From Phytophthora colocasiae (Eukaryota; Oomycota; Peronosporomycetes; Peronosporales; Peronosporaceae), in assembly GCA_018806915.1 (NCBI GenBank), contig JAGKQI010000098.1, positions 2,170,001 through 2,234,000 of the forward strand: a stretch of DNA of 64,000 nucleotides, in the 5' to 3' direction. The notes under the pieces were generated by a model. The model was not told the DNA's origin and did not search any database. It saw only the letters and a program-made list of their open reading frames with translations. How positions within the stretch are numbered: the first letter of the stretch is position 1; each line of letters opens with the position of its first letter. Position numbers and translations under genes: made by a program. This document shows positions 1 through 64,000 of the stretch, one piece after another.

Positions 1-36
1 GCTCGCCATGGCTGGTGCCCTTTTACGAATAAGGAA
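1..36. repeat. 36-bp exact repeat of 12642-12677
   Basis: The first 36 bases recur exactly at 12642-12677, just upstream of the broken Fanzor copy, and the two sequences diverge immediately afterwards. The repeat is cut by the window edge, so its true left limit is unknown. It may be the border of a mobile element shared by the two places; nothing in it looks coding with confidence. Confidence 0.6.
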
Positions 37-379
37 CTGCAGTGCAAAAGCGGATCAGTCGAATCCACTAAAAGAGTCCAAAAAATTTGCATCGATACAT
101 GTACTGTAGTACAACGCAACTAAGTTAGAAGCCTTCTGCAAGAAGAGGAGCCACGTAGAACCCATCGCGGCTTCAGCGTGCACCGTCGCATCCAGACGTA
201 GTCGCTCAGACATTCGCGTGTTCCACGACAGCAAAGCGAGCAAGTTGAAGCCCAAATTTGTTGCCGTATTGAGAACGTGCCGCCGGGAGCACAGAGTCTC
301 GAGTCTGGTCACGCCACGATGGAGCAGGGCGAAGCTGCTTTTTACATTTCGTCTCGCAGCAACTAGAACCGGCACTTGG

Positions 380-3300
380 ACACGCCCTTCGAACCTGGAA
401 CTATCACGCTGGTGCTTGGTCAGCCTGGTTCTGGCAAGGCGTCATGATGAAGATTCGGAGTGGCCAATTCCCGATGGAGAAGAACATCTCTGTGGGGGGT
501 GACATCTCGTACAACAATCAGACGTGGAATGAATTGCTCCCGAAGTTACTTCATCTGGCGTCGTACGTGCCTCAGACAGACAAACACTTCCAGGCGTTGG
601 CAGTTCAAGAGATGCTGGAGTTCGCTCATGCTTGTTGTCCTGAATTTGCTTCGTAGCGTGGCACACCCGCCGACGGACGGAATAAATCCGCAAACTCACT
701 TGCCAGTCGTGCAGGTTGAACGGAAAATGGCGTGTGGGTATCCTTCGAGGCCTCGTACTCGAACCGCCGGTCTGTGCCCAGATCCAGCAAATAGTCAGTC
801 GCGTCGCGCTCGGGAGGACACACGAAGCCCAGACTCTCGAAGTATGGCACAGCTTGCTCGCGAGGTTCATGGTACATCACCTCGCTGTCATTCAGCAACA
901 GGATGTTATTGAACAACTCGAATACTTCGGGTGCCGGTTGCAGCAACGCCATCACCACCGACTTGTGCAGCTTCTTGGCGATATCACGTTGTGTACACAC
1001 GATGTCGTACGTGCTGACCCGTGTTGATCTCGTCCATGAACGTCGCGTACTTCATACCGAACTCCATTTCTCCAGTTGTCACGCACCTCCAGACACGCCA
1101 TGCTTCATAGCGTTTCCAATTACAGTGTCACATGTTTGCAGACCGAGTTGTTCTACGATCACGTCCGGGTAGTACTGGTACAACGCTTCAGCCGTTCGTA
1201 TTACTGCTGCATTCCACTCAATTCACGCGAGCATCGTGCAAGCTTTGGGCGGACCTTAAAACAGTGACAGTCTGCAGGATGCTCAACAGCACTTAGTGAA
1301 GACGCCTGAATTTCGACAGTCCTTCTGGGCCGGAACGCTGACTGTCATGCGTCGGCAGATGCTTTTAGCTCTCCGTAACACGGCGTTCATGTGCGTCCGT
1401 GCATTGGTGGTGGTGGTCATGGGGCTGATTTACGGCAGCACCTTCTCCGACTTCGACCCCACCAACACACAGGTTTCCCTTGGCGTTTTGTACCAGAGAA
1501 CGATGTTCTTGGTCATGGGTCAGGCGTCTCAGACTCCAGTGTTTGTCGTAGCTCGTAAGATCTACTACAAGCACGCCGAGCGAATTTCTACCGGACTTCA
1601 TCCTTCGCGATCGCGTGTCTGACGGTCTTTGAGCCTTCTGCAGTGGTGGAGTGTCTGGTCTTTAGTAGCTTCGTGTCTGGAGTGGGCTACTTCCTGTACT
1701 TCCTTCTTTGTATGGTCCTGACGAACCTCACACTGTGTGGCTGTTTCTTCACGCTCACGACCATGGCTCCCAATTTCAACATTGCCAAACCTCTGTCCAC
1801 GTTCTCCATCACGTTCTACGTCGTCTTCGCTGGTTTCATTGTCCCGCGGAGCCGAATCCCAGATGCTTTCGTTTGTATTTACTGGGCCAACCCGTTCGCA
1901 TGGTGGCTGCGTGCAGTGGCCGTAAATCAGCACCGTTCTCCAACGTTTGATGTCTATGTGTACGCTACTGCTCCCAGTACAACATAACCATGGGCGAGTA
2001 CTCGTTGTCGCTGTCGCTGTATGATATGCCGTCCGGTAAAGAATGGGTATGGACCTGTGTGATGTTCCTGCTGTTCTCCGTCGCGTTCTTCGCTCCATCC
2101 TTGAACACAAGTGTTATGATATTCCAGCGGCGACGGTGGCTGTTGTTTCACGAAGATCAGGCCAGATTCGAACCGGTGGCATTAGCGTTCAAGGACCTCT
2201 GGTACTCCGTGCCTTTGCCCCATCAAAGACACGACTCCATCGATCTGCTCAAGGGGATCGTTTTTCCAGGTACCATGACGGCGCTGATGGGTCCTTGGGT
2301 GCAGGTAAAACGACACTCATAGGCGTGATCGTCGGTCGAAGACGGGAGGCACCATCAAGGGAAAGATTCTGCTCAACGGATACCCTGCCACGGAACTGGC
2401 GGCCCGACGGTGTACGGGATACTGCGGGCAGCAAGACGTCCACTCCGAAGGAGCCACGATCCGAGAAGCGCTCACCTTCAGTGCTTTTCTCTGTCAAGAC
2501 AACAGTGTATCGGAACGAGCCAAGCTCGCATCAGTTGAAGAATGCCTCGACTTGTTGGATATGCACGCCATCAGATCAGCCGAGGTCAAATGAAGCGTCT
2601 AATCATTGGTGTGGAACTTGCAGCACAACCTAGCGTGCTGTTCCTGGACGAACCTACCAGTGGCTTGAACGCTCATTCTGCCAAGGTTATCATGGACGGT
2701 GTTCGCAAGGTAGCTGAGTGCGGACGGACAGTTGTGTGTACGATCCACCAGCCTTCTTCGGACGTTTTCTTCCTCTTCGACAGTCTCCTGCTATTGACAC
2801 GTGGTGGCGAGATGGTCTTCTTCGGTGAAGTTGACAACGCAGCCGGACGACCACAAGTGTGGCCACCTGATCGATTACTTTGAAACCATCCCGGAGATCG
2901 CTCGTTTACACGAGGGACAGAACCCGGCGACGTGGATGTTGGAGTGTATCGGTGCTGGAGTGGCGGCTGCAAGTGAGAAGCCACTGACAAACGCCACCAC
3001 AAACATTGATGTTGTCTGTGAGAACACTGAGCATCAGGCGTTGCTTACAGGACTGGAGCAACTGAGCGTGACCTCAGCACCATACCATCTACCAGAGCTT
3101 ATGTTCAAAAGCAAGCGTGCGGCGAGTCCTTGGACACAATTCCGCATGTTCGTGGGGCGGTTCATGACCATCTACTGGCGAACACCACCGTACAACCTGA
3201 CCCGGTTCCTGTCAGCGTTCGATCTCGCCATCATATTTGGTTGATCCTAGTGAATGGTCACTACACGACGTGCCAAGGTCTCAACTCTGCGGTTGGTGTG

Positions 3301-3655
3301 GTCTTCATAACAGCGCTCTACCAAGGTTACATCACGTAAGTGGGCTGTCCACCTTTCACCTTACGCGAACGGGTATCGTTCTACCGGGAGCGGGACTCGC
3401 AAATTTACAACGCGCTATTGTATTTCGTCGGTGCGACAGTGGCCGAGATGCGTCTTCGGCAGTGGCTTCACGGTCATTTTTCAACGTGTCTCTCTTCGTG
3501 CTCATGCAGACGTATCTGGGCCAGCTCTTCATTTACGCCATGCCGAGTGTGCAAGTGGCTGCAAATATTTGTGTTGATCAACGCTATCTTCCTGTTATTC
3601 ACGGTCTTCAATTGCCTCCCTGACGGCTACAGGTGGAACAGCGTAGCCCATGGTG
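380..3655 (+). pseudogene. PDR-type (ABCG) ABC transporter pseudogene A, internally rearranged
   Basis: A relic of a full-size pleiotropic drug resistance transporter (NBD1-TMD1-NBD2-TMD2), a plasma-membrane exporter family. Seen in order on the plus strand: NBD1 Walker A (GQPGSGKAS, near 412-440), then an inverted block (653-1262), TMD1 from about 1290 (TPEFRQSFW), NBD2 Walker A (GAGKTTLIG) near 2300, signature-to-Walker B (LFLDEPTSGLNA) near 2640, the NPATWMLECIGAG motif near 2920, and TMD2 to about 3650. The reading frame changes repeatedly (near 1590, 1985, 2300, 2540, 2840, 3240, 3340 and 3480) and the 5' end is largely lost. It aligns piece by piece with the paralogues at 34910-38981 and 53096-59548. 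Clearly non-functional. Confidence 0.9.
653..1262 (-). pseudogene. inverted central block of ABC pseudogene A
   Basis: This block reads on the minus strand and encodes exactly the part of the transporter missing between LEFAHAC (ending near 640 on plus) and TPEFRQSFW (near 1300 on plus). Read on minus it gives the YPDVIVEQLG stretch, the GVSGG signature start, VTTGEMEFGMKYATFMDEI (Walker B), KSVVMALLQPAPEVFELF, then LLDLGT and LASEFADLF. Frameshifts lie near 1020-1060. It is therefore an inversion of about 0.6 kb in place, not a separate gene. Confidence 0.85.
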
Positions 3656-3771
3656 GACAGAGGACCTGCTGAGCTTCTCGAACGGCTCGCTGCTCTCAAT
3701 CGGTTTGCACACGTGTGCGCCAGAAGCAGGTCCACCACAAATGGATCCACTTCTAAATGGCGTTTGCCGCG

Positions 3772-4445
3772 TCATTTTCCTGCTGTGTTCTTCTCGAGCT
3801 GCCGACGTCGGCGCTGTCTGGGCTGTGCGTGTGCGGCCCAGCGCTGGATACAAACGGCTGCGACCTCTCTGTGCTGTTTGGCTTTCTGTTCGAGCGACTG
3901 CTTCCTCTGGACAATGGCGGCGTGACGGCGGTAGTTTCTCGCAATCATTACAGCAGCAGCTCTCACTGCAATCTCATTCTCGTTTTCAAAATCCGACTGC
4001 ATCCCGTTCTTCTCACTGGCAGGGGGCGTAGTCTCCTCAACCTCCTCAACTTCTTTTCTTCACCTTCCAGCTGGTCCGCCTCGTGTATTGAGCTCTGGAC
4101 GTGAGGAAACGCTGATTCATCTTCGTCTTCCGTGTCCTCTCCATTCACAGGTTTCACCTCAATCTCATGATCCTCGTCTTGTTCGCGCTCTCTCCAGCTC
4201 TTCCTGTGTCTTTTAAAAGAGGGTTTGTCGATCCTTTTGCCTCGAAGCTCTCGGCTCCATCGCCGAAACGTCAACGTCAGTGGCGATTCAAAGCCTCCAC
4301 GCATGGAATTGCTGAACAAAACGCACGTCTGTAACCAGTGGTTACTAACCACTGCCAAACTTGGAGAGCGTGGCCTTCTCCCACATCCTCTCTGTCGATC
4401 CCACATGAGAAACGTCGGCTTCAGCTCGAGTCTCGAAGCTCTCAC
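3772..4445 (-). pseudogene. IQ-motif protein remnant
   Basis: On the minus strand an acidic, charged region (about 4445-4055) is followed, after a one-base frame change near 4050 in an A/G-rich run, by two IQ-like calmodulin-binding helices (AAAVMIARNYRRHAAIVQRK and VAAVCIQRWAAHAQ), ending at a stop at 3772. IQ motifs (IQxxxRGxxxR) are well known in oomycete cytoskeletal and regulatory proteins. No start, promoter or intact upstream part was recognised. It could be the 3' end of a longer gene whose remainder was lost to the rearrangement of the neighbouring ABC relic. Confidence 0.35.
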
Positions 4446-4452
4446 GGCCTGT

Positions 4453-4472
4453 CATTCCTGAATTTGCTTCGG
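4453..4472 (+). promoter_or_regulatory. oomycete core promoter (Inr+FPR) of HAD phosphatase relic
   Basis: TCATTCCTGAATTTG lies about 35 bases before the ATG at 4492. It fits the known oomycete initiator plus flanking element (TCATTYYNCAATTT-like) at the usual distance, and supports the start chosen for the gene downstream. Confidence 0.6.
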
Positions 4473-4491
4473 AATCCGACAACTGTCAGCC

Positions 4492-5815
4492 ATGGTCCGC
4501 GTCGTCGCTGCTTCGATGATCTCTACGGCTCTTCTGGCTGCCAGTGCCGCTGCCAACAACTTCTTCCTCACTGCAGAGGCTCCGGACTACAACAACGAAG
4601 TGGTGGGCAACCTGCTCGCCACTGTGAGCGCCGTCCGCGGCGACGGAGAGGCCTACGCCGTCTTCGACTGGGACAACACGTGCATGTTCGGCGACATCTC
4701 GTACACGTCGGTGTTCTACCAGGTGGACAACCTCAACTTCCGCTTCACCCCAGACAACTTCGAGTCCGTCTTCTCTCTGGGTTACAACGCCAGCAGGAGC
4801 GATATCTGGCTTGTGAACGGGACAGACGTGACGCTGGCGACTGCACTGGAAGATACTGCCAAGGATTACAAGGTGCTGTACGACGCCTACGTCGCCCGAC
4901 GTACAATTTGACCAGCAACGGCACAGCCTCCAACGTCACCCTCGACGAGATCAAGGAGACCACTGAGTACCAGAACTTCCGAGCCAAGATGGGCTTCCTG
5001 CTCTACGGTCTCGAGGCCATGGACGGGGGTGACGACCACTCGGACTGCTCTCAAACCATCGCCATGACGGTGTTCCCCCACCTGCTCGTCGGGATGAAGA
5101 TCGACGAGATCAAAACTCTGATCCGATCCAGCATCCGTTGGAACTTGGGTCAGGCGCTGGAAGCTCCCACCTACACGTCGACCGGTGCTCTCCAAGTCGA
5201 GGGCTCGTACACTAAGGGACTGCGATACTTTAACGGTCAGGAGGCTGCGCTTCGTGCTGCCGGTGTGGACGTCTACATCATCAGTGCCTCGCCTCAGCTC
5301 TACGTTGCGGAAGCTGGCAACCTCTTTGGACTGGGCAACACCGTACCAAATGACAACGTGTACGGCGTCCGGTTCAAAACCGACGACGAAGGTCGGTTCA
5401 TCGCCGATTTAGTGGAGGACTACCCGATCACGTGGGGTCCTGGTAAGGCCAAGATCGTCACTAGCATTCTCGAACCGATCCACCAGGGAGCTCCTCCCAT
5501 TTTCTCTTCGGGTGACTCGGACGGTGACTGCGAAATGATGGACACGGTTCGGGATGGTGTCGTTGATACTAACAACCGTCTCAAGGGCAACTCCAGCTGC
5601 ATCAATGGTTTCTACGTCAAGGCTTGAGAGTACTTTGGCACGACGGAGCCCAGCACCAACAACGCTTACTTACTGCAGAGTCAGGAGTCCTGACTCAGGA
5701 CCAGGTCATCGGATCTTGGATCACATCTGGCTTCAGTACCGAAGACGGTGTCACGTACGAGTCGGCTGTGGACTCGTACAACGGATGCGCCCAGTACCAG
5801 TACCTTGACTTGTAG
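4492..5815 (+). pseudogene. secreted HAD-superfamily phosphatase pseudogene
   Basis: The start is an ATG with a clear signal peptide (hydrophobic ISTALLAASAAA) just after a core promoter. The HAD nucleophile motif is present as FDWDNTC (DxDxT). Downstream in another frame are motif II-like YIISASPQL, a GPGKAKIV lysine region and a GDSDGDCEMM acid motif, the layout of phosphorylcholine/acid phosphatase-like HAD proteins. Three lesions are seen: a 1-nt loss near 4900 (frame 1 to frame 3), an in-frame TGA at 5625-5627, and another 1-nt shift near 5690, after which the frame ends in LDL at 5815. Removing the lesions would give a protein of about 440 residues. Likely an extracellular phosphatase in life; sequencing error could explain one lesion but hardly all three. 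Confidence 0.75.
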
Positions 5816-6428
5816 ACTAAACAGTAACCCACGCGTATAATTCAGTTTTGCGAAGTTCTACTCGTTCTATCAAAAGTGACTTTCGCCAACTATAAGTATC
5901 CGAGCAAAACGAGGTTCTGCACATTCAGTGAATGTCATTTACCGCTGCAATTCGGTGCCAGCTTTACCGCGAGACTCGACAGAACGACATCCGATATAAC
6001 CTTCAACAACCAACGCAGCGTGAAAACCAGGTGTATGAGTCATGATTCAACAAGTTTCTCTCTACGATACCAGTTCACGTACCACCGTGTTTGCACGGAT
6101 CCTTTTTGATCTCGATCTCATGTTACTTTGGTTAGTCGTCTGTCTGAGTAGAATTCATGTATTCGCCCAAACAGTGAAATGGCAATAGTAACTAAGCCCA
6201 CAAGTCTAGCTAAAGTAATTGCCAACACGTGTAGTCAGGGTATATCTCCCCAGCGATGGCTTTTGTCTGCGGACGAGCACAGAACACCAGGATGTGAGCT
6301 ATGTGCGACTAGTGAGCTCTCTGTACGTGCTCACCCAAGGTGAGACCACAGTTCAAATCGACGCAGATACAAGCCCGCTACGGATTGCCAGCAGTTTCCA
6401 GGTCCCTCACAACGATGGCAGAGCTCAG
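5816..6428. other. intergenic stretch, nothing recognised
   Basis: Between the phosphatase relic and the NLP promoter there is no frame with recognisable similarity, no tandem repeat and no obvious inverted repeat. Short open frames here look random. Confidence 0.5.
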
Positions 6429-6431
6429 TAC

Positions 6432-6447
6432 CTCATTTTCCAATTCA
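6432..6447 (+). promoter_or_regulatory. oomycete core promoter of NLP relic
   Basis: CTCATTTTCCAATTCA fits the oomycete initiator plus flanking element very closely and lies about 35-45 bases before the ATG at 6480. A decayed gene has kept a near-consensus core promoter. Confidence 0.65.
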
Positions 6448-6479
6448 CTTCGTCCAGTTCTCACCTCCAGCTTCTAACC

Positions 6480-7190
6480 ATGAACCTCCTGGGTTTCCTC
6501 GCCGCTGTCGCTCTCTCGGCAGCTTCCGTTCAAGCTGGCACTATCTCCCACGACCAAGTCGTTCCCTTCGCTCAACCGGAAGCCACGGCGATCTCCCAGA
6601 AGGCTGCAGTCAAGTTTAAACCCCAGATCCACATCACCAACGGATGCCACCCGTACCCTGCAGTGAACGAAGCCGGAGAAACCAGCGGCGGACTGATGCC
6701 CAGTGGAGAGCCCCAAGCAGTAAGTGTAAAGGCTCAGGCTGTGGATGGCATGTCTACGGACGTTCCACTTGATACAGTGGCAAATGGGCCATCATGTACT
6801 CGTGATATTTCCCCAAGGATTCACCTTCCACGGGTCTTGGACACTGTCACGACTGGGAACACGTCGTAGTGTGGATCGACAACCCGGAGGTTGCAAATCC
6901 CACGATCTTGGCGGCGTCTCCTTCGGCTCACAGCGGCTACTCGTTCTACGTTCCTCCTAGCTCCGACTCGGTCGATGGCACGAGCGTCAAGGTCAACTAC
7001 GAGAGCAACTAGCCCATCAACCACGCACTAGATATCACGTACAAGGGTGGAGACACTCAAGATCTCATTATGGGGATCAACTCTCGGAAGCAGCTCGCTA
7101 TGCACTCAACACGACGGACTTTGGGAAGGCGAATGTACCGATGAACGACGGCAACTTTGTAGCGAAATTGGGCGCGGCTTGGCCATTTTA
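6480..7190 (+). pseudogene. Nep1-like (NLP) necrosis-inducing protein pseudogene
   Basis: NLPs are secreted proteins of plant pathogens; many are cytolysins acting on plant membranes. The ATG at 6480 opens a typical signal peptide ([14 protein letters not shown]), followed by the conserved N-terminal region around residues 20-80 ([10 protein letters not shown]). The frame is lost near 6720 and the remainder is scattered over other frames. The family heptapeptide GHRHDWE is at 6839-6859 but its third residue is Cys. In-frame stops occur at 6803-6805 and 7010-7012, and the 3' end decays by about 7190. It is a clear pseudogene; a functional protein is not expected. Confidence 0.88.
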
Positions 7191-8930
7191 AAGGGAATTG
7201 TCGTTAAAGACACTGCTCGTAATCTCAGTAGTACAGTTGATCTTGTTCTTATAACCGTTCTCGCTCTGCCTTTACAGAAGCAGTTGTTACTCGAAGAACC
7301 TCTAGACTTCACTAGGTCGAACCTGTCGTCGTGCACCTTGCACAGCTTCTCGAGCTCGTTCAGCGTTCTCGAGATTCTTCCGCAGCTGAGAACAGTCCCA
7401 CGTGTCCTCGAAATTCACGCAGCTCCTGCGCAATGTCGTCGTCTCCTTCATCTTCACTCCCGAACTCAGGCGTGTTAGGAGCTTGTTGAGGCGGAGATGA
7501 TGGTCCTCTGTCATCTGATTCGCCAATAATATTCAATTTCAGCTAATTATTTTACGTACTTCGAAGTACTAGTATGTGCACACGACCACATCAACATGGC
7601 GTCATTACAGCCGCGTAAGGGTGTATCTAGTGACTCATTGTCTTCTACGACCGCAAGCCTGTCGTCTTCTGCTTCGGATGAGGCCTTTGTGGCGTCTGTC
7701 TGTCCTGGCTGCTGTACACACTGCAGGGTATCCAGCAGTATTCCATTCATTCTGCAGGATAATGCCGATCAGGCACCTTCAGTCTCAAGTATATATGGGA
7801 TCCGTTCGTAAACTCGTCCTGGCACTCAGCCACGTGCAACAGCTACCTACCTACTCAAGACGAAGGCATGGTGTCAGTGGTGCGCGTGTCACTCCTCGAC
7901 TTCATGAGTCTCTGAGGTGAGTGATGTTCTTCACGTCACTACTCTTGCCAAGAGTCTTGGGCGTATGAATAAAATTCAAGCACGAAAAACATGTGGGGGA
8001 GGGCAGCGAGTGGTTGACTATAACCCAAACCAAACGTACTCGCAAACGTACTCAGTGCTACGTCTACCGAGTGTGCTTACTTTTCGTGAAGCTTCTTACG
8101 AGCAAGATTGACCTCGGCGCTGCCGAGAGTGCTATTGAAGTTGATGGAATACGGGATGGAGACACTACTACTGTAGGTATTGTCATTTCCGACCTGCCTT
8201 CGGGATTCAACCACCTAATGAACAAGATGACCCATGTTACCATCGATCAAGGGGCCAAGTGAATCTTGTAGTTGGCTTGATGGTTGAGGAGCTCATGTTC
8301 ATGTGGGAGGACACATTCTACACTGCGCGCATCCTGCTGCTGTACCTCGTAAGTTATGATCTACACATCGTGATCCCGAACAAGCACTTGCTCCTGGCGT
8401 TTGTCGTCTACTAGTACTGTTTGTCCAATGGCCGGTGCCATTCATGTGGCTCACGCACTTTATCTACGCAATCCACCTGCCCATCACCTCTATGGTGCAT
8501 TGTGACAGCGCACTGTTCAATGGGCCATTGACAATGGCACAGGCAGACTTGAACGTTCGGGTCGAATTGGGGCTTATCAATGATAAGTTATCATACAGCT
8601 TCGGCCGCAGCCTTGTACATCTTCGTCTGAATATCGCTGTACAATGTTCAGTACATGGCATGCACTGGTGCGTGAACTCATGGCAGTCGAGCGTTTGGTA
8701 GAGTTCGAAGGAGGTGGAGATGCTAGAGACCGTGAGGTAAACTGAGTGTACTGTACAACACAAATAGTACTACGAAGGATACACTGTACAGTACAAATAA
8801 TACTAACTTTACGTAGGAGGTGAGGTTGGTCCGCTTTTCCACTACAGTCTACGCACAGCATTTTCTTGGCGTGTCTTTCTATGTTGTCTACAGCGTCGCC
8901 GCCTCCGACATGCTGTAGAATCAAATTCGC
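7190..8930. other. coding-like debris, not identified
   Basis: The stretch holds short protein-like runs in shifting frames. On plus: a Ser-rich start at 7596 (MASLQPRKGVSSDSL), a possible continuation near 7800-7915, a run near 8060-8262 (SAIEVDGIRDGDTTTVGIV), and hydrophobic runs near 8290-8480 (YTARILLLYLV, MPFMWLTHFIYAI). On minus: a short frame at 7302-7526. The plus-strand runs could be one decayed multi-pass membrane protein gene, but I do not recognise the family. The region ends at the TA target site of the foldback element. Confidence 0.3.
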
Positions 8931-8932
8931 TA

Positions 8933-9840
8933 CAGTGCGCGCCAAATCGATAGGACCCCCCCTGAAAATGCCCATAACTCAGTCAGTTTTTATCATTTTA
9001 AGTTGCGGTTTTGACAGTAGATCCATAACACGGTAAGAAAGGACCTACGGGCGTTTGTTTTAGCGTTTTTGCACCCTAAAGTATGGCTCCCATACAAAAA
9101 ACTGTTTTTTGCCAAACGACACAATTTAGGACCCCCATGCTTCAATACAAATCCCTATACTAAATAAAACCCGCTCAAAATGATATGACTGGGGATTTGT
9201 ATGGGGACATGTTCTAAACCTCTGTAGAGTGAAGGTGAGTGCATGTATCATGACTCTGAATTACACAGAACATTGATAATAGATAAGTGCATATTTGGTA
9301 GAGAAGGCCATAACCATTGGCAGAGAGTTACAAAGTAATTGCTGGCACTTTAACAGTCAGTCATTTAGTGGCTGTTTTTTAGCAAATCATAGTCAAAATG
9401 CGTTCAAATGTTAGAGACAAAATAATAATGTCGATTCCTTGCATAAGAACTCTCTAAAGCATATATGATCTCTACCAAATATGCACTTATCTATTATCAA
9501 TGTTCTGTGTAATTCAGAGTCATGATACATGCACTCACCTTCACTCTACAGAGGTTTAGAACATGTCCCCATACAAATCCCCAGTCATATCATTTTGAGC
9601 GGGTTTTATTTAGTATAGGGATTTGTATTGAAGCATGGGGGTCCTAAATTGTGTCGTTTGGCAAAAAACAGTTTTTTGTATGGGAGCCATACTTTAGGGT
9701 GCAAAAACGCTAAAACAAACGCCCGTAGGTCCTTTCTTACCGTGTTATGGATCTACTGTCAAAACCGCAACTTAAAATGATAAAAACTGACTGAGTTATG
9801 GGCATTTTCAGGGGGGGTCCTATCGATTTGGCGCGCACTG
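8933..9840. mobile_element. 908-bp foldback MITE, Tc1/mariner-type, TA target duplication
   Basis: The two arms, 8933-9304 and 9469-9840, are reverse complements of equal length (372 bases) with no net indel, including matching runs of seven C and seven G. The termini read CAGTGCGCGCC...GGCGCGCACTG and are flanked by TA on both sides (8931-8932 and 9841-9842), as expected for Tc1/mariner-type insertion. The 164-base centre (9305-9468) has no open frame of note. It is non-autonomous and appears to have inserted into already decayed coding debris. Confidence 0.9.
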
Positions 9841-10005
9841 TACGAAGGAAGCTTTGTCGGAGATATGTCAGAGGTTGGAAAAGTCCCGCTTGCATAAACT
9901 CCGCAATTTATTCGCACTTACTAAAGGCAATACTAAAATGCTGACAGTTGTTTGGCAGAGGCTCCGACAAGGCCATTGCTTGTCGGATGGTCAGGGAATG
10001 AGGAG

Positions 10006-10545
10006 TTAACGTACAGGATTTTCTTCCAGGTAAGCATCAACTCTTGCACGAAGCCTGGCATTAGCCTCTCTCTGAAAGTTCTGTCGGAGGTCAATCGGGT
10101 TCCCAGTTTCAGTGAAGTGAAACAGTTTGCCAGGGACGTTTCTCAACTGACGTGAAACGTATGCCTTTTGCCCCGCGATGAAACGAATTTCGTGCGCCCC
10201 CTCCTCCTCCAATGGGCGAATAGTCACGCCAAATCCATGTACTTTGCCATTGTCTGGGTCGTCGCCTAACGGTGCCGTTGTAATACGATTTTGAGACGCA
10301 ACCATTGTGTTCATGAGAGCTTCGTGAGTGCGTATCAGCTCAGTCATCCGTCGCTCAAGACGCCCAATTAACGCCATCTTCTCTTCGTGATGAGTCGTAA
10401 TCAGAAGTGCAATGTGTTCATCCTTCCGCCGAATTTGATTGTTACTCTCAGTTATCGCCCCGACTAAAGTTTGGCGCTCCCTGTTGGCAGCCTCCAAGGC
10501 TAACCTGAGTAGACGATTCTCCGTTTCGAGATCATGGTCATCCAT
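10006..10545 (-). CDS. coiled-coil protein with possible giant-virus-like C-terminal domain
   Basis: An uninterrupted 179-residue frame. Residues 1-90 are a charged heptad-rich coiled coil (ETENRLLRLALEAAN, GRLERRMTELIRTHEALM). Residues 100-179 contain IRFIAGQKAYVSRQLRNVP followed by a basic helical tail. The pattern of a coiled coil followed by a short domain with a RGQKRYV-like core resembles the C-terminal regions attached to MSV199/BRO-type proteins of large DNA viruses (DUF3627-like). That is my impression from memory, not a search result. No intron is needed and no promoter is evident. It may be an endogenised fragment or an oomycete-specific gene. Confidence in an open gene is moderate; in its family, low. 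Confidence 0.5.
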   Translation of the reverse strand: MDDHDLETENRLLRLALEAANRERQTLVGAITESNNQIRRKDEHIALLITTHHEEKMALIGRLERRMTELIRTHEALMNTMVASQNRITTAPLGDDPDNGKVHGFGVTIRPLEEEGAHEIRFIAGQKAYVSRQLRNVPGKLFHFTETGNPIDLRQNFQREANARLRARVDAYLEENPVR

Positions 10546-10547
10546 TT

Positions 10548-11130
10548 CTGCAGTGCTTGTTTCTTCAAGTCTGGGGTTTGTGACGAGATATGAACTGGCA
10601 CTTATGGAGGGGGAGGGAAGGGGGGGGGCTCCGCATTCAAGGTTTTATTACTGGTGTTCATTCTCAACCAATGACATTCTTAGGATTAAGGTTATTCCCA
10701 ATCATACTAATATTTGCATACAATTGAATAATCTATATTGGCACTAAAACCATACAGCCTACGAGAACGCCAGTACGTCTTTATAAACATGTATCGTCGC
10801 TTCATCGCGGTTCATGCAGAATGAGATAACGTATATTGTTGGTTCTACTTGAAGTTTCCATCGGCGGTTGGTTCAAATCGCCAGAGCCAAATGGCCGGCA
10901 AACCGACGGTGGGCTTTAAACCACTTGAATTCACTATGGAATTGATAAAGTGGAGAGGCGTACTTAACCGAATACTTACTGTGATATTATTGTCGATTTT
11001 AAACATCTTGAAAAATGTATGGGGAGGCCCAGCAAACCGACAGATTTCGGCAAATTTGGACGGAATTGGCAATACGTCCAAAAAAAATCACATTATTCAA
11101 AGGTGTCAGTAGTGTACTGAGCAATCAGCA
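10548..11130. other. intergenic, G-run and AT-rich filler
   Basis: Contains a run of nine G (10619-10627) and AT-rich sequence. Overlapping open frames on both strands at 10845-11112 are most likely chance. No gene recognised. Confidence 0.4.
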
Positions 11131-11141
11131 CAATACCGTAC

Positions 11142-11350
11142 GAGGGGCGGCCACTAGCCACACACGCCTCAGCGCTTGGACGTCTGCAAGATTCAATATG
11201 AGGGGCGGCCACTAGCCACACACGCCTCAGCAGCGCTTGGACGTCTGCAATATTCAATATGAGGGGCGGCCACTAGCCACACACGCCTCAGCAGCGCTTG
11301 GACATCAGTAGGGTACAGTATGAGGGTCGGCAACTAGCCACACACACACT
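11142..11350. repeat. 58-61-bp tandem repeat, about 3.5 copies
   Basis: Units begin with GAGGGGCGGCCACTAGCC at 11142, 11200, 11261 and (diverged, GAGGGTCGGC) 11322. Spacing is 58, 61 and 61 bases; the first unit lacks one AGC triplet. Units share ACACACGCCTCAGC and GCTTGGACGTCTGCAA. No coding frame runs through the array. Confidence 0.85.
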
Positions 11351-11866
11351 TCAGATGACCTGCACACGCACACTCTAGCCGTTACTATTTTCAGTAGTTG
11401 TCTGGCAGAAATACTCGATAATATTTTACCTCGATGATTGATGTATGCACTGCTGCTTCCCGGTGGACGAGTTACACGTCTTCCGTCGTTCTGCGGACGC
11501 CTTTCGTGGTTCTGCAGTCCGCAAGGTTTTGCAGTGTATGGGGGTTAGGATGACGTATTGATGTGACGTATTGATATTTTCCATGACATCTTGCGCAAAT
11601 CATAATATTTTCCATATTTTGTAGGGATGCCAACCCGTCCTTGATTTCATTGGTTGAACTAGATATTTATATTTTGTATTGATCACAAAATAGGTAAATA
11701 TTTTTTATCATATTTTTTCAAATTACCCATTTAAAAGCGTCACCGCATGACGTCATTATCAACTAAGGCATAGCATTCCACGTCACTTTCAAATTTGCAA
11801 CAGCCCTGAGAGGGTGTGCTACTTGAGATTGCCCCCCTGCGACTTTGATCCACACTCTTCACGTAA
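11351..11866. other. no gene seen; AT-rich
   Basis: The stretch between the two minisatellites is AT-rich towards its right side (11560-11760). No recognisable gene, RNA or inverted repeat. Confidence 0.4.
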
Positions 11867-12202
11867 GTGGAACTCCATGCGGCTGCGACCCACTGCACTG
11901 CACGTCTAATACTGGTGGTTGATTTCCAGGCGGGTACGACCCCCTCGCAGCTCTACGCTTCACGTTTGGTACTTGTGGGTGGCTGCTGTGCGGCTGCAAT
12001 CCGCCCTCAATACCCTGCACGTCTGATACTCGAGGTGGAACTCCATGCGGCTGCGACCCACTGCACTGCACGTCTGATACTGGTGGTTGACTTCCAGGCG
12101 GGTACGACCCACTCGCAGCTCTACGCTGCACGTTTGGTACTTGTGGGTGGCTGCTGTGCGGCTGCGATCCGCCCTCACTACTGTGGAGGTCTGATACTCG
12201 AC
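11867..12202. repeat. two-level minisatellite: two 168-bp units of three ~56-bp subunits
   Basis: GTGGAACTCCATGCGGCTGC begins at 11867 and again at 12035, giving a period of 168. Each unit is made of three related subunits of about 56 bases sharing the core GCACGTCTGATACT or its variants. The array is open on both strands: on minus, a frame from 12422 to 11859 repeats QPHxxxPxVxDVQ-like motifs rich in Pro, Ser and Gln. Because the unit length is divisible by three, open frames are expected, so coding is not proven. Confidence 0.75.
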
Positions 12203-12349
12203 GTTGGTCACTAGGTGTCTGCGACCCAGTTGCAGAACTGTGCCGCACGTTTAGGACTCCCCCACACGTCGCGGCATCTGGATTTCCGCGTTCACAGTAA
12301 GATTTACACTGCCATCGGTGCTGAACAACCTCGAAGTGTGGCCGCTGAT

Positions 12350-12415
12350 AATGTAGTTCAGCAGCTAATCCACTGGATCCATAATGTAGTCCAACAGCTA
12401 ACCCACTGGGTCCAT
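12350..12415. repeat. 33-bp tandem duplication
   Basis: Two adjacent 33-base units (12350-12382, 12383-12415) beginning AATGTAG and ending GGRTCCAT, differing at only a few positions. Confidence 0.8.
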
Positions 12416-12453
12416 GTTGCAAACGTCAAAGAACCCAACGTCTCGCACCTCTC

Positions 12454-12605
12454 GTAGCGGTTGTTGTCTGTGGCCTCGATTCCCTGCAGGGTACCGCTCG
12501 TGGTTTTGCTGGCGCCGTTCCGCACGCGGCGGCTCCTCACGTAGCCGTTGTTGTCAGTGGCCTCGATTCCCTGCAGGTTACAGCTCCTGGTTTTGCCGGC
12601 GCTGC
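12454..12605. repeat. 87-bp tandem duplication (second unit partial)
   Basis: GTAGCGGTTGTTGTCTGTGG at 12454 and GTAGCCGTTGTTGTCAGTGG at 12541 start two units that stay similar through CCTCGATTCCCTGCAGG and GGTTTTGC. On minus a short frame starting with an ATG at 12650 reads into it (MASTNTLHRELMRLYAAPAK), which may be the start of a lost gene. Confidence 0.7.
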
Positions 12606-12911
12606 ATACAGCCGCATCAATTCGCGGTGTAAAGTGTTCGTGCTCGCCATGGCTGGTGCCCTTTTACGAATAAGGAAGCAGTAACCCATGAATCGATAAG
12701 TACCTCGGCCTCTGAGTACCAAGTACGACCCAATTGGCAACGTTGCAGTGGTGGGTGGCCAGACCTTTGTAAGTGGCTGAGAGACGCGCTCCAGCAGCTT
12801 CGGGTGCTCATCTTGGTTCACGTCGAAAACCCAAAGAAATGCTTAGAGATACGATTAAGAGCCGTGTTCAGGTAGAGGACACTTGCGTGGAAGGCGCTGC
12901 TACAGCTCCAG

Positions 12912-14725
12912 ATGACGGAACAAACTAATCTACCCAATCTTCTCCAGGAGTTGGACACGTGCCACGAAGAGAACATTGTCACATTAATGTCCTCGATTTT
13001 GGCTCACGTCTTGTGTGGACATGTCAGCGAGATTAGACCTCTCTTGAACAAGCTCCCTGCTCACCGCCGACGGCGGAAGCGTTCTTCAACGCCCACGCTC
13101 GAGCCACCGTGCAACCGACCAGATTTCGCGTCCTGGTTTTCTTTCCAGACACAGACCAACTCGATTCATGCGACATTATCTGTTCATGACCTCGAACAAT
13201 TCCCACACATCCAAACGTGGCAGAATGACGCAGTCAAGCATCAAGCGGAAATGTACCGCTTTTGAGGACAAGACTAGACGAGCACGTACGATCTCCAACT
13301 ACAAGTCAACAATCAACATCTTAAAAGTCAACGCAGAAGACCATGCGAGCGATATCGAGTCCGCGAAGCACGAGCTTGCGTCGCTAGAGAAGGAGGAGAA
13401 GCGGATGATTCGTCGCATGCGGAAGTTTCGACTTTTCCCGACGTCGGAACAACGTAAGCTCTTGCGTCAGTTCATGGGTACGTGTAGGTGGACATACAAC
13501 CAAGCCGTCGCACACTTCCGTAAAACCAACGTTTACAGAGCCGATTAGCTGCGTGACCTGTACGTGACGAAAACTACTGTCAACTACCAGCAAAGAACAG
13601 GTGTCTCCTGAAGACATGGGCCCGCCTCCGGAGTGGGCGTTTGATACTCCAAAAAATTTTCGCTTTAACGCGCTGCGCAGATTTCAGTCCAACGTGAGAA
13701 GCGCCTTTAGTAACAAGAGGAACGGCAAGATCGCAAAGTTCAAGATTGGTTTCAAGAACAAAACAGAGAACCGATTCTTTACGATATGTGAGGATGCCAA
13801 AGATACCAGGATCACTTACGTGCCAGGTCAGTCGCGCGCGTTGTTAAGCATCAGCAAACTGAAGAACATTCCGATTCGTTGCTACCCAGGGCTATCTATC
13901 GCGAACGAGATCCAGGTCTTGAACGACAACGGCTTCTGGTACGCAGCAATCCCTACATTCGTCCGCCCTAGTGATAATGTAAAACTTGGACGCTCTGTGG
14001 CCTTAGACCCCGGTCTGAAAGCCTTCATGACTGGTATGGACCTGTGTGGGAACAGCATTCACATTGGGCGAGGGACACGAGATCAACTGGACAAACTGCG
14101 TGGTAAAGCAGCAGACGCACAGAGGGTAATGGCTGAGATCAAAAATCTGCACGGCCATCGTACGGGCAAGCAATGGAAAACGTATGCGAGAGCCAAGCGA
14201 ACATTTGACCGTGCTACCGCCAAGATCAAGAACTGTGTGAAAGAGCTCCACTACCAGACCTGCGCCTACCTCACGAAGCACTACGACACCATTCTGCTCC
14301 CGATCTTCACGTTGAAGAAAATGGTAAAGAAGAGCTTCACGCGAAATCATACGTTCAACAAGATGCTACTAGGTCTGAAGCACTACCAATTCCAAGAACT
14401 ACTGCGAGCCAAATGTGAGGTAACGGGGAAGTCTTTGGTGGTGTGTTCTGAGATGTACACTACTCAGACTTGCGGAAATTGTTCCAGACTCCGAGTGTTT
14501 GCTGGTGCCCTGTGCTGCGGTGAAACGTCAAAGTCAGTTCGTAAGGCTTACGCTCCGCGTTTGTCTGTTATATCTTGGTGGACGAGTCGTCACCTGCAGA
14601 TTGGCAACAAGGACGCGTTCAATTGTCCACACTGTGATCACATCGCTGGTCGTGATCAGAACGCCGCGTTCAACATCCTTCGTTTCACTTGCGCCGGCTC
14701 CCTGGCAGGTGAACTTACAGCTTAG
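12912..14725 (+). pseudogene. Fanzor (eukaryotic TnpB homologue), broken copy 1
   Basis: Very similar to the intact copy at 18384-20369. The shared start MTEQTNLPNLLQELDTC is at 12912. Lesions relative to copy 2: frame loss near 13060; a 1-nt shift near 13245; an in-frame TAG at 13546-13548 after VYRAD; a 10-nt insertion near 13582; and an in-frame 99-nt insertion at 14492-14590 that splits the zinc ribbon between CGNC and CPHC. From 13601 to the end the frame is open and keeps the RuvC-like residues: Asp in SVALDPGLKAF, Glu in VVCSEMYTTQTCGNC, and Asp in AGRDQNAAFN. The N-terminal OrfB-like helix (KFRLFPTSEQRKLLRQFMG) is also present. Inactive as a full protein. Confidence 0.88.
14492..14590 (+). 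other. 99-bp in-frame insertion in Fanzor copy 1 zinc ribbon
   Basis: Copy 2 reads straight from CSRL to HLKIGNKD. Copy 1 has 33 extra stop-free codons here, between the two Cys pairs. The insert starts CGAGTG and ends ACGAGTCGT. Its origin is unknown. Confidence 0.75.
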
Positions 14726-14764
14726 CTAGAAATAGTTAGACTTTGTTAGACTAACTGTAACGGA
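14723..14764 (+). ncRNA. conserved 3' block of Fanzor copy 1, candidate guide-RNA scaffold or element end
   Basis: This 42-base stretch just after the Fanzor frame matches 18298-18339 (reverse strand) at 41 of 42 positions, although the sequence between the frame end and the block differs in the two copies (about 12 versus 60 bases). It can fold: AGTTAG pairs with CTAACT around ACTTTGTTAGA. Homology between the copies stops right after GTAACGGA, which is the element border or close to it. In characterised Fanzors the guide RNA lies at this end. That assignment here is inference. Confidence 0.45.
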
Positions 14765-14774
14765 GACAGCAGAT

Positions 14775-16250
14775 CTACTTAAGAACTTCGTATGGCACGG
14801 TACGGAGTACCTTGCGTTTACAGTTTGGCACTCGTTGCTGCGCCCAACTAAACAAAATGTGACGAGGCTTTTGCACCCACCTGCGCCCAACCAACCCCCA
14901 AGTGAGCCCATCCGGATCCCAACCACCCCCCAAATGAACTACAGCTGAGAAAGCCAGTTGAAAGCCAGTTCGAGTTGTTATACGTATAGTCGGATACCAA
15001 ATGCGTTTTGGTGTGAACGATCTGTCCAGTATTTCAAAGTGGCTTTGCTCGCCTTCTCGCCATATACGATCGCAAGGGTAAGTTACTTGTTGTGGAGAAG
15101 AAAAGTTGATCATGAACATGCATTTGGTGTTTATTTGCTAGCTCAATCTTCCGTGCACATATAACATCAGGATCGAGCGCCGTTCGGTTGTGTGGGTGCT
15201 GGTTGAAGGTGTACTTGTTCAGCGAGTGGTTGTGGACCAACCTAGCCGTGATAATCTTCCTAGGAACGGAGGCATCCTTCACTTGGACGCAAGCATCGAT
15301 CTACGGTAACGACATGCACCCAATTAGCACAAGTATCCCAAGTGTACACTTGAAGCCCAACTAAGCCCAACAGAGGCCCAACTCATACCCAACTACACCC
15401 CAACTGCACCCAACCCAACCACACATACCTGTGCCTTGCATCCCATAGCCCTGGACTGAATTCGTTTTCTCTTGCCCTTGCCACGCGCCTTGTACCTCCC
15501 CGAGTGTGCAAGCAAAGATCTTCCCATAATTCTCCCACTCCAGTGGGAGTAAAGGCTTCGAGGGAGAAGTCGCATGTATCTTGGCGTTCCTGGCAGTCAC
15601 GGTGTTGTTTGTCCGTACCCGAAAGCACTATTGTCATACAAACCGGAAATAAAAGAGATCAGCATCATATAGATGGCAGCCACGGGCACTTCACACCATC
15701 ATCATACCTGGTAAGTGCGCCGCATATACTCGTCCAGATAGGTGTCAAGGTCGCCCCAGGACTCGAACTCCCACCTGTCCAGCGGGGCAGCGTGCACATC
15801 GACGTCTTAGTCTTCATCAACGTCGCTCAGCACATGGCGAGGATGCGTGGATCCTTCAGAACGACCCTGTTTCGACTGCGATGTGTTGGTACTCGCACTG
15901 CTCGCCGTCTCACTGGCAGAGTCCACCCATTCCTCGTCACTCGATTCGCTCTGTAGCACATGGTCGGACACGACTTCGCTCGTATAAAAAAACGTCTTGC
16001 TTCGTACGGCGTTCTCACTACCGCGTTGACGCGCAGATCGCGCGCCATTCTGCCCCCTTGCTTTATTTTCTTCAAATGAGTGGTGCTGGCTCGGGTATAC
16101 TAGTATATGGAATGTATACATCGGATATTTATATATCCAGCTGACGGGGTAGGTTAAATTTAGCCTAACCCAGTTGGGCGCAGCACTCACTCTCTTACAG
16201 TTTACAGGTACAAGTTGTACCGTACAACAACTTACCATGCCATATCGCAA
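14775..16250 (-). pseudogene. FAR1-type/MULE N-terminal relic with introns
   Basis: Read on minus: a Ser/Glu-rich stretch (about 16020-15810), an in-frame TAA at 15807-15809, then RWEFESWGDLDTYLDEYM typical of the start of oomycete MULE/FAR1-like domains. A GT-AG intron follows at 15707-15628, then the exon 15627-15429 with NNTVTARNAKIHATS and WENYGKIFACT (one frame slip near 15515). A second intron lies at 15428-15301, then 15300-15034 with VPRKIITARLVHNHSLN and YTFNQHPHNRT, the zinc-binding His-rich part. The DDE transposase core is missing. The Fanzor copy 1 element ends next to its 3' side. Confidence 0.6.
15355..15428 (-). repeat. GTTGGG-rich repeat inside intron of FAR1/MULE relic
   Basis: On the sense (minus) strand the intron contains about nine copies of AGTTGGG or close variants. 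A similar GGTTGGG-rich stretch occurs at 14845-14935. On plus it appears as CCCAACT repeats. Confidence 0.7.
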
Positions 16251-16509
16251 ACGTCAAGCCACTGCGTTTCGGTATTCATTCGACTGACGGTGATCATGCA
16301 CAGCGCACTGACAGAAAGATTATGTAGTTCGTGGTAAACGTGGTTACAGCTATGCCATCGATCCCAGCAATTGAAGTTTGTAATGCGTTAGAGCTAGATC
16401 GTAGAAGGGATGGCATCCTCATGAACGCGACGACAACCTTTAATCTGTTTGCACTCACGACGCGACTGTAAAAATCGACCCAGCAGGAATAAGATATCGT
16501 GACTCAAAT

Positions 16510-17335
16510 ATGGCGGATATTTTGGTGATCTTTGACTTCGACGAATCCCTCGTGAACAAGGACTCGGATACGTACGCTATGCAGTGTTTCCACCCGGAAC
16601 TACTCGCATCACTGCAAACTCGTCACGCTGAAAACCCCGTTTGGCCCAACGTATTCGACGATGTGCTCCAGATTTTGATCCAAGAGCGACCGGAGGTGAC
16701 ACCCGAGCTCATCTGCAAGCAAGTGGCGGAAATCCCCATCCAAGAGCGAATGATTGACGCTGTTCGGATGGCTGTGGAGCAATTTGGCGCTGAAGTGAAG
16801 ATCGTCAGTGTGACGGAAACAGAATGTACATCGAGAGTGTCCTGAAGCACCAAGGACTCGCGCCGTACATCAGTGAAATCGTCACAAACCTCGCTGACCA
16901 TGAGGTTTTGGAAAATGGACGCTCTACGATCCGTATTCGTCCCTACCACGCAGACCATCTCAATCCGATTAAATGTCCGTGGTGTCCCTCCAATTTGTGC
17001 AAAGGGAAGGTGTTGGACGCCATTCGTAGCTCGAAATCGTATGATCGAGTCCTCTACGTTGGTGACGGCACTGGAGACTTTTGTCCTGCTTCGCGTTTGA
17101 CAAAGTACTAGTAAGTTGTTTTACCTACAAACTCAGTCCAAAACTCACCAAATCACGATTGTAATTGTTCAGGAATGACATTGTATTCGCACGCGCGGAT
17201 GCACCTGATGGCAGGGCGTTCGGTTTGAAGAAACTCATTGACAGCAACCCCACAATGGTCAAGGCTTCGGTGATGCCTTGGAGCACTGGTGACGATATCT
17301 ACCGCCATTTCGCGAACGCTTTCCACGCCAACTAA
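16510..17335 (+). pseudogene. PHOSPHO-type HAD phosphatase pseudogene
   Basis: The start VIFDFDESLVNKDSD carries the HAD nucleophile motif (DFDES, as in PHOSPHO1/PHOSPHO2 pyridoxal- or phosphocholine-type phosphatases). A GT dinucleotide duplication near 16810 shifts the frame; the continuation reads NRMYIESVLKHQGL and the family's CPWCPSNLCKGK, then VLYVGDGTGDFCP (motif III). A GT-AG intron (17112-17172) leads to an exon ending FANAFHAN at 17335. As spliced, the junction makes TAG, so a second lesion is present. The intact protein would have been about 255 residues, cytosolic. Confidence 0.75.
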
Positions 17336-17465
17336 GTAGCTTTGAGGATTTGATCGATACGAAAGTGCATACCAGATCCCAATCGAAAGTGACATTTCAG
17401 ACTTATCTTTGTTGGGAAAGCAACATACATCCCCTCTTGTCAGAAACAATAGCGGCCCGCTTGTA

Positions 17466-18302
17466 TCACGCTCCATTCGCCTTCGTCTCACGTAACTTTG
17501 CTGCAAACGTCTCGAACCAAGCCAGACTCTCAGGGTTTTGCAACGCGTTCTTGTTGCTGACTGCATGTCCGTCGATAATTTTCTTGACACTCAATTCCAC
17601 TTTCTTCCCACTCACAGTGTGAGGGATCGCAGGGCAGGCAGTAACCAAGCCAGGCATGTGCCGTGGAGACGCTTGGTCTCGGATCTGCTTCCTCACCTTC
17701 GTCTGGAATACTGTAGTGCACTCGTGTCCGTTCGCCATCACCACAAAGAGGAGAATGCGGACGTCAGGTGTTCCGTCTTTCAAGGTATAGTTCTGTCCAA
17801 CCACCACGGAATCGACCACTTCCTCCATTCTCTCAAGCACCTTGTAGATGTCTGCGGTTCCGATACGGACTCCGCCTGGTTTCAACGTGGCGTCGGAACG
17901 ACCGTAGATGATGATTCCACCACTCTTCGTTACTTCAGCGAAGTCGCCGTGTTTCCAAATATCCGGGAACGTATCGAAGTCTGCAAATTGCTAGTTAGAA
18001 AACGAAATCAAGTAGTTCCAACCAAATTCAACTCACAAGCTCCGTGGTATTTCGCTCCGCTGTCGTCATTCCAAAAGTACAGCGGCGACGGGAATGGCTG
18101 CTTACAGACAAGCTCGCCTTGCTCTTGAAGCATCTCTTCACCATCGTCACTGAAGATACGCACATCCAGCCCCAATCCACGGGTTTGAAGCTCGCTATCA
18201 CACACTAGCACAGAAGAAAACGATTATTCTCAATATACTGTTAGAGGTTGATGAACGCATCTCTTGTTTTGTACCTGGAAGATTGGTGCAGATCAGTTCC
18301 GT
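17466..18302 (-). pseudogene. acetoacetyl-CoA synthetase, C-terminal half (split gene)
   Basis: Exons on minus: 18302-18275 (TELICTNLP), 18204-18037 (CDSELQTRGLGLDVRIFSDD), 17980-17466 (FDTFPDIWKHGDF, IIYGRSDATLKPGGVRIGTADIY, ending in KANGA). Introns are short GT-AG. This is the back half of the adenylate-forming enzyme that makes acetoacetyl-CoA from acetoacetate, and it includes the hallmark GRSDATLKPGGVRIG. The matching front half lies on the same strand at 21150-22304. About 120 residues between them, including the AMP-binding P-loop, are missing; the Fanzor element sits in the gap. The 18302 edge touches the Fanzor 3' border. Confidence 0.85.
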
Positions 18303-18339
18303 TACAGTTGGTCTAACAAAGTCTAACTATTTCTAGCTA
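18298..18339 (-). ncRNA. conserved 3' block of Fanzor copy 2, candidate guide-RNA scaffold or element end
   Basis: On minus, this 42-base block follows the Fanzor stop codon by about 45 bases. It matches the block behind copy 1 (14723-14764) at 41 of 42 positions and can form the same short hairpin (with a G-U pair). It abuts the acetoacetyl-CoA synthetase fragment, so it marks the element's end. Function as guide-RNA part is inferred from Fanzor biology. Confidence 0.5.
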
Positions 18340-18383
18340 GTCTCTGTCGTGGGCTCGCTGTAACCCGAGTTTTATGAGAGGAT

Positions 18384-20369
18384 TCACCGGTGGATGGTGT
18401 GCACTGCCAGGGAGCCGGCGCAGGTGAAACGAAGGATGTTGAACGCGGCGTTCAGATCACGACCAGCGATGAAATCACAGTGTGGACAATTGAACACGTC
18501 CTTGTTGCCAATCTTCAGGTGGAGTCTGGAACAATTTCCGCAAGTCTGAGTAGTGTACATCTCAGAACACACCACCAAAGACTTCCCCATTACCTCGCAT
18601 TTGGCTCGCAGTAGTTCTCGGAATTGGTAGTGCTTCAGACCTAGTAGCATCTTGTTGAACGTATGATTTCTCGCGCAGCTCTTCTTTACCATTTGCTTCG
18701 ACGTGAAGATCGGGAGCAGAATGGTGTCGTAGTGCTTCGTGAGGTAGGCGCAGGTCTGGTAGTGGAGCTCTTTCACACAGTTCTTGATCTTGGCAGTTGC
18801 ACAGTCAAATGTTCGCTTGGCTCTCGCGAACGTTTTCCATTGCTTGCCCGTACGATGGCCGTGCAGATTCTTGATCTCAGCCATTACCCTCTGTGCGTCA
18901 GCTACTTTACCACGCAGTTTGTCCAGGTGATCTCGGGTCCCTCGCCCAATGTGAATGCTGTTCCCGCACAGGTCCACACCAGTCATGAAGGCTTTCAGTC
19001 CAGGGTCTAAGGCCACTGCGCGTCCAAGATTCACAGTATCACTAGGGCGGACGAATGTAGGGATTGCCGCATACCAGAAGCCGTTGTCGTTCAAGATTTG
19101 GATCTCGTTCGCGATAGATAGCCCTGGGTCGCACCGAATCGGAATGTCCTTCAGTTTGCTGATGCTCAACAACGCGCGCGACTGACCTGGCACGTAGGTG
19201 ATCCTGGCATCTTTGGCATCCTCACATATCGTAAAGAATCGGCTCTCTTTCTTGTTCTTGAAATTAATCTTGAACTTTGCGATGTTGCCGTTCCTCTTGT
19301 TGCTAAATGCGCTTCTCACGTTGGACTGAAATTTGCGAAGTGCGTTAAAGCGGAAGTTTTTTGGAGTATCAAACGCCCACTCCGGAGGCGGGCCCATGTC
19401 TTCAGGATACACTTGTTCTTTGCTGGTAGTTTTCGTCACGTACAGGTCACGCAGCGAATCGGCTCTGTAAACGTTGGTTTTACGGAAGTGTGCGACGGCT
19501 TGGTTGTATGTCCACCTACATGTACCCATGAACTGACGCAAGAGCTTGCGTTGTTCCGACGTCGGGAACAGTCGAAACTTTCGAATGCGACGAATCATTT
19601 GCTTCTCTTCCTTCTCTAGCGACGCCAGCTCATGCCTCGCGGACTCGATATCACTCGCATGGTCTTCAGCGTTGACTTTTAAGATGTTGATTGTTGACTT
19701 GTAGTTGGAGATAGTACGTGCTCGTCTAGCCTTGTCCTCAAACGCGGTACATTTTGCTTGATGCTTGACTGCGTCATTCTGCCACGTTTTGACGTGTGGG
19801 AATTGTTCGAGGTCTTGAAGAGACAATGGCGCAGGAATCGAGTTGGTCTGTGTCTGGAAAGAAAACCAGGACGCAAAGTCTGGTCGGTTGGACGGTGGCC
19901 CGAGCGTATCCAGGTTGTGGGCGTCGAAGAACTCTTCCAAAAACCATCGGCGATCAGCAGGGAGCTTGTTCAAGAGCGGTTTAAACTCGCTGACATGTCC
20001 ACACAAGACGTGAACCAAAATCGAGGACAGTAACGTGACAATGTTCTCTTCCTGGCACGTGTCCAACTCCTGGAGAAGATTCGGTAGATTAGTTTGTTCC
20101 GTCATCTGTAGCTGTAGCAGCGCCTTCCACGCAAGTGTCTTCCACCTGAACACGGCGCTTAATCGTATCTCTAAGCATTTCGTTGGGTTTTCGACGTGAA
20201 CGAAGATGAGCACCCGAAGCTGCTGGAGCGCGTTTTGCAGCCGCATACGAAGGCTTCGCCACCCACCACTGCGACGTTGGCATTTAGGTCGTACTTGGCA
20301 CTCAGAGGCAGAGCTTGCTTCTTCTAAATGCCGTATTTGGCAGGACCGATCGTGACCTACGTCGTCCAT
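18384..20369 (-). CDS. Fanzor, RNA-guided nuclease-like protein (intact copy 2)
   Basis: A 661-residue open frame; a shorter start at 20105 (MTEQTNLPNLL, 573 residues) is shared with copy 1 and may be the real one. Fanzors are eukaryotic relatives of the IS200/605 TnpB nucleases, the ancestors of Cas12, and several have been shown to be RNA-guided DNA endonucleases. Seen here: the OrfB-like N-terminal helix (KFRLFPTSEQRKLLRQFMG), RuvC-I Asp455 in AVALDPGLKAF, RuvC-II Glu603 in VVCSEMYTTQTC, a four-Cys zinc ribbon CGNC...CPHC, and RuvC-III Asp638 in AGRDLNAAFN. The Asp/Glu/Asp triad and zinc ribbon are intact. No intron is needed. The gene lies inside a broken acetoacetyl-CoA synthetase gene. 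Numbering is from 20369. Confidence 0.9.
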   Translation of the reverse strand: MDDVGHDRSCQIRHLEEASSASECQVRPKCQRRSGGWRSLRMRLQNALQQLRVLIFVHVENPTKCLEIRLSAVFRWKTLAWKALLQLQMTEQTNLPNLLQELDTCQEENIVTLLSSILVHVLCGHVSEFKPLLNKLPADRRWFLEEFFDAHNLDTLGPPSNRPDFASWFSFQTQTNSIPAPLSLQDLEQFPHVKTWQNDAVKHQAKCTAFEDKARRARTISNYKSTINILKVNAEDHASDIESARHELASLEKEEKQMIRRIRKFRLFPTSEQRKLLRQFMGTCRWTYNQAVAHFRKTNVYRADSLRDLYVTKTTSKEQVYPEDMGPPPEWAFDTPKNFRFNALRKFQSNVRSAFSNKRNGNIAKFKINFKNKKESRFFTICEDAKDARITYVPGQSRALLSISKLKDIPIRCDPGLSIANEIQILNDNGFWYAAIPTFVRPSDTVNLGRAVALDPGLKAFMTGVDLCGNSIHIGRGTRDHLDKLRGKVADAQRVMAEIKNLHGHRTGKQWKTFARAKRTFDCATAKIKNCVKELHYQTCAYLTKHYDTILLPIFTSKQMVKKSCARNHTFNKMLLGLKHYQFRELLRAKCEVMGKSLVVCSEMYTTQTCGNCSRLHLKIGNKDVFNCPHCDFIAGRDLNAAFNILRFTCAGSLAVHTIHR

Positions 20370-20497
20370 ACGACCCGTGCAACGGCACGGAGCGGTTCCC
20401 CCGTCCAGACCCTCTTGTTTATGACTTGGAATATTTGAAAGTGAGGAGGGTTGGCACCAAAGTTGCAGTTGTAGGCTTCGCCCTGTCGAGCGAAGGG

Positions 20498-20564
20498 CAT
20501 GGAGAGTCTAACGTGAGTTGGTGGGTTCTGATACAACCCACCAACTCACGTTAGACTCTCCATG
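20498..20564. repeat. perfect 30-bp inverted repeat, 7-base loop
   Basis: Arms 20498-20527 and 20535-20564 are exact reverse complements (CATGGAGAGTCTAACGTGAG... outward) around the loop CTGATAC. It lies upstream of the Fanzor start and shares the words AGTCTAAC and AGTTGG with the Fanzor 3' block. It could be a terminal structure of the element or a transcription or recombination hairpin. Confidence 0.85.
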
Positions 20565-20759
20565 ATTCCTAGTGCCAGTTAAATTGTTTCTTATGGGCCT
20601 CGAGTACCTTTCTGTACGAGACCCTGACTGGGGTTCCTCGCTAAATCTGTTTCTGCTTGAAGCTTTTAAGCCACGGCCGTGATGGCAGCATTCCTGACAG
20701 TCTGCTTTTCGCTGTGATTGATCCCCGGTGGAGTTGCCCTTAGCGATCTATTCCCCACA
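20565..20759. other. short stretch, nothing recognised
   Basis: Lies between the hairpin and the transporter fragment; no frame or repeat of note. Confidence 0.4.
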
Positions 20760-21160
20760 TCACGCGGTGTAGTGTTTCGTAGGGATGAACTTGTACGTTA
20801 CGAGTGCACCAAGGAGAGAGACCGTCGCACTGAGAATCAAGAGGTGTGATACGCCAAAGTGAGCTTCAACAATGCCAAATGATGCTGCTCCGACTGCAGC
20901 GCCGAGCTTTCCGATCGCCGCAGCAACTCCATTGAGCTCGACGCGCACGTCTTCCGGGAAAATCTCGGCGGGGAGGCAAAATGTGCCAACATTTGGTCCA
21001 AAATTCGCGAAGAAGAAGGTGAGTATCAGTCCCCTGTTATCCAGTAATTGCTCGTAGAAGAATCCAAGAGCCATGAAAAGCAACGCCATGATGACGAAAC
21101 CCATGATTTGAATGGTCTTGAAGCTGAGCTTGCCGACAATAAGTACACGAGGAGCAGTAA
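20760..21160 (-). pseudogene. MFS phosphate-symporter-like transporter, C-terminal fragment
   Basis: On minus the frame reads FTAPRVLIVGKLSFKTIQIMGF, then hydrophobic helices with FANFGPNVGTF and a PAEIFPEDVR motif, GKLGAAVGAASFG, and a last helix ending in KHYTA at 20760. This is the back of a major facilitator of the phosphate:H+ symporter (PHO84-like) type. The front is absent: upstream of about 21160 the sequence becomes acetoacetyl-CoA synthetase in another frame. It is a truncated, displaced gene piece. Confidence 0.7.
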
Positions 21161-21170
21161 ACTGCTCCTC
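21147..21170. repeat. 11-bp hairpin at the gene-fusion junction
   Basis: CGAGGAGCAGT-AA-ACTGCTCCTCG forms a perfect hairpin exactly where the acetoacetyl-CoA synthetase frame (DLSKIRGA) gives way to the transporter frame. The symmetry may be the mechanism or the scar of the rearrangement, or chance. Confidence 0.6.
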
Positions 21171-22304
21171 GAATCTTGGACAGATCCAAATCCTGCGCGT
21201 CTGCTATGGTAAAGCGAAAAATCACCACTTTCTCCACCGTCGGCAAGTCGTCGATGATTTTCTTCAGTTGGGGAAAGATGTCGATTCGGTGTCCTTTATA
21301 GAAGTAGCCGTCCGTCGTGAAGACAACCTTCGGTGTGATCTAGTGATAGAAATGTAAGTTTTCAAGTGAACAATTCAGCGAAAGTATTATAAAAGTATAC
21401 ACAAACCTGAGCGAAGCGATCCAAAACGCCTTGGGCGCCGAAGTCGGGCGAACAGCTGGACCAGATAGCTCCAAGACTGGTAGTAGCAAGCATCGCAATG
21501 ATCGCCTCGGGGATATTCGGGATGAAAGCTGCAACCCGATCACCAGCAACAACACCCATCTTTACCAATTGCGCAGAAAGCCTTGCTACTCGATCATACA
21601 GCTCTTTGTACGTGATCGTCAGTTCTTGGTTGCTAGTCTCAGCCTTGAAAATGATCGCAGGGCGGTCATCTCGAAAACGCAGCAAATTCTCCGCAAAATT
21701 CAGCCGAGCACCCGGGAAAAACTTGGCACCTTCAACACTCAAGTATGAGTACGAGCCCCACAGCCAAAAAATAGATTTGTTATCAACCTGGCATCTTCTC
21801 CTTGTCTTCAATCACTTTTGTGTATGGCTGCGATGAAACCATCCCCGTAAAGTCCCAACACTGCACCAACATATTAGTCTTTATGACATCACTCCACCCA
21901 AACTATCATCCCTCCCACCATTCCCCAGAAGTACTCGAGATTGTCCACTGACCACTGCCAGAGCTCCTGCGGTGTCTTCAGCGCCAACCTAAACACAATT
22001 CCCCTCCTCATTAGCACCTCCCCCTCATTTAGCAACAAATTACGACTTTCTCACTTAAACCGGTCATTCACAAGCTGTGTGAACTTTGTCCAGTTGGAAG
22101 AAGCCAGGAGATCCGATGGTGGCGTCCACACTGAGCATTGACACATCATCCAAACAGACAGAAACGGGTTAATACTGTTCATTGTCACAATGGATAAATT
22201 ACACAATAATAAGCTGACATACAAGGAGCTTCCTCCTCCTCTTCCTTCGCTCTCTTAGCGTCGATAGCAGGAGATTCGTCCCCCTTGCGCTTGCCCAGCA
22301 CCAT
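21150..22304 (-). pseudogene. acetoacetyl-CoA synthetase, N-terminal half (split gene)
   Basis: ATG at 22304 (MVLGKRKGDESPAIDAKRAK). Exons on minus: 22304-22223; 22130-22055 (VWTPPSDLLASSNWTKF); 21988 to about 21930 (LALKTPQELWQW); one with FTGMVSSQPYTKV; a long one with [20 protein letters not shown] and [20 protein letters not shown]; then after a GT-AG intron ITPKVVFTTDGYFYKGH and VEKVVIFRFTIADAQDLDL. The frame fails at about 21150 where a transporter fragment begins. The front half looks healthy, with consistent short introns, so the break is probably recent. The back half is at 17466-18302. Confidence 0.85.
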
Positions 22305-22444
22305 CGTCACCGTTTCAATTGTCAAGTGAGCATTGAAGTCGTACTTACACGGAAATCCGTATTTAATCGAAGTTGAAGCTGGTAACATATGAAATGGCTA
22401 CACTTTTTATTACTTCAGCTTATATAAATCGGAACATCTCGAGC

Positions 22445-25400
22445 TTAAACGAGTGATACTGCTGCTTCGGATAGACGTGGACGGCCCAGGAAGGCTCGCG
22501 CGGCGGCATTTACTGCCATGTTGTTGTTCTGACGGTTATGTCCCATGGCTGTCATTCTCGCTACAGCTCGGAAGGTCGGACGTGCCGAAGCTCGAGGTGC
22601 GTTGAATGACGCGTTGGTCGTCATGTTGTCCTGTACACGTCCAAGTAGCTGCATGAAGCTTGAATTAAATCCAAGTTCCGGTGTGAAGTGCAGCAGCTCG
22701 AGACGCGAGAGCGTGTAGTGCTTGTCAAGCGGAATCTCCATGTCGTTGAGCATAATCGGCAAGATAGGCTTGCCCTTGTCTTCAGCGAACGCCAACTGAT
22801 CCTTCACGAGCTCACTGTTGACGGTCTTCCGGGATAGCACCACGATGAACACTTCGCACTTGAGAATGGCCTCTTTGGCAGCGTGGATGCGCTCCGTCAT
22901 ATCTACGTACGTCTGTGTACCATCCATGAGGCACTTGACGTGGTTATCGTGCAGCCGGTCGTGCAGACGCTTGACGAAGCTGTGGTGGTGGTCCCCGTGC
23001 GAGACAAACGCGAACTGAATGTTGTCCAGAGTGGCGGGGTCCCAATCCGCCACGTTCTCACCGAAACCGACCACGCTCGTTCCATTACCCAGTCGACGTC
23101 GACTACCACTGACAATGTTCGCCTCGCGGTGCTTCTCAATCTCATCACGCACTCCATCCAGTAGCAGACGGAATTGGGCTGCAAAGCGATCCTCGTCGTA
23201 CTCAAACGTGATCTTGCGCTTGTTTGAGTTGTTGATGCTCTTGATAGCGGACTCGAATGGCACCATTTGCCGCGTGTAGATGTACACTTGCATCTCTTCA
23301 GTGACTGCGGCGCCTTCCGGAGACACAGCGATGATGGGTTTACCGAGCTGCTTGGCAAGCGCCAATTCCTTGAGACACCATTCGGACACAGGATAGTCCT
23401 CGGTGTACAAGCAAATAATTACCTCAGCATTCTTAATGCCACGCGCGATTTCTTCACGCCACACCGAGCCGCCACCGATGCCAGTAGGGTCCATGAGGTC
23501 AAGCCAAGACGTAATGTTAGCACGCTCGAGACTGTCGCGGATTTTGAGCGCAAATTCACTGTGAGAGTGAGTGTAGCTGATCATGACGTCACGATCACCC
23601 GCGGCTTGTTTGATCTCGAATTGCAGCTGCGTCGACGTCGTGCAGTCCACAGGACGGTAACCATCGCGGTTTGTTTCCATCACATCTGCTCCCGCGTCGA
23701 GCAGCGCCAATGCAGTTCCCTTCTGTTCGCACTTCATTGCAATGTGAAGAGCTGTATCGCCGTTGGGAAGGCGGTCGTCAATATCTGCTCCATGCTCGAC
23801 GAGGCAATCAAAAAGATCGGCGCTCACGTTTTTGGAGGAAGCTGCACATAACAAAGGAGTGTGGTCCCGGTAATCCCGCAAGTTCACATCCGCCCCCTTG
23901 TCGAGTAAAAGACGAACCACTTGTGGCTTATTCACACGAGCAGCCCAGTGCAGCGATGATCGACCGAAAATGTCCTGGAAGTCTGGATCGGACCCAGCTT
24001 CAAGCAGCACACAGACTGCATTGACCGCGCCGTTAATGGCAGCCCAGTGCAAGGGCGTGCGGCGGTGCATGCCTGTATACCCGTATTCACCCACACAGTT
24101 CGGATCAGCGCCAGTCTTCAGCAGCTTCTTGATAGCTGTGACGTTATCTTTGGCTGCAGCCTCATGGAGCGGCGTGAGGGCCACATCAGCGCCCCATTCT
24201 TCCAGTTCATGAGCTACGGGGAAGTTACCACGCATGTAAGCCATCTGCAACACTGTGAGTGTGTTCATATGTCCTGGGTCGGGGACTTCAAGGTGGTTGG
24301 CTCCAGCTTCGAGAAGCAGCGTCACAATATCTGGGTTATCAGCTACAAAGAGTGGCGGCATGCGGTCCGACCAGTAAGAAGCCTTGGACTTGAGATTCAC
24401 GTTGACACCATGTTCGATAAGCCACTGGACGGCCTGGATTTGCCCTGTGCTGACAGCACAATGTAGCGGTGTCACGAGCGTCGTGCGGAAGATAGAGGCG
24501 GCCATTTCATCTTCAGACGTAAACGGTTTGGTCACGAAGATCTGCGCAAACATCCAGAAGAGATCGCCAGTCGTAAAGCGCACACGGGATACTTTGTCGT
24601 AGCTATCCACACGGAATCCAGCTTCAAACAGTAGCTGGAGAGCTTGAACGTTGCCTAAGTACGCGGCCACGTGGATCGGATTCTTCTTGGAGCGACCGAA
24701 GAGCTTGAAGACAAGTTTGGCGTCACTGTACATCTCATGGGCGAAGTCCGTGCCCAAGCGCTCTTTGGCGTACTCCAACAGCGTCTCCATCTTAGCCACA
24801 TTTCCAAGTGATGTCTCCTTGTACAGGTGCTTGCGCAGGTCGTTGATCACTCGTGAACGCTCCGACTTGTATCTACTGCGTTTTCTTTGCAGTCTTGATC
24901 GGATCCCGCCCGTTTGGTCCGTTTCCTTGAACGCTCCAAGCTGCATACTCAAATGTTCTCGGAATCGCGCGAAGTACGTGAGAACAACGAAGTTCGCGAA
25001 GAACGTGACCACCGCGAACGCCACGTATAGAATGGCACGTGCTCGACTGCAATGGAAGTTGTTCCCTTGGAAAATAGCGTAGACAAAGTATAAAATCACC
25101 AGCAGACTGAACACCAGCACCACAACACTCAACAGCTCACAGAACTGGAAGAACACGGAGCGTTGAATCTTCTGACGACCGCCGCCATCTCTCCGTCGCC
25201 GGAAGGGTTCAAATATCCTCAAGCCTGAAGCTGGAAGCCCAATCAGCACCAATAACGGAGCGACGTGATACACAAGCATAGCGTACACTACAATAGTGTC
25301 ACATGCTCCACAATAGTCCGTGTCATCAATACACTCGTTCGTCTTGGTGCGGTGGAAGGCCAACGCGTAGCCCACGTCCTCCACATAAACCCCTCCATAG

Positions 25401-25774
25401 GCGATATCCTTGGACGCCCAGAAGATCACAATACCAGTAATACCTAACGCTGCCACTAGCAACGTGCTCATACGTAGACGCCACGTAAAATACGAGTTAC
25501 GGCCATATCCCGGGCCTAAGAAGGTGTTGGGGAGCTGTTTGGGTGTGCCGCGCGGCACTACCGCCACTTCGTCTTCCATATCACCCAGTTCCATCACAGC
25601 TTCGTCCGTAGACCCACTGGGTAGTGGTGTAGGCGCTAATGACGCTTTGTCAGTGGAAGCCGCGGGTACAGTCGTGGATTGGCGCTGGGAGCTGCGACGA
25701 CTTACACGCTCAGCGCCGTGACCCGAGAACGAGCTCTGCTCCGGTAGTGCGTGGTAGTCTGCAGCCTCCGTCAT
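22445..25774 (-). CDS. membrane protein with ankyrin repeats and two C-terminal TIR domains
   Basis: The ATG at 25774 gives 1109 residues. Order: a Ser/Thr-rich cytosolic start; four hydrophobic helices (about 104-119, 160-180, 208-234, 246-268); about 350-720 ankyrin repeats (NPIHVAAYLGNVQALQLLFE, TPLHEAAAKDNVTAIKKLL, TPLHWAAINGAV); TIR1 from about 725 (DRDVMISYTHSHSEFALKI); TIR2 from about 916 (FAFVSHGDHHHSFVKRL). TIR1 has the SEWCLKELALA helix with Glu803 at the place of the NAD-cleaving glutamate of SARM1-type TIRs; TIR2 aligns without gaps but has Gln993 there. TIR domains act in immunity and cell death through NAD hydrolysis or scaffolding. Which applies here is inference. Uninterrupted, no intron. 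Confidence 0.9.
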   Translation of the reverse strand: MTEAADYHALPEQSSFSGHGAERVSRRSSQRQSTTVPAASTDKASLAPTPLPSGSTDEAVMELGDMEDEVAVVPRGTPKQLPNTFLGPGYGRNSYFTWRLRMSTLLVAALGITGIVIFWASKDIAYGGVYVEDVGYALAFHRTKTNECIDDTDYCGACDTIVVYAMLVYHVAPLLVLIGLPASGLRIFEPFRRRRDGGGRQKIQRSVFFQFCELLSVVVLVFSLLVILYFVYAIFQGNNFHCSRARAILYVAFAVVTFFANFVVLTYFARFREHLSMQLGAFKETDQTGGIRSRLQRKRSRYKSERSRVINDLRKHLYKETSLGNVAKMETLLEYAKERLGTDFAHEMYSDAKLVFKLFGRSKKNPIHVAAYLGNVQALQLLFEAGFRVDSYDKVSRVRFTTGDLFWMFAQIFVTKPFTSEDEMAASIFRTTLVTPLHCAVSTGQIQAVQWLIEHGVNVNLKSKASYWSDRMPPLFVADNPDIVTLLLEAGANHLEVPDPGHMNTLTVLQMAYMRGNFPVAHELEEWGADVALTPLHEAAAKDNVTAIKKLLKTGADPNCVGEYGYTGMHRRTPLHWAAINGAVNAVCVLLEAGSDPDFQDIFGRSSLHWAARVNKPQVVRLLLDKGADVNLRDYRDHTPLLCAASSKNVSADLFDCLVEHGADIDDRLPNGDTALHIAMKCEQKGTALALLDAGADVMETNRDGYRPVDCTTSTQLQFEIKQAAGDRDVMISYTHSHSEFALKIRDSLERANITSWLDLMDPTGIGGGSVWREEIARGIKNAEVIICLYTEDYPVSEWCLKELALAKQLGKPIIAVSPEGAAVTEEMQVYIYTRQMVPFESAIKSINNSNKRKITFEYDEDRFAAQFRLLLDGVRDEIEKHREANIVSGSRRRLGNGTSVVGFGENVADWDPATLDNIQFAFVSHGDHHHSFVKRLHDRLHDNHVKCLMDGTQTYVDMTERIHAAKEAILKCEVFIVVLSRKTVNSELVKDQLAFAEDKGKPILPIMLNDMEIPLDKHYTLSRLELLHFTPELGFNSSFMQLLGRVQDNMTTNASFNAPRASARPTFRAVARMTAMGHNRQNNNMAVNAAARAFLGRPRLSEAAVSLV

Positions 25775-25788
25775 GGCTCGACGGCGTG

Positions 25789-25808
25789 AGAGAGAGAGAG
25801 AGAGAGAG
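25789..25808. repeat. (AG)10 microsatellite in 5' leader of TIR gene
   Basis: Ten AG units lie 15 bases upstream of the ATG on the minus strand (as CT repeats in the leader), a likely length-variable site. Confidence 0.9.
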
Positions 25809-25874
25809 CGGAGGGATCCGATGTAGATGTCACGCACGGAGCAAGTCTCGTAATGCGGTTCTTAGAAAGTGAAT

Positions 25875-26582
25875 TTTCGACCTGACGTTCAAAAGTTGGC
25901 CTGGCTTTGTTGGTTTGACAGGATTTTTGTATGGCTTTAGTGATGGTTTTTAGTGTGGGTGAAGTGATTGAAACTGGAACGGCAGGTCAAAAAGCATTTT
26001 TTGGCTTTGCCGTTGGGCCAGCGACGATGCATGGAGCAGCTCTGCGAAGAGATCAAAAGGGCTGGTGGAGATGGAGAGCACGAAGCGAGTGGTTATACGT
26101 AGAGTTGCTGGTGTTTTTTTGCCTCTGGGTACATTTGCCAACGTCGTTGGCGGTTTGCCTATGCGCGTGCAACGCCGTCTGATATCACTTCAAGTTACGC
26201 CGCTGGTGCAAAGTGAGACCTGCATTTCATTTGCTGTTGCGCTTGCTTCCACTACACTTAAGTTATTTTACATGTACATACTGTCATCACGGAGTATCCG
26301 CTGGAAGGCAGTCGCGCCATGAATCAAGGCGTAAGGCAAACGTGACTGTCAAGACTTCCACCTCAGCGTTGCTAATTAAGAAGTAATTGAGTACATGCAC
26401 TAGCCACACGTCCCAGCTAGGATAAACTACAGCACCAAATGCCAACAAATGTCCTTGCAACTTGACCCACGACAACCTACTAAGTGTAAAAAAAATACGT
26501 TTAGAGTAGTACCGTGTTTATCCCAATTACGTCCGTACATTTTGGCTGGCGCGATTTCACAGGCCACGACAACCTCATCACA
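25875..26582. other. divergent intergenic region
   Basis: The stretch between the TIR gene (leftward) and DEK (rightward) must hold both promoters. Open frames here show no family features and look random. Confidence 0.5.
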
Positions 26583-28169
26583 ATGGACGAACAGCAGAAG
26601 CCCGAGCCAGCGCTGGCCGTGGACCCGCAGGCCGATGCTACCGCTCAGGAGGAGGTTTCCTCCACGCCAGTGAATGGAACGAGTCTTGGCGGCCGTGTGC
26701 GTCGGACCACGCAAATGTTCACGTTCTCCAAGAGCAAAAGTGACGAGCCAGAGGAGTTTTCGCCCCCTACAGGCAAGGGCGTCAAGGTCCGCGAGATGGA
26801 GTTCGTCCGGAACAACGTGAGATACTGTAAAGTTATGGTATTATACGGTTTTATTGAAAGGTTAACGGGTTGTTTGGACTGTAGATCGAAGCTTTGAACA
26901 AGAAGCAGCACGATATGATCAAACAGCTCTACAGCATCATGTACGGCCGTCGTTTCCAGCAGAAGAATGTACGTGGATTGAATGGTTATTACAAGAGAGA
27001 GAGGAAAAATAGTTGATTTCACGAGGTGTTGCAGGTGAAAGTGATCAAGGAGCACATTTTGGACTTCTCGGGCGTCATTGAGCAAGACGAGAAGGTTTGT
27101 GGCTGTTAATGTTAATTTGGTGATTACCTTCTGTTACTTATTGGATGCGTTACCTGGTTGCAGTCTCGTGAAAATCTGATTGCCAAAATGGGCAAGTGGA
27201 AGCTGGTTTTCGTGCACGAAGTGATGGATTTACTGGCGGTAGGAGTTGCAATGGCAAATGGCAATGGCTAGAATTGAGTATTGATTCTCATTTTATTGCT
27301 AATTCCAGGTGGATCGCTCCAAGAAGTCTTTTGACGAGGAAGGAAAGCCACACAACAAGGAAGCGCTGCTGGACCGATTGGTTGACTGGCTTTACAACCC
27401 GCAGGTTACCAAGGTGCGGGCTTTACAACTTGCTGTGGTTTTTAGAGGTTTCCATTCTCTAACGCGTTTTTTTATAGCTCGGTGAGAAGAAGGCTGCTAT
27501 TGTCGCCCGGAAGGAGAAGCAGAAAGCGAACAAACGAGCGAAAAAAGTAAAAGCGGCTGAGAAGAGCAAGGCTGAGCCTGCGAAGAAGAAGCGCAAAACT
27601 ACCAAGAAAAAGGCTGTCACTGCTGATGAAGAGGATGACGATCATGAGGCCACCGAGTCTGAAGGTGACGAATCGTCTAGCGACTTTGAGGAGGCGAAGA
27701 AGCCCTCCAAGAAGAGAAAGGCTCCTCGTCGGGCGAAGAAGTCGGCTCCCGTAGACGAAGAGGACGAGGAAGAACAGGGTGAGAATGAGGCTGAGAAGGA
27801 TGAGACGCATGATGCGAAGGAGGAATCTGCCAGCAAGGACAAGGAACAACCTGCTGCCGAACCTGAGGAGGAAACCAATGTCGCTGACAAGGATGAGTCA
27901 ACGAAGCCTGAAACAGAGGCTCTAGACGCTGAAGTTTGCAGCAAGGTTAAGGATATCATCGCCAACGGCGACGCTGAGGAACTGACGGTCAAAAAGGTAA
28001 GGACGTCTATCGTCTCGAAGTTACTCTACCAAACATGACTAATGTCTGTTCACTGATGGTATTGTCAATGCAGATTGTACGACAGCTGAGCGCCGACTTG
28101 GGTCGCGACATGTCCTCGCAGAAGAAGGCTATCAAGGAGTTCATCACGAACGGCCAGGCAGAGATCTAA
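26583..28169 (+). CDS. DEK-family chromatin protein
   Basis: Seven exons with GT-AG introns: 26583-26816, 26885-26968, 27035-27094, 27164-27238, 27309-27413, 27478-27996, 28074-28169. The sum is 1173 bases, 390 residues. The conserved core spans exons 2-5 (KKQHDMIKQLYSIMYGRR, SRENLIAKMGKWKLVFV, KEALLDRLVDWLYNP), matching the SAP-containing DEK core. Exon 6 is a Lys/Glu-rich linker and exon 7 ends with a DEK C-terminal domain (IVRQLSADLGRDMSSQKKAI). DEK binds DNA and histones in the nucleus. The downstream RNA-binding gene starts only about 215 bases after the stop. Confidence 0.88.
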
Positions 28170-28384
28170 CCCCTTCCTACACTTTTCGTCAGACTTCTCT
28201 TTGTCTTGATCATCTCTTGAAGAGATAGGATGTCCAACAATTGGTTTTTGCTACATGTACTGTTTTTGTCATTTTATTTTGTTCTTTTTACAAAATTAAT
28301 TGTAATTTTCCATAAATGGTTTTCACTTTGCCACAAACAAACTGCCAACAGCTTCCGCCATCCATTTATCAATCACCGTCGACG

Positions 28385-29848
28385 ATGGGCAAGAAGAGCA
28401 AGAGTAAGAGCGCTCCAGCGGCCAATGACGAGCCCAAGCAGCCGGTGCTGGAGAATGAAGTGGTGGAGGCTGTGAAGGATCAGGTGAAGAATCAGGACAA
28501 GTCTGCGCTGGCCGACGGCTTCGCTCAAAGTGCTGCGTTTTTTGGCAAGAAGGCGTCGTACGCGCCTGTAGTGGTGGAAACGACTGTTAAGGAGGAGAAG
28601 GAGGCGCCCAAAACGACTAGTGAGAAGAATAGGAAGAAGAAAGAGAAGAAGAAAGCCAAGAAGAACAAACTAAAGCAAAAAAGTGAGACTGAAAATGACA
28701 ATGAGGAGAAGGAGGAAACTGAAGAAGACGCTGAGGCTGATGACGGTGAAAAGAAGAAGAAGAAAAAGAAGAAGAACAAGAAAAGCAAAACGGAAGATGC
28801 AGAAGAAGAGGAAGAGAAGGAACTGACGCCTGAAGATCTTAAGAACCGCCGCACTATCTTTGTGGGCAATGTTTCGCTGGATGCCACGCCGAAAGATATC
28901 AAGAAACACTTCTCAGTATGCGGAAAGGTGGAGAACGTTCGTCTTCGGAATTTGCCCGTTGCAGGCTGTGCTGTGGACCAGCATGGTAATCAGAAGCTGA
29001 TGATGAAAGTCTGCGCCATTAAAAAGATCCTCACCACGGCCAAGGACAACTGCAATGCGTATGTGACGTTTGCAGAGGAGAGTTGTGTCGAGGCTGCTCT
29101 CAAACTCAACGGGACGGTAAGTTTGAATTGGTTCAGTACTCGTACATGACGAATATGTGCTTACTTTCCTCTATTTATGATTTTGCAGACACTAGTTCTG
29201 AAAAAGATTCGTGTGACTCGCTCCGAGCCGGTGCTTGATGCGCGTCGCAGTATTTTCGTTGGCAATGTGCCGTTCAAGTGTACGGATGACTCGATGATGC
29301 AGTTCTTCACAAAGCGACTGAGGACCGAAGAGGAGCCTGAGCCGGTTGAGAGCGTGCGTCTCATTCGTGACCGCGAATCCGACTTGGGCAAGGGCTTTGG
29401 CTACTTGCTACTGAAGTCACCTGCACTTGTGGCTAAGACGTTGGCGCTCAAAAATCTCAAGATGGAGACCCGTGAGCTGCGTGTGGAGGTGTGCGGCAAA
29501 CGGTTCAAGAACATGCGTGGTGAGGAAACTGCGAAGGAAAAGTTTGAGGGTCTTCGTGCCTCCGCTGGTGCTCGGGCGCGTATTCACCTGAAGCGTAAGG
29601 CTGGTGCCGAAAATCTCGACCGAAGTTGGTCGACGAAGAAGATGAAGCGTACTGCTGCTGCGGCTGGTCTGGGCAAGAAGCTGAAGCCCAAGCATGCGGC
29701 ACGTAAGGCTGCCAAGGCAGCGGCGGAGGCTGCTGCAGCCAACGCTAAGGGAAATCGCTCAAAGAAGCGAAAGCACGATCACAGTGCTAGCAAGAAGGCA
29801 GAAAAGCCTAAGGCCAAGAAGCCTAAGCAAAAGGCGAAGAAAGAGTAG
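28385..29848 (+). CDS. RBM34/Nop12-like nucleolar RNA-binding protein
   Basis: Two exons, 28385-29116 and 29189-29848, with a 72-base GT-AG intron; 463 residues. The start MGKKSKSKSA is preferred over an upstream in-frame ATG at 28316. The first 150 residues are Lys/Glu-rich and probably disordered or nucleolus-targeting. RRM1 begins RTIFVGNVSLDATPKDIKKHF and has an insert between its beta strands; RRM2 begins RSIFVGNVPFKCTDDSMMQFF with GKGFGYLLL as its RNP1. The tail is Ala/Lys-rich. This is the architecture of yeast Nop12 and animal RBM34, factors of 60S ribosome assembly. Confidence 0.88.
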
Positions 29849-29945
29849 ATAGAAACGCTCAATGGAGACGTGCATTTTGTGAATCATTCAATCTGAGGAG
29901 ACTTCATAGTAGAGAAATGAAAGCGCCGGCCAATACCAGCACCGC

Positions 29946-31370
29946 CTAATTGGCTCGTGACTGCAGCGGAGTGTAACCCGATCGCAGCTTCCAACGAGTC
30001 ACAATTGCCATGACCACTGCGCAAGTACTAGCCCCCACGACAACGCCCAGCGTCAGCATCTCCCAACTTCCAGCTGCAGACGACTTGGTTGAGGCAACAG
30101 CTACTGTCGTGCCCGTAGTTTTGACTGAAGCTTCTTCGAGAGGGAAATCACTCAGAGCCATGTACATCAGACTCATGACCCCAGTGTGCGGCAACGTGTT
30201 GTTGTACAGCGCAACAATCCGAACAATATCTGTCGTGCGCATACGGCGAGGCGGATTGAAAGTGCATGTACTCATCGAAACAACGTAGCCATCCTCGTTC
30301 CCAGCTTCGGTTCCAGAGCCGTACTCTGGGACAGAAGCACACAGTAAATCTCCTGTAGCGTCATCATACAGTTGAATGCCCAGTCCACCACGATGTTGGT
30401 GACCGACAGCATACACAAGTTCCACCTCGCGCTCAGGCTCGGGTGGGTGTTGGTGGTACGCGAACAACGGGATGGAGCCATTGTCAAGCCGTTGGCGCGT
30501 CGATAACGTGTGGACACACCCAGGATGCGTATCCGGGTCGCACACTGGCACGTCGTACTCAATGTTCCCCATGTGGTCCAGACTTCCCGAGGCATCACAG
30601 CACGCTGCCAGATACAACGGGCGGTTCTCCGGCACAATTTCCGCGTACTCGAGTGAGTAGCGCAAATGGTAAGTCGCACCACTGTCTTCCGAAACCTCCA
30701 GCTCGTTGTGTTCCAAGCAAAACTCGGCGTCTTCACAGCAGCGTAGTCCACCATGGTACGTGTCGACCGAGCACACCGTGTTCTCTTCAAACTGCAGTTG
30801 TGCATTGCAACTCCCGTTTCGGAAGGGGATCTCATTCACTGCGTTATCGGTAAACACGTCTTCGGACGTGCAGGGACACTCGAGACAGCGGTGTGCACGT
30901 TCTGGTGCCATTTTGCGTGTGTTGATAATGTGCACATTAGCCACCCACTCATCCTCCCCCTCCACAGTCATAAAAGCATAGGGGAAGTAGAATTCCTGGG
31001 GCGTTCCTCGACATTCTGTACCAGCACCAAAAGCCACACTGCGGCTGAAATTCTTGGGCTTCATAGGGGCGTGACGACTCTTCATGGCGTCATATTGCTT
31101 GTGCGTACTGCCAAACACGTGGTGGTGGAGATAGGCATCGTAGGTTGGCACAGGCACCACGTTGCCACTAGCATCTTTTTCCACCACATCCGCTTCGAAG
31201 CGGTGCACAGCGATGGGGCCCTCGGGAATTGCGAGGCGGTGGAACGTGTTGGTCACTTCCCCTTGGAGCAGCGTTAGCGGCGGCGTCAGCGCCGTGTAGC
31301 GCTTTGTCGCAGGCTTCTCGGCAGTTGCAAGCGAGCAGAGCAGCACTAGTATAAATAGAGACAACAACAT
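29946..31370 (-). CDS. SURNod19-family secreted/membrane protein
   Basis: The start at 31370 (MLLSLFILVLLCSLATA) gives an obvious signal peptide and a 474-residue protein; the open frame runs further upstream without support. The body shows IAVHRFEADVVEKDASGN and a PTYDAYLHHHVFG His-rich stretch, which match the stress up-regulated Nod19 family known from plants, plus many Cys pairs (CLECPCTSED, LRCCEDAEFC, LAACCDASGS) suggesting disulphides. A single C-terminal helix (LGVVVGASTCAVVMAIV) followed by basic residues suggests a type I anchor. A core promoter lies just upstream. Molecular function is not known. Confidence 0.75.
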   Translation of the reverse strand: MLLSLFILVLLCSLATAEKPATKRYTALTPPLTLLQGEVTNTFHRLAIPEGPIAVHRFEADVVEKDASGNVVPVPTYDAYLHHHVFGSTHKQYDAMKSRHAPMKPKNFSRSVAFGAGTECRGTPQEFYFPYAFMTVEGEDEWVANVHIINTRKMAPERAHRCLECPCTSEDVFTDNAVNEIPFRNGSCNAQLQFEENTVCSVDTYHGGLRCCEDAEFCLEHNELEVSEDSGATYHLRYSLEYAEIVPENRPLYLAACCDASGSLDHMGNIEYDVPVCDPDTHPGCVHTLSTRQRLDNGSIPLFAYHQHPPEPEREVELVYAVGHQHRGGLGIQLYDDATGDLLCASVPEYGSGTEAGNEDGYVVSMSTCTFNPPRRMRTTDIVRIVALYNNTLPHTGVMSLMYMALSDFPLEEASVKTTGTTVAVASTKSSAAGSWEMLTLGVVVGASTCAVVMAIVTRWKLRSGYTPLQSRAN

Positions 31371-31405
31371 TCCTAGACTTGTGTGGTGTCGCTTTTCAGC
31401 TCGAT

Positions 31406-31422
31406 GGCAGATTGAAGAATGA
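31406..31422 (-). promoter_or_regulatory. oomycete core promoter of SURNod19 gene
   Basis: On minus, TCATTCTTCAATCTGCC matches the Inr plus flanking element closely and ends about 36 bases before the ATG at 31370, which supports that start. Confidence 0.6.
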
Positions 31423-31484
31423 TTCCGCCGATGGAAAAAATATTCATGCAGGAATGATTGTTGAAGTTCATTCCGTCTGAAGGT

Positions 31485-31537
31485 GGTTTCTGGCACTAAA
31501 CATTTGTACCTGCAGCAGTTGTTTAGTGCCAGAAACC
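31485..31537. repeat. 18-bp perfect inverted repeat
   Basis: GGTTTCTGGCACTAAACA (31485-31502) and its exact reverse complement (31520-31537) flank a 17-base centre, upstream of the SURNod19 promoter and in the space shared with the divergent endoglycosidase gene. Confidence 0.85.
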
Positions 31538-31659
31538 TCGCTCTACAATGAAACACAGATTGTGGTAGCCTTCGTTCTACGTTCTACAGGGCCCCCGATA
31601 TCAATAACCAGATCTGGCACACGTTTAAACAACCATAGCGATTAAGGAATGTCGTTCGA

Positions 31660-34469
31660 ATGTTGCGTGTAGCCAAAGTAAAAAGTCTACAATCAGCTTC
31701 CCCAGCAATGGATGCTGGTGCCGATGATCCGGTTGACACTACCGGTACTTCCCCACTGTCAATGGAGGCTGTCGCTACACTTGTTGCCCTAAGTGTAGGG
31801 TTGGTCTACTGGTTGTGTTTGCGTTCGGGTCGCACTGATCCGTCTCTAAACATTTCCACGACGGCTAAAGCCACAAGACTCCGCGAAGAGAGGTTCGCTG
31901 CGTTCATAGAAAACGAAGTGTCCGGCAATGGAATCGTCCTATTCATCGCCAATGGAGGTAGTTTGGACCCGTTTGAAGCACTGTTCGGTGCGCTTCAAGT
32001 ACCTCTCCACGTTGTGGACTTGACAAAGACTGCAGGAGGCTCAAAAGTACTCGAAGCTCTGCACGACAAGTACCAGACAGAGGAGAAGCAGCATGAGTTT
32101 TTAGTCGTCAAGGGGGTGTTAGTGGGTGGTCTAATACAACTACGCAGTTTGCTGGTGGACGGGCGGGAAGACGAACTAGGGGCTGACTGTGACTGGAGTC
32201 AAGTTCGTGTGGATCTCAAGAGCGACACGGGGTTTATGGTTCTGGATGCAACCAACGGGTTCCAACATGTGCAAGATATTGAAGAGACAAAGGAGCTTCC
32301 ACCGTTAGAAACGAGGCCGCTGCACACGGTGGAGGAGCTCCGCAACTTTGACATGACGAAGCTGATAGGCTGTTCAGTGCCCATCGCACAACGAGCGAGG
32401 AAGCAACGCAGACGCAGTAAATTACTGGTATGCCACGACATGAAAGGGGGGTATCAAGAGGATCGATTCAAGCAAGGGGGCGACGATTTTGACGCGTATC
32501 GATTCTACCACTGGGACCTGGTAGACGTATTCGTGTACTTTGGCCATGCTCTAGTGTGTCCGCCGCCCACAGGGTGGATTGCTGCTGGACATCGTCATGG
32601 AACGCGTGTTTTGGGCACTTTTTTAACTGAGGGTGATCAAGGGACAGAAATCGGCAAGGTTTTATTCCAAGATGCGCTCTCGGCCGAGGTAAGTTTGCAG
32701 CACATGCGTGTTGTAATGGCAAAATTAACCCCAAAGGTTCGTTGTGTTTTAATGTGTAGACATTTGCTTCGAAGCTGGCTGCTATCGCTTGGCATGGCGG
32801 GTTTGATGGATGGCTCATTAACATAGAGAACGACGTCCCTGTGGAGCTGGTAAATAATGTCGACGTATTTTTGCGTACGCTCCGCAGGGGAATGCAGCTT
32901 CAGAACGAACGAGCACAAGTCGTGTGGTACGGTAGTCTCTCAAGGGCAGGAAAACGCAGTTCGTACGTGCGTCTGGATGAAGCGGGTGCCGATTTCTTCC
33001 GTAACGTAGACGCGTTCTACGCAGACTATGGCTGGTCACCTGACGATGCCAAGTTTTCTGCTGCTTTCGACCTGGATCGTCGCTACGACATTTACATGGG
33101 GATCGACGTGTTTGGAAGGCACAATATGCTTGGGGGTGGAAAAATGAACTGTAGTGAGCCTCTTCGTGTGGCGTGGAATTCGGGAGTGTCTGCTGCGCTG
33201 TTCGCCCCAGGGTGGACCCACGAATGCTATCAACATGAAGAGCAGAGTAACTTTGTCGTAGTTGAGAATCGCTTTTGGAATGCTGTTCGGGAGAGCTGGA
33301 AAGTGAAAAGTCCGTGCTACGACGCCTTAGGGGGGAAGAATTGCCTCTACTCTGCGTTTAACATTGGTCGTGGCCTTGGTATCTGGACGGAAGGGAAGCG
33401 CGTGGGAGCTGTACCTTGGTCCAACATGACGGAGTTGGATGTACAGCCAGACCAGGCAATACATGTTGGTAACGTCACCACTACCGCTACTGGGTCCATG
33501 AAGGCTGTCATTTCGCACGATACAGCTTTCCAAGGAGGATCAAGTGTGCAATTGCAGGTACACTACGTGTATCTCCCATTGCCTATGTGTGTTACTCATC
33601 TGTATCCATTTTGAACACAGGGTCAACTCGTTGGTAGGGAGAAATCATATTTCAAGCTCTTCGATGTGGACATCGAGTTCTCAGCTCGCCGTGTTATGGA
33701 GATTTCGTATACGACTGCGACACGCGAGGACTCTGTGTGCCTGCTAGTGTTGACGGTGTGTCCTGGCATCGATCGGGCTACGCACTACGTGATCCTTCGC
33801 TCTATGGACGACTCTGGCCCGGATTCCGGAGATAACCGTCTAGATCCCAAGAAAACCTTGTCAACGGTTGCGATGGCTTCCTTAGAGAAACATTTCTACC
33901 CCGTTGAGGGCATGAGTTCAAGGGCTGTTAAAGGCATCACAGCTGATGGTTGGTGCAAAAAGACGTATGGTCAGCTTTGGGACCAGAAACACATTGTTGA
34001 GATTGGAGTCCTGTGCACGAAGAAGATAAGGAAAGCTCCTGGTGAACGAGAAGACTACCTGGCCTACATCGGCGAAGTGTGCGTAGTTGGTAGTGGTGGC
34101 AAACCTACTGTGAAAGCTGTCCATCGCGATGTTCACAGCCAGCCAAAGGTCTGCGAGAATGCCAGGATCACTTCCTTCAAGCGGCTGGGTGCCCAGTCTG
34201 TGTCATTTGGAGTACAATGGGACTTTTCGTCGGATGGAATACCCGTGCGCTGCGTGTTGGCGTTTGCTCATACTGATAACAGCGAGCGCATTTTCATCGG
34301 CAAAAGCTTTGACAATGCTCTGTGGGTGGATCAGTATGCGTGGCAAGCAAGCCAAGGGGCCACGTCGACGTCATCGCACTCGTCAACTCGCCTCACAATC
34401 GAACTGCAGAGTGTCTCGTGGACTGGCCAGAGTAGCACTGGCGTTTGTCAATTGCATTTGGAAGAGTGA
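31660..34469 (+). CDS. GH85 endo-beta-N-acetylglucosaminidase with N-terminal TM and glutaredoxin-like domain
   Basis: Exons 31660-32688, 32760-33557 and 33621-34469 sum to 2676 bases, 891 residues. A hydrophobic helix (about residues 28-50, VATLVALSVGLVYWLCL) is followed by a glutaredoxin-like fold (about 85-180: NGIVLFIANGG, HVVDLTK, FLVVKGVLVGGLIQLRSLL) that lacks the CPYC cysteines. The GH85 domain follows: LLVCHDMKGGYQEDRF, YRFYHWDLVDVFVYFGH, then FDGWLINIEN, where the Asn-x-Glu pair is the catalytic motif of this family, which cuts the chitobiose core of N-glycans. The N-terminal fusion is unusual. A later start (31708) is possible. Confidence 0.85.
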
Positions 34470-34909
34470 CTATGGAGTCAAGCTGCATGAAGGTGAAGCA
34501 CGCATCATGGTACAGAGAGAAGTTGTAGCGGTCCGCCACGGATAAGTACAGTTGCGCTGCTTGGACTGGATAAGAAAGATGTGACGTATCCTGTTGATTC
34601 TGCAGATTGAATGGCGCCTGGTGTTCTGGCGGTCCTGCTCGGTTTACTCGCCCGTCTCAATGCTGACGCGCAGGCTGTTAAACGATCTTGTCGCATGTCG
34701 AAACTGAACCAAAGACGGGGCAACCACTTCAACGTCTCAACTGGCAATGTACGAGTAATCCACTGCAACTTGATCGCGCGCACAGGCACCGCGAAATCAA
34801 CACCAACCTGATCGCGCGCACCTCCGTCTCGGACAAGTGCTCTCTGAGAAGTGCTCGGTTTCCAAAGCTCATTTCGGAATTTGCTCTCGCCCCCACAAGC
34901 AAATTTCCA
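34470..34909 (+). promoter_or_regulatory. intergenic region with core promoter of ABC transporter D
   Basis: GCTCATTTCGGAATTTGC at 34867-34884 fits the oomycete initiator plus flank and lies about 25 bases before the ATG at 34910. A short direct repeat (TGATCGCGCGCAC, near 34771 and 34810) precedes it. A 66-codon frame at 34611 begins with a hydrophobic run, but I see no further support for it as a gene. Confidence 0.5.
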
Positions 34910-37900
34910 ATGGCAATCGACAAGAAACTGGGCCTCGACTCGGCCGACGCGCTGATGGCGCAAGGCCCCAATGTGCTACACAGCTACGTAGCAGACAAGG
35001 TTCAAGCCGCCATGGGCAAGGCAATGCCGCAGATGGAGGTGCGCTTTAAGAACTTGTCCATTTCCGCCAAAGTCTTTGCTCCCCGGCATACGGACCCTAA
35101 GTCCCAGCTGCCGACGCTCTTTAACAGTGTGAAGAAATCCGCTGCCAAGATCAACGCGAAGAACCACACAGCCGAGAAGACCATCCTGAAGAATGCTAGC
35201 GGCGTCTTTAAGCCGGGGACGATCACTCTCTTTCTGGGCCAACCTGGCTCGGGCAAGTCGTCACTCATGAAGGTGTTGAGCGGCCGCTTCCCGCTTGAGA
35301 AGAACGTGGCGATTGAGGGTGAGATCACGTACAACGGCGTCGCTCAGGCCGACATTTTGAAGCGGTTACCACAATTTGCAGCCTACGTGACGCAGCGGGA
35401 CAAGCATTTTCCTACATTGACGGTGAAGGAGACACTGGAATTCGCTCATGCGTTCTGTGGAGGCGGTCTCTCTCACCGTACAGAGCAGTTACTGTCCAAG
35501 GGATCAGCTGAAGAAAACACAGCAGCGTTGGAAGCACTGACGGCGTTGTACGCCCATTACCCCGACGTGGTGATCAAGCAGCTAGGACTTGAGAATTGCA
35601 AAGATACAATCGTTGGCAATGCGATGCTGCGCGGTGTGTCTGGTGGCGAACGCAAGCGCGTGACGACCGGCGAGATGGAGTTCGGCATGAAGTACATGAC
35701 GCTCATGGACGAGATCAGCACGGGTCTTGACAGTGCGGCCACGTTTGACATCATTAGTACCCAGCGCGGCATTGCCAAGACCTTGCAGAAGACCGTGGTG
35801 ATCGCATTGCTGCAGCCTTCCCCGGAGGTATTCGAACTCTTCGATGACGTCATGATTCTTAACGAGGGCGAGGTGATGTATCACGGTCCGCGAGACCAGG
35901 CAGTGCCTTTCTTCGAGAGCCTGGGCTTCAAATGTCCACCTGACCGTGACGAGGCCGATTTCTTGTTAGATTTGGGCACGAACCAGCAGTACAGCTATGA
36001 AGTGGACTTGCCTGCAGGTGCAACCCACCACCCGCGGTTGGCCAGCGAGTTCGCGGGTATTTTCCGTCGTTCGACTATTCATGAGCGGATGCTCCGAGCA
36101 CTGGATGCTCCGAGCACTGGATGCTCCGCACGAGCCTGGGCTGCTCGAGAACATCGGGGCGCACATGGACCCAATGCCAGAGTTCCGTCGTAGATTCTGG
36201 GAGAACACTCGGACGCTGATGAAGCGCCAAACGATGGTCACCCTCCGCAACACTGCGTTCATTAAGGGCCGTTGCATTATGGTGGTGCTAATGGGCCTCG
36301 TTTACTCGAGTACATTCTGGCAAGTGGAGCCGACGGATGTCCAGAATATGCTGGGTATCATGTTCCAAGCAGTTTTGTTCCTTGCGTTGGGTCAAGTCTC
36401 TCAGATCCCAACGTTCATGGCCGCCCGTGACGTGTTTTACAAGCAGCGCGGGGCTAACTTCTTTCCAACGACATCGTACGTCCTCGCTTGCTCGGTGGCT
36501 CAAATTCCAATGGCCATTGCGGAAAGTCTCATCTTCGGCTCTCTGGTTTATTGGATGTGTGGCTTCGTGGCGACCGCAGGGGCCTTTATCTGCTACATGA
36601 TCCTCCTCATCCTGACAAATCTGGTCTTCTCGTCTTGGTTCTTCCTGCTCACAGCCATGTCCCCAGACTTCCACATTGCCAAGCCATTCGCGACGTTCAC
36701 TGTGGTCTTCTTCATCCTGTTCGCGGGTTTCGTTATGGCAAAGAGCACGATGCCTGGCTGGTTCGTCTGGATTTACTGGATCAACCCCATCGCTTGGTGT
36801 CTCCGCGGTCTTGCTGTGAATCAATACCGTGCTGCTAAGTTCGATGTCTGCATTTACGAGGGTGTCGACTACTGCGCCAACTACAACATGAACATGGGAG
36901 AGTATTATCTGTCGCAATACGACGTGCCATCGGCAAAGGTGTGGGTCTGGGCGGCTATGCTGTTCATGATCGCGTGCTACGCTCTGTTTATGGCGTTAGG
37001 CTGCTACGTGCTTGAGTATCACCGCTTCGAAAGCCCCGAGCACACGATTATCAAGGACAAGGACGAAGAAAGCGACGAGAGCTACGCCTTAGCTGCAACA
37101 CCGAAGGGGTCGAGCACTACTGTCGATATCGGACGTGAGAAGAACTTTGTGCCCGTGACAATCGCCTTCCAGGACTTGTGGTATTCAGTTCCAAAGCCTG
37201 GAAACCCAAAGGAGTCTCTCGATTTATTGAAGGGCATCAGTGGCTTCGCAAAGCCTGGCACTATGACTGCACTAATGGGATCATCTGGCGCTGGCAAAAC
37301 AACTCTGATGGACGTGATTGCCGGTCGGAAAACTGGTGGTAAGATCCAGGGGAAAATCTTGTTCAACGGGTACGAAGCGACCGACTTGGCAATCCGTCGC
37401 TGCACAGGCTACTGCGAGCAGATGGACATCCACTCGGACGCGACAACATTCCGCGAGGCGTTCATGTTTAGCGCTTTCCTTCGTCAAGACAGCACTATCC
37501 CCGATCACAAGAAGTACGACTCGGTCGAGGAAGTTCTCGATCTTTTAGACATGCACGACATTGCCGATCAGATTGTGCGTGGTAGTTCGGTGGAACAGAT
37601 GAAGCGCCTGACAATTGGCGTAGAGCTGGCAGCACAACCGAGTGTGTTGTTCCTGGATGAACCCACGAGCGGACTGGACGCTCGCTCAGCGAAGCTGATC
37701 ATGGATGGTGTCCGCAAGGTGGCGGACAGCGGCCGTACTATTGTGTGCACGATCCACCAGCCTTCTTCCGATGTGTTCTACCTGTTCGACCACTTGCTGC
37801 TTCTGAAGCGTGGCGGCGAAACTGTGTTTGTTGGTGAGCTTGGAGAGAAGTGCCGTAAGCTGGTGGAGTACTTCGAGTCAATCCCTGGTGTTTCTCCACT

Positions 37901-38981
37901 ACCCAACCGCTACAATCCGGCGACGTGGATGTTGGAGTGTATCGGTGCAGGTGTAAACAACGTGGCTTCGATGGACTTTGTCGAGTATTTCAAAAACAGC
38001 GAAGAGAAGCGCGTTCTCGACTACGAAATGGCACTGGAAGGTGTCACCGTTCCCGCTCCTCACCTTCCAGAGATGATTTTCCAGAAGAAGCGTGCCGCTA
38101 GCTCATGGACGCAGGCCAAGTTCTTGACGGTGCGTTTCATGCGCATGTACTGGCGGACACCCACGTACAACATGACTCGCTTCGTCATTGGGTTGTTCCT
38201 TGCCGCGCTTTTCGGTTTGACATATGTGGATGTGGAGTACGTGAGCTACCAAGGCATCAACGGCGGTGTGGGTATGGTATTCATGACGACATTATTCAAT
38301 GGCATCGTGTCATTTAACGGCGTGCTGCCCATTGCTTCTGGTGATCGCGCTGCTTTCTATCGTGAGCACGCGTCGCAGACATACAACTCCCTTTGGTACT
38401 TTGTCGGATCGACTATTGCGGAGATCCCGTACGTGTTTTTCAGTTGCCTGATCTTCACGGTGATCTTCTTCCCGCTCGCTGGCTTCACTGGGTTTGGAAC
38501 TGGAGTGCTCTATTGGATCAACGTATCTCTGCTGGTGCTAATGCAGACCTACATGGGTCAGCTATTTGTCTACGCCCTACCTAGTGTGGAGGTGGCAGCT
38601 ATCATTGGCGTCCTCATCAACTCGATCTTCTTCCTCTTCATGGGCTTCAACCCGCCGGCCAAGTCCATCCCTAGCGGCTACCGCTGGTTGTACACGATCA
38701 CGCCACAGCGTTACTCACTCAGTATCCTCGAGGCGCTTGTGTTCACGGACTGCCCCAACGAGCCGACCTGGAACAGCACTCTCGGCGTGTATGAGAACGT
38801 AGGCTCGGAGCTCGCCTGCCAACCTGTCACGAGCTTGCCGCTTACAATCGACCACATTACTGTCAAGGAGTACGTGGAATCCGTGTTCGAGATGAAGCAC
38901 GACGATATCTGGAGCAACTTCGGTTACGTGTTCGTGTTCATCGGCGTTTTCCGCGTGCTCGCATTGTTGTCGCTGCAATAA
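34910..38981 (+). pseudogene. PDR-type ABC transporter D, broken by a 16-bp duplication
   Basis: The start MAIDKKLGLDSADALMAQGP follows a core promoter. NBD1 has GQPGSGKSSLMKVLSGRF, VSGGERKRVT and LMDEISTGLDSAA; TMD1 follows; NBD2 has [18 protein letters not shown] and FLDEPTSGLDARSAK; TMD2 ends near 38980. The only frame break is a tandem duplication of 16 bases at 36088-36119; without it the gene would be 1351 residues, normal for the family. The C-terminus is also odd: the usual NHQKR ending is present out of frame just after the TAA at 38979-38981, so the last residues are lost. Intact alleles would be plasma-membrane drug exporters. An allele-specific or assembly-made duplication is possible. 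Confidence 0.85.
36088..36119 (+). repeat. 16-bp tandem duplication causing frameshift
   Basis: GATGCTCCGAGCACTG occurs twice in direct succession and is followed by a third partial unit. One copy fits the reading frame of the paralogues (ERMLRALDAPHEPGLLEN); two copies shift it by one. Confidence 0.9.
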
Positions 38982-39063
38982 AATTAATCACCAGAAGAGA
39001 TAAACACCAAGCACTCTTTAATCAGAATTTACGTGCATTTAAATTCTACGTTGCTTTTACTAG

Positions 39064-39210
39064 ATACGTCGAAGACCACTTCCAGATGAAGCACTTGGAG
39101 ATCTGGAGCAATTTCGGATACATTTCTGTCTTCCTGGCGGTCTTCCGCCTCCTCGCACTGATGTCACTACGTTTCGTGAACCACCAGAAGAGGTAGAGCT
39201 GCCCGACACT
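39064..39210 (+). pseudogene. ABC transporter C-terminal fragment (tail like gene E)
   Basis: Encodes only the last 44 residues of a PDR transporter (VEDHFQMKHLEIWSNFGYIS... to FVNHQKR, stop at 39194-39196), then 3' flank. It matches the 3' end and flank of gene E (60937-61086, opposite strand). It is the outer end of the left palindrome arm; the homology starts abruptly at 39064. Confidence 0.85.
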
Positions 39211-40095
39211 GTCACATGATGGACGGCGTTACTACAACCTAATACCGACAAGACGACACGTCTTGCAGCAACATATGGAGGACTTATGACTTAACAAGCG
39301 ACTTAACAAACAACACAAGATTGATGAATAGAGCCAGTGGCGTAAAATATTCTTGAAGATATTAGTGCAACATTGAAAGTTACCGATTGTAAACGTGAAT
39401 TTTGCAAATACCTGAGAGCAGCTGTTTCAAAAACAAACATGAACGAAGATACCACCAGAGGCTGCGCCAGCCCTCGTGGTCCTGAAGATAATACAGCGAT
39501 CCCAGACCCACAGGCAACTGCGAGCGCTGGAACCAGACGCCCCTCGAAGCCACCAAGCAGCTATTTGCCACCGGCTTTTTTGCGGTCCCTGACTTCAACA
39601 CCTTTCAGAAATGGAAGAAAAGCTCGAGAAAATGTCGTTGTACTCGCTGAAGATTCTTAATGCGCATGATGAGTTGGCTATGCTAATTTCCCGAGAGAAA
39701 CAAAAAACAACACGCATCACTACCGCAGCTGGCGTCCCAATTCGCAGCGCAGGCTATATTATGTCTTACCCTATAGCGCTGGAGGAATCCTGCAACGCTT
39801 TACTAGACGAAAGTTGAGCCAATATGTATGTTGAGACGAAATTCAATTTTCTTAAGTGGGTACCGTCGCCAAGAGTTCAATGTCAGTCCCAGCAACTTCT
39901 CTAGCAACTTTGTTCGCCCTCGTGCTAACCTCTCAGGCAGTTGTAAAATCATCCACATAATTCGTAACCGCATAATAGCTACGTCGTTTCTCGTTACAGT
40001 GGTTCTCGAGAATCAGAAGCTCTTCTTCAGCATTGAGTAAACTTGGGCGATCACCAAGACTCCACATGAACTTCCATCTGGCTGTTTAGGCCCAG

Positions 40096-40590
40096 TTATC
40101 CACGCACTTTTTCTACCACAGGATCATCTTCATCTGACATGGAATTAGCATGCCAGTCCTTCCAGGAATTTTCCCACAACGCTTTTGTACGTCGATTCCA
40201 TTGACGCTCGATATGAGGTAGAGCACAATGGCTCATAGAAATATGGTGTAATTGTCGGGTCGTCGTAGCGTACGAAAAGCTGGCGATGATGACGCCCCAA
40301 TGAATATCGGACAGGTGTACAGGCAGCACAACGCTCTTGTAGCTTGATATTGGAGCTTGTGGCGGCGGAGGGCAACCCAATGTCGGTGCAAACGGACTTA
40401 GCACATAGCAACCGCCAATTGATTCAGCAATGCATCGAATTCCGAAATCAAGAACGGTATCGTTCAGCATACAGTCGCGAGCTAGCCTTCCCACCAAATT
40501 ATCCACCATAACAGCACACTCTCCTCCACTTAACCGATAGATTGAGCTCAAGCAACATCCCTCAAGTGTCTTCACGACATCATCAGCCAA
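40096..40590 (-). pseudogene. C48 (ULP1-like) peptidase-like domain of the MULE
   Basis: Reads MLNDTVLDFGIRCIAE and VVLPVHLSDIHWGVIIASF, the W/M-LND start and the His-Trp region of ULP1-type SUMO proteases, often fused to oomycete MULEs. The catalytic Cys region is not found before the stop, so the domain is incomplete or diverged. Confidence 0.6.
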
Positions 40591-40649
40591 TTGTTGATGT
40601 TGCGTCGGTACAAAGTGAGGCTTTTTTAACGCCGCGGTTTCCGTTTCTT

Positions 40650-42735
40650 CATCGAATAGCTCTGGGTGCGAGCGAATATCACCCCAGCTTGTCGACCGGA
40701 CCCACTCGACGTCTGCAATCCAAGCCTGAGCTTCCGCATTATATTATAGTACTGTGACATCCTGTAGACTGCTGCACTGTATCAACATAACAAAGCAACA
40801 CAAGCGGTTAGCAACAAAACAAGCAACACAGCATACTACTAACCTGGTAAAACGTGGCGAACCACCTGGAATAAAAGCGATGACTTCTTCTGTTGTACCT
40901 TCAGCGTGCTCTTCTTCAGCATTAAAGAACATTGAATTTGGACATGTTTTCTTCTCAGTTTCACCACAGCTTTCAACTTGATGACAAGTTTGTGGGGATC
41001 ACGAAGTTGAATTCGTAGTCAGCACTTGAAACAAATTCACGTTTGCTCTTAGCGTCACGTGCAGCTATGAATTCGTCGTCCATAATCAAAGGATAGTTTT
41101 GCGAGGATTTCCTGACGTGATGAGGATCAACCATGTGACTGGTCCACCTCCAACACACGGGGCAGAGAAGGTATGCGTTTGTCTGGAAGCGAGATGGCAG
41201 CTAGTTTTCGTGGTTTCGCGCTCTTGTCTATTGTGCCTTGTTTCAGTTTCTTCCGCTGGTTGTGGCGAGGCTTCCGTTGCGGTAATCGAATCACTTCGAC
41301 TCCAGTAGACATGTCATCTTTTGTGCTTGCAAAGTTTTGCGGTGTTGCGCCTGTGTCAGACTCGTAGGTAATACCTTGGGCAGGCAAAGCTGGTTCAGAT
41401 GGCGCTTTATCACTCTCAATCGTACTGTTTCCGCTGGCGAAGGAATTTCGCTACGTTGCTCCATTCCCTTGATCAAATGCATGGTATCAATAAGTTCTGC
41501 AGGTGCAATTTCCGATTCAGCATCAGACGAATTTGACCTATCTGTTTGGGCAGCTGCTTCGGTAATGCCCGAGACATCAACCCAGCTCCACTATGTTCAC
41601 GCAGTCCATTTCGCACGGTTTCCTTCCAGGTGCGAAGAGCAGACAAAAACGCTGGGCTGGACAACTCCAGATAAATACTCCATGACTGGCTCAAATACCG
41701 CTTTAGCGTAGCAATAGTTTTCCTCGGCCAGACAGAACAACTACATTGGCTCGCTCTCGACGGCGGATTTTCACGTAAACAATGCCGCGTTTGGTCTTGT
41801 GTCGTTGAATGCTGCGCTTGGGGCTCCTAGACGTACATTTGTTTCGGTCGCTTTATCAGTGTTGCTGTTTGGGTTGCTTCCAAATGTTGCTTCTTGGGTT
41901 GCTTCAAATGTTGCTTCTTGGGTTGCATCTGTAGCGTCTTGGATTGTTAAGGTCCGCGGTGATTCTTCAACTCTCTCGTTAGGAACGCTAGATTGCGTTA
42001 AACCGTCATGAGTAAATGAGTCGACAGCTACTTTCATCGTGTCTTGAACGTCTACAAGTGAAGAAATGCCTTCAACGAACTTGTTCTCCATGTCGGCCAT
42101 TGCCAGCATATCCCACCGCAAAGCAATTGTAGACGGCGGTAGATTTTCAAATCGATGGACACACTGGGCAATATACATCAGGCACTGGCATGGCAGGTGG
42201 TGGCTACAGTAGAACAGACAGCCACTGGAAGTCATTACAGGTGTACGTATGGCCCCCGCGTACAAATTTTCCACTCTCCCAAAACTCCACTGTTCTTCGT
42301 GCAAACTGTATCCGCCAAGTACACCACGAAGTAGTCCCATTGAAACGAACTTTAGCCATGCAATCGTCACTCAGGTGCTTCGATACTCGTACCAGGAATT
42401 CCGGAATGCTGTCGGCCTGTCGCGTAGAGGTTGAATGTTTCCTTATATATGCGAGAAGTTGTCGAATTATTGTTGTTTTGTGAGCCATAAGACCGCTGAT
42501 TGTTGCATCCAGTCGTGGACGTTTACCCAGCAGTAGCTTCACTTGATTCCAATTGGATTCGATCCGGTTTGTTGTGGTGTTTCCCGCAGAAAAGTATTTG
42601 CCCCTGATGTAATTTGCCCACATGGAGTCGCAAGTTTTCCAATTTGCTGTGAAATACTGGAGTAGTTGAGGAGACTCCTTTTCGCAAGCTCTTGTAAATG
42701 CTTCCAACTCCAAGTTGAACGATCGCTGTGTTTCG
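40650..42735 (-). pseudogene. MULE middle and C-terminal region with SWIM-like zinc finger
   Basis: On minus from 42735: FTRACEKESPQLLQYFTANW, NTTTNRIESNWNQVKLLLG (the conserved NRIES step of MULE transposases), then in another frame CLFYCSHHLPCQCLMYIAQC, a CxC...CxC-like SWIM finger. Next comes a low-complexity stretch with repeated ATQEATF units (near 41930-41870), then linker sequence with IRLPQRKPRHNQRKK. Frames change near 42360 and 41600. An intron with TGTTGCT repeats lies at 40786-40842. Confidence 0.6.
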
Positions 42736-43470
42736 CTATAGGTCAAGTTTCATTGAAGCAACATAGTAAGCAACATAGCAAACAACATAGTAAGCAACAA
42801 AGCAGCAACATAATAAGCAACACCTACCAGTAGACGAGCTTTAGCAAATGCTGCTTCCATCAAATCTCGTTGTGACACCTTTAAATCGAACTTGGATCGG
42901 CGACAAACTTTCCTCCAGTACGTGATGGCATGGAACTGACAAAGAATGATCTTCGTACCAGGAAGGAAGCCTCTAATACGCGCCATTCGACAAAATCTTT
43001 GTCGATAACGACAGTTTCAATCTTACCCCAGGTCGGATTATGCCGCTTGAAGAAGTCAATAATTGTCTCCATGGTTGTAGCCTTCTTATCCAAGGCAAGA
43101 AACTCAATAACAGGCACCCCTCGTCCTGTAGCTGATGTCACGAGAAGGCTGCCTGAAAAAGTTTAAACAGTGTTAGTCCAGGATAATAGTAACGATAAAT
43201 AAAACACCCTACCTAAGTGGTACCCCAAGTTATTGGTACCGTGAGTCCAGTCCATCACTAACGTGTCTCCCACTGTCCAAAACAGGTATTTTGTACACGT
43301 GTTTGAATTGCAATGACACACGTGATGTCCATCTGATCTTGGACAAAAAGCACATCATTGCCTTCCACTTCAGCAAATGAATCCAGCAGTACTTTGACTC
43401 TCTCAGTTGTTGAAGCCCCCAATAAGTGCCGCATCATGTTTCGTGTTTGCTGTGGAGTAATTGTCATGTC
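42736..43470 (-). pseudogene. MULE transposase catalytic core
   Basis: On minus: VQDQMDITCVIAIQTRV, then MDWTHGTNNLGYHLG (first Asp of the DDE motif), a GT-AG intron (about 43213-43155), TSATGRGVPVIEFLALDKKAT, IETVVIDKDFVEW (second Asp), a frameshift near 42960, and PGTKIILCQFHAITYW. An intron with TGTTGCT repeats (42736-42827) follows ARLL. Confidence 0.75.
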
Positions 43471-43724
43471 TGTTTCGTAAAGAGACGTTCACATCAAGTT
43501 TCAATTAAAAGTAAATACACATGAACAAGAAGCACTAGTCTGCTACCCACCCAGTTTATCAGAAAGATAGCGATTCACATCAGCTGTGCTTGTCTTCATT
43601 TCAGCAAGGAGACCGAGATCTTGACGGACTTGGCGTGACAGAGGCATTGACTTGGCACCTCGGTACGACTCAAATATAGTCTTGGTTGTTCGATGGTTGT
43701 GTCTGGAAATCTAAGCAACACTGG

Positions 43725-45575
43725 TCAGAAAATGATTATCATAAATATCATCTCAGAAAAGTTTACTTGTACCTCCTTTTCACGATCAATGCAAACCTTC
43801 CATTTTGCAATGCCACCTTTCAAAACCTTCACCACACGAGCAACAAAGCTTGCTTCACACCCCGTATAACGCTGGTCATGACTACGCCGACCTGCACCAC
43901 GACCTTTCTGTGTGGCGGCGTGACTACACCACAAACGCGTAGCTGTGAGAAAAATAATCTGGGATCTTTGCGATGCCATCGTGGGTGCTAAAATATTAAA
44001 GCAACATTGACAAACAACATACGATGCAACATACGGAGCAACATTTGAAGCACCATATGAAGCAACATATGAAGCAACAGAACAAACAACATAGTTATCA
44101 GTAGTAGTGATCCAACTCACGAAGCAGTCTACATCACCTGTTGAACTTGGCGCACATTTCGGAGCTACGAATCCGGTAGTGGAGGAAAAAGTTTTGCTCG
44201 TATTCCTTGAGCATCGTGTGAAACGCTTCCCATGTATCGAACGTATCCTGTGGAAGTTCAGGCACCAAATTTTCGACTGGGTTGTGGGACTTGAGCAACT
44301 TTTTGCGATCTTCCCACGTTTTACTTTTGCGGCGAGAAAGTTTTCGTATCGGAGACCCAGCAAAATCGGCAGAAGTATTGGGCTCACAAGTCCTGCTCCG
44401 CCTCGACGAAAGATCCACCTCATCGCTATCTGTATCCACTTCTTCTTGAACTGGTCGAGGTCTCTTTTCTCAAACGGTATTTCAGCAACGTTGTTTGTAG
44501 GATATCGCGGTGGTAAAATAGCCCTCTTCGCCTCTGTAACTCGATTTTCCATAGACTATATTAGCAACAGTAGCAAAAACTCAAACAACACAGCAAGTAA
44601 CACAGCATACCTTCACGTTTTGTTGCAGAATCAAGCGACCTGTCGCTGGTCCTCTCACTCTCCGACAAGTTGTCCAACGTAATGTTGCTTTCACTCTTGC
44701 CGACCTCTTTCTCGTATTCCTTCTCGTCTTCACGCGCCTTCTCTTGGATGCTCTTCTCATTCTTCTTCTTCTCTTCATGCGCCTTCTCTTCGATGTTCAT
44801 ATCTTTGTTCTTCTTCTCGTCAAGCGCCTTTTCGATATTCTTCTCTTCGTTCTTCTTCTTCGTTCTTCTTCTCTTCGTTCTTCTTCTCCCCATGCGCCTT
44901 CTGCTCAGCACTCCCCAAGCTGAAATTGTTGTCCGTAATGTCTGGGGTGTAGGGTTGACGTTAGCCACTACGTTCCCCGTGGCTACAGGATTCGTAGTAA
45001 CGTTCAGCGCCGCGTAACACTCCCATCATTGCCTAATCCGTCAATATCATCGTTGCTGGAGCTCAACTCGTTCATACAGACCTCTTCAGCACCGTCCACG
45101 GCCTCTCTTTCTTGTGTAGCTACCTCAGCTCCACCATTTGCGTCAGTCGATTAGTACACCACCATTTTCTTCTTGGGGCGCTTCGTTATCCCTGGAGCCG
45201 GGCTCAGCTTCCTGAACAGAGTCTAACGATCCATCCGATCCATCAATGTAGTCTTCGTCATTTAGATTGTCCTTTGTGATGCCTTGGTTAGCCACCAGAT
45301 AGTCAATGCGCCCCCGAGGGCGCAAACTGGCACGACGTTCTGTAACCAAGAATTAGCACTTATACTACTATTGACTGGTGTTGATGTAGCTTACCTGCAT
45401 TACCCACATTGTCCGCCTGTGGCTTCTTCTTTCCCTGCATATTAGGTATGACTTGGGTCTGTTGCTGCTTGTACAGCTTCCCCATGGCAGCGCCAGACGT
45501 GCGATCCTTCTCCCTTCCTCGGGTTATGGAGAAAATGGGAGGCAGTCCCTCGTCGTACTTAAGAACAACCGACAA
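43725..45575 (-). pseudogene. MULE N-terminal part with FAR1-like DNA-binding region
   Basis: On minus: a basic/acidic start (45575-45143), Lys/Glu-rich low complexity (44900-44670), LPQDTFDTWEAFHTMLKEYE (start of the FAR1-like domain, near 44210), an intron with TGTTGCTTC repeats (about 44140-43988), then RLWCSHAATQKGRGAGRRSH and CEASFVARVVKVLKG. Several frames are used; some switches are introns, others may be lesions. Confidence 0.6.
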
Positions 45576-45723
45576 ATTTGAATTTCAAATATTTTGAATG
45601 AATAGCTTACCAGCAAAATTTACATGAATAGCTTACCCAGCAACATAAATCTGCTTTGCGTTGCTCTCAGTGATGTATCGTCTAGTTGTAATTAGGTTGT
45701 AGTAATGACTCCCGTCACATGAT

Positions 45724-47040
45724 ACTTCAAAAATTCGCGCTCAAACGCGTGCTTTCTTAACTTCACCACCAAGTTTCTGCGTTACTTCTACCGCGCTGAT
45801 TAGCTTGATAACCAAGATGCTGCAACTAGAACACGACTGACAATTAGTTGCATCAGGTCCACCAAAGCTGAAGATCCGATCGCATCTTGAGACAGACGAC
45901 TCGTCTGCGAGCTGATCAAGATCGCGACAATTCAGCGATCGGAAGTTGAGTCCGAAACAACGCTGCAACTGATCCCGTCCTCTTCCGTCCATCGAGCTGC
46001 GCTTCGCCCACGCATTTTACACTCATTCGCAACGTACCAAGGCAATCAATGCTCGCCTCAAGTTCAGCTCCAGTCCGCCGCCGCCACCCTCAAACGCAAG
46101 CTTCACCCCTCCACTCATCCGCTGGCGAAAATGACGCCCAGCTGGCCTGAGCACAAACATCGAGTGAAGCCTGACGGATTTCAGCCTGCGGTCGCTCTTT
46201 GCATGCAGAGACGGACGGAGGCAGGCAACTTGTGTATGGGCGTTCGCTTGGACGAGCGTCTTGGCGACGGAGAATGATGGTCGCGCCGTGTAAGGTGCGC
46301 GCAAACGCCTACCGCGCATGGTCGGAATTACGGTCGCCGCGCCGGTTTAACGGCTCCTTACCGCAATCGGATACTTTTGGCGTGTACCGACGGTCTGTCG
46401 TCGGCAGATAGCTACGAGTGTCATGGGCAGTTCGTCGCCACAAGCGCCCCCCGGCATCGCCTCCAGGCTTTTGGATCCACTGGAGGTCAGCACATCACGT
46501 GCTGTTTGTTGCGGCGACTGTCGAGTCCAGGTTAGCGCCGATACAAAGGTCAAGTGCGGGGTGGCCGGCTCCAATTGACACGGAAGGGGCAGCGATGATG
46601 CCCCAGCCCGAAACCTAGCTGTGCGCGTAAAGCTGGCCCGTCGCTGGCCTTGATCGCTCGCACACTCTACAGTGTCGCACTTTCACAGTTTCACACGGAT
46701 TCTGTCAAACAGTGGAGGCGATCGGGGCAGTACACGCTGTCATTAGCATCTTGTCAAGGATACAGCGCGATACTGCGCCAGTACTTGTATATATACGACG
46801 TGCTGTGTCTACATATTTGCTGCTGTCGAGACAAAGGTTCTCTACGGACACCAAAGTGTAGTGACCAAAGCTGTGAGTCAACCGAGCGGAGGGTAGGGTT
46901 ATTGCGTCAACGGGTGTGCGCGCAATCCGGCCGGGGCATCTACGCGCGCGTGGATGATGCCCGGTGCTTCGCTCTCTTTTTTTGCCAGCGGTACGTCGGT
47001 TGTCGCTCCTTGTCGGGCGTGGTCCTGCACACAAGTGAGC
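45724..47040. other. spacer upstream of ABC copy B (palindrome arm)
   Basis: No gene is recognised; it is matched by 59630-60935 in reverse. The open frames seen on both strands are conserved only because the arms are near-identical. A (CA)n run lies at about 47082-47096 in the leader after the promoter. Confidence 0.6.
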
Positions 47041-47041
47041 C

Positions 47042-47060
47042 AGTCATTCCTGAATTTGCG
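47042..47060 (+). promoter_or_regulatory. oomycete core promoter of ABC copy B
   Basis: AGTCATTCCTGAATTTGCG, Inr plus flank, about 90 bases before the ATG at 47151. The same element stands before copy C on the other arm. Confidence 0.6.
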
Positions 47061-47150
47061 CGGCGAGCGCGACATTCACCACTACACACACACACATACG
47101 AGTGCGGAGCTGCAGCAGATAGATACTTAACCGTAGCGAGACCACTCCCG

Positions 47151-50100
47151 ATGTCAGACCAGCAGGAGAGGACCCCGGGCCACGAGTCCGGCGCGGCACT
47201 CATGGCGTACGGGCCGGAGGTGCTGCACGACTACGTGGCCACACGCTTCGAGGCGGCACTGGGCCGCACCATGCCACAGATGGAAGTGCGCTTCAACAAC
47301 CTGTCGATCGCCGCCGACGTCGTGGTGGTCGAAGAAGACGAGAACAAAACGGAGCTGCCGACGATCTGGAACACAGCCAAGAAGGGCCTGGCCAAGCTGT
47401 CGGCCAAGAAGCACGTGGTGCGCAAGGAGATCCTGCGCAACGCCAGCGGCGTGCTCAAGCCGGGCACCATCACGCTGGTGCTGGGCCAGCCCGGATCGGG
47501 CAAGTCGTCGCTCATGAAGGTGCTGAGCGGCCGCTTTCCGCTCGAGAAGAACGTGACGATCGAGGGCGACGTGACGTACAACGGCGTGGCACAGGCCGAG
47601 ATCATGCGTCGCCTGCCGCAGTTCGTGGCGTACGTGACGCAGCGCGACAAACACTTCCCGACGCTGACGGTGAAGGAGACGCTCGAGTACGCGCACCGGT
47701 TCTGCGGCGGCGAGATGTCGAAGCGCGCCGAGGAGAAGCTGTCGAAGGGAACGGCCGAGGAGAACCAGGCCGCGTTGGAGGCAGCCAAGGCGCTGTTCGC
47801 GCACTACCCGGACGTGGTGATCCAGCAGCTCGGACTGGACAACTGCCAGGACACGATCGTGGGCAACGGTATGATGCGCGGCGTGTCGGGCGGTGAACGC
47901 AAGCGCGTGACGACCGGCGAGATGGAGTTCGGCATGAAGTACGTGACGCTCATGGACGAGATCAGCACGGGTCTTGACAGCGCGGCGACATTCGACATTA
48001 TCAAGACACAGCGCAGTATCGCCAAAAAGCTGCAGAAGACCGTGGTGATCGCGTTGTTGCAGCCAGCGCCGGAGGTGTTCGAGCTGTTCGACGACGTGAT
48101 CATCCTGAACGAGGGTGAGGTGATGTACCATGGCCCGCGCGAGCAAGTGGTGGGCCATTTCGAGAGCCTGGGGTTCAAGTGTCCGCCCGAGCGTGATGTG
48201 GCGGACTACCTTTTGGATCTGGGAACGAACCAGCAGTACAGATACGAGGCATCGCTGCCGTCTGGCTTGGCGCACCACCCGCGCCTGGCGAGTGAGTTCG
48301 CGGAGCACTACCGCCGTTCGAGCATCCACCGTGACATGCTCGCTGCGCTGGAAGCTCCGTATGACCCGGAGCTGCTGGAGAACGTGAGCAACGATATCGA
48401 CCCGATGCCCGAGTTCCATCAGTCGTTCTGGGACAATACATGGACGCTGATGGAGCGCCAGAACAAGGTGACCATGCGCAACACGGCGTTCCTGAAGGGC
48501 CGTGGCATCATGGTGATCGTCATGGGTCTGGTGAACGCGTCAACGTTCTGGAACGTGGACCCTGTGAATGTGCAGGTGCTGTTGGGCGTGCTGTTCCAGG
48601 CGGTGCTGTTCCTGTCGCTGGGCCAGGCCTCCCAGATCCCGACGTTCATGGCCGCGCGTGACATCTTTTACAAGCAGCGCGGCGCCAACTTCTACCGCAC
48701 GGCGTCGTACGTGCTTTCGTGCTCGGTGTCGCAGGTGCCGCTGGCGTTTGCGGAGACCATCGTGTTTGGCCCGCTGGTGTACTGGCTGTGCGGCTTCGTG
48801 TCGTCGGCTAGCGCGTTCATCGTCTACTTGATCATGCTGATGCTGACGAACCTGGCGTTCGCGGCGTGGTTCTTCTTCATCGCGTCGATTTCGCCGGACC
48901 TTCACGTGTCGAAGCCTATCGCCATGATCACGATCCTGTTCTTCGTGCTGTTCGCGGGTTTCATCGTGGCGAAGAGCCAAATGCCCGACTGGCTGGTGTG
49001 GATCTACTGGATTGACCCGATCGCGTGGTGCCTGCGCGCGTTGGCTGTGAACCAGTACCGCTCGTCGATCTTTGAGGTGTGCCTGTACGAGGGTGTGGAC
49101 TACTGCTCGCAGTTCGGCATGTACATGGGCGAGTACTACCTGTCGATGTACGATGTGCCGTCGGCGAAGACGTGGATCATTTACGGCATCATCTTCATGA
49201 TCGTGGCGTACGTGGTGTTCATGTTCCTGGGCTGCCTGGTGCTGGAGTACAAGCGTTACGAGAGCCCGGAGCACACGATTCTGACGAAGAAGACGGTGGA
49301 CGAGAACGAGGCTGGCAGCTACGCGCTGGTAGCAACCCCGAAGAAGAGCAAGTCGCCTGCTGATGGCGAGGCGTTCGTGGTTGAAGTGAAGGAGCGCGAG
49401 AAGAACTTCGTGCCGGTGACGGTGGCATTCCAGGACTTGTGGTACTCTGTGCCGAACCCGAAGAACCCGAAGGAGAGCTTGGATCTACTGAAGGGCGTGA
49501 GCGGAGTTCGCGATGCCCGGCTCGGTGACGGCTCTGATGGGGTCGTCGGGTGCTGGTAAGACGACGCTGATGGACGTGATTGCCGGTCGCAAGACGGGTG
49601 GCACGATCAAGGAAAGATCCTGTTGAACGGCTACGATGCGAACGACCTGGCCATCCGCCGTTGCACGGGCTACTGTGAGCAGATGGACGTGCACTCGGAG
49701 GCTTCCACGTTCCGTGAGGCATTCACTTTCAGCGCGTTCCTGCGTCAGGACAGCAGTGTGCCGGACAGCAAGAAGTACGACTCGGTGGACGAGGTGCTGG
49801 ACCTGCTAGACATGCACGACATCGCCGACCAGATCATTCGCGGCAGCTCGGTGGAGCAGATGAAGCGTCTGACAATTGGTGTGGAGCTTGCTGCTCAACC
49901 GAGTGTGATCTTCCTGGATGAGCCTACGAGCGGACTGGACGCTCGCTCGGCGAAGCTGATCATGGATGGTGTCCGCAAGGTGGCAGACAGTGGCCGAACC
50001 ATTGTGTGCACGATCCACCAGCCTTCGACGGAGGTGTTCTACCTGTTCGACAACCTGCTGCTTCTGAAGCGCGGCGGAGAGACTGTGTTCGTGGGCGAGC

Positions 50101-51268
50101 TCGGTGAGAAGTGCCGTAAGCTGGTGGAATACTTCGAATCGATCCCGGGTGTGTCTCCTCTTGTGAAGGGCTACAACCCGGCGACATGGATGCTGGAAGT
50201 GATCGGCGCTGGTGTGGGTCATGCCGCTGGCACGACGAACTTTGTGCAGGCATTCAAGGACAGCGAGGAGAAGCGTATCTTGGACGCGAACCTGGCGAAG
50301 GAAGGCGTGACGATCCCGTCGCCGGACTTCCCGGAGATGGTGTTCACGAAGAAGCGCGCTGCGAGCTCGATGACACAGGCCCGATTCCTGATCGGTCGCT
50401 TCCTGGACATGTACTGGCGCACGCCATCGTACAACCTGACCCGCTTTGTGGTGACGTTCTTGCTGGCACTGGTGTTCGGTCTGCTGTTCCTGGACGGTGG
50501 GTACACGAGCTACCAGGGCATCAACGGTGGCGTGGGCATGGTATTCATGACGACACTGTTTAACGGTATCGTGTCGTTCAACAGCGTGCTTCCTATCTCG
50601 TGCGAGGAGCGCGAGTCGTTCTACCGCGAGCGCGCGGCTCAGACGTACAACGCGCTGTGGTACTTCGTGGGCTCGACGGTGGCGGAGATCCCGTACGTGT
50701 TCGCGAGCGGCTTCATCTTCACGTTCGTGTGGTTCTTCATGGTGGGTTTCACTGGCTTCGGCACGGCGTTTGCTGTACTGGGTGAACATCTCGCTGCTGA
50801 TCCTGTTGCAGACATACATGGGTCAGTTCTTGGCGTACGCGTTGCCTAGCGTGGAGGTTGCTGCGATCATCGGTGTGTTGATGAACTCCATCTTCTTCCC
50901 TGTTCATGGGCTTTAACCCTCCTGCGAACGCGATCCCGAGCGGCTACAAGTGGCTGTACGCCATCACGCCTCAGCGGTACCCGTTGGCGATCCTCGGGTC
51001 GCTGGTGTTCGGTCAGTGCGACGTGGACCCTACGTGGAACGAGAGCACGCAGGCGTACGAGAATGTTGGCTCGCAGCTCGGTTGTCAGCCGGTGACGGGC
51101 CTGCCAGTGTCGATCGACCATATCACGGTGAAGGGGTACGTGGGCTCTGTGTTCGGCATGCACCACTCGGACATGTGGGCGCAATTCGGCTACGTGTTCA
51201 TCTTCATCGCGGTGTTCCGTGTGCTGGCGCTGCTGTCACTGCGCTTCCTGAACCACCAGAAGAGATAA
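47151..51268 (+). pseudogene. PDR-type ABC transporter, palindrome copy B (four 1-nt indels)
   Basis: Starts MSDQQERTPGHESGAALMAYG, with NBD1 GQPGSGKSS, VSGGERKRVT and LMDEISTGLDSAA, TMD1, NBD2 [13 protein letters not shown] and FLDEPTSGLDARSAK, TMD2, ending FLNHQKR at 51268. Against copy C it has +1 near 49505, -1 near 49614, +1 near 50769 and +1 near 50897. These sum to +2, exactly the length difference (4118 versus 4116). The last three lie in G, T and C runs, the classic place for sequencing error. If they are errors, this is an intact 1371-residue exporter; if real, a very young pseudogene. Confidence 0.85.
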
Positions 51269-51850
51269 ACGGGCACACGGGTGTTAGTATTAGGGGGAGT
51301 CAAGTCTCCCGTCCTTAGACCAAACTTTTGAACAAAATACACTGCATGGTAATTTACAGAGTTAACATCTTCTTTTTCTTCTTGTAATGATGACGAGCTG
51401 AAAGACAATGCTGTATGGTCGAAATCCGCCGGTTGTGGTGTTAATGTTTTCCTCGGCTTTTACTAGAGGATTGTGCTGGTTGTGCATGTAGAAACAGAAC
51501 GACAAGTAATTGTTTGGTCTTCGTAATGCTTTGTGGAGCCCTTCACAAACGACCGAAAGAGTACAAATAACGATCAGGAAGAAGCATCGGGTGGTTAGCC
51601 TTTCATTTCAGGTAGCCGCAAGAACTGGCCAAATTTTTTTTTACTAGTGTCGGTTGAATGAAAGTGAGGATTGCGATCGGCATCTCATTAATGAGATGCC
51701 AGCTCCATATCTTGTATACGTGTCTGTCGGCCGGATAACCGACCATTCAGTCTCTTCAGCCTGTATGCCACACAAGTCACCCTCACCTTGAGTATTATGA
51801 GCTTGCCACGGTTTATTCGGTCTTGACTCTTTTTTTAAGTACAATACGGA

Positions 51851-52910
51851 TCAACAAGTCTGTCGACTCGGATTCACCTGGTACTCGAAACTTGACGGCG
51901 GTGGCATTTTCACACTTTCGTAGTCTCTGTTGGTGAAGAAGTTGTAATGCCTGCCACACCGCCTGCTGACTGTTGAATGGACCCAGTTGAACATCTCGTG
52001 GTACTCAATACCTCCGTCGGTCAGTAGTCTCGCGTCCAGGTGAAACGAAACCAGGAGTGCATCGTTCGTACCCCAGGTTTCGAGGATACCGTCAACTTGG
52101 TTGAAGTCGCTTTCAGTACTGTCGAACAGGCTAAGATCGTCTGGTTTAAGCAGAAGTGTGATATCCCCAACACCACCCACTTTGACCACTTCTTGCAAGT
52201 GTTCCTGCATCTTCATCCCTAGTTCCTGCAGCACTTTTGAACTCGTTACCACAGCATTTCGAAGCTTACGGCGCTCATTTCTGCCACAATTCGACTCTGC
52301 AATTGGCGGATAACGATGGCTCACCGGGCCTTTGTTCGCTCGAAAATCAATAGAATCTCACTCTTTGCTGCCTGTAACTTCTGACGTTCGTCCTCCACCT
52401 TTTTGCAATACAGGTTTCCCCGCCTAATTTGCAGGGGTCGGACCAAGAAAATCTGCCAGGATGCAAAATCTGCACAGGTATCACATAGATGCATCAGGTA
52501 CTGAGTTACTGAAAAATTGGGAGGGATTATCTTCCTTGAACCTTCATCGTGCATCCCATTTCCCCCGTGATTGCATGTAACTCAGTACATTGGCAGACCA
52601 GATAGAGCAAATCGCATCCGCATCTTCACTCCCTGATCGAGGTAAATTACTTGATGCAGTTGCAAATTAGGCGGGGAAACCTGTACTTAAGTCGCCTTTG
52701 ATTGGTTGATAACAATGGTGTACACAAATCTATATCACAGGCGCCCTTTTTATATGGACCATGCATTCTGTCGATCGGTGTAGCGTCTTGAGACTGTTGC
52801 AAAACGAGAGAAGCTACGAGCTCGTGCCTATCAAACAGCAAGATATCAGGACCACCACCACTGCAGATTCTTGCAGAATCCCTTCCGAATGAACTGGGGG
52901 TCGCAGGCAT
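51851..52910 (-). pseudogene. bZIP-like regulator gene, interrupted by a MITE
   Basis: ATG at 52910 on minus opens MPATPSSFGRDSARICSGGG and runs to LLSTNQRRLK at the MITE border. Beyond the MITE the sequence continues CKKVEDERQKLQAAKSEIL, and removing the insertion with one TA rejoins these in a single frame. NQRRLKY...KVEDERQKL looks like the basic region running into a leucine zipper of an oomycete bZIP factor. A further stop near 52321 and a frame change precede a long tail (ERRKLRNAVVTSSKVLQEL to SFEYQVNPSRQTC, stop at 51851). It lies between the two palindrome arms. Confidence 0.55.
52411..52683. mobile_element. 273-bp MITE with 23-bp TIRs, TA target duplication
   Basis: CAGGTTTCCCCGCCTAATTT starts the element and its reverse complement ends it; TA stands on both sides (52409-52410, 52684-52685). 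A nested 12-base inverted repeat (GTACTGAGTTAC, 52497-52508 and 52576-52587) lies inside. It has no coding capacity. The type fits Tc1/mariner/pogo-like. Confidence 0.8.
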
Positions 52911-55900
52911 TGGACAGGGGCGCCGTTTTCGTCAGAGTTATGCATCATTATAGCATTGTCTTTCAGCTCGTCGTCATTACAAGAAGAAAAAGAAGATGTT
53001 AACTCTGTAAATTACCATGCAGTGTATTTTGTTCAAAAGTTTGGTCTAAGGACGGGAGACTTGATTCCCCCTAATACTAACACCCGTGTGCCCGTTTATC
53101 TCTTCTGGTGGTTCAGGAAGCGCAGTGACAGCAGCGCCAGCACACGGAACACCGCGATGAAGATGAACACGTAGCCGAATTGCGCCCACATGTCCGAGTG
53201 GTGCATGCCGAACACAGAGCCCACGTACCCCTTCACCGTGATATGGTCGATCGACACTGGCAGGCCCGTCACCGGCTGACAACCGAGCTGCGAGCCAACA
53301 TTCTCGTACGCCTGCGTGCTCTCGTTCCACGTAGGGTCCACGTCGCACTGACCGAACACCAGCGACCCGAGGATCGCCAACGGGTACCGCTGAGGCGTGA
53401 TGGCGTACAGCCACTTGTAGCCGCTCGGGATCGCGTTCGCAGGAGGGTTAAAGCCCATGAACAGGAAGAAGATGGAGTTCATCAACACACCGATGATCGC
53501 AGCAACCTCCACGCTAGGCAACGCGTACGCCAAGAACTGACCCATGTATGTCTGCAACAGGATCAGCAGCGAGATGTTCACCCAGTACAGCAACGCCGTG
53601 CCGAAGCCAGTGAAACCCACCATGAAGAACCACACGAACGTGAAGATGAAGCCGCTCGCGAACACGTACGGGATCTCCGCCACCGTCGAGCCCACGAAGT
53701 ACCACAGCGCGTTGTACGTCTGAGCCGCGCGCTCGCGGTAGAACGACTCGCGCTCCTCGCACGAGATAGGAAGCACGCTGTTGAACGACACGATACCGTT
53801 AAACAGTGTCGTCATGAATACCATGCCCACGCCACCGTTGATGCCCTGGTAGCTCGTGTACCCACCGTCCAGGAACAGCAGACCGAACACCAGTGCCAGC
53901 AAGAACGTCACCACAAAGCGGGTCAGGTTGTACGATGGCGTGCGCCAGTACATGTCCAGGAAGCGACCGATCAGGAATCGGGCCTGTGTCATCGAGCTCG
54001 CAGCGCGCTTCTTCGTGAACACCATCTCCGGGAAGTCCGGCGACGGGATCGTCACGCCTTCCTTCGCCAGGTTCGCGTCCAAGATACGCTTCTCCTCGCT
54101 GTCCTTGAATGCCTGCACAAAGTTCGTCGTGCCAGCGGCATGACCCACACCAGCGCCGATCACTTCCAGCATCCATGTCGCCGGGTTGTAGCCCTTCACA
54201 AGAGGAGACACACCCGGGATCGATTCGAAGTATTCCACCAGCTTACGGCACTTCTCACCGAGCTCGCCCACGAACACAGTCTCTCCGCCGCGCTTCAGAA
54301 GCAGCAGGTTGTCGAACAGGTAGAACACCTCCGTCGAAGGCTGGTGGATCGTGCACACAATGGTTCGGCCGCTGTCTGCCACCTTGCGGACACCATCCAT
54401 GATCAGCTTCGCCGAGCGAGCGTCCAGTCCGCTCGTAGGCTCATCCAGGAAGATCACACTCGGTTGAGCAGCAAGCTCCACACCAATTGTCAGACGCTTC
54501 ATCTGCTCCACCGAGCTGCCGCGAATGATCTGGTCGGCGATGTCGTGCATGTCTAGCAGGTCCAGCACCTCGTCCACCGAGTCGTACTTCTTGCTGTCCG
54601 GCACACTGCTGTCCTGACGCAGGAACGCGCTGAAAGTGAATGCCTCACGGAACGTGGAAGCCTCCGAGTGCACGTCCATCTGCTCACAGTAGCCCGTGCA
54701 ACGGCGGATGGCCAGGTCGTTCGCATCGTAGCCGTTCAACAGGATCTTTCCCTTGATCGTGCCACCCGTCTTGCGACCGGCAATCACGTCCATCAGCGTC
54801 GTCTTACCAGCACCCGACGACCCCATCAGAGCCGTCACCGAGCCGGGCATCGCGAACCCGCTCACGCCCTTCAGTAGATCCAAGCTCTCCTTCGGGTTCT
54901 TCGGGTTCGGCACAGAGTACCACAAGTCCTGGAATGCCACCGTCACCGGCACGAAGTTCTTCTCGCGCTCCTTCACTTCAACCACGAACGCCTCGCCATC
55001 AGCAGGCGACTTGCTCTTCTTCGGGGTTGCTACCAGCGCGTAGCTGCCAGCCTCGTTCTCGTCCACCGTCTTCTTCGTCAGAATCGTGTGCTCCGGGCTC
55101 TCGTAACGCTTGTACTCCAGCACCAGGCAGCCCAGGAACATGAACACCACGTACGCCACGATCATGAAGATGATGCCGTAAATGATCCACGTCTTCGCCG
55201 ACGGCACATCGTACATCGACAGGTAGTACTCGCCCATGTACATGCCGAACTGCGAGCAGTAGTCCACACCCTCGTACAGGCACACCTCAAAGATCGACGA
55301 GCGGTACTGGTTCACAGCCAACGCGCGCAGGCACCACGCGATCGGGTCAATCCAGTAGATCCACACCAGCCAGTCGGGCATTTGGCTCTTCGCCACGATG
55401 AAACCCGCGAACAGCACGAAGAACAGGATCGTGATCATGGCGATAGGCTTCGACACGTGAAGGTCCGGCGAAATCGACGCGATGAAGAAGAACCACGCCG
55501 CGAACGCCAGGTTCGTCAGCATCAGCATGATCAAGTAGACGATGAACGCGCTAGCCGACGACACGAAGCCGCACAGCCAGTACACCAGCGGGCCAAACAC
55601 GATGGTCTCCGCAAACGCCAGCGGCACCTGCGACACCGAGCACGAAAGCACGTACGACGCCGTGCGGTAGAAGTTGGCGCCGCGCTGCTTGTAAAAGATG
55701 TCACGCGCGGCCATGAACGTCGGGATCTGGGAGGCCTGGCCCAGCGACAGGAACAGCACCGCCTGGAACAGCACGCCCAACAGCACCTGCACATTCACAG
55801 GGTCCACGTTCCAGAACGTTGACGCGTTCACCAGACCCATGACGATCACCATGATGCCACGGCCCTTCAGGAACGCCGTGTTGCGCATGGTCACCTTGTT

Positions 55901-57046
55901 CTGGCGCTCCATCAGCGTCCATGTATTGTCCCAGAACGACTGATGGAACTCGGGCATCGGGTCGATATCGTTGCTCACGTTCTCCAGCAGCTCCGGGTCA
56001 TACGGAGCTTCCAGCGCAGCGAGCATGTCACGGTGGATGCTCGAACGGCGGTAGTGCTCCGCGAATTCGCTCGCCAGGCGCGGGTGGTGCGCCAAGCCAG
56101 ACGGCAGTGGCGCCTCGTATCTGTACTGCTGGTTCGTTCCCAGATCCAAGAGGTAGTCCGCCACATCACGCTCGGGCGGACACTTGAACCCCAGGCTCTC
56201 GAAATGGCCCACCACTTGCTCGCGCGGGCCATGGTACATCACCTCACCCTCGTTCAGGATGATCACGTCGTCGAATAGCTCGAACACCTCCGGCGCCGGC
56301 TGCAACAACGCGATCACCACGGTCTTCTGCAGCTTTTTGGCGATACTGCGCTGTGTCTTGATAATGTCGAATGTCGCCGCGCTGTCAAGACCCGTGCTGA
56401 TCTCGTCCATGAGCGTCACGTACTTCATGCCGAACTCCATCTCGCCGGTCGTCACGCGCTTGCGTTCACCGCCCGACACGCCGCGCATCATACCGTTGCC
56501 CACGATCGTGTCCTGGCAGTTGTCCAGTCCGAGCTGCTGGATCACCACGTCCGGGTAGTGCGCGAACAGCGCCTTGGCTGCCTCCAACGCGGCCTGGTTC
56601 TCCTCGGCCGTTCCCTTCGACAGCTTCTCCTCGGCGCGCTTCGACATCTCGCCGCCGCAGAACCGGTGCGCGTACTCGAGCGTCTCCTTCACCGTCAGCG
56701 TCGGGAAGTGTTTGTCGCGCTGCGTCACGTACGCCACGAACTGCGGCAGGCGACGCATGATCTCGGCCTGTGCCACGCCGTTGTACGTCACGTCGCCCTC
56801 GATCGTCACGTTCTTCTCGAGCGGAAAGCGGCCGCTCAGCACCTTCATGAGCGACGACTTGCCCGATCCGGGCTGACCCAGCACCAGCGTGATGGTGCCC
56901 GGCTTGAGCACGCCGCTGGCGTTGCGCAGGATCTCCTTGCGCACCACGTGCTTCTTGGCCGACAGCTTGGCCAGGCCCTTCTTGGCTGTGTTCCAGATGG
57001 TCGGCAGCTCCGTTTTGTTCTCGTCTTCTTCGACCACCACGACGTC

Positions 57047-59372
57047 CGTAGATTATTTTGGGGGTCGTATACGGGTCGGAACGGGACTTTTGCTCGGGTG
57101 TTTTTCCTGACCAAAACTACCGACCCGACCGAAACAAGCTATTCGTTCCAAATCGATTCCTGTTAACGTGAATGTGGTACCGATAGCACTGATAGAGTGC
57201 TTATGCAAGCCCTACATTGCCCTACATTGTGCAAGCTCGTGAAGCTTAGCTGGTTTCTTCGTCACGCCCCTCGCCCTCATAGTCAAAGGAAAAAGATGGT
57301 TTCTTCGTCACGCCCCTCGCCCTCATAGTCAAAGGAAAAATCGGGCTCGTCACCTTCACCTTCATCACCGTCGCTGTCGATGCCGCGATCGTCCTCTCTG
57401 TCGCTACCACTGCTGCTGCTGCTGCTATCGGCACTATCACCGTTTTCGTCAACTTCTTCAGCCAAAACAACTTCATCTTCGCTCTCGGAGTCTGAGAGTC
57501 CTTCAACCTGAAGTAGATCGATCGGCAGCGGAAGCCCCGATTCGTCCTCAGGTACTGGTGTTGCTTCGTCGTTTGTAGTTTTACGGTTCTTCTTGCCTTT
57601 TTTCTTACTCTTGCGTTTTTTTGAATTCTTTGCCGCACCTTTCTTTCTGCGACCAGCAGCAACGTTGGCGATCTTTGCGACGTAATCCTGTGAAATACGT
57701 CGGATTGTGGCCACGAAGGTGACTATGTTGGGGTGTGGACTAAAGGCGCTGTTTAGCTCACGATGAAATCGCTCTAAAGGATTATTTGTTCGCGCCACTA
57801 CGTCGCGGTCGAAGCCGTGCACGTTCCACTCCTCAATGTTGTAGCGTTCTAGCCATGTCGCTCTGAAGTAGCCCCAAAAATGAGTCCATTTTGCAAGAGA
57901 GTAGTCAATTCCCTTAGATGCACAACGCGCGCGAATCTCTTTCTTCACCCACTTGATACCTTTGTGAGGAACCAACACCGGATCGACGATCGTCAGCATA
58001 TCAATAACACCTCGAGTCATAGATATCTGGATTTCTTCCTCTGGTATGTGTAGGATCTGCTTCATCCGACGACGAAGTGCTTGCTTCCAATGGAAGAGGC
58101 ACCCGATTATCAGCGCGTTTTCGAATTGTTTCTGACAAGCTTTGATCAATTGCTTCTCGAAGTCGCAAATGATTTCACTTCGAGACAACTTCTCCCAGTG
58201 TCTCGGTAAATGAGTTCAAGTATGTCAAAGTACATATCTTCGGTCTTACCAGTGCACAAGACAAAATAGACTGGTACGTTGATTTCAGAGGCCCGGTCGT
58301 GAACCATGACTACGACGCATTGCTTGAACCCTCTAGGTACGCAGCGAAAGGTGCCATCTACAAAAATGGTCACGCTGTGGTACATCAAAAGCTGACGAAG
58401 CTCCGGGTGGGCCCACCCAACGATTCTTTGAGGCTTGTCTTTGGGGTCTGGACTTGGACGAGAAACGTGGAACTGAAAAAAACTTAACTTCTTCCCCTCA
58501 ACCATTGAAAGCGGTGGAACTTCAATCATACCGAGAAGATGTGATCCGTAATGCTTACGACGAGTCCGATAAACCCGGCTGGTTACCTGTTCTTCGGACA
58601 ATCCTGTGCGAGATACATCATCATCTGGATAGTAGCTATCACTCACCTCTTTCCATATTTCGTGCACAGGTTTTGTGAGATCCAAGATGCTCAATGTATC
58701 AACCATTTCCTTCATTTTTCGTGTCACATCCAAAGTATCGCTGGTTTCAGTGTACAGAAGCACATGTATGCTCATTGATAACAACCTTTCCGCCTGTAGG
58801 ATGCACGTCCAGCCGAGCCTTGCATTCAGTTCTGCGGTACACACTGCATCGTAGCGTGATTTTTTTCTTGGAGCTCCAGCCTTTTGTGTATCGATAGCCT
58901 CTATAGTGCAGACATGTTTTTCCCTTCCCACGCCCTATCGACTTCTTGGACTTTCGGAGATGAAGATGATACTTCCTGGTGCGAGGAGCCTGATTGACGG
59001 GTCATGGACACGAAATACTTGAGCCAGCAAGCTCAGCTTTGGCAACGCCGATACGTTTAACCTAGCTAGACACGTGGCTTTCTTGGCGTTGTATCTGGTT
59101 GTTGAGGAAGTCGCGAAGGTGGTTTTCTTTTGGTACGACAGGAGTTGCATGTGTTGCCACTAAGAGTCGCCACTAAGAATAGCCGAACCGGATCATGCAC
59201 TCCTGCACCTGCAGCTGTCAGCACACCAGAAAGATGACCTGCATATTCTATCGTTTCATCGCTTCAAGGTATCTTCGTCCCGACCAAAAGTCCCGACCCG
59301 ACCCGAACGACACGATTTGTAATACCGACCTAAAATCCCGTTCCGACCCAAATACGACCCCCAAAAAAGTCT
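57047..59372 (-). mobile_element. 2.3-kb MULE inserted in ABC copy C, 11-bp target duplication
   Basis: ACCACGACGTC stands at 57036-57046 and again at 59373-59383 and occurs once in copy B. The ends match inversely over about 40 bases (shared core TTTTGGGGGTCGTAT and GGGTCGGAACGGGA). Target duplications of 9-11 bp and long TIRs are typical of MULEs. It carries one transposase gene on minus. Confidence 0.9.
57283..58931 (-). pseudogene. MULE transposase of the 2.3-kb element (frameshifted)
   Basis: Frame 1 (58931-58146) holds HVCTIEAIDTQKAGAPRKK, MLGMIEVPPLS-type spacer sequence and the transposase core VTIFVDGTFRCVPRGFKQC. Frame 2 (to 57283) holds SEIICDFEKQLIKACQKQF, GCLFHWKQALRRRM and RTNNPLERFHRELN, followed by a Lys-rich then Ser/Asp/Glu-rich tail. 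One frameshift near 58190 separates them. Possible FLYWCH-like start upstream (to 59150). A 46-base direct duplication at 57251-57342 repeats the last SFDYEGEGRDEET codons. Confidence 0.75.
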
Positions 59373-59604
59373 ACCACGACGTCGGCGGCGATCGACAGGT
59401 TGTTGAAGCGCACTTCCATCTGTGGCATGGTGCGGCCCAGTGCCGCCTCGAAGCGTGTGGCCACGTAGTCGTGCAGCACCTCCGGCCCGTACGCCATGAG
59501 TGCCGCGCCGGACTCGTGGCCCGGGGTCCTCTCCTGCTGGTCTGACATCGGGAGTGGTGCTGCAGCTCCGCACTCGTGTGTAGTGGTGAATGTCGCGCTC
59601 GCCG

Positions 59605-59625
59605 CGCAAATTCAGGAATGACTGG
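59605..59625 (-). promoter_or_regulatory. oomycete core promoter of ABC copy C
   Basis: On minus, AGTCATTCCTGAATTTGCGCG, the twin of the element before copy B; about 60 bases upstream of the ATG at 59548 because this arm lacks part of the leader. Confidence 0.6.
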
Positions 59626-59629
59626 CTCA

Positions 59630-60935
59630 CTTGTGTGCAGGACCACGCCCGACAAGGAGCGACAACCGACGTACCGCTGGCAAAAAAAGAGAGCGAAGCA
59701 CCGGGCATCATCCACGCGCGCGTAGATGCCCCGGCCGGATTGCGCGCACACCCGTTGACGCAATAACCCTAGCCTCCGCTCGGTTGACTGGCAAAACAAC
59801 GCACAGCTTTGGTCACTACACTTTGGTGTCCGTAGAGAACCTTTGTCTCGACAGCAGCAAATATGTAGACACAGCACGTCGTATATACACAAGTACTGGC
59901 GCAGTATCGCGCTGTATCCTTGACAAGATGCTAATGACAGCGTTGCTCCTCTCCGATCGCCTCCACTGTTTGACAGAATCTGTGTGAAACCGTGAAAGTG
60001 CGACACTGTAGAGTGTGCGAGCGATCAAGGCCAGCGACGGGCCATCTTTACGCGCACAGCTAGGTTTCGGGCTGGGGCATCATCGCTGCCCCTTCCGTGT
60101 CAATTTTTGGAGCCGGCCACCCCGCACTTGACCTTTGTATCGACGCTAACCTGGACTCGACAGTCGCCGCGACAAACAGCACGTGATGTGCTGACCTCCA
60201 GTGGATCCAAAAGCCTGGAGGCGATGCCGGGGGGCGCTTGTGGCGACGAACTGCCCATGACACTCGTAGCTATCTGCCGACGACAGACCGTCGGTACACG
60301 CCAAAAGTATCCGATTGCGGTAAGGAGCCGTTAAACCGGCGCGGCGACCGTAATTCCGACCATGCGCGGTAGGCGTTTGCGCGCACCTTACACGGCGCGA
60401 CCATCATTCTCCGTCGCCAAGACGCTCGTCCAAGCGAACGCCCATACACAAGTTGCCTGCCTCCGTCCGTCTCTGCATGCAAAGAGCGACCGCAGGCTGA
60501 AATCCGTCAGGCTTCACTCGATGTTTGTGCTCAGGCCAGCTGGGCGTCATTTTCGCCAGCGGATGAGTGGAGGGGTGAAGCTTGCGTTTGAGGGTGGCGG
60601 CGGCGGACTGGAGCTGAACTTGAGGCGAGCATTGATTGCCTTGGTACGTTGCGAATGAGTGTAAAATGCGTGGGCGAAGCGCAGCTCGAGCGTTGTTCCG
60701 GACTCAACATCTGATCGCTGAATTGTCGCGATCTTGATCGGCTCGCAGACGAGTCGTCTGTCTCAAGATGCGATCGGATCTTCAGCTTTGGTGGACCTGA
60801 TGCAACTAATTGTCAGTCGTGTTCTAGTTGCAGCATCTTGGTTATCAAGCTAATCAGTGCGGTAGAAGTAACGCAGAAACTTGGTGGTGAAGTTAAGAAA
60901 GCACGCGTTGGAGCGCGAATTTATTAAGTATCCAT
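59630..60935. other. spacer between ABC copy C and gene E
   Basis: Mirror of 45724-47040; no gene recognised. Confidence 0.6.
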
Positions 60936-60954
60936 GTGACAGTGTCGGGCAGCT

Positions 60955-63900
60955 CTACCTCTTCTGGTGGATCACGAAACGTAGTGACATCAGTGCGAGG
61001 AGGCGGAAGACCGCCAGGAAGACGAAAATGTAGCCGAAATTGCTCCAGATCTCCGAGTGCTTCATCTGGAAGTGGTCTTCGACGTAGCCCTTTACGGTGG
61101 TGTGGCCAAGCGTCACAGGGGCACTTTCCAGTTGGTGGCAAGCTAACTCCGAGCCTCCATTCTCGTACATCTCCAGTGTACTGTTCCACACTGGTTCGTT
61201 GCTGCAGTCCGTGAAGGCAAGCGCGTTCAAAATTCCCATAACGTAGCGCTGAGGAGTGATCAGGTAAAGCCAATGGTATCCTGCAGGAATTGAAGAAGCC
61301 GGAGGGTTGAAGCCTGCGAACAACAGGCATATCGAGTTGTATAACACACCGAGAATCGCTGCAACCTCCACACTAGGCAGCGCGTAGATGAAAAGCTGGC
61401 CCAGATACGTCTGCATCAGCACGAAGAGCGACATCACGATCCAGTACATGACGCCCGACGCGTGGTTCGTGAACCCCACCCAAGGGTAGAAGATGATCGT
61501 GAAAAGTCCACTGCTCAAGAAGACGTACGGTAGCTCCGCCACCGTCGAGCCCACAAAGTACCAGAGGCAGTTGTACGTCTGCGACGCGCGTTCACGATAG
61601 AATGCTGAACGCTCTGCTGACGTGATTGGCAGTGTACCAGTGAACGAGATGACTCCGTTGAACAGTGTCGTCGTGAAGATCATACCAACGCCCGAATTGA
61701 CCTCCTGGTATGTCTTGTAGTCCTTCCCCATGAAGACGAGGCCGAAAATGATGGCCAGCATTATAGAAATCGCGATTCTTGTAATGTTGTACGTAGGAGT
61801 CCTCCAGTATCGGTCATTGAAGCGTTTAATCAAGAAGCGCAGTTGAATCATGTTTCTTGCTGCCCGTTTCTTCGTGAAAATCATTTCCGGGATACCAGGG
61901 GCTGGGTAGTTCACGCCTGGTCTCTCTAGCGCATTGTCCAAAGCTCGCTTTTCCGCGCTGTCCTTGAACTGCTGCACGAAATCTGTCGAGACTGTATTGC
62001 TCACACCGGCACCGATGACTTCCAGCATCCAGGTTGCCGGGTTTTGACCTTCGGGGAGAAGTGGTGTGCCTGGGATCGCTTCAAGGTAGTTGACCAGATT
62101 TTGACTCTTATCTCCCAGTTCACCCACGAACACAGTCTCACCGCCACGTTTGAGGAGCAGGAGGTGATCAAATAGGAAGAACACGTCGGACGAGGGCTGA
62201 TGAATCGTACACACAATCGTGCGGCCGCTGTCTGCCACTTTACGAACTCCATCCATGATCAATTTGGACGAGTGAGCGTCAAGGCCGCTAGTAGGTTCGT
62301 CCAGGAAGAGCACACTCGGCTGAGCAGCGAGTTCCACACCAATCGTCAGACGCTTCATCTGCTCCATCGAGCTTCCCCGCACAATTTGGTCAGCGATGTC
62401 GTGCATATCCAGCAAGTCAAGAACCTCTTCCACTGAATCAAACTTCTTGCTGTCCGGCACGGTGCTGTCTTGGCGAAGAAAAGCACTGAAGGTGAAGGCT
62501 TCGCGGAACGTTGTCGCGTCTGAATGAATGTCCATCTGCTCACAGTAAGCGGTACAACGGCGAATAGCCAACTCGTTCGCTTCATAACCATTGAGCATGA
62601 TCTTGCCCGTGATTTTGCCGCCAGTCTTGCGTCCAGCAATCACGTCCATTAAAGTGGTTTTGCCAGCTCCTGACGAGCCCATCAGTGCCGTCAACGTACC
62701 AGGCTCTGCAAAGCCACTGATACCTTTGAGTAGGTTGATGCTCTCGTTCGGGTTGCTTGGTTTAGGCACTGAATACCACAAATCCTGGAATGCAAGAGTG
62801 ACTGGAACAAAATTTTTCTCGCGAGTCTGCACGTCAACCACAAACTCTGACAGCGAGGAGTCCGGAGAAGTGTCCGCATTCTTGGGAGTTGACACAAGAG
62901 CGTAGTGGTTGAAAGATGCAGTGGATCTAGACTTCTCAATGTCTTTGGGTGTAAGGACGACATTCCTCTTCCCGTCGTATCGCTTGTACTCCAACACGAA
63001 AGCCCCCAGCGCCATGAAGGAAAGGTAGGCTACGATTAAGTAGATCACCCCCGACCAAACCCATACGCTACTGGAAGGAACGCTGAACTCCGACAGGAAA
63101 TACTCGCCCATTGTGGCATTGACGTCTCTGCAGTAATCCACACCTTCATACACGCAGACGTCGTATTTCGCTGCACGATACTCGTTCACATCGAGAGCAC
63201 GCAGACACCAAGCCATAGGATCAAGCCAATAGACCCAAATCAACCAGTCAGGAATCACTTGTCTTGATGCCACAAAGCCTCCAAAGAGCACGAATACAGC
63301 GATAGTAAACGTCGACATGGGCTTGGCGATATTGAAATTCGGCGAAATGGCCGTTAGGAAGAAGAACCAGGAGGCAAACACCAGATTCGTCAGGACCAGC
63401 AGCACGATGAACACTAAGTAGTGACCAGCATGTACCACGAAGCCACTCAGCCAGTAGACCAGCGAACCGAAGACGACACTTTCGAAAATGGCTTGTGGAA
63501 CCAGCGCCACCGAATTTGCGATCGCATATGCAGACGCTCGAGCGAAATTGGCGGCCCGTTGCTTGTAGAAAATGTCTCGAGCTGCCATGAGGGTCGGGAC
63601 TTGAGATGTCTGGCCCAGAGCCATGAAAATCGTCGCTTGGAACGTCACTCCCAGTCTTCGCTGCACATCGGTTGGATCTGCTTGGTAGAACGTACTACCG
63701 TAGATCAGTCCCATTACAATCACCATAAGCGCTCTTGTTCGGATGAAGGCGTGGTTTCTGACCGTAACCATCCACTGACGTCGTGTGAGCGTCTTGGTAT
63801 TCTCCCAGAAGGTCTGTCTGAATTCAGGCATGGACTCCATGTGCTTGCTGGCGTCTTCCAAGAGGTGTGGGTGGAACGGGTCATCCAGCAAAGCTATCAG

Positions 63901-64000
63901 GTTGTTGTAAACACTTGACTGTTGGAAGAGCTCAGCAAACTCACTTGCGTGTCGCGGGTGCTTATTCAAATGGTTTGGTAGCTCTGCTTCATACTTTCCC
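60955..64000 (-). CDS. PDR-type ABC transporter E (5' end outside window)
   Basis: The frame is open from 64000 (KYEAELPNHLNKHPRHASEF) to the stop at 60955 (FVIHQKR), over 1000 residues. It covers the end of the NBD1 linker, TMD1, NBD2 ([33 protein letters not shown]), NPATWMLEVIGAG and TMD2. NBD1 lies beyond the window. It is a distinct paralogue of B/C and D, with no lesion in the visible part. The family exports drugs, plant defence compounds and lipids across the plasma membrane; the substrate cannot be told. Confidence 0.9.
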   Translation of the reverse strand, partial: GKYEAELPNHLNKHPRHASEFAELFQQSSVYNNLIALLDDPFHPHLLEDASKHMESMPEFRQTFWENTKTLTRRQWMVTVRNHAFIRTRALMVIVMGLIYGSTFYQADPTDVQRRLGVTFQATIFMALGQTSQVPTLMAARDIFYKQRAANFARASAYAIANSVALVPQAIFESVVFGSLVYWLSGFVVHAGHYLVFIVLLVLTNLVFASWFFFLTAISPNFNIAKPMSTFTIAVFVLFGGFVASRQVIPDWLIWVYWLDPMAWCLRALDVNEYRAAKYDVCVYEGVDYCRDVNATMGEYFLSEFSVPSSSVWVWSGVIYLIVAYLSFMALGAFVLEYKRYDGKRNVVLTPKDIEKSRSTASFNHYALVSTPKNADTSPDSSLSEFVVDVQTREKNFVPVTLAFQDLWYSVPKPSNPNESINLLKGISGFAEPGTLTALMGSSGAGKTTLMDVIAGRKTGGKITGKIMLNGYEANELAIRRCTAYCEQMDIHSDATTFREAFTFSAFLRQDSTVPDSKKFDSVEEVLDLLDMHDIADQIVRGSSMEQMKRLTIGVELAAQPSVLFLDEPTSGLDAHSSKLIMDGVRKVADSGRTIVCTIHQPSSDVFFLFDHLLLLKRGGETVFVGELGDKSQNLVNYLEAIPGTPLLPEGQNPATWMLEVIGAGVSNTVSTDFVQQFKDSAEKRALDNALERPGVNYPAPGIPEMIFTKKRAARNMIQLRFLIKRFNDRYWRTPTYNITRIAISIMLAIIFGLVFMGKDYKTYQEVNSGVGMIFTTTLFNGVISFTGTLPITSAERSAFYRERASQTYNCLWYFVGSTVAELPYVFLSSGLFTIIFYPWVGFTNHASGVMYWIVMSLFVLMQTYLGQLFIYALPSVEVAAILGVLYNSICLLFAGFNPPASSIPAGYHWLYLITPQRYVMGILNALAFTDCSNEPVWNSTLEMYENGGSELACHQLESAPVTLGHTTVKGYVEDHFQMKHSEIWSNFGYIFVFLAVFRLLALMSLRFVIHQKR

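Follow-up and report, generated by a model that had tools for sequence, protein, structure and literature searches.

Fanzor2 proteins have been known in the genus Phytophthora since 2013, when one family apiece was listed for P. sojae, P. capsici and P. ramorum (Bao and Jurka 2013, PMC3627910). These proteins belong to the same class and come from the same genus as the one described here, a likeness drawn from their published description, and the passages of that account devoted to them contain no guide RNA, ghost loci or insertion sites. A search of the open-licence literature by title and abstract opening likewise found no report on the guide RNA, ghosts or insertion sites of a Phytophthora Fanzor.

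Three further groups of described elements resemble the present one in part. The IS607 TnpB, pro-Fanzor and Fanzor2 systems presented in PMC10711439 have in common with it the combination of DPG and an alternative Glu, a right-end GG and a right-end RNA with a pseudoknot (a candidate one here), and differ from it by the serine recombinase, which is absent here from both element and genome. The Fanzor1 elements of Spizellomyces, a protein type for which ghost loci were reported in 2023, are likewise described as having no transposase found and as including copies without an ORF in which the guide-RNA end is retained, but they possess terminal inverted repeats, whereas our Fanzor2 element has an exact right end only (PMC10432273). 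Finally, the Helitron2 elements CRe-1, CRe-2 and CRe-3 of Chlamydomonas, which carry Fanzor1, are intact at the 3' end and variable at the 5' end, and their duplications range in length from 7 to 19 bp (PMC3627910); they have Helitron ends and targets, in contrast to the CGG end and GG-headed repeats found here.

The locus reported here, from Phytophthora colocasiae, is one more Fanzor2 and not a new type of nuclease. The explanation that we favour, and hold to be fairly probable, is a Fanzor2-type RNA-guided nuclease gene on a compact mobile element without a transposase of its own, with a right end that would give rise to an omega-RNA and with homing as the putative mode of maintenance. It is based on the catalytic fingerprint and fold of the protein, on purifying selection, on an exact right end with copy-specific flanks and on a foldable right end kept by ghosts. 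The case bears on the role of Fanzors in their host elements and on the means by which elements with a Fanzor ORF alone move, two subjects raised in PMC10432273 and PMC3627910.

The nuclease gene and its relatives

The window, that is, the whole stretch of 64,000 nucleotides that was analysed, contains the following gene:

18384..20369, minus strand: Fanzor2-type nuclease ORF, 661 amino acids, with D455, E603, D638 and the zinc ribbon CGNC..CPHC

Its 661 codons run uninterrupted from 20369 to 18384, in agreement with the single full-length frame read by the initial annotation. The RuvC-like triad which that annotation had proposed (Asp455, Glu603 and Asp638) is found residue for residue: a motif scan places D455 within ALDPG, which provides the DPG of RuvC1, and residues 603-638 fit E-x6-CxxC..CxxC-..-D, E603 standing six residues ahead of the zinc ribbon and D638 following it. 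This is the published Fanzor fingerprint, namely DPG together with an alternative Glu six residues ahead of the zinc finger (PMC10711439). Pfam also recognises the CGNC...CPHC ribbon, as a TNB zinc-ribbon domain at residues 580-645 (2.7e-17). The OrfB-like helix is present as well (PF12323, 4.7e-11), but it had been placed at the N-terminus and starts only at residue 258 (258-294); it opens the core, a trait described for some TnpB and Fanzor2 proteins (PMC3627910), and is preceded by an N-terminal extension (residues 1-257) without any Pfam match. At the level of the whole core, the NCBIfam model NF040570 (RNA-guided endonuclease TnpB family) was matched over residues 264-647 at 135.4 bits, above its cut-off of 100 (3e-39), so that the TnpB/Fanzor affinity first suggested from motifs is borne out by a profile.

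The predicted structure, of middling model confidence (pLDDT 70.9, pTM 0.41), shows a two-lobe TnpB-like fold with a RuvC nuclease, and Foldseek and VIA matched it to Fanzor2 and TnpB structures in comparisons covering mainly residues 258-658. The RuvC fold expected by the initial annotation is thus recovered, with the mimivirus Fanzor2 (L79, PDB 9b0l) as the nearest solved relative by sequence, profile and fold. Although it is the best match, identity in the structural alignment is about 19% and its N-terminal extension is shorter than that of the window protein. The SpuFz Fanzor1 was matched by fold at just 1.8e-4 and is absent from the sequence-search listing. Because of the catalytic fingerprint, the NF040570 match and the proximity of the mimivirus Fanzor2 in both sequence and fold, the data support the assignment of 18384-20369 to a predicted Fanzor2-type RNA-guided nuclease, for which nuclease activity is plausible.

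Of 20 protein relatives, 15 have an organism name, in every case a Phytophthora or Nothophytophthora, and the catalytic residues are retained in relatives such as P0001-P0003. A search with an alignment that included three metagenomic relatives returned 1480 proteins, the 120 listed having sparse names and no genomic context, and searches of viral and prokaryote collections with the narrow patterns derived from alignment A1 gave no confirmed relatives. In P0003, P0010 and P0014 the Fanzor domains are fused with, or the protein is named for, a carrier, kinase or other domain; these cases in the database are probably gene-model errors across insertions.

Copies in the genome

A protein search of the genome (92.5 Mb, 105 contigs) listed 72 matched stretches, many of them partial and a number with stops. 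Residues 1-661 are covered at four places, one with a single TAG and three stop-free (the window copy, C100:2135798 and C100:2056032); the full-length copies elsewhere are 97%, 95% and 92% identical in amino acids to the window protein. Pairwise dN/dS among the three stop-free copies is 0.16, 0.33 and 0.25, and for the same three pairs in residues 258-661 it is 0.10, 0.22 and 0.15. Since other full-length copies exist and the three stop-free ones differ mainly by synonymous changes, the open frame is more than a product of chance. Judged from these comparisons, the nuclease gene has been under purifying selection, a measure that reports on the past. As for the sister copy that had been noted nearby, there is indeed a second copy of the same family (family A) in the window, but it is broken, and the two other stop-free full-length copies lie outside:

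12681..14764 (about), plus strand: second family-A copy, broken, with stops, frame breaks and extra bases in the zinc-ribbon region

Family-A pieces occur at eight places within 2.055-2.386 Mb of contig C100, with flanks that, where compared, are mostly unrelated; local movement of family-A copies on this contig is one reading of this distribution. A second family, B, of which eight loci were retrieved (L017-L023 and L025), is 40-72% identical to the query across the matched stretches, L023 and L025 being near-identical duplicates. At L014 (C41:125960-128063) and L015 (C12:83585-85685), the flanks are identical in the stretches compared, and the two loci probably go back to a single insertion, present twice because the contig is duplicated or haplotypic. 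As L014/L015 and L023/L025 share flanks, each pair was counted as a single insertion. Loci L045-L053, on other contigs, represent more distant Fanzor families (three by our grouping), in which several open frames have DPG and the alternative Glu; their conserved noncoding right end, ..AAGGCG, is different.

Element ends and ghost loci

Comparison of the copies delimits the element as follows:

18299..20470, minus strand: element core common to the copies; right end exact, left limit 20470 common to L009-L011
20498..20564, strand not assigned: left-leader hairpin, two perfect 30-nt arms separated by 7 nt; the hairpins of other copies have different arms

The element is thus about 2.2 kb long, and similarity in the leader extends to the left beyond 20470. 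Its right end reads ...CTGTAACGG and finishes at 18299, beyond which the flanks differ copy by copy. An exact CTGTAACGG end followed by unrelated sequence was found at 26 of the 28 family-A and ghost right-end loci and at seven of the eight family-B loci; among the 28, the exceptions are L039, which ends in CGA, and L041, which was not matched. A short-form repeat of the element's own right end lies directly behind the copy at L009 (7325-7420). The left side is ragged, the copies sharing pieces of leader and bearing hairpins with differing arms. When the leader was sought beside other elements of the genome, it was seen only with Fanzor copies, at five places, each adjoining such a copy.

In the window, at 17466-21811, an AMP-binding enzyme gene, which we take to be an acetoacetyl-CoA synthetase, is split by the element; the gene's N- and C-terminal parts flank the element and its middle is missing. 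A piece of a sugar-transporter/MFS gene (20760-21104, minus strand) is located between the element and the N-terminal part. Scraps of this same gene, of 124 and 103 columns and one of them inverted, were also seen just upstream of the Fanzor copies at L011 (4143-4254) and L010 (3662-3754).

The last 126 bases of the element have 29 matches in the genome, all within the retrieved loci or the window. Seventeen short ghost loci (L028-L044) retain the right end, accompanied by an ORF piece in 16 and by a left-leader motif in 11. In the 15 ghosts compared with the window (all except L039 and L042), identity over the aligned part is 89-99% for the 73-nt right end (50-73 nt aligned), as against 76-81% for the coding remnant. 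This better conservation of the right end could reflect either constraint or gene conversion.

Insertion sites and mobilising enzymes

In 29 copies, the sequence upstream of the element was examined for a second occurrence of GG followed by the right flank, leaving out the duplicate loci L015 and L025, L022, L028, L039, L041 and the broken window copy. GG-headed repeats of at least 10 nt were found in four of the 29, as compared with one of 812 cross-copy controls: 12 nt at L017 and L033, 10 nt at L012 and L036, preceded by G at L017 and by A at the three others. At L017 and L036 the repeat touches the edge of the element homology or overlaps it by a few bases. The 25 remaining copies have no significant GG-headed repeat, and among them the window copy shows a match of 5 nt only, no better than controls. 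A search without the GG rule, on the 31 copies with a right end, was noisy; its four matches of at least 8 nt were all preceded by GG. By analogy with an IS607 TnpB, for which the target motif is given as GGG, a target motif ending in GG would fit.

No match to the serine recombinase profile PF00239 was found in the 92.5 Mb of the genome, the element included, while the same profile matched in 10 of 14 control genomes. The Y1 (HUH) transposase PF01797 also gave no match in genome or element (control genomes, 5 of 14), a result that does not fit an IS200/IS605 transposon. Helitron_like_N, on the other hand, is plentiful, with 150 scored matches; the profile matched in none of the 14 control genomes. 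A Helitron or Helentron does not fit by the end rules, these calling for a CTRR end with an A|T target or for a TT target, whereas the element ends in CGG at GG-headed sites. With regard to IS607, the right end has the expected GG, but the left end is ragged and the repeats at four of the 29 sites are longer than GG; in the absence of a serine recombinase match in the genome, this is not a standard IS607 element. Across the features tested, the element does not agree fully with IS607, with IS605 or with Helitron.

A candidate guide RNA at the right end

The segment between the stop codon and the right end, together with the adjoining flank, has the following features:

18299..18383, minus strand: noncoding right end past the stop codon, candidate omega RNA scaffold
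18354..18369, minus strand: hairpin CUCG-GGUUACAG-CGAG; in family B, CCACG-GGUUACAG-CGUGG with an identical loop
18358..18364, minus strand: candidate pseudoknot arm 1, GUUACAG, within the hairpin loop GGUUACAG
18301..18307, minus strand: candidate pseudoknot arm 2, CUGUAAC, immediately preceding the terminal GG (18299-18300)
18315..18348, minus strand: second hairpin, GACAGAG..CUAGCUA-GAAA-UAGUUAG..CUUUGUU, variable and lost in some copies
18279..18298, minus strand: predicted guide, the first 20 nt or so of flank, from which point the flanks of the copies diverge

We infer that the right end may be the scaffold of an omega RNA with the flank as its guide, and copy-specific flanks after an exact right end are what would be expected if the flank serves in this way. 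PMC10711439 presents a test of such a pseudoknot in an IS607 TnpB and predicts one for Fanzor2. The terminus and the loop are common to families A and B, and the stems differ. In alignment A4 (23 rows, 18 distinct), arms 1 and 2 are complementary in all 18 distinct rows, once through a G-U pair, and are nearly invariant, so that they show constraint and not pairing, and covariation is no test of them. In the same alignment, 94.0% of cells pair, vs 28.7-41.0% when slid by one to three columns, and the covariation score exceeds all of 500 shuffles; the compensated pairs number two, a count reached by 153 of 500 shuffles, and both separate families A and B. Folding is better than in shuffled sequences for 18299-18348 (z -4.23) and for 18299-18387 (z -2.70, matched or bettered by 4 of 200 shuffles), and no better for the family-B end (z -1.26, by 20 of 200). 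Pseudoknots are beyond the folding program, which for family A prefers a closing stem formed by the terminal arms. Rfam gave no match at gathering thresholds across the whole window.

Possible modes of mobility

According to the favoured explanation, the right end would be transcribed as an omega-RNA with the flank as guide, and the complex would cut the homologous chromosome at the corresponding site that lacks the element, beside a motif whose last bases are GG. The element would then be kept or spread as the break is repaired from the chromosome that bears it, and ghosts would use the nuclease protein in trans. The first insertion at a new site would need an enzyme from elsewhere. Weighing against this explanation are the small number of compensated pairs, the folding of the family-B end, the 25 of 29 copies with no significant GG-headed repeat, the ragged left end and the middling confidence of the structural model.

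In another reading, the family is what is left of a Fanzor2 element of the usual IS607 type whose serine recombinase, lost or missing from the assembly, inserted copies at GG sites with the nuclease as a passenger. The mimivirus Fanzor2, nearest among solved structures, presumably belongs to an IS607-type element. The terminal GG is the IS607 crossover dinucleotide (PMC10711439), and most Fanzor2 proteins are associated with IS607 (PMC3627910, PMC10711439), serine recombinases being present in only some Fanzor2 elements (PMC3627910); we nevertheless consider this origin unlikely in view of a genome devoid of PF00239, of ragged left ends and of repeats of 10-12 nt, at four of 29 copies, where GG alone would be expected. 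It is also doubtful that the element travels as a passenger of rolling-circle (Helitron/Helentron-like) machinery, even if a one-ended insertion with intact 3' ends and variable 5' ends and duplications has its counterpart in the Fanzor1-bearing Helitron2 of Chlamydomonas (PMC3627910), the genome abounds in Helitron_like_N and hairpins occur at the left, for both the end and the targets depart from the Helitron rules and the leader was found only beside Fanzor copies, at five places.

A family in decay, with the window ORF intact by chance or recency and its nuclease activity gone, would account for the many partial or stop-containing stretches and for the broken second copy, but appears quite improbable given the dN/dS of 0.16-0.33 among the stop-free copies, which records past selection and is compatible with recent loss, and given the catalytic residues kept by relatives. 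Very improbable, in our opinion, is a transposase-free Fanzor2 element whose own nuclease makes the insertion breaks. The right end would then be attached precisely after a GG of the target, error-prone repair with a tendency to fold back would seal the left end, and the ghosts would spread by borrowing the nuclease in trans; such repair at the left end would produce the variable leaders, the gene scraps and the repeats of 10-12 nt. With its stop-free copies, 17 ghosts, exact right end, compact candidate guide RNA and predicted GG-ending target motif, the family is a good test case, as guide use, target motif and homing itself are all directly testable in it.

Other features of the window

A large ORF on the minus strand (22445-25837) carries ankyrin repeats and two TIR-domain stretches, a pairing that appears unusual in an oomycete. 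Further along, two near-identical ABC-transporter-like ORF regions, of PDR type as judged by eye, face opposite ways at a distance of about 6 kb (46650-50849, plus strand, and 53096-57040, minus strand).
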